Origin: a virus
Reading direction: 5' to 3' (one strand)
Length of the DNA stretch: 20,285 nt
Virus record (IMG/VR): IMGVR_UViG_3300031673_000606
Coordinates: 1 to 20,285 of that record
Positions 1 to 20,285 of this stretch are shown here, in pieces; position 1 is the first letter of the stretch; every line of letters begins with the position of its first letter. A program made the translations under genes and the position numbers. The notes under the pieces were generated by a model. It was not told where the DNA came from. It saw only the letters and a program-made list of their open reading frames with translations, and made no database searches.

Positions 1-1494
1 ATATTAAAAACTGCCAACGAAACATTATCAGATAAAGAAATCATAAAATACATAGCCGACTATGAAATAAATGAAGTGCCTACGTTGGATAAATTATGGG
101 ACTATTACATTGGAAACAATGTAAAAATTTTAACCAAAAAAGTAACCGATCCAAATAATCCAGATAATCGTATCCCTATTCCTTATGGTAGAAAAATAGT
201 AAATACCTATGTAGGGTATGCTTGGCGTCCTCGCTTTACTACGATAAAAGCGAACGTGGAAAAAGATCAATCGTTGGAAGTCAATGAGAATGCTTCCGAC
301 GAAACCAAAGAATTATCTTTATCAAAAGAAGAGAAATATGTTAATCAATTAAAAGAAACCTATAATCTAAATAATGAACATATAAAGACTTCACGCGATG
401 GCCGGAATATGGGCATCTTCGGTGTAGCATACGAATTGCTTTATACCGATGGTGAATTAGATACCGATACCATGACTACTAAATCAGATGTAAAATTCTT
501 TTGCTGCGATCCCAGAGAGATAATATTGATTTATGATTATTCGCCCGAACCTAAAAAGAAGATTGGAATACATTATACCAAAGTCAGCAGCAATTATTTT
601 AAGGTAGAAGTTTATTATAAATTAAAGGTTGGCGGAATAGTAACGTTTGATATGAAGCGCTCAGAAATAAATAATGAATGGGAATTAAGCGATAAAAAAG
701 AGTTAGTAAACTTTTTTGAAGATGTTCCTATCGTACCATTCTATTTCGGCGATGATATGCTAGGAATAATAAAACCCGTATTAGGTTTAATAGATGCCAA
801 CGATACGCTCTTCAGCGATTCTATGAATGAATTTGACCGATTCGCTTTTGCATATTTGATAATGAAAAAATATGGGTTAACCGATCCAACGAAAGTAAAA
901 ACGCCTGGAGTAATTTCTACTACGCTACAAAGCTTGAAAAAGAAAAGGATGTTTGAGAACGTCCCGGCTGATGCTGATATTAAATTCTTGACCAAGGATA
1001 TTCCTACAGCATTCATAGATTTTATGGCTAAACAAATACATGACCAGATCCATGTGCAAAGCCATATACCAGATTTTAATATGATGACCGGGGCCTTGAC
1101 CGGCGCAGCCATAGATCGATTATTATTTGATTTTGAAAATATGGTATCCAGCGCCGAAGCAGATTTTGATTTAGGTTTATTAGAGCGAATCAGATTAATC
1201 AATATAATTTATAAAATAAAAGGAATTGAAGTTGGAACTAATGATGATTTTACTATTGAGCATAAACGAAACAAGCCGATGAATACAAAAGAATTCGCTG
1301 ATACGGCTTTAGTAATGAAGAACGCCGGATTTAGTTCTTACGTTATTGCCGATGGTATGCCGGATGATATTATACCGGACGTGCAGGCAGAATTGGCTAG
1401 GCAGAAAAAAGAAGCCGGAGCATTAATGCCCGATATAGAAAATATTGATTATAGTAATATGGATGAAGAGCCTAACCCGGAGGAAAATGTATAA
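1..1494 (+). CDS. Portal protein, SPP1 gp6-like (5' end outside window)
   Basis: Portal subunit: a ring at one capsid vertex through which the terminase packages DNA and to which the connector binds. The frame is open from the first base, giving 497 visible residues; SPP1-type portals are about 500 residues, so little is missing. A GTG at 76 could be taken as a start, but the upstream codons read as normal portal N-terminus (LSDKEIIKYIADYEINEVP running into LDKLWDYYIGNN), so the real start lies before the window. The central acidic/aromatic part and the segment with MMTGALTGAAIDRLL resemble the stem and wing regions of this family. The acidic tail ends PNPEENV. The stop overlaps the next ATG by one base (TAATG), indicating translational coupling. 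The large terminase gene would be expected just upstream. Family assignment is by recognised pattern, not by a search. Confidence 0.88.
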   Translation: MLKTANETLSDKEIIKYIADYEINEVPTLDKLWDYYIGNNVKILTKKVTDPNNPDNRIPIPYGRKIVNTYVGYAWRPRFTTIKANVEKDQSLEVNENASDETKELSLSKEEKYVNQLKETYNLNNEHIKTSRDGRNMGIFGVAYELLYTDGELDTDTMTTKSDVKFFCCDPREIILIYDYSPEPKKKIGIHYTKVSSNYFKVEVYYKLKVGGIVTFDMKRSEINNEWELSDKKELVNFFEDVPIVPFYFGDDMLGIIKPVLGLIDANDTLFSDSMNEFDRFAFAYLIMKKYGLTDPTKVKTPGVISTTLQSLKKKRMFENVPADADIKFLTKDIPTAFIDFMAKQIHDQIHVQSHIPDFNMMTGALTGAAIDRLLFDFENMVSSAEADFDLGLLERIRLINIIYKIKGIEVGTNDDFTIEHKRNKPMNTKEFADTALVMKNAGFSSYVIADGMPDDIIPDVQAELARQKKEAGALMPDIENIDYSNMDEEPNPEENV

Positions 1495-1700
1495 TGTTAA
1501 GTGACAGGGTGACAAATAAAGTAGAGAATTTAAAGAAGCAAGAGATAGAATTAACTTCAATGCGTAAAGAGCAAATTAATTTAATAAATAAATATGAAGC
1601 AGCTTTAAAATTAAAAGTTTTAAATGAAAACGGTATAGCCGAGTTGGAAAGTAAATTAAAACGCGGTTATGATGAATTAAGCAAAATGTTAAACGAGTAA
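1494..1700 (+). CDS. Small charged helical protein, unknown function
   Basis: A 68-residue product rich in Lys, Glu and Leu, with heptad-like spacing of Leu/Ile/Val (VENLKKQEIEL, LKLKVLNENGIAELESKL), so it is probably one long coiled coil. No cysteines, signal peptide or membrane segment. It starts on the TAATG junction with the portal stop, so it is coupled to portal translation. Small helical proteins between portal and minor head genes are common in phages, but I recognise no specific family. It could be a portal or head assembly cofactor; that is only positional inference. Confidence 0.72.
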   Translation: MLSDRVTNKVENLKKQEIELTSMRKEQINLINKYEAALKLKVLNENGIAELESKLKRGYDELSKMLNE

Positions 1701-1717
1701 AGGAGATAAACAATAAA

Positions 1718-1933
1718 ATGTTTTTAGAGAAAATCAATTGCCCATATAAATTATGTGGCGCTGTATTTACTCCAGATGAAAAGGCTTTGATTTATACTAC
1801 GTTAGGTAGATTTACTTATTGCCCTAAATGTGGGCAGAAGATTATCATAACTAAATTGGCTCAGCCGGTTCTTAATCCTAAAGAGCATATGAGTAAAAAA
1901 GAGCGGTTATCTTTACGCAGGGCAGTTAAATGA
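1718..1933 (+). CDS. Small zinc-ribbon protein
   Basis: A 71-residue protein with two cysteine pairs: C8 and C13 (CPYKLC) and C35 and C38 (CPKC, followed by GQK). This is the pattern of a treble-clef or zinc-ribbon knuckle; the second pair with the trailing G is typical. The C-terminal third is basic (KKERLSLRRAVK), which would suit nucleic-acid contact. A clear ribosome site (AAAGGAGAT) lies 5' of the ATG. The stop overlaps the ATG of the next gene (ATGA). Function is unknown; zinc binding is inferred from the cysteines. Confidence 0.75.
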   Translation: MFLEKINCPYKLCGAVFTPDEKALIYTTLGRFTYCPKCGQKIIITKLAQPVLNPKEHMSKKERLSLRRAVK

Positions 1934-2082
1934 TTCCTAGTAAAGACGAATTAAAAAAGTTAGCCCATAATGAATTGTTTATTAATGCTTGTAAATTGGA
2001 TTGTAATAAATGCGATTGGCAGAAGGATAAAACGGATTGCCGGATATTGGCAAAAATAGAACTATCAAAAGAAGGAGACTAA
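1930..2082 (+). CDS. 50-residue cysteine-rich protein
   Basis: A short gene that starts inside the previous stop codon (ATGA) and ends two bases before the ATG of the next gene, filling the gap exactly. The product (MIPSKDELKKLAHNELF...) has four cysteines in a C-x4-C-x2-C-x6-C arrangement around CKLDCNKC and DWQKDKTDC, which suggests a small metal-binding or disulphide knot. The 3' end carries the AAGGAGACT ribosome site used by the next gene, so it also acts as a coupling cistron. No family recognised. Confidence 0.7.
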   Translation: MIPSKDELKKLAHNELFINACKLDCNKCDWQKDKTDCRILAKIELSKEGD

Positions 2083-2083
2083 C

Positions 2084-2332
2084 ATGGGTGGACCAGGAAG
2101 CGGAAGGAAGAAAGGCGGAGGAAAGAAAAGCGGCGGTGAGAAAACATTAAAAGCGAATTTAAAGAAGCCATTAGCTTTTAAAAATGCCCCGGTAAGTACA
2201 GTAAAAAATTTAATGTCCTCGGGGAATAAAAGTTTAAAAGGGAAGAAAGGTAAAGTTGCGTTAAAAAATGCGAAGCGCGGTGAGCGTTATAGAACTAAGG
2301 CAAAATTAAATTATAATAGTAAAGGATTGTGA
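2084..2332 (+). CDS. Lysine/glycine-rich protein with GGPGSGRKK N-terminus (copy A)
   Basis: An 82-residue, very basic protein starting MGGPGSGRKKGGGKKSGG. The GGPGSGR(K/H) opening is a recurrent N-terminal tag of small phage proteins; its function is not settled, and its Gly-Arg-Lys content resembles an AT-hook-like or general nucleic-acid-binding tail. The rest is Lys/Asn/Ala-rich low-complexity sequence without predicted membrane segment. The ribosome site GAAGGAG is well placed. A second gene with the same 20-nt start occurs at 3837, and in both places a KLSDYELK-coding stretch follows, indicating a segmental duplication. Confidence 0.75.
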   Translation: MGGPGSGRKKGGGKKSGGEKTLKANLKKPLAFKNAPVSTVKNLMSSGNKSLKGKKGKVALKNAKRGERYRTKAKLNYNSKGL

Positions 2333-2338
2333 TACTAG

Positions 2339-3274
2339 ATGCCTAAATTATCTGACTACGAATTAAAAGCATTAGCCGTCCTCGAACACCGCCAAAGCCT
2401 GTATGAAAAACAAGTACAAAAGGCTTTGGCGGATGCTTTGCTTTCCATTCGTGGTGAATTGTCCAGGCTCTATGATAAATATTCCGTAAAGGGATTATTG
2501 ACTAGAGCCGAGATGACCAAGTACAATAAATATATTACGATGGAAACGCAGATGCTTAAATTAATTAATCCAGCAATAGCCGCTAATATTAAAACGATTA
2601 AATATATGTTACCGGAACAATATAATGCATCATTTTTTAATTATGCCTGGGCAATGGATAATGGTAATGGTGTACGATTGGCTTGGGGCATAGTCGATAC
2701 CAAAGCGGTACAGGCTGCCTTCGATATTACTAACCCAAAGAATATTGAATTAAAAGAAGCATTACATAATTATGGTCCGAGTGCTAAAAAATATATTAGA
2801 AACGCACTATTAAAAAACCTATCCCGTGGCAAAGGCTATACGGAAATGGTTAATGATATTAAAGCTGCTTTGAATAAAACTGCATTTGAAGCATTACGGA
2901 TATTAAGGACAGAAGGGCAGCGGGCTATAAGCCGTGGCCAGGATGACGCTTATTTACGTGCAAGAGAAAAAGGTATTGAAGGCGATATTATTTGGGATGC
3001 TACAAAAGATATTAGGACAAGGGCATCCCATGGCCGTGCTGATGGTACCATAAAAAGTGCTGATGGTTTGTTTCATACAAAAGATTTTATTGCGGAATAC
3101 CCGTTGGACCCAAACTTGTCGGCAGAAGAATCAATTAATTGCCGTTGTAGAGAACGATTTCAAATAACCGGATATTCACCACAGTTAATGAGGACTAGAG
3201 AAGAAGGCATTATTCCGTATCAAACGTTTTCTGAGTATGCCAAAGAGTGGCATCCAGAATGGTTAAAGAAATAA
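2339..3274 (+). CDS. Minor head protein / head morphogenesis protein, SPP1 gp7-like
   Basis: A 311-residue protein of the SPP1 gp7 / Mu F-like family, a portal-associated internal head protein made in few copies and linked to DNA ejection and procapsid assembly. The N-terminal half is helical and charged. The C-terminal half carries the family signature: LRTEGQRAISRGQDDAY, then WDATKDIRTRASHGRADG, and the terminal cysteine motif INCRCRERF around residues 276-284. Length and location downstream of the portal fit the family. The start ATG is followed by codons for PKLSDYELK, a stretch copied at 4044. The ribosome site is weak (AAAGGA about 14 nt upstream), so expression may rely on coupling to the previous gene. 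Confidence 0.87.
   Translation: MPKLSDYELKALAVLEHRQSLYEKQVQKALADALLSIRGELSRLYDKYSVKGLLTRAEMTKYNKYITMETQMLKLINPAIAANIKTIKYMLPEQYNASFFNYAWAMDNGNGVRLAWGIVDTKAVQAAFDITNPKNIELKEALHNYGPSAKKYIRNALLKNLSRGKGYTEMVNDIKAALNKTAFEALRILRTEGQRAISRGQDDAYLRAREKGIEGDIIWDATKDIRTRASHGRADGTIKSADGLFHTKDFIAEYPLDPNLSAEESINCRCRERFQITGYSPQLMRTREEGIIPYQTFSEYAKEWHPEWLKK
2345..2369 (+). repeat. Direct repeat, copy 1 (25 bp exact)
   Basis: This 25-bp stretch at the 5' end of the minor head gene is identical to 4050-4074. It encodes KLSDYELK in both places. Together with the shared 20-bp start of the genes at 2084 and 3837 it marks a duplicated gene pair. Confidence 0.9.
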
Positions 3275-3291
3275 AAGGAGTATAGAACATT

Positions 3292-3591
3292 ATGGTAACT
3301 AAAAAAGGGTCAAAAAATATAAAATCTGCCAAGGTCGTTAAAAAAGAAACTAAAAAGGAATCTAGTAATAAAGCTAATAAAGCAAAAGTAAAAAATAAAG
3401 TTAGTAAAGTGCCAGCGCCGTTATCAATGAAAGTGACGGCATCTGATAAAAGATGGCAGGAAGAAAATGATGCACGGACATTAATGCAAGCTGAAGAAAT
3501 AAAAAATGATTCTAAAAGATTTAATTCTGCAAAAAGTATAGTTGCAGCACAATTGGAAGCTGGTAAAAAAATTATTACAGGCAATAAATGA
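3292..3591 (+). CDS. Small basic phage protein with RWQEENDARTL motif
   Basis: A 99-residue protein. The first 45 residues are lysine-rich low-complexity sequence (KKETKKESSNKANKAKVKNK). The second half contains DKRWQEENDARTLMQAEE followed by IKNDSKRF, a W-x-x-E-x-D-A-R-T-L pattern that I recall from small phage proteins in structural and replication modules; no biochemical role is known to me. The C-terminus is probably a single helix. A good ribosome site (AAAGGAG) precedes the ATG. Its stop overlaps the following ATG (ATGA). The basic N-terminus could bind DNA, but nothing proves it. Confidence 0.75.
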   Translation: MVTKKGSKNIKSAKVVKKETKKESSNKANKAKVKNKVSKVPAPLSMKVTASDKRWQEENDARTLMQAEEIKNDSKRFNSAKSIVAAQLEAGKKIITGNK

Positions 3592-3825
3592 TAGATAATC
3601 CGTTACCATTAAATATTATTTTAAATGCTGATCAAGATAAATTACATATTGATGTAAATAAACGTAGAATAGTACAAAGCGCATTAAAACGAAATTTAGT
3701 ATGCCCCTGAGTGCGGAAAAAGTAAAATTGTAGATTATTCTGATGAATTTATAACTATTTTTGGAAATCATTATAATGGCGCTGGTGGTTTATTTATATG
3801 TAGAAATAAATTTCATTTCGAGTAA
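3588..3825 (+). CDS. Small zinc-binding-type protein split by a +1 frameshift at CCC-TGA
   Basis: From the ATG at 3588 (overlapping the previous stop) a frame of 40 codons ends ...NLVCP at the TGA 3708-3710. In the +1 frame the sequence continues without a break, ECGKSKIVDYSDEF and onward to NKFHFE and the TAA at 3823-3825. Joined, the two parts rebuild a CPECG knuckle whose first cysteine is in one frame and second in the other; a later ICRNKFH could supply further ligands. The full product would be 78 residues. The junction is a run of four C followed by TGA, so either one extra C was inserted (mutation or sequencing error) or ribosomes slip +1 at CCC-TGA. The gene ends 11 bases before the next ATG, as an intact gene would. 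Function unknown. Confidence 0.6.
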
Positions 3826-3836
3826 AGGAGCATAAA

Positions 3837-4019
3837 ATGGGTGGACCAGGAAGCGGTAGGAAAAAGAGTGGTGGGAGCAAAGGTAAAACCAAAGAGCAGG
3901 CTACTGCTGCTAGAAATGTCATGATTAAAAGAAGGCAGGCCGGAGCTAATAATTCTAGTATACATGCTTGGAAAAAAGGATTGATCGCTCGTCATCCTAA
4001 TTTGACAGGGAAAATTTAA
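3837..4019 (+). CDS. Lysine-rich protein with GGPGSGRKK N-terminus (copy B)
   Basis: A 60-residue basic protein starting MGGPGSGRKKSGGSKGK. Its first 20 coding bases are identical to those of the gene at 2084, but the rest differs (TKEQATAARNVMIKRRQAG, then a Trp-Lys-Lys and a RHPNL segment). It is a shortened or diverged paralogue. An AAAGGAG ribosome site sits just upstream. Role unknown; the arginine/lysine content suits nucleic-acid contact. Confidence 0.72.
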   Translation: MGGPGSGRKKSGGSKGKTKEQATAARNVMIKRRQAGANNSSIHAWKKGLIARHPNLTGKI

Positions 4020-4043
4020 TTAAGTAAAAAGTGCATAAAATAA

Positions 4044-4082
4044 ATGCTCAAATTATCTGACTACGAATTAAAAGGAGAATAA
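4044..4082 (+). pseudogene. Remnant of the duplicated minor head gene start
   Basis: ATG plus eleven codons reading MLKLSDYELKGE, then TAA. The KLSDYELK part is a 25-bp exact copy (4050-4074) of the start of the minor head gene at 2339. In this copy the coding sequence runs directly into AAAAGGAG, the ribosome site of the next gene, and stops. It follows a GGPGSGRKK gene, as the original does. It is therefore best read as the scar of a tandem duplication followed by deletion. It may still be translated as a coupling mini-ORF. Confidence 0.65.
4050..4074 (+). repeat. Direct repeat, copy 2 (25 bp exact)
   Basis: Identical to 2345-2369. Four bases after its ATG differ (CTC against CCT), so the identity is not simply a shared ribosome-site context. 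Confidence 0.9.
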
Positions 4083-4083
4083 T

Positions 4084-4224
4084 ATGCCACTTAAAAAAGG
4101 CCGAAGCAAAAAAGTAATATCAGAAAATATTGCTACCGAAGTTAAATCAGGTAAGCCGGTTAAGCAGGCCGTGGCTATAGCAATGAGCAAGGCTAAGAAA
4201 AAGAAGGGCAAGAAAGCTAAATGA
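4084..4224 (+). CDS. Small lysine-rich protein, DUF6496-like
   Basis: A 46-residue product beginning MPLKKGRSKKVISENIATEV, followed by KSGKPVKQAVAIAMSKAKKK. The S-x-K-x-I-S-x-N-I-x-T-E and GKPxKQAVAIAxSKA pattern matches small phage proteins I know as DUF6496. It is almost entirely one basic helix plus a lysine tail; function unknown. A strong ribosome site (AAAAGGAG) is 7 bases upstream and the stop overlaps the next ATG (ATGA). The family name is from memory; a domain search would settle it. Confidence 0.75.
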   Translation: MPLKKGRSKKVISENIATEVKSGKPVKQAVAIAMSKAKKKKGKKAK

Positions 4225-4730
4225 AAGCAATTAAATTTGATGATGAATTGACGGATACGGCAATAAAGAATTTATTCAAGGAAATAGATATCATAAACAA
4301 AGATGAAGAAATTATTTTATATTTTTGCTCTATGGGCGGTGATAATACTAATGCACATCAATTAGCAGATTATATCAATAGAAACAATTGCGATAGGTTT
4401 ACAATTATAATAGATTGGGAATGTTCCAGCGCGGCTTTTTTCTTTTTATGCAATGTTAAATGTAAAGTAATAATCAATGAAGGTGCATTTGCCATTATAC
4501 ATTTAATAAGTAATGAATTGAATTACAGAATGGCGCAAGATCCAGTGTCCTATGCTACATTTTCTAAAAAGCATTTGGATGAAGAGAAATCAACTTTATT
4601 ATTGGAATTATCTTATGCCGGTTTTGATAATGATGAATTGCATATGATAGATACTGGACGGGATATTATATTGGATAGCAGGCGGATGAAATACGCAATT
4701 GAATCAATAAAAGAATTAAGGGGGAAATGA
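4221..4730 (+). CDS. ClpP-fold serine protease, candidate prohead protease
   Basis: A 169-residue protein with the layout of ClpP. A CSMGG turn (G39-G40) corresponds to the SPGG oxyanion loop. S69 in ECSSAAFFFL sits where the ClpP nucleophile sits; H94 in AIIHLIS lies 25 residues later, the same distance as S97 to H122 in E. coli ClpP. D148 in GRDIILDS lies 54 residues after H94, near the 49 of ClpP, in matching context. So a full catalytic triad is present. It is shorter than cellular ClpP (about 195-207 residues) and lacks the ClpX-docking context, so it probably acts alone. Sitting between the minor head gene and the scaffold, it most likely trims scaffold or coat proteins during capsid maturation. 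That role is inference from position. Confidence 0.78.
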   Translation: MKAIKFDDELTDTAIKNLFKEIDIINKDEEIILYFCSMGGDNTNAHQLADYINRNNCDRFTIIIDWECSSAAFFFLCNVKCKVIINEGAFAIIHLISNELNYRMAQDPVSYATFSKKHLDEEKSTLLLELSYAGFDNDELHMIDTGRDIILDSRRMKYAIESIKELRGK

Positions 4731-4731
4731 A

Positions 4732-4926
4732 ATGGCTGATAGAATAATGAGTACTACTGGAACGTCAATAGAAAGTTACCTGGATTGGGTCAGAAAAGAA
4801 TTGACCAAAAAGGATTATGGTGAAGTATCGATAGTATTTACGGTAACCAGGGGCTGCGTGACGGATGTCAAGAAAAACAGCATGGACAGCGAGCATATCC
4901 CGCTGCCCACCGTCAGTAATCGGTGA
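4732..4926 (+). CDS. Small protein of unknown function
   Basis: A 64-residue protein, MADRIMSTTGTSIESYLDWV..., with a predicted helix followed by a beta-like VSIVFTVTRGCVTDV strand pair. No catalytic or metal site visible. A GGGGG-containing ribosome site precedes the ATG, one base after the previous stop. Its last 25 codons lie in a stretch that can fold as RNA (TGACGG 4859-4864 with CCGTCA 4910-4915, enclosing CAGCG/CGCTG), directly before the conserved RNA-like element. It is the last gene before the non-coding region, so it probably ends a transcription unit. Confidence 0.72.
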   Translation: MADRIMSTTGTSIESYLDWVRKELTKKDYGEVSIVFTVTRGCVTDVKKNSMDSEHIPLPTVSNR

Positions 4927-5011
4927 TTGTGCTATTAAGATAAATGTGTGACAAGGTTTGCTAGCCGAATCCGGGTAAAGTATAGGACTGGGCTTGGATG
5001 CCCCTTGTTTT
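4927..5011 (+). ncRNA. Conserved structured RNA-like element, copy 1
   Basis: Starts right after the TGA of the preceding gene. Positions 4927-4984 align without gaps to 18620-18677 with 51 of 58 identical; the first 24 positions are fully identical. ACAAGG (4951-4956) can pair with CCTTGT (5003-5008), which is followed by a T-run, like an intrinsic terminator. A GGGC/GCCC hairpin (4990-4993, 5000-5003) sits inside the closing stem. Compared with copy 2, the pair A4954-T5005 becomes G-C and A4951-T5008 becomes G.T, so pairing is kept. Both copies end a transcription unit. I recognise no known RNA family. Confidence 0.62.
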
Positions 5012-5030
5012 GACCTATTTCGATAGGTTA
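5011..5030 (+). terminator. UUCG-capped hairpin
   Basis: TGACCTAT (5011-5018), loop TTCG, ATAGGTTA (5023-5030): eight pairs with one G.T. UUCG loops are very stable in RNA. It lies directly after the T-run of the preceding element and is followed by an AT-rich stretch, so it may back up termination or protect a 3' end. No strong T-run follows, so a terminator role is uncertain. Confidence 0.45.
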
Positions 5031-5050
5031 TAGATTATTTTTATGTTTTA

Positions 5051-5059
5051 TGTTATAAT
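5051..5059 (+). promoter_or_regulatory. Extended -10 promoter
   Basis: TGTTATAAT: a perfect TATAAT (5054-5059) preceded by TG at the extended -10 position. The -35 position 17 bp upstream (TAGATT, 5031-5036) is poor, which is usual for extended -10 promoters. It lies in a non-coding gap after a terminator-like element and before a structured leader and the scaffold/coat genes, so it probably gives the capsid genes their own transcript starting near 5066. Confidence 0.55.
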
Positions 5060-5084
5060 ATATATATAGTTAAATGTTACTCAA

Positions 5085-5159
5085 CCGGAAAACCGGAGAG
5101 GGCATGAATAACGGGATCAAGGGCAAAACCCGAAGTCTTGTTGTTCGTGTCCTCTTTTT
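5085..5159 (+). ncRNA. Structured leader or small RNA with long hairpin and T-run
   Basis: First CCGG-AAAA-CCGG (5085-5096), then a 16-pair stem formed by AGAGGGCATGAATAAC (5097-5112) and GTTGTTCGTGTCCTCT (5140-5155). All 16 positions pair in RNA, three of them as G.U, so the DNA inverted repeat is imperfect while the RNA stem is complete. A GGG-CAAAA-CCC hairpin (5121-5131) sits in the loop. TTTTT follows the stem. With the promoter at 5051 this gives a predicted transcript of about 95 nt: a terminator/attenuator in front of the capsid genes or a free small RNA. The ribosome site of the next gene lies outside the hairpin. Confidence 0.6.
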
Positions 5160-5189
5160 ATTTATCGAGAAAAAAGGAGAAAGAATTAA

Positions 5190-5465
5190 ATGAATAAAGA
5201 ACGGCAAAGGAAACTTGAAGCACGCGAACGGCGTCAGGCATCGCTTGGCAATATCGGGACGAGCATCAAGGAGCCGAAACCAATCACAGAAAAGAAAGTT
5301 GTTATAAATCATGTTGTGCCGAAACCTATTGACGTTGACCATGTAAAAAAGGTTGTCGAGGTTCAGCACATAGAAAAGCGTGGGCGTGGTCGCCCTAAAA
5401 AAATACATACGGACTTGCCGGTGGCTAAAAAGGCAAACAGCAAGGACAAAAGGAAGAACAAATGA
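5190..5465 (+). CDS. AT-hook-containing basic protein
   Basis: A 91-residue hydrophilic protein with a charged N-terminus (MNKERQRKLEARERRQ) and, near residue 70, KRGRGRPKK, a canonical AT-hook core (RGRP flanked by basic residues) for minor-groove binding of AT-rich DNA. The tail is again lysine-rich. A good ribosome site (AAAAGGAG, 5173-5180) precedes the ATG. The stop overlaps the scaffold start (ATGA), so it is co-expressed with scaffold and coat. It could bind phage DNA in the capsid or regulate the nearby promoter; neither is shown by the sequence. First gene after the structured leader. Confidence 0.75.
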   Translation: MNKERQRKLEARERRQASLGNIGTSIKEPKPITEKKVVINHVVPKPIDVDHVKKVVEVQHIEKRGRGRPKKIHTDLPVAKKANSKDKRKNK

Positions 5466-6103
5466 CCATCGAAGAAATCAAGGCGTTTCTGAACGAAACA
5501 AAAGACGACGTAGAGACCAAGGCATTTTTGGCAGAGCTTTCACCGGAACAAGTTATCACCGCCGACCAGGTTGGCGAATTTCTGAAAACGGATGACGGTA
5601 AAACTTTAGTGCAGCCGCTGATTGACAAAGCCACGACCAAAGCGGTGCAAACCCGTGATAAAGCACATGAATTGGTTTTGGAAAATGAAGTTAAAAAGCG
5701 TGTAGCTTCCGAGCTGCTGAAACTTAATCCAGAGAAATCGCCGTTGGAAATAAAGGTACAGGAGCTTGAGGAAAATGCCAAGAAGCTGGAAGCTGATCGC
5801 GCACAGGATCAGTTGAAGCGGCAGATAGTAGAAAAGGCAGCGGCCTTGGGAATCAAACCGTTCTTTATTGATGATTATGTCCCGCCTAGTTTGGAAGTTG
5901 GTGAATTGTTCCTCCAGAAGATAAAGAATTTCAATGATGAAATAATTAAAAACAAAACGAATGAATTATTGGCAAACGGTTATAAACCTAATCCTAGCGA
6001 TGACCACAATAAGCAGGGTAAGGTTGATTTGAGTAAATTATCAGAAAATGAAATGATTAAAATGGAAATGGACGGTAAACTAGATGAGCAATTGGAAGAT
6101 TGA
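5462..6103 (+). CDS. Capsid scaffolding protein
   Basis: A 213-residue acidic, helical protein immediately before the major coat gene, the standard place for scaffold. Residues about 85-130 form a charged coiled coil (LENEVKKRVASELLKL, then VQELEENAKKLEADRAQDQL). The C-terminal part ends with an acidic/basic mixed segment (NEMIKMEMDGKLDEQLED). Composition and plan resemble phage scaffolds of the DUF4355/GP20 kind. Its role is to guide coat assembly and then leave or be cleaved; the ClpP-fold protease upstream is the obvious candidate to do this. It starts on the ATGA junction with the AT-hook gene. Codons are GC-richer than in the head genes upstream. Confidence 0.82.
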   Translation: MTIEEIKAFLNETKDDVETKAFLAELSPEQVITADQVGEFLKTDDGKTLVQPLIDKATTKAVQTRDKAHELVLENEVKKRVASELLKLNPEKSPLEIKVQELEENAKKLEADRAQDQLKRQIVEKAAALGIKPFFIDDYVPPSLEVGELFLQKIKNFNDEIIKNKTNELLANGYKPNPSDDHNKQGKVDLSKLSENEMIKMEMDGKLDEQLED

Positions 6104-6121
6104 TAAAAAAGGAGAAAAGGC

Positions 6122-6988
6122 ATGAGTGTAGAACATTTTATCCCTGCTATTTGGTCGTCTAAACTTTTTGTTAGACTTCGCAAGCAGCTGGTGGCCGCCA
6201 CGGTAGTGAATACCGATTATGAAGGTGAAATAACCAATTTTGGTGACAGGGTAAAGATCAATGAGATTGGCCCCATCACCGTATCGGATTATACTAAATT
6301 CGGTACTTTGACGTGGGCGGAACTTTCGTCCGCGCAGAAGGAACTTATTATTGATCAGGCGAAATCGTTCAGCTTCAAAGTTGACGATATCGATACTGCT
6401 CAGGTGCACCCGAAGCTTATGAATGGCGCTATGGATGAAGCTGCTTATGCGGTGGCTGATGAAATCGATCAGTTTATTTTAGGGCTATATGCCCAGGCTG
6501 GTGTCACCAATACCACGTATATGGGTTCCAGCGCAGCGGCAATTTCTGTTTCGTCTGGCAACGTGATTCTGACTTTATCTTATGCTGGACGGTATCTTTC
6601 CGAGAAAAACGTACCGCAGGCCAATCGCTGGATGATCGTTCCGCCTTGGCTGCACCAGAAAATGCTGCTTGCCGAAATTGGCGGCATTTCTGCCACGGCC
6701 GTTCCGAAGGTGTTTGACAACGGTGCTCTGACTGCTGGATTTGTTGGGCAGGCGCTCGGTTTTAATTTCATGGTTTCCAATAACGTTCAGGATTCTGCCA
6801 CTTCCGTTTCCGCCATCCTTGCCGGAAACCGTCAGGCTATTTCCTATGCCGGGCAGATTTCAAAAATAAAGTCCGTTGAGTTACAGGATTCATTTGGCGA
6901 AGGCGTCAAGGGATTATATGTATATGGAGCCAAAGTAGTTCGCCCGAACGCACTGGCCTGCCTCCATTTAACCGAAGTTGCGGGCTGA
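6122..6988 (+). CDS. Major capsid (coat) protein, P22 gp5-like
   Basis: A 288-residue coat protein. The opening (FIPAIWSSKLFVRLRKQLV, then VNTDYEGEI, FGDRVKINEIGPITVSDYT) and the segment FKVDDIDTAQVHPKLMNGAM match the pattern of the P22 coat (gene 5) family, HK97 fold: the N-arm, E-loop and spine helix follow in that order. It is shorter than P22 gp5 (about 430 residues), like many environmental members that lack the inserted I-domain. An optimal ribosome site (AAAAAGGAG) precedes it, as expected for the most abundant product. Composition is near half GC in places (a 60-base sample at 6601 has 34 G/C) against 17 of 60 in a portal sample at 481, a sign of mosaic origin. Confidence 0.9.
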   Translation: MSVEHFIPAIWSSKLFVRLRKQLVAATVVNTDYEGEITNFGDRVKINEIGPITVSDYTKFGTLTWAELSSAQKELIIDQAKSFSFKVDDIDTAQVHPKLMNGAMDEAAYAVADEIDQFILGLYAQAGVTNTTYMGSSAAAISVSSGNVILTLSYAGRYLSEKNVPQANRWMIVPPWLHQKMLLAEIGGISATAVPKVFDNGALTAGFVGQALGFNFMVSNNVQDSATSVSAILAGNRQAISYAGQISKIKSVELQDSFGEGVKGLYVYGAKVVRPNALACLHLTEVAG

Positions 6989-7003
6989 TGAAAGGAGCAT
7001 GAA

Positions 7004-7393
7004 ATGGGAAGCATGACTGTCAATCCGGTTACGCCGTTATATACCGGCGCATCCATTACCCGCACTGACACGGGTGGTTCAACCTCGACTATCATTATAG
7101 ACCATACCACGGCGCAGTCCGCGCTTGATTCGTCTAAACTGGTGGTTGTTTTTGAAAATTATTCTTCTACTGCTTCGTTTATTGCCACGCTCAATGCTGG
7201 TGATAATTTCTCTGAAATAAATCAGGGCGATGCAGCTGCACTTACTATTGCCACGGCTGGTACGGCGGGATTCCATCGTGTGTTCGGTGGTGTATCGTTC
7301 GAGTCTGCCAGGTTCCTGGATTCCGATGAACAGTTTGAGTTTACCATTACTACGGCGGCCACGTGCTATGTTACCGCCTTTATGCTGCCATGA
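7004..7393 (+). CDS. Candidate capsid decoration / head structural protein
   Basis: A 129-residue protein rich in Thr, Ser, Ala and beta-branched residues, with no lysine, no membrane segment and no signal peptide: the make-up of a beta-sandwich structural protein. It directly follows the coat gene with a good ribosome site (AAAGGAG) and precedes a terminator, so it belongs to the scaffold-coat transcript. Decoration or head-fibre proteins usually occupy this slot. I recognise no exact family, so the role is positional inference. Confidence 0.65.
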   Translation: MGSMTVNPVTPLYTGASITRTDTGGSTSTIIIDHTTAQSALDSSKLVVVFENYSSTASFIATLNAGDNFSEINQGDAAALTIATAGTAGFHRVFGGVSFESARFLDSDEQFEFTITTAATCYVTAFMLP

Positions 7394-7400
7394 TCTAAGT

Positions 7401-7457
7401 ACAAGGAAGGAATGGAAAATGAAACTATTTAAAAATAAATCATTCCTTCCTTGTTTT
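7401..7457 (+). terminator. Rho-independent terminator after the capsid genes
   Basis: A perfect 14-bp inverted repeat: ACAAGGAAGGAATG (7401-7414) and CATTCCTTCCTTGT (7441-7454), 26-nt AT-rich loop, followed by TTTT and an AT-rich stretch. It begins 8 bases after the stop of the decoration candidate. It would limit read-through from the highly expressed coat genes to the connector genes. Its loop is long for a terminator and holds a ribosome site-plus-ATG, see the mini-ORF. Confidence 0.75.
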
Positions 7458-7478
7458 ATATTGCGGAGGCATGTATGA
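7419..7478 (+). CDS. Mini-ORF inside the terminator loop, possible leader peptide
   Basis: ATG at 7419 in the hairpin loop, 19 codons (MKLFKNKSFLPCFILRRHV), TGA at 7476-7478 overlapping the next start (ATGA). The upstream arm of the hairpin (AAGGAAGG) doubles as its ribosome site, and its codons cover the whole downstream arm 7441-7454. A ribosome on it would open the terminator stem and deliver ribosomes to the connector gene. This could be a translation-controlled switch, or a chance ORF; length alone gives no proof. Confidence 0.35.
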   Translation: MKLFKNKSFLPCFILRRHV

Positions 7479-8050
7479 TACTGTCGGCAACCGAATGTAC
7501 AATCTATTCCAATATAAGCGCTTCTGCCGCAACAATAATAAGTAAAAATCTGATCCCGGTCGTGCAAGCACGAATCACCATGATGCTGAATAATTATTTT
7601 CTTACTGATCTGGACGTTACCGATACGATGACTTTCAATGCAACGGCCAGAACAATCATTGCTGAAGGGAATCCTTTCACAGATAAAAACTTCACGGCTT
7701 CGGATGATATTTATGTTTTCAATTCTTATCGCAATGATGGGTATTATACTATCGATTCCGTTTCGGATAAAACGTTGACATTGATAGCAGGTTCGGTTGT
7801 AAAAGATGAATTGTCTTCCAGGACAATAATAATATCGGTAGTAAATTGGCCGTTGGATGTAAAAGTTGCGGCTGCCAAGATGTGTGCATTTGATTATGAT
7901 ATTAGAGATAAAGTTGCAACTAATTTAAAATCAAGATCACTTGGGCCATTATCGGAATCGTATACCGATGGTGAAAAAGATGATTATGGCTATCCTAAAA
8001 AACTTACAAATGTTCTTATGGATAATTATTTTATAGGGCGGGTATACTGA
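7475..8050 (+). CDS. Head-tail connector (adaptor) protein
   Basis: A 191-residue protein when started at the ATG 7475, which has GGAGG (7465-7469) five bases upstream; an in-frame TTG at 7451 lies within the terminator T-run and is unlikely. The N-terminal half is beta-rich with a helix (VVQARITMMLNNYF) and the C-terminal half helical (LDVKVAAAKMCAFDYDIRDKVA), followed by LGPLSESY. This helix-plus-loop plan in front of a head-closure gene fits gp15/gp6-type adaptors that dock under the portal ring. Stop and next ATG overlap. Assigned by order and fold-like pattern. Confidence 0.68.
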   Translation: MILSATECTIYSNISASAATIISKNLIPVVQARITMMLNNYFLTDLDVTDTMTFNATARTIIAEGNPFTDKNFTASDDIYVFNSYRNDGYYTIDSVSDKTLTLIAGSVVKDELSSRTIIISVVNWPLDVKVAAAKMCAFDYDIRDKVATNLKSRSLGPLSESYTDGEKDDYGYPKKLTNVLMDNYFIGRVY

Positions 8051-8382
8051 TGCTTGAAGATTTTCTGACCCTTGTGGGTTCGGTGGTCACGGTAATACGC
8101 AAAACTGAAACGCCCGATGGGATGGGCGGCGTTTCTACAACCACAGTGATAACTGGTTTACCGAAAGCATCAATTTGGAGTCCGAGTCAAAGCCGTTCCT
8201 ATATATCAAATAAAATGGCAGAAGTTTCCAGTCATATATTGGTGACCATTCCTTCTTATTATTCTTTCAATACAAATGATAGTCAAGTGGCATTTGATTC
8301 TGAAACATATACGATAACTGGTTTTGACGACGTGATGAATTTGAATGAAATAATGGTAGTTGGATTGGATAAAATATTATGA
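8050..8382 (+). CDS. Head closure (stopper) / head-tail joining protein
   Basis: A 110-residue small beta-barrel-type protein: VVTVIRKTETPDGMGGVSTT, VSSHILVTIPSYYSF, and DSETYTITGFDDVMN. The charged strand, then D-G-x-G-G loop and the late Y-x-I-x-G strand are typical of the SPP1 gp16 / phage head-tail joining family (PF05521). It plugs the connector after packaging. Position between adaptor and tail completion gene supports this. Overlaps its neighbours at both ends by one to four bases. Confidence 0.8.
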   Translation: MLEDFLTLVGSVVTVIRKTETPDGMGGVSTTTVITGLPKASIWSPSQSRSYISNKMAEVSSHILVTIPSYYSFNTNDSQVAFDSETYTITGFDDVMNLNEIMVVGLDKIL

Positions 8383-8837
8383 GCGCTAAACCGGGTGTAA
8401 CCATACAGAGTCAATGGCACGGAAAAGAAATTTCCATCATGGGTAGAAAAGCCACTGGGATGACTTCATTTGAATTAGGGCTTATTGTAGAAGGCGAAGC
8501 AAAATTATTATCGGCAGTCAATTATGGTTATTTGGCGGCAAGCTTCCATACGCAAGCATTTGATAAAGGTTCGGAATTGGAAAGCCCTGGAAAATATGCA
8601 AAAGAAACTCCTCCAGCTAACCATGATGTTAGTACATTCAGAAAAATAAAAGCGCCAACCGATCCTAATCAAGTATTGGTTGGTTCAGCAGTCGATTATG
8701 CGCCGCACGTGGAGTTTGGAACTATAAAATCAAATGCGCAGCCGTCACTTAGGCCAGCATTGGATTTGGCGAAAGGAAAAAAACTGACTGTATTGGAAAA
8801 GAATGGCAGAATGGTTTTCAAGGAGTATTTGAAATGA
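8379..8837 (+). CDS. Tail completion / neck protein, HK97 gp10-like
   Basis: A 152-residue protein. The C-terminal signature YAPHVEFGTIKSNAQPSLRP, with ALDLAKGK after it, matches the HK97 gp10-like family (the Y-A-x-x-V-E-F-G-T ... P-x-L-R-P-A pattern), proteins at the head-tail interface that complete the tail. The N-terminal half contains an helix-forming segment (FELGLIVEGEAKLLSAV). ATGA overlaps with both neighbours show tight coupling. Confidence 0.82.
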   Translation: MSAKPGVTIQSQWHGKEISIMGRKATGMTSFELGLIVEGEAKLLSAVNYGYLAASFHTQAFDKGSELESPGKYAKETPPANHDVSTFRKIKAPTDPNQVLVGSAVDYAPHVEFGTIKSNAQPSLRPALDLAKGKKLTVLEKNGRMVFKEYLK

Positions 8838-9235
8838 CCCCGGCACAAATGGTTGGTTGGTCATTGAATCAAGCCACGGCAATTACTGCGATAGTGAGTA
8901 CCAGGATATATCACGGGAAGCGCCCGGATGCTTCCATAACGCCATGTATAAATTATTTTGAGATGACTACAAAAAGAAAAAATGGATTTGAGAGTGCAAC
9001 ATATAGTTTCAATTGCCGGGCAAGCACGGTTGGTACGGCGATACAAATAGCGCGATTGGTTGATGATTTATTTAATGGTACATCAGGTACTGGTATTTAT
9101 GGTTCCATGAATGGATTTGAAATCAGTCGTGCCAGTGAAGTACAAATGCAAAGTGCTATTTATGAGACGACGGAAAATATTTGGAATGCCCCTGTGGATA
9201 TTTTATTTATATATCCAATGTCATCAGTAAGTTAA
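8834..9235 (+). CDS. Tail terminator protein, DUF3168-like
   Basis: A 133-residue protein: an early helix, TRIYHGKRPDASITPCINYF, KNGFESATYSFNCRA, and a helix AIQIARLVDDLF followed by strand-forming sequence ending VDILFIYP. This order (helix, 'P ... pcI.y', strand, long helix, strands) is the plan of tail terminators such as lambda gpU/SPP1 gp17 and DUF3168 proteins, which cap the tail tube at its head end. Position before the tube gene fits. Confidence 0.72.
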   Translation: MTPAQMVGWSLNQATAITAIVSTRIYHGKRPDASITPCINYFEMTTKRKNGFESATYSFNCRASTVGTAIQIARLVDDLFNGTSGTGIYGSMNGFEISRASEVQMQSAIYETTENIWNAPVDILFIYPMSSVS

Positions 9236-9247
9236 AAGGAGAATGAA

Positions 9248-9793
9248 ATGCCTATTTATCAGAATTCAAGCGTAACCGATGCTAAAATAGAAATCGGAAA
9301 CTACGCGATGTATGTGGCTTCTGCCGCAGGTACTACAGTGGGGGGTGCTTGGGTAAATCTGGGTGCCGGTATGGTTACGGATTTTGCTTATGCAGCCGAT
9401 CCATATACTTCTCAGTCTGGAAACTCAGTTGATCCTATCCAGGGTATTGCCAAAGAAACAGTGACACTGGGAATGGATTTGATTGAGTATGATGGTTCAT
9501 CGTTCTCGATTTTATCCGGGGGTGCTTTGGTTGGAACTTCCGGCTCGTTGGTAGTTGGCGGCCAGACCAATGTCGTGACAGGACGCGGAATAAAATTGGT
9601 GAATACTAGGAAATTAGCTACTGGTTCTACTCAGACCACCACGTATGTTATTGAGAATGCTTTCATGAATGGTGGATTTAGCATGACTCCCAAATCGGAT
9701 AATGATACTGATCCAATGAACGTCTATAAATTCAGTTTACTTTGCAAGCAGTACGCAACTGCACAGACGATCTTCACAAAGACGGTGGCTTAA
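9248..9793 (+). CDS. Major tail tube protein
   Basis: A 181-residue Gly/Thr/Ser-rich beta protein. GAGMVTDFAYAADPYTSQSG and ETVTLGMDLIEYDGSSFSIL fit a tube monomer: strands, a long loop and a helix. It has a strong ribosome site (AAAAGGAG) and sits between the terminator and the frameshifted chaperone pair, which is where tube genes sit in siphophages. It would polymerise around the tape measure. Confidence 0.8.
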   Translation: MPIYQNSSVTDAKIEIGNYAMYVASAAGTTVGGAWVNLGAGMVTDFAYAADPYTSQSGNSVDPIQGIAKETVTLGMDLIEYDGSSFSILSGGALVGTSGSLVVGGQTNVVTGRGIKLVNTRKLATGSTQTTTYVIENAFMNGGFSMTPKSDNDTDPMNVYKFSLLCKQYATAQTIFTKTVA

Positions 9794-9796
9794 ATC

Positions 9797-10207
9797 ATGG
9801 AAGTAATTGACCTGGATGTTCTGCGTTTACCACCAAAAATGATCCGCTTGGGGAATAAGGAAATTGACGTTTCCTTTATTCCCTGCGGAATTACATTCAA
9901 GATAGATACATTGATTGCGGAATTGAATAAATATTCTTTGGATGAATTGAAATTTGATGAAAAAGAATTGTTGCTCAGTAATGAGGAACAATCGAAGATA
10001 AGGGGCGAGCGTTCTGCCAAAATAAAATCTGCTTTTGAATTGTCGCTCGAATTATGTGCTACGTTTTGTGAATATAAATACCCGGAAATGAATGTAGATT
10101 GGTTTAAAAATAATTCCGATGCCATTCAGATTCAGGCTTTTACTTCAGCGATTAAAACCGCATTGGCACATTCTTACAGTGGAGTCACAAAAGATTTAAA
10201 AAACTGA
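9797..10207 (+). CDS. Tail assembly chaperone, short form (gpG-like)
   Basis: A 136-residue acidic helical protein ending ...GVTKDLKN at TGA 10205-10207. In siphophages the gene between tube and tape measure codes for a chaperone made in two forms; this is the short form. The codons GAT TTA AAA AAC just before the stop contain T-TTA-AAA and A-AAA-AAC, both canonical -1 slippery heptamers. The start ATG has only a weak ribosome site (GGTGG region) close to the previous stop. Confidence 0.82.
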   Translation: MEVIDLDVLRLPPKMIRLGNKEIDVSFIPCGITFKIDTLIAELNKYSLDELKFDEKELLLSNEEQSKIRGERSAKIKSAFELSLELCATFCEYKYPEMNVDWFKNNSDAIQIQAFTSAIKTALAHSYSGVTKDLKN

Positions 10208-10506
10208 ATGGCGGCCAGGCCAAAGAAAGCCCAATTCAGCTTGGCCGCTTGTTTGTGATGATGGCATTGATGTATCCTTGGGCGACGAAAGAGTATTTAT
10301 TGTGGGAAATGACTATTGGGCAGATATTATATTATCATAATATGGGTTTGGAAATTAAATATGGCATAAAAAGTGAATCTGCTTCTGATGGTTTATTAAA
10401 TAAAGATGTGGATGAATTAAGGAAAATCCGCGATGAAGTAAATGAAATATTTGAAGCTGAGAAAATAGCCAAAGAAGAATTGCAAAGAAAGTATGGAGAT
10501 ATCTAA
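9797..10506 (+). CDS. Tail assembly chaperone, frameshifted long form (gpGT-like)
   Basis: After a -1 slip at 10195-10204 the reading continues as LNGGQAKESPIQLGRLFVMM and on through MYPWATKEYLLWEM to the TAA before 10507, with no stop in between. The joined product is about 236 residues. The T-domain has the aromatic W-x-x-x-E-Y/L-W cluster usual in such extensions, which bind the tail tube protein, while the G-domain binds the tape measure. The domain has no convincing start of its own (only TTG 10249 inside a stem-loop), so it is made only by frameshift. The ratio of short to long form is set by slip efficiency. Confidence 0.85.
10195..10248 (+). promoter_or_regulatory. Programmed -1 ribosomal frameshift site
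   Basis: Two overlapping heptamers in the correct phase: T-TTA-AAA (10195-10201) and A-AAA-AAC (10198-10204), the stop codon directly after. Six bases later a 7-bp perfect stem GCGGCCA (10211-10217) / TGGCCGC (10242-10248) can form, as in known stimulators. The downstream frame is open from here to 10506. Confidence 0.85.
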
Positions 10507-12857
10507 TGGCAGATTTAGGGGACATGGTCGTCAGGATAGTTGGCGATACTACGCAATTAGACTCCGCACTTACTAAATCGGAACAGCAAACTGCCAAGTA
10601 CGGTAAATCATTATCGTTATTTGTAACAGCTCCATTGCTCGCCATGGGAGTGGCTGCTGTAAAATCTGCCGCGCAAATGGAAATGTTGGAAGCATCATTT
10701 AGTACGATGCTTGGCAGCGCGGAAAAAGCTTCCATGTTAATGGCCGATTTAAAAAAGATGGCGGCAGTCACGCCATTTGAAACTACCGATCTGGCACAAG
10801 CATCAAAAACATTATTACAATTCGGCATAGCTGGTGAAAAGATAATCCCTACATTGTCCATGCTTGGTGATGCTTCTGGTGGTAACTCTGCTAAAATGTC
10901 ATCAATGGCATTAGTATTTGGTCAAGTTTCGTCAATGGGAAAATTGATGGGACAAGATTTACTCCAGTTGATAAATGCCGGATTCAACCCCCTCCAGGAA
11001 ATTGCGCGTACTACCGGCAAGAGCATGGCTTATCTAAAAGATGAAATGTCCAAAGGCAGAATATCTGCTGACATGGTTGCCGACGCATTTAAAACGGCCA
11101 CTTCAGCTGGCGGAAAATTTTATAAAGGAATGGACACCGCCAGTAAAACGTTGGAAGGTTTATTGTCAACATTGGCTGATGATACTGGGGCATTGGCAAG
11201 GTCATTTGTAGATGATTTGATGCCAGCCATAAAAAATACTGTAAAAGAAATAAGCAAAATATTACAGAGTATCACGGCTTTGGATAAAGGTACAAAAGAA
11301 AATATATTGATAGTTGGCGCTTTCGCGGCTGCGCTAGGTCCAGTTTTAATGGCGGTAAATGCCGCGCAAAAAGCTATACTGGCTTTGAATGCTGGAATGG
11401 CTTTGAATCCAGCCGTTGCCGTTACTGTAGCTATTGTTGCTCTTGCGGCTGGTATGGCTGTATTGGTAAATAATATAAAAAACGCACAAAAAGAACAAGA
11501 GCAGCTGAATAAAGTAATGTCCGGCGGCACTACCGGAAAATTGGAAAATGATTACGCATTGGTTCAGAAACGAATAGAAACTATAAATGCATTGATCGGT
11601 TCCTCTACAGGATTGATAGAGGGTGAAAATGATGAATTGGAAGCTGAACTGGCTTTATTATATGCTTCTAGGGATAAATTAGCAGAAAAAAATAGACTTC
11701 AAGTAATGAATTTACTTGAACAAGAAGATATGAATACCGCGCTGACCGTAGAAACATTATCGCAAGAAGAAATTACCAAAGCGTTGGAAGCCCGTGCCAG
11801 GATCGAAGATAAATATAAATCTGCTCGCTCGGATGTATTAGGAATTCTTGAAGATGAAAAAACCGAGTATCAAAAAATAGCCGATACAATAGCCAAGTTG
11901 GAAGCATCACCATGGGCCAAAGGCAAATTGGAAGATGATAGATTAAAAGCAATAGAAGTATTGCGTGCAAGGCAAGCAACAATAATTGAAGAGGAAATAG
12001 CTGCGACTCAAAAAACCGAAGATGAAAAAGCAAAAATACGTGCCGATGCATATGGCGACTGGATAATTTCAAATGCCGCAGCGTTGGATGAAATAAATGA
12101 AAATCTGGATAAATCGACTATAAATTGGGATGCTTATTTCAGCAATATAACTGATTTGGCTTTTGGGTTGGTTTCTTCTTTACAAGATTTAATGCAACAA
12201 GCGACCGCAAATGAATTAGCTGAAATTGATCAACGTTTGCAAGCTGAATTGGAAGCTGCTGGTTTGGCTGAAGATACTACACTGGAATCACTTCAAAAAC
12301 AATTGGATGCTGCCATACTTGCAGGAGATACAGAACGCGCGGCAGAATTGGCAAATGAAATTGAAAAAGAAACAATAAAAGAAAAATATGCTAAGATGGC
12401 TGCTGAAGTTGAATATAAAAATGCGCTTGCTCAATGGAAAGTAAATTTGGCCATGGCAGTAGCTTCAGGTGCGCGAGCTGTAATAGAAACTTTCAAGAAT
12501 TCTGGTGGTTGGCCGTGGGGTGTCATTCCTGCCGGTATCATGGGTGGCATTTCTGCTGCGCAAGTATCGTTGATAAATAAAAGCAAGCCGTCATTGGCAT
12601 TGGCCGAGGGCGGAATAATAATGCCTACGCCTGGTGGCACGGATGTAACTGCGGCAGAAGCCGGACAACCGGAAGTATTTTTCCCTTTGGATAAATTGGA
12701 ACAGTTCATTTCAAAAATGCCAAGTGGAAATTTAGGCACTGCCAATAGTGATATGATAAATTTGGTGGTACAAATTGATTCTATGCCTATACTGAAAAAG
12801 ATATTCCCGGCTACGAAAAATAAGCAGGTATTGATAAGTCAGGGAGCCGTGATATGA
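10506..12857 (+). CDS. Tail tape measure protein
   Basis: A 783-residue protein, the longest in the window. Residues about 40-210 match the tape measure N-terminal domain pattern (FSTMLGSAEKASMLMADLKK, TPFETTDLAQASKTLLQFG, LMGQDLLQLINAGFNPLQEI). A hydrophobic, Ala-rich region follows (about 265-320; ILIVGAFAAALGPVLMAV). Residues about 370-660 are helical and charged. Near residue 700 there is AEGGIIMPTPGGTDVTAAEA and then QPEVFFPL, the conserved C-terminal tape measure motif. It fixes tail length and leaves with the DNA; at about 0.15 nm per residue, the usual rule, the tail would be near 115-120 nm. It overlaps both neighbours. Confidence 0.92.
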   Translation: MADLGDMVVRIVGDTTQLDSALTKSEQQTAKYGKSLSLFVTAPLLAMGVAAVKSAAQMEMLEASFSTMLGSAEKASMLMADLKKMAAVTPFETTDLAQASKTLLQFGIAGEKIIPTLSMLGDASGGNSAKMSSMALVFGQVSSMGKLMGQDLLQLINAGFNPLQEIARTTGKSMAYLKDEMSKGRISADMVADAFKTATSAGGKFYKGMDTASKTLEGLLSTLADDTGALARSFVDDLMPAIKNTVKEISKILQSITALDKGTKENILIVGAFAAALGPVLMAVNAAQKAILALNAGMALNPAVAVTVAIVALAAGMAVLVNNIKNAQKEQEQLNKVMSGGTTGKLENDYALVQKRIETINALIGSSTGLIEGENDELEAELALLYASRDKLAEKNRLQVMNLLEQEDMNTALTVETLSQEEITKALEARARIEDKYKSARSDVLGILEDEKTEYQKIADTIAKLEASPWAKGKLEDDRLKAIEVLRARQATIIEEEIAATQKTEDEKAKIRADAYGDWIISNAAALDEINENLDKSTINWDAYFSNITDLAFGLVSSLQDLMQQATANELAEIDQRLQAELEAAGLAEDTTLESLQKQLDAAILAGDTERAAELANEIEKETIKEKYAKMAAEVEYKNALAQWKVNLAMAVASGARAVIETFKNSGGWPWGVIPAGIMGGISAAQVSLINKSKPSLALAEGGIIMPTPGGTDVTAAEAGQPEVFFPLDKLEQFISKMPSGNLGTANSDMINLVVQIDSMPILKKIFPATKNKQVLISQGAVI

Positions 12858-13600
12858 GAATAGCCTATGATAATTATATTGATACGGCTTCGGCTTTAAC
12901 CGCTTTGACGGAAACTGCCGGATATGCCGTGACAAATGTGCAGGAACAGCGGTTAAGCCAAATATATAAAAGCACTTCGGCGAGCGCGCAAACAATTACA
13001 ATAGATTTAGGCTCGGCAAAAAGCATAAATACAATCGCATTGATGAATCATAATTTCACCACCTCTGCCAGTGTGATAATGTCTATGAATTCCAGTGACA
13101 GTTGGCCAGGTGCTACCAGCCAAACAATAACGTACAATTCCGGTATGATGCTTAAATTCTTTACAGCGGAAACATATCAATTCCTTCAATTCCAAATTGA
13201 TGATCCTACCAATACTGATGGATTTATTTCCATTGGGCGTTTATGGGCAGGCGAATATATTTCCATAGATCCATCCAGTTTGATTGATTTTACCGTAAGC
13301 AAACGCAGATCGGATAATGTTGCTCATGGAAGATATCGGCAGAAATTTGCTTCAGAAGGTATTGGGTGGCGGGAATTCAAATTGGATTTCCCCCCCAGTA
13401 ACGAAACGATGGTAGAAAAAATAAATACTTTATATGATACTGTGGGAAATCACTCATCATTTATTTTCTGTAATTTTGATACTATACGTGATTATGTTTT
13501 GGTGGAACCTTGCTACGTTTCAATTGACAATGAACTGGAATTCAACCATAAAGAAAATATGAAGTTTGTGTATACGTTAATGCTTTCGGAGGAAAAATGA
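12854..13600 (+). CDS. Distal tail protein candidate with galactose-binding-like N-half
   Basis: A 248-residue protein directly after the tape measure, the Dit position. The N-half (SAQTITIDLGSAKSINTIAL, MNHNFTTSASVIMSMNSSDS) has the strand pattern of a discoidin / carbohydrate-binding sandwich: 'I-x-I-D-L-G-x-x-x-x-I-x-x-I-x-L'. The C-half (PPSNETMVEKINTLYDTVG, SSFIFCNFDTIRDYVLVEPC) looks like a tail-tip domain. It probably builds the ring at the tail end and may touch host sugars. ATGA overlap with the tape measure. Name is by order and pattern. Confidence 0.62.
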   Translation: MRIAYDNYIDTASALTALTETAGYAVTNVQEQRLSQIYKSTSASAQTITIDLGSAKSINTIALMNHNFTTSASVIMSMNSSDSWPGATSQTITYNSGMMLKFFTAETYQFLQFQIDDPTNTDGFISIGRLWAGEYISIDPSSLIDFTVSKRRSDNVAHGRYRQKFASEGIGWREFKLDFPPSNETMVEKINTLYDTVGNHSSFIFCNFDTIRDYVLVEPCYVSIDNELEFNHKENMKFVYTLMLSEEK

Positions 13601-13641
13601 TTTATATTTATATAGCTGATAAACTAACTGGAGGCAAATAA
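13597..13641 (+). CDS. 14-codon coupling mini-ORF
   Basis: ATG 13597 overlaps the previous stop (ATGA), with GGAGG four bases upstream. It encodes MIYIYIADKLTGGK and ends at TAA 13639-13641. Its codons for T-G-G carry the GGAGG that serves the next gene. It may simply couple translation across the gap; alternatively its frame was once joined to the next gene by one base (the +1 frame continues KIPFNQIATS). Unknown whether the peptide matters. Confidence 0.35.
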   Translation: MIYIYIADKLTGGK

Positions 13642-13642
13642 A

Positions 13643-14650
13643 ATTCCGTTCAATCAAATTGCTACATCAGTCACGATAATCAACAGCGGCCTTATTGGCT
13701 ACTATGGAATATCTTTGACAGAATTTACTACCTCTGCCAATTCTGCCATTGCCGCCGGATCTGGGATTGAAATTGCTGGGGCATTTTTCAAGGCTTCCGA
13801 AATAATAACGCCAAATGCTTCATCCTGGACTGCCATTGCCACGGCTTCAACGGCATATTTAGGGTTGACTCCAAGTGGTACAGCCGGAACGCAAATATTA
13901 AGTGCAGCATGGATTTCTACTGCTCCTGTATGGGCTACTGACAAGCAAGGCTGGTACTCGTCGGCTGGTAGTAATATCCGTGCAGTGGCTTCGGCATACA
14001 AAGCGGCTGGCGCAACTGCTCAAAGTGAAAAGACTTTGTACAATAAATTTAATATAATAAAAGGCACAAATTGGAATACTGCTTTAGCTGCATTATTAGG
14101 AGCAGGTTGGACTACAGCTTTAGCTTCAAATTTAGGCACAAATTGGAATACTGCTTTAGCTGCATTATTAGGAGCAGGTTGGACTACAGCTTTAGCTTCA
14201 AATTTAGGCACAAATTGGAATACTGCTTTAGCCGATACGCTAGTACATGCTTTGCCATTTTATGATGGAACATTATCCGCTGGTGATTATGCAATTAGAG
14301 GGCTTATAGATTCTGTGCCTATTTCTTATTATAATCCAGTAGCGTATACCAAAATTAAAGAAATAAAAGCATCAGTTTCAGGAACGCTCCGTATCGTTTT
14401 TTCACTTTGCGTTCCTACCGGCACCGGCTATGGAAAAATATATAAAAATGGCAGCGCTGTAGGCACAGAACGAACCTTGAGCGGCTCAACTACTGATATA
14501 TATAGCAAGTTTACAGAAGATATAGCTGTAGCACGTGGTGATTTAATCCAGTTATATATTAAAAATAGCGGTAGTAATAGAATGTATACGGATTTATTGG
14601 CTATCTGTTCCGATAAATTTGGTGTAAACTCTGTTTTACTTGGGAGCTAA
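13643..14650 (+). CDS. Tail fibre / tail tip protein with tandem repeats, apparent ATT start
   Basis: About 335 residues if started at ATT 13643, eight bases after GGAGG (13630-13634). No ATG or GTG fits; the first in-frame TTG (13715) has no ribosome site, and a CTG at 13628 overlaps the ribosome site. The N-terminus would read (M)PFNQIATSVTIINSGLIGYY. Residues about 60-130 hold a pattern I know from phage fibre-like proteins: AYLGLTPSGTAGTQI, then WATDKQGWYSSAGSNIRAVA. Then come five 12-residue repeats (G-x-x-W-x-T-A-L-A-x-x-L), encoded by exact 72-bp units. The last 120 residues look like a beta-rich tip domain (SGTLRIVFSLCVPTGTGYGK). It is probably a receptor-contacting or tail-tip structural protein. 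Confidence 0.68.
   Translation: MPFNQIATSVTIINSGLIGYYGISLTEFTTSANSAIAAGSGIEIAGAFFKASEIITPNASSWTAIATASTAYLGLTPSGTAGTQILSAAWISTAPVWATDKQGWYSSAGSNIRAVASAYKAAGATAQSEKTLYNKFNIIKGTNWNTALAALLGAGWTTALASNLGTNWNTALAALLGAGWTTALASNLGTNWNTALADTLVHALPFYDGTLSAGDYAIRGLIDSVPISYYNPVAYTKIKEIKASVSGTLRIVFSLCVPTGTGYGKIYKNGSAVGTERTLSGSTTDIYSKFTEDIAVARGDLIQLYIKNSGSNRMYTDLLAICSDKFGVNSVLLGS
14063..14232 (+). repeat. 72-bp tandem repeat, 2.4 identical copies
   Basis: Units start at 14063, 14135 and 14207; the first two are base-for-base identical and the third matches for 26 bases. Each unit encodes two 12-residue halves, GTNWNTALAALL and GAGWTTALASNL. Exact identity at synonymous sites means the expansion is recent or kept by recombination. 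Confidence 0.95.
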
Positions 14651-14652
14651 TT

Positions 14653-16077
14653 TTGACTTTTGAAGAATTATCTAATAAATCAGTTTCCTCACTTCGTACA
14701 CTTGTACAAATAGATTTAGGGAATATAAATATTCAATGGGTCAATGCCGGGGCCGGTATATGGTATGTAAATTTTACTGGATTATATCCTGAAGTTGATG
14801 ATTCTTTATTGGATGGTTTTACCGCACAATTATTTGGCGATATTGGTTCAGTTACCGTTGATACCACACCCTATACCAAAGTAGCTTCCATATTGGCTTT
14901 GGCATCATCTCCAATATCATTTTATTATGATGGTGTTTCCAAGGTTTATGTTCATATAATTGATAATGAGGATCCAATATTGCATTCAGTATTTTTGGGT
15001 GTAATTTATGGTTTGTCATATAAAGAATTTACCCCGTTGAATGGCAACGTAATTTATGAAGGCCGCTTGGTCAGCGATATACCCATACAGCAATCGCGTG
15101 ACCCATTGTATTTTGGAAAATTGCAATATGATGGTGCTGATATACAAATAATAAATACCGATGGCAGATTCGATTTGTCCGGGGAATCGTTGTCATTTTT
15201 TGGCAATCAAATACGTGTTTTGATTGGTTATGATGAATTGGACATTGATGACTATATACAAATATATAATGGTGTTGTCGAAGCGGTAACCATATCGGAA
15301 TCATTCATGGCTTTGAGTTTTGTTGATGCAAGAAAAGTATTGACCAAAAAAACTTCATACGAGTGTGATGGCATAAATGCCCTTGATGCCATAGTAGCAA
15401 TATTGGCTGATGCATATGGAATACCTTATTCAACCGATTATTTTGATACTACCGAATGGGATGCGGCAACGTTGCTGGTGGATAATGTCACCATAAACAA
15501 CGATCCTGATGATTTGCCACAGGTAGTGGATTTGATAGAATTGATTTGTAAATCCGTATTTGGCGAATTCATCATCAATGCCGATGGCAAATATACATTC
15601 AAAGTAATTGACACTTCTGCCAGCGCTTTGACTACCATAAGCAAATATGACATAAGCAATGAAATAAGCATTACATATGATCCAGCCGAGGTATTATCGA
15701 GCATTCGAGTTGGCTATGCCAGATATTTAAACCAGGATTCCAACAATTCAATAATATGGTTGACTGACACTTCCCATGAAACCGTTGTCTATACAAAATA
15801 TAGAGTCTATAATGAAGTTGATTTTGAAACGGTTTTACCGGATCAAACTTCGGCGCAAGCTTTGGCAGATGTCATTATGGCATATTCCAAAGATATTCAT
15901 GGAAAAATCATTATAACGGTTCCAATGAAATATTATTTGTACAATGTAATTGACAATATTGATGTAGAATTAAACAGGATTGCTTCAACAATGATTGGAA
16001 CCAAAAAATGTGAAATATTGAGCAAAACCTATCATTTGATTGATCAAACCATTGATTTCGAGGTGCGGATAGTATGA
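14653..16077 (+). CDS. Tail hub / tail-associated structural protein candidate
   Basis: A 474-residue beta-rich protein starting at TTG 14653, six bases after GGGAG. The first 180 residues look like a mixed beta domain; the middle part (GQ/IR patterns such as SFFGNQIRVLIGYDELDIDDY and NGVVEAVTISESFMALSFVD) resembles hub domains of the gp27/Tal kind, where strands alternate with 'I.nG.v..v..s......i...D'. The C-part (MKYYLYNVIDNIDVELNRIA, TYHLIDQTIDFEVRIV) fits a closing hub domain. Position after Dit-like and fibre-like genes suits a baseplate hub. No enzyme motif is visible. Overlaps the next ATG by four bases. Confidence 0.6.
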   Translation: MTFEELSNKSVSSLRTLVQIDLGNINIQWVNAGAGIWYVNFTGLYPEVDDSLLDGFTAQLFGDIGSVTVDTTPYTKVASILALASSPISFYYDGVSKVYVHIIDNEDPILHSVFLGVIYGLSYKEFTPLNGNVIYEGRLVSDIPIQQSRDPLYFGKLQYDGADIQIINTDGRFDLSGESLSFFGNQIRVLIGYDELDIDDYIQIYNGVVEAVTISESFMALSFVDARKVLTKKTSYECDGINALDAIVAILADAYGIPYSTDYFDTTEWDAATLLVDNVTINNDPDDLPQVVDLIELICKSVFGEFIINADGKYTFKVIDTSASALTTISKYDISNEISITYDPAEVLSSIRVGYARYLNQDSNNSIIWLTDTSHETVVYTKYRVYNEVDFETVLPDQTSAQALADVIMAYSKDIHGKIIITVPMKYYLYNVIDNIDVELNRIASTMIGTKKCEILSKTYHLIDQTIDFEVRIV

Positions 16078-16805
16078 GTACAATAAAAGAAAAGAAAAAG
16101 CCCGTCAATTTCATTCGGGAAATTCTAGAGCCTTTGTCAGCAAAAGTAGCCACTACAGCTACAGTAATTATCGTTGCAGAAGGAAAAGGGGTTTTTTATG
16201 TAAGTATTCCTAAAGAATATATGACTGCAAATTTGGCAACGGGTGTTTCCGCCATATTGACTATAACCAGTGGAGTAGCGTCTACTGAAAGTGCCATAAT
16301 AAATATTTCACCTTCGGAAATTACTACTGAGGATACTTTTTTTGATACGTTTTTTATTGATTCTACTGGAAATGTAAAAAGAAGCGGTAAAGAGATAGGC
16401 AACTGGACGCCTACTTGGGGCTGCGCAACCGGTGCATTCGGGGCTATTGTTTATACTGCGCCTACATACGGCAGATATACAAAAACCGGCAATATAATCG
16501 AGGTATGGGGGGGAATACGGACGAACTCGCTTGATGTCGGCACTGCGTCAGGGGCGGCCTTCATTCTCGGATTGCCATATCCCGTTGGAGGTTACACTGT
16601 AGGTGGCTATATTGGTTTTTCCGCGAGTTTCGCTGGAGATAGGCCATCGTCCATAATAGCAGGATTAGGCACGAGCCAACTGAATCCGTATTACCGCACT
16701 ACCGCAAACGGGGATAGCGCGGCCTTGCAGGTATCTGATCTAAATACCGGCGCGATAGCCAATGCCAATTACGTATATTTCCACGCACTTTACGAGACGA
16801 CATAG
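16074..16805 (+). CDS. Tail fibre / receptor-binding tip protein
   Basis: A 243-residue protein of two halves. Residues 1-100 are AT-rich coding (KKKPVNFIREILEPLSAKVA) and form a mixed attachment domain. Residues about 108-243 start with GNWTPTWG and contain APTYGRYTKTGNIIEVWGGI, the W-T-P-x-W ... Y-G-x-Y-x-K-x-G-N-x-x pattern typical of C-terminal fibre tips; the rest is Gly/Ser/Tyr-rich. The second half is visibly GC-richer and ends with the only TAG stop among the major genes, suggesting that this tip was exchanged between phages. It is the likely host-range determinant. Starts in the ATGA junction with the hub gene. Confidence 0.7.
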   Translation: MSTIKEKKKPVNFIREILEPLSAKVATTATVIIVAEGKGVFYVSIPKEYMTANLATGVSAILTITSGVASTESAIINISPSEITTEDTFFDTFFIDSTGNVKRSGKEIGNWTPTWGCATGAFGAIVYTAPTYGRYTKTGNIIEVWGGIRTNSLDVGTASGAAFILGLPYPVGGYTVGGYIGFSASFAGDRPSSIIAGLGTSQLNPYYRTTANGDSAALQVSDLNTGAIANANYVYFHALYETT

Positions 16806-16828
16806 CCATGACAGCGGAAGGATAAAAT

Positions 16829-16891
16829 ATGGACAAGCCGCTATTAAAGATAATAAATTATAAAAAATTTAGAAAAGAGGATAAAATATGA
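16829..16891 (+). CDS. 20-codon mini-ORF before the lysis genes
   Basis: ATG 16829 follows AAGGAT at a fitting distance; product MDKPLLKIINYKKFRKEDKI; the TGA overlaps the next ATG (ATGA, 16888-16891). The AGGATAAAATATG context occurs at its start and again at the next start, as if the ribosome site had been copied. Short basic peptides (XkdX-type) are frequent after fibre genes, but this one is too short to assign. Confidence 0.35.
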   Translation: MDKPLLKIINYKKFRKEDKI

Positions 16892-17217
16892 CTACATTTT
16901 GGATTGTTGCCAGGGATGCCGGTATCGTTTGCGTTACTGGTGCAATAATAACCGGCATACTATTATTCATCAAATGGTTGTCAAAATTAAGTAAAATTTT
17001 AACTCAGATGAATACTAATGGCGAAGAGCGTAAACAAGAAATGAAAGCCGTTATTTATATATTGAAACGGTTGATAGTTTCCAATAAAGCGACTTTAGAA
17101 ACTCTACGCGACGGAACGTGTAATGGAAATGTTACTGTAGCTTTAGCTAAACTGGATGAAGCCGATATGAAATATGAAGGTTTGTTTTTGGATAAAATAA
17201 ATAATGTCGAAGCATAA
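16888..17217 (+). CDS. Single-pass membrane protein of the lysis cassette
   Basis: A 109-residue protein with one N-terminal hydrophobic helix (about residues 8-30, GIVCVTGAIITGILLFIKWL), followed by a charged coiled-coil-like cytoplasmic or periplasmic part (NGEERKQEMKAVIYILKRLI) and an acidic end. It precedes the endolysin and may be a holin partner or antiholin. Topology is inferred from the sequence; no family recognised. Confidence 0.62.
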   Translation: MTTFWIVARDAGIVCVTGAIITGILLFIKWLSKLSKILTQMNTNGEERKQEMKAVIYILKRLIVSNKATLETLRDGTCNGNVTVALAKLDEADMKYEGLFLDKINNVEA

Positions 17218-17228
17218 AGGAGAAATTC

Positions 17229-17690
17229 ATGCCTATTATAAATGATATTGAACAATTGGATAATAAAATGATTTCCAATGTAAAATATTTTGCGGAATTG
17301 ACAAGAAAGAAAATGCCGGGATATAAATTATACATAGGAGAGACGCGCCGGGAATTGTCTACGCAAATGGCCTATTATTCACGTGGCAGATGCCCTGTCA
17401 ATATAGTAAAAGATTATTTTGTGCGGTGTGGATTATGGAAATTATCTGATGCCGAATGCAACATAATCAGTACGCAAACTCTATATTCCAAACACATAGA
17501 TGGCTTGGCTGTGGATGCTTATTTATTTGACATAGCAAAAAACAGGATATTATATGAACCTGGAAAAGAATTATGGCTGGAATTATTTGCCATCGCCGAA
17601 GATGAATGTGGCCTTGATGCTTGTGCTGCCGGAAAATATAATTCATGGAAATGGGATTGGGCACATTTTGAATTCAGGTCCAGAATATAA
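17229..17690 (+). CDS. Endolysin, peptidase M15 family (CwlK-like)
   Basis: A 153-residue zinc peptidase predicted to cut the peptide stem of peptidoglycan (L-Ala-D-Glu or D-Ala bonds in related enzymes). Visible: GETRRELSTQMAYYSRGRCP, corresponding to the 'g.R...q..ly..Gr' motif of M15; SKHIDGLAVDAYLF with H89 and D96 (H-x6-D zinc ligands); and WKWDWAHFEF with D143 and H146, the D-x-x-H motif. All zinc ligands are present. No signal peptide or membrane segment, so it needs a holin for release. No separate binding domain. Good ribosome site (AAAGGAG). Confidence 0.88.
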   Translation: MPIINDIEQLDNKMISNVKYFAELTRKKMPGYKLYIGETRRELSTQMAYYSRGRCPVNIVKDYFVRCGLWKLSDAECNIISTQTLYSKHIDGLAVDAYLFDIAKNRILYEPGKELWLELFAIAEDECGLDACAAGKYNSWKWDWAHFEFRSRI

Positions 17691-17701
17691 AAGGAGGAAT
17701 T

Positions 17702-18001
17702 ATGGAAATATCTATTATACAACAAATATTGGATTTGATAGCTAAATTAGGTATAAATCCTTTGATATTGTTGGCAATAGTTTTTATTGTTACCGGATTG
17801 AAAAAATTGGACAGTAAAAATAAATTCAAAGCCGGTTATGTGTTGTTCCCATTGATTGCTTCCATCATAGTAGTGACGGCGTTTGCTTTCGCTTCTAAAT
17901 CAATTGATATGGCAATACTTATAAGGGATTATTTAACCCACGCAGCTTTGGGCGCTTATGGATACAATATTTACAGTAAATTGATAAGGAAACCAAAATA
18001 A
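17702..18001 (+). CDS. Holin candidate
   Basis: A 99-residue membrane protein directly after the endolysin. Hydrophobic helices at about residues 18-34 (INPLILLAIVFIVTGL) and 46-66 (YVLFPLIASIIVVTAFAFA), and a weaker third at 72-92; the C-terminus is short and basic (KLIRKPK), as in holins. Excellent ribosome site (AAAAGGAGG). It would form membrane holes letting the M15 enzyme reach the wall. Holins vary too much to name the class. Confidence 0.75.
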   Translation: MEISIIQQILDLIAKLGINPLILLAIVFIVTGLKKLDSKNKFKAGYVLFPLIASIIVVTAFAFASKSIDMAILIRDYLTHAALGAYGYNIYSKLIRKPK

Positions 18002-18010
18002 GGAGAATAC

Positions 18011-18511
18011 ATGAAATGCGCAAATATTTTATTGCCACGTGTATATTCATTATTGTTTGTTTTACTATTGGGATTAGCAGTTATTTTGCCGGTAAAAGCG
18101 CAGGAATCAAATCTATTACCAACTTCATCGGAAACGGACATGCTGATATCGAAATTATCGAACTTAGACAAGAACGAAATTTTAAAACTTTTCTTCAACA
18201 CATTGGTCAACTTGAAAATAGCCGACGCACAGGAGCAATTGAATTGGGAAAACTTCAGGCAATCAATGGACGAATCATTCGAGAGCTTGACGATGCAAAT
18301 GCTAGACTCCAAGCATACAGTGATGCGGTTACAACTGCAATCAATAACCGACAAGAAAACTATAGAGTCCTTGAAGCAATCGGGAACGAATTTAAACGAC
18401 GATGGGAAACAGGCAATTAAGGAGGCAAAAACTTATAAATTTGTTTCCATTATTGAATTTGTTTTAATAATTATTTTAAGTGGTGGTTGGGTTTATTCAG
18501 CGATTTTTTAA
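18011..18511 (+). CDS. Lysis-cassette protein with signal peptide and C-terminal membrane helix
   Basis: A 166-residue protein. N-terminus: basic, then a leucine/valine-rich core and VKA before QE (residues 28-32), a plausible type I signal peptide. The middle (33-140) is polar and helical (DMLISKLSNLDKNEILKLF). The end (about 143-166, FVSIIEFVLIIILSGGWVYS) is a membrane helix. N-outside, C-anchored topology is like a unimolecular spanin, but no lipobox cysteine follows the signal peptide. Codon choice (TTA, TTG, ATA) resembles its neighbours. AGGAG (18001-18005) is five bases upstream. The first 410 bases are also read in another frame by the gene at 18016. Confidence 0.65.
   Translation: MKCANILLPRVYSLLFVLLLGLAVILPVKAQESNLLPTSSETDMLISKLSNLDKNEILKLFFNTLVNLKIADAQEQLNWENFRQSMDESFESLTMQMLDSKHTVMRLQLQSITDKKTIESLKQSGTNLNDDGKQAIKEAKTYKFVSIIEFVLIIILSGGWVYSAIF
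18016..18420 (+). CDS. Rz-like inner-membrane spanin candidate, nested in another frame
   Basis: A 134-residue protein wholly within 18011-18511 and in a different frame. It has an N-terminal membrane helix (about 4-24, FIATCIFIIVCFTIGISSYF), then a periplasmic helical part: IEIIELRQERNFKTFLQHIG and GKLQAINGRIIRELDDANAR, of the coiled-coil type seen in Rz proteins. Its ATG is 10 bases after the same AGGAG that serves the gene at 18011. It keeps an open frame for 134 codons in the alternative frame with a clear topogenic start, which makes chance less likely. Overlapping spanin genes are known (Rz/Rz1), but there the nested one is a lipoprotein; here neither is. Confidence 0.6.
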   Translation: MRKYFIATCIFIIVCFTIGISSYFAGKSAGIKSITNFIGNGHADIEIIELRQERNFKTFLQHIGQLENSRRTGAIELGKLQAINGRIIRELDDANARLQAYSDAVTTAINNRQENYRVLEAIGNEFKRRWETGN

Positions 18512-18524
18512 TTACTAATTAAAA
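18506..18524. repeat. AT-only perfect inverted repeat at the end of the late operon
   Basis: TTTTAATTA (18506-18514), C, TAATTAAAA (18516-18524): a 9-bp palindrome overlapping the stop codon of the last late gene. It could help termination in either direction or bind a protein; the lack of G/C pairs makes a strong terminator unlikely. Confidence 0.5.
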
Positions 18525-18549
18525 GCGCTCGAAAGCCCAATTCGTGTCA

Positions 18550-18714
18550 GCCTGCCCAAAACAGGGAATAGCGGGAGCCATGCCGTGCAAGTCGGCTATC
18601 GGGTGCCCTTATCAGGCGTTTGTGCTATTAAGATAAATGTGTGGCAGGGTTTTCCAGGTGAAACCGGGTAAAGTATACGTCAAAGGTCAAAACACGTCGT
18701 TTTGGCCTGTTTTA
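18550..18714 (+). ncRNA. Conserved structured RNA-like element, copy 2
   Basis: Gene-free stretch after the lysis genes. Positions 18620-18677 match copy 1 (4927-4984) at 51 of 58 positions. Upstream, GCCTG (18550-18554) pairs with CAGGC (18613-18617), CCC (18555-18557) with GGG (18601-18603), and GCCG-7 nt-CGGC (18582-18596) forms a hairpin. Downstream, GGTCAAAAC (18685-18693) pairs with GTTTTGGCC (18699-18707), followed by TGTTTT, a terminator-like end. GCAGG (18644-18648) can pair with CCTGT (18706-18710), the same closing stem as in copy 1 with different bases. The element ends where the convergent minus-strand gene stops (18712). Confidence 0.62.
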
Positions 18715-19062
18715 ATTTATACTGGTGAACGTAGTAATTTGTTTGAATTTATAATCTTTTGCCATGTTGGATATGATTTTTGCACAATGATTACAAAAAT
18801 AAATCCCGGTTTGATCGCAGCGCACTTTTACTTTATTCAGACAAGGGCGTGCTATGCTGGTTTTATGGTTATCTTGATTGTACCATCGTTCACAGCGGTG
18901 CGGGGGCAGTCTATATTTACTGTTAATATCAATAGTCCGACCATGAATTGATTTCCCTTTAATAAAATTATCCCAAGCTTTGTCAGTAAAAATCATTCCC
19001 ATATAATAATGCAATAAATTCTTTTTGCTGTAATAGTGATGATTATATATCAGCTTTTGCAT
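18712..19062 (-). CDS. Cysteine-rich protein of unknown function
   Basis: A 116-residue protein, last gene of the minus-strand operon. The first 50 residues are aromatic and basic (MQKLIYNHHYYSKKNLLHYY). Then cysteines C57, C74, C82, C90 and C93 (RPCLNKVKVRC, IYFCNHCAK) suggest a zinc site, comparable to small zinc fingers of HNH or regulatory proteins, but no HNH histidine pattern is convincing. It overlaps the preceding gene by 13 bases. Codon context and operon overlaps support it being real; function unknown. Confidence 0.6.
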   Translation of the reverse strand: MQKLIYNHHYYSKKNLLHYYMGMIFTDKAWDNFIKGKSIHGRTIDINSKYRLPPHRCERWYNQDNHKTSIARPCLNKVKVRCDQTGIYFCNHCAKIISNMAKDYKFKQITTFTSIN

Positions 19063-19325
19063 TTCTTTTTACCGCCTTTATATAATTGTTTTATGTCCTG
19101 CCCTTGGTCCCATCCTCTAGGATGTTTCATTATACGCGGTTCCCAAGACAATATAGATAAATCCAATGGCAAGCCATATTGATATTCATTCCAACAATAT
19201 AATTTCCCGTGGGAATTTTCACCAATTTCTATATCAACGGAATGCTTCGGTTTAGCAATATGCGGTAGTGGTGTTTTATCTTTTATTTGCTTTTTTAATT
19301 CTTTTGGTTGTTTGTATTTTTTCAT
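19050..19325 (-). CDS. Unknown protein of the minus-strand operon
   Basis: A 91-residue basic protein (MKKYKQPKELKKQIKDKTPL...) with a Trp/Tyr-rich centre (LYCWNEYQYGLPLDLSILSW) and a lysine-rich end. No motif, signal peptide or membrane segment recognised. It starts within the stop of the small gene at 19322-19489 (ATGA) and overlaps the next one by 13 bases, so it is part of one coupled operon. Confidence 0.6.
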   Translation of the reverse strand: MKKYKQPKELKKQIKDKTPLPHIAKPKHSVDIEIGENSHGKLYCWNEYQYGLPLDLSILSWEPRIMKHPRGWDQGQDIKQLYKGGKKKCKS

Positions 19326-19489
19326 GCTTTTTCTGGAAGAATATAGCAGTCATCATAAATATTTTCTTTGTCTTTTAAATAAGTTTGCAATTTAGCCCAC
19401 GCTTCGTCTAAATCAACGGCTTCAATCCGTATGGATACTAATATACAATCACCGCGCAACAGTTTCCCGACATATAATTTATTGCTCAT
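19322..19489 (-). CDS. 55-residue protein of unknown function
   Basis: A short minus-strand gene filling the space between the transglycosylase and the 91-residue gene. It starts on a TAATG junction with the transglycosylase stop and ends on ATGA with the next start. Product begins MSNKLYVGKLLRGDCILVSI, continues with RIEAVDLDEAWAKLQTYLKD and ends YDDCYILPEKA: a strand-strand-helix layout with conserved-looking acidic and aromatic residues. The fit at both ends is the main support. No family recognised. Confidence 0.7.
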   Translation of the reverse strand: MSNKLYVGKLLRGDCILVSIRIEAVDLDEAWAKLQTYLKDKENIYDDCYILPEKA

Positions 19490-20016
19490 TATGTCAATTG
19501 ATTTCTTGTTGATATTTTCGTCCCGCGTTGTAATACACGGGCAACATACCAGGATTCGGCATTATTATTTTTCAATCCTGTACGCCCTTGATGATATGCC
19601 GCAATACTTAATGACCATGAATTATAATATTCATAATGATCCAATAAAATCAATGCCGCAATTCTGGCTGCTTCCCAAGGATCTGTCGCGTCATATTCAC
19701 CATATAAATCACTGCGCTCTTTATGAATGGATTTTGACTCATGCAATCCAAACATCCCTTTGTCAGTATTATTTATATGTTCAGGATTTTCTCTGTATGA
19801 TGATTCTGTATAGGCAATCCCGGCTAAAATTTCTGGTGAGATACCAATAGTAGCTGCCGTATATTTAATCATGAATTGATATTTAGTTGGAACATTTTTT
19901 ATGATTACAAGCGGTTCAAAGTAATTATGTGCTATAATATATTTTTCTATGTTTTCTCCGCTCCCGACAGAAAAAATATAAAAAAACATATATGATAAAA
20001 GCAATAATTTTTTCAT
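19489..20016 (-). CDS. Secreted lytic transglycosylase-like protein (SLT, lysozyme fold)
   Basis: A 175-residue protein with an N-terminal signal peptide (MKKLLLLSYMFFYIFSVGSG) and an SLT domain. GISPEILAGIAYTESSYREN contains the catalytic glutamate E71 in the E-S-S motif; TDKGMFGLHES is the G-x-x-G/Q-l motif; IAAYHQGRTG around 139-147 matches the A-Y-N-x-G motif with H-Q in place of N-A. It would cut glycan strands between MurNAc and GlcNAc. A signal peptide means it can be exported without a holin. It could act in lysis, entry, or local wall opening. It overlaps both neighbours. Confidence 0.82.
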   Translation of the reverse strand: MKKLLLLSYMFFYIFSVGSGENIEKYIIAHNYFEPLVIIKNVPTKYQFMIKYTAATIGISPEILAGIAYTESSYRENPEHINNTDKGMFGLHESKSIHKERSDLYGEYDATDPWEAARIAALILLDHYEYYNSWSLSIAAYHQGRTGLKNNNAESWYVARVLQRGTKISTRNQLT

Positions 20017-20225
20017 GGTTTATGGTTTATATATTCGGGGTAGAATTCTTTGCATGAATTTACAAGTCCGGGCGGCGTCAATAGATATTTTTTATTTGTT
20101 CCACGTGGAATGGAAGTGAAATGAATACACAAATGACATTTTTTACAGCCAACAGCACCTACGCACAAGGAATTTATATCAATTGGAGGGGCTATCGTTT
20201 TTTGTGGGTAGTAAGGGAATATCAT
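20013..20225 (-). CDS. Small cysteine-rich protein, first visible gene of the minus operon
   Basis: A 70-residue protein beginning MIFPYYPQKTIAPPIDINSL. Cysteines C21, C27, C30, C33 and C58 (CKKCHLCIHF) form a metal-site-like cluster, plus histidines next to it. No known fold identified. GGAGGGCAAAATG provides an excellent ribosome site. Its stop overlaps the transglycosylase start. It follows a terminator hairpin on the same strand, so the operon start is close by; no clear promoter is visible in the remaining bases. Confidence 0.65.
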   Translation of the reverse strand: MIFPYYPQKTIAPPIDINSLCVGAVGCKKCHLCIHFTSIPRGTNKKYLLTPPGLVNSCKEFYPEYINHKP

Positions 20226-20251
20226 TTTGCCCTCCTAAATAAAATAAAAGC

Positions 20252-20274
20252 GCCGGAACATAATGCCGTCCGGC
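20252..20274 (-). terminator. Rho-independent terminator on the minus strand
   Basis: GCCGGA (20252-20257) and TCCGGC (20269-20274) form a perfect 6-bp stem with an 11-nt loop. Read on the minus strand the stem is followed by GCTTTTATTTTATTT, a T-rich tail. It would end an upstream minus-strand transcript outside the window, just before the ribosome site of the gene at 20225; read-through may feed this operon. Confidence 0.65.
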
Positions 20275-20285
20275 AATCGGCTGGT

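Follow-up and report, generated by a model that had tools for sequence, protein, structure and literature searches.

Positions 18,011-18,511 of the IMG/VR virus fragment analyzed here (20,285 bases, hereafter the window) were found to encode two membrane proteins in different frames of the same DNA. Judged from position, topology and helix length, these probably form a dual-coded, co-initiated, spanin-like lysis pair acting at outer-membrane disruption. Both frames were open beyond chance in six phages, with phase, start spacing, topology and position conserved. The pair is best read as a new variant of spanin, and not as a member of the Rz/Rz1 or T1 gp11 types.

Portal, capsid and tail genes of the window were followed by an endolysin-like gene, a holin-like gene and the nested pair. 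A sequence-only reading had proposed two membrane-protein genes sharing one ribosome site at the spanin position, and the same arrangement was recovered: a single AGGAG with spacers of 5 nt to the ATG at 18011 and 10 nt to the ATG at 18016, two open frames with topogenic segments as described, and a location directly after the holin-like gene with the endolysin-like gene upstream. The stop of the preceding gene overlapped the AAGGAG ahead of the pair. The endolysin-like product shared 34% identity with a Rhodobacteraceae phage endolysin (E 5e-6). The 99-aa product had no family match in PHROG or Pfam and is called holin-like from its size, helices and position; the 109-aa protein had no confident family in the same databases. 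The hairpin and T-run downstream of the pair likely mark the end of the late operon, as read from the DNA, and the next genes of the window lay on the opposite strand.

Features of the lysis cassette and the nested pair in the window
Feature	Positions	Strand	Basis or remark
Protein, 109 aa, N-terminal membrane helix	16888..17217	+	Upstream of pair, same operon
Endolysin-like gene, 153 aa	17229..17690	+	Weak PHROG 2649 endolysin, E 0.0089
Holin-like protein, 99 aa, small, multi-helix membrane	17702..18001	+	Size and position
Shine-Dalgarno AGGAG, single, for both starts	18001..18005	+	Sequence
Outer frame, 166 aa: signal peptide, helical body, C-terminal membrane helix	18011..18511	+	ORF, sequence, model
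Outer signal peptide coding region, residues 1-30; also encodes inner membrane helix	18011..18100	+	
Inner frame (outer +2), 134 aa: N-terminal membrane helix, then long helix	18016..18420	+	ORF, sequence, model
Inner protein long helix, residues 50-132	18163..18411	+	AlphaFold2, pLDDT about 76-93 over residues 81-134
Outer-frame extension, 91 nt past inner stop; encodes C-terminal membrane helix	18421..18511	+	
Hairpin (GGTCAAAACacgtcGTTTTGGCC stem), then T-run	~18680..18715	+	Sequence

Three further features of this region were recorded. Positions 18512-18680, which separate the pair from the terminator-like hairpin, were non-coding with a G+C of ~48% (vs. ~35%); no Rfam match was found there, and folding compared with shuffles was not significant (z -1.1). 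Just past the lysis cassette and outside the late operon, 19489-20016 (minus) encoded a transglycosylase-like protein with an SLT domain (Pfam) and an N-terminal signal peptide, with counterparts, by sequence resemblance only, at L009 6809-7450 and L012 14002-14532 (minus). An antisense ORF nested at 17971-18354 (minus) was rejected as a gene, its open frame not being conserved.

The outer product carried a signal peptide with a signal peptidase I (SPase-I)-like site (PVKA/QES, slash at the predicted cleavage) and a hydrophobic C-terminus (residues about 139-166). It is probably anchored N-out/C-in. In the outer products of the window, L015 and L097 basic residues preceded the C-terminal helix instead of following it, contrary to the positive-inside rule prediction for that orientation. 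The inner product was hydrophobic over residues 1-27 with a helical body after, and is a type II inner-membrane protein of i-spanin-like topology. AlphaFold2 models of both were built from six-sequence alignments and are indicative only (mean pLDDT about 70). In the outer model, a signal helix (4-30) and a disordered linker preceded a continuous helix (79-165) entering the membrane segment; in the inner model, a membrane helix (2-38) and a disordered linker preceded a helix (50-132). These long helices, of 87 residues (outer) and 83 residues (inner), correspond to about 125-130 Angstrom at 1.5 Angstrom per residue. Helical hydrophobic periodicity was greater than in shuffles for four of the six inner bodies and three of the six outer ones (P < 0.05), and fold comparison of the pair products with viral structures was uninformative.

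Direct searches of either product against IMG/VR, and of the outer product against cultured phages, returned nothing, and PHROG and Pfam gave noise only for the window pair. Therefore, relatives were sought through neighboring structural genes. The capsid protein search led to L003 (84% identity), the same contig continuing as L009; tail-protein alignments led to L012, L013, L015, L096 and L097; and a capsid alignment led to L119, the downstream part of which is L177. With the window included, eight phages had checkable contigs (window, L009, L012, L013, L015, L096, L097 and L177). A nested pair stood after endolysin/holin-type genes in six (window, L009, L013, L015, L097, L177), that of L177 being found prospectively, in a locus fetched through capsid homology. 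L012 and L096, which have the same tail module, lacked a candidate for either pair gene at the cassette position, so phages of this group can do without the pair. Relatives keeping a single frame, the outcome that would have told against the sequence-only reading, were looked for: six phages kept both frames in the same phase, two had neither, and none of the eight kept just one.

A holin-like gene preceded the pair in all six phages, with a lipase gene (L009) or a 108-aa gene (L177) in between and elsewhere with the pair directly after it. Endolysin-type enzymes of the cassettes included Amidase_2 (L009) and Peptidase_M23 (L013). The intervening L009 gene (8001-8591, minus) was a class 3 lipase (PF01764, E 3.8e-10), which could attack outer-membrane lipids in lysis. 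Directly after the L009 pair, at 7440-7525 (minus), lay a tRNA-like 3' half, GGTTCGAATCC with GCCTTTT/AAAAGGC ends; ARAGORN made no call on it, and it is possibly a degenerate tRNA or an attachment site.

The anatomy of the pair was common to all six. The inner frame was the outer +2 and the start codons lay 2-8 nt apart, arranged as ATGAAATG (window), ATGCGATG (L015), ATGAATG (L009, inner first) or, in L013, L097 and L177, as [A/G]TGTG, with a GTG overlapping the other start. Extra upstream starts were present for the inner frame in L013 and L177 and for the outer frame in L097 (TTG). Each outer product had an N-terminal hydrophobic segment, a body low in Pro/Gly and a C-terminal membrane helix, the last encoded by a 70-112 nt extension lying 3' of the inner stop; each inner product had a single N-terminal membrane helix and a helical body. 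SPase-I-like sites of the six outer products were VKA/QES, VIS/QDA, LFC/QDF, SWA/QVE, TSA/QDR and LFS/QDA, and Gln stood directly after the predicted cleavage site in every one (background Gln 6%). BLAST found no similarity among the pair products of the family members, and tests against shuffled scores yielded no more than weak signals (Z 3.3 for the window-L177 outer products and Z 3.1 for the L015-L097 inner products). As similarity was at noise level apart from these two signals, the arrangement has persisted longer than the sequence. For five of the six pairs, family matches stayed at noise level; the L097 inner product weakly matched three Rz-like spanin PHROGs (E about 0.03), which may reflect mere coiled-coil composition.

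Dual coding of 18011-18511 is near certain. Chance openness was calculated by synonymous resampling, in which one protein was fixed and codons were drawn from the phage's own usage (20,000 trials for the window). The inner frame was open in 0 of 20,000 resamplings with the outer protein fixed, and the outer frame in 0 of 20,000 with the inner protein fixed. Values for one frame given the other were likewise 0 and 0 in L009 and L177, 5e-5 and 1e-4 in L097, 5.5e-4 and 3e-4 in L013, and 8.8e-3 and 7.5e-4 in L015, hence 0 to 0.9% across all six phages. The third forward frame held 15 stops in 134 codons in the window and 7-16 stops in each of the six pairs. Codon usage did not separate the two frames of the window pair. 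That one frame alone is a gene and the other a chance ORF is very improbable. Without regard to topology or start quality, co-start ORF pairs as long as this one are common (469 in 2.46 Mb), and the relatives are too distant for a direct test of synonymous constraint; against this, the low chance values recurred in each of six phages, where phase, topology and tail extension also agreed, and topology-constrained pairs elsewhere numbered 1 in 2.43 Mb. The scan behind this count covered 177 loci and returned the family members known then and one match outside the family, L060, an unrelated chance hit in a different phase and context.

To our knowledge, a lipid anchor is common to all recognised spanins. 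The lack of a lipobox in both products, noted in the sequence-only reading, was confirmed and extended to the sense strand around the pair: no sense-strand ORF of the cassettes of the eight phages carried one, and the search gave only two matches, both antisense and due to chance. The accompanying claim that the pair fits neither lambda Rz/Rz1 nor the T1 type also held, on the lipobox and on other membership features. As in lambda Rz/Rz1, the genes overlap in different frames after holin/endolysin genes (an adjacency that is itself a lambda-type criterion, the holin here being called by size and helices only), and one product, here the inner-frame one in all six pairs, has an N-terminal membrane anchor and long periplasmic helices. 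Unlike in lambda, the second product is not a lipoprotein with a lipobox, the secreted partner is the longer gene and not the embedded one, and both frames begin together; among known embedded pairs, about 70% have the o-spanin start at a relative position of 0.4-0.5 (Kongari 2018, PMC6139136). The pair also lacks a periplasmic cysteine, none being present in the 12 periplasmic cores of the six pairs, and this residue is nearly universal (about 96%) in lambda-type two-component spanins and missing in about 4% (Kongari 2018, PMC6139136).

With T1 gp11 the outer-frame product, in the window and in five relatives, shares an N-terminal export signal, a C-terminal membrane helix and the absence of a periplasmic cysteine. 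It differs in having a signal peptidase I-type site and not a lipobox, in being accompanied by a second, overlapping protein, and in its all-helical model (moderate confidence, six-sequence alignment), whereas the periplasmic domain of T1 gp11 is beta-rich. Because it lacks the lipoprotein that marks both two-component and unimolecular spanins, the pair was filed under neither, and it may work like a spanin despite this. A further likeness is to the lambda S105/S107 holin/antiholin, where two starts also lie a few bases apart at one ribosome site. In S105/S107 both starts are read in one frame, yielding two versions of a single protein; here the frames differ and the products are unrelated.

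In the proposed mechanism, the pair would be made late, together with the holin-like and endolysin-like gene products. The start signals are present in the DNA, and ribosomes at the single Shine-Dalgarno would choose between the two nearby starts, so that a single RNA would supply both proteins. The inner product would be anchored by its N-terminus in the inner membrane with its long helix in the periplasm, as an i-spanin, and the outer product would be exported through its cleavable signal peptide, leaving a long helix and a C-terminal membrane anchor. As coiled-coil-type proteins, the two would most likely come together in the periplasm and, when the endolysin has cleared the peptidoglycan, jointly break the outer membrane without an outer-membrane lipoprotein; that membrane would be engaged either by the outer product's free N-terminal portion or by its C-terminal tail inserted there. 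Translation of both frames, complex formation and outer-membrane disruption are thus what we infer for the pair. More specifically, and only tentatively, it may represent a lipid-free class of outer-membrane disruption, in which two oppositely inserted inner-membrane proteins (type II and type I) share nearly all of their coding DNA and are co-initiated at start codons that overlap.

Neither product has an evident outer-membrane anchor, and the model does not explain the route by which force would reach the outer membrane. This bears on the reading that both frames are translated but govern inner-membrane events (holin/antiholin-type timing, endolysin regulation) and not outer-membrane breakage. 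Inner-membrane signals in both products agree with such a role, as does the dual start, since lambda S, a known holin/antiholin device, likewise governs two related membrane proteins through dual starts at one ribosome site. It is nevertheless unlikely, given that a separate holin-like gene stands ahead of the pair in all six phages, that the long periplasmic helices are unlike small holins, and that the inner product has the topology of a classical i-spanin. Another way to meet the missing anchor is a two-component spanin whose outer-frame protein is fixed to the outer membrane through a hydrophobic C-terminal tail, or through a modification that escaped detection, and not by an N-terminal lipid. 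This would be topologically closer to lambda than the lipid-free inner-membrane model, the secreted partner completing a lambda-like arrangement, and the position of the hydrophobic segment at the extreme end, behind the basic residues seen in the window, L015 and L097, looks as if it escaped positive-inside sorting. We regard it as improbable, because alpha-helical tails normally remain in the inner membrane and a Cys at the outer cleavage site occurs only in L013 (PLFC), where it does not fit a lipobox.

Host hints were few. The capsid protein of the window belongs to a very widespread family and does not indicate a host. DUF261 (PF03196), a candidate lysis or peptidase-like enzyme of phages, occupied the endolysin position in L015 (11638-12120), L097 (12560-12970) and L096 (12483-12956, a phage without the pair). 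The L097 copy matched 43 plasmid records, 42 of them Borrelia/Borreliella, a sequence-level hint of spirochaete hosts; in two such plasmids inspected, DUF261 precedes a DNA adenine methylase. Gln after the cleavage site recalls the Bacteroidetes Q-rule (PMC5837995). As the exported transglycosylases of these phages lack the Gln pattern, the rule was not used for host assignment.

A lipobox is required for o-spanins and u-spanins in the survey of Kongari 2018 (PMC6139136), and candidates without the required TMR or lipobox were removed from a 2025 ISME J survey (PMC12596118); because these pipelines demand a lipobox, a lipobox-free pair escapes them. In the 2018 survey no spanin could be identified for about 13% of phages infecting Gram-negative hosts, and inner-membrane proteins of type I, with the TMD at the C-terminus, were suggested as possible spanins beyond the survey criteria (Kongari 2018, PMC6139136). 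The nested pair family is a concrete candidate for such a non-lipoprotein topology. It also offers a compact example of two unrelated proteins with full dual coding and co-initiation, in which the frame relation was retained after similarity was lost. If the proposal is true, some of the phages now called 'spanin-less' would lyse their hosts by a lipid-free type I/type II system.
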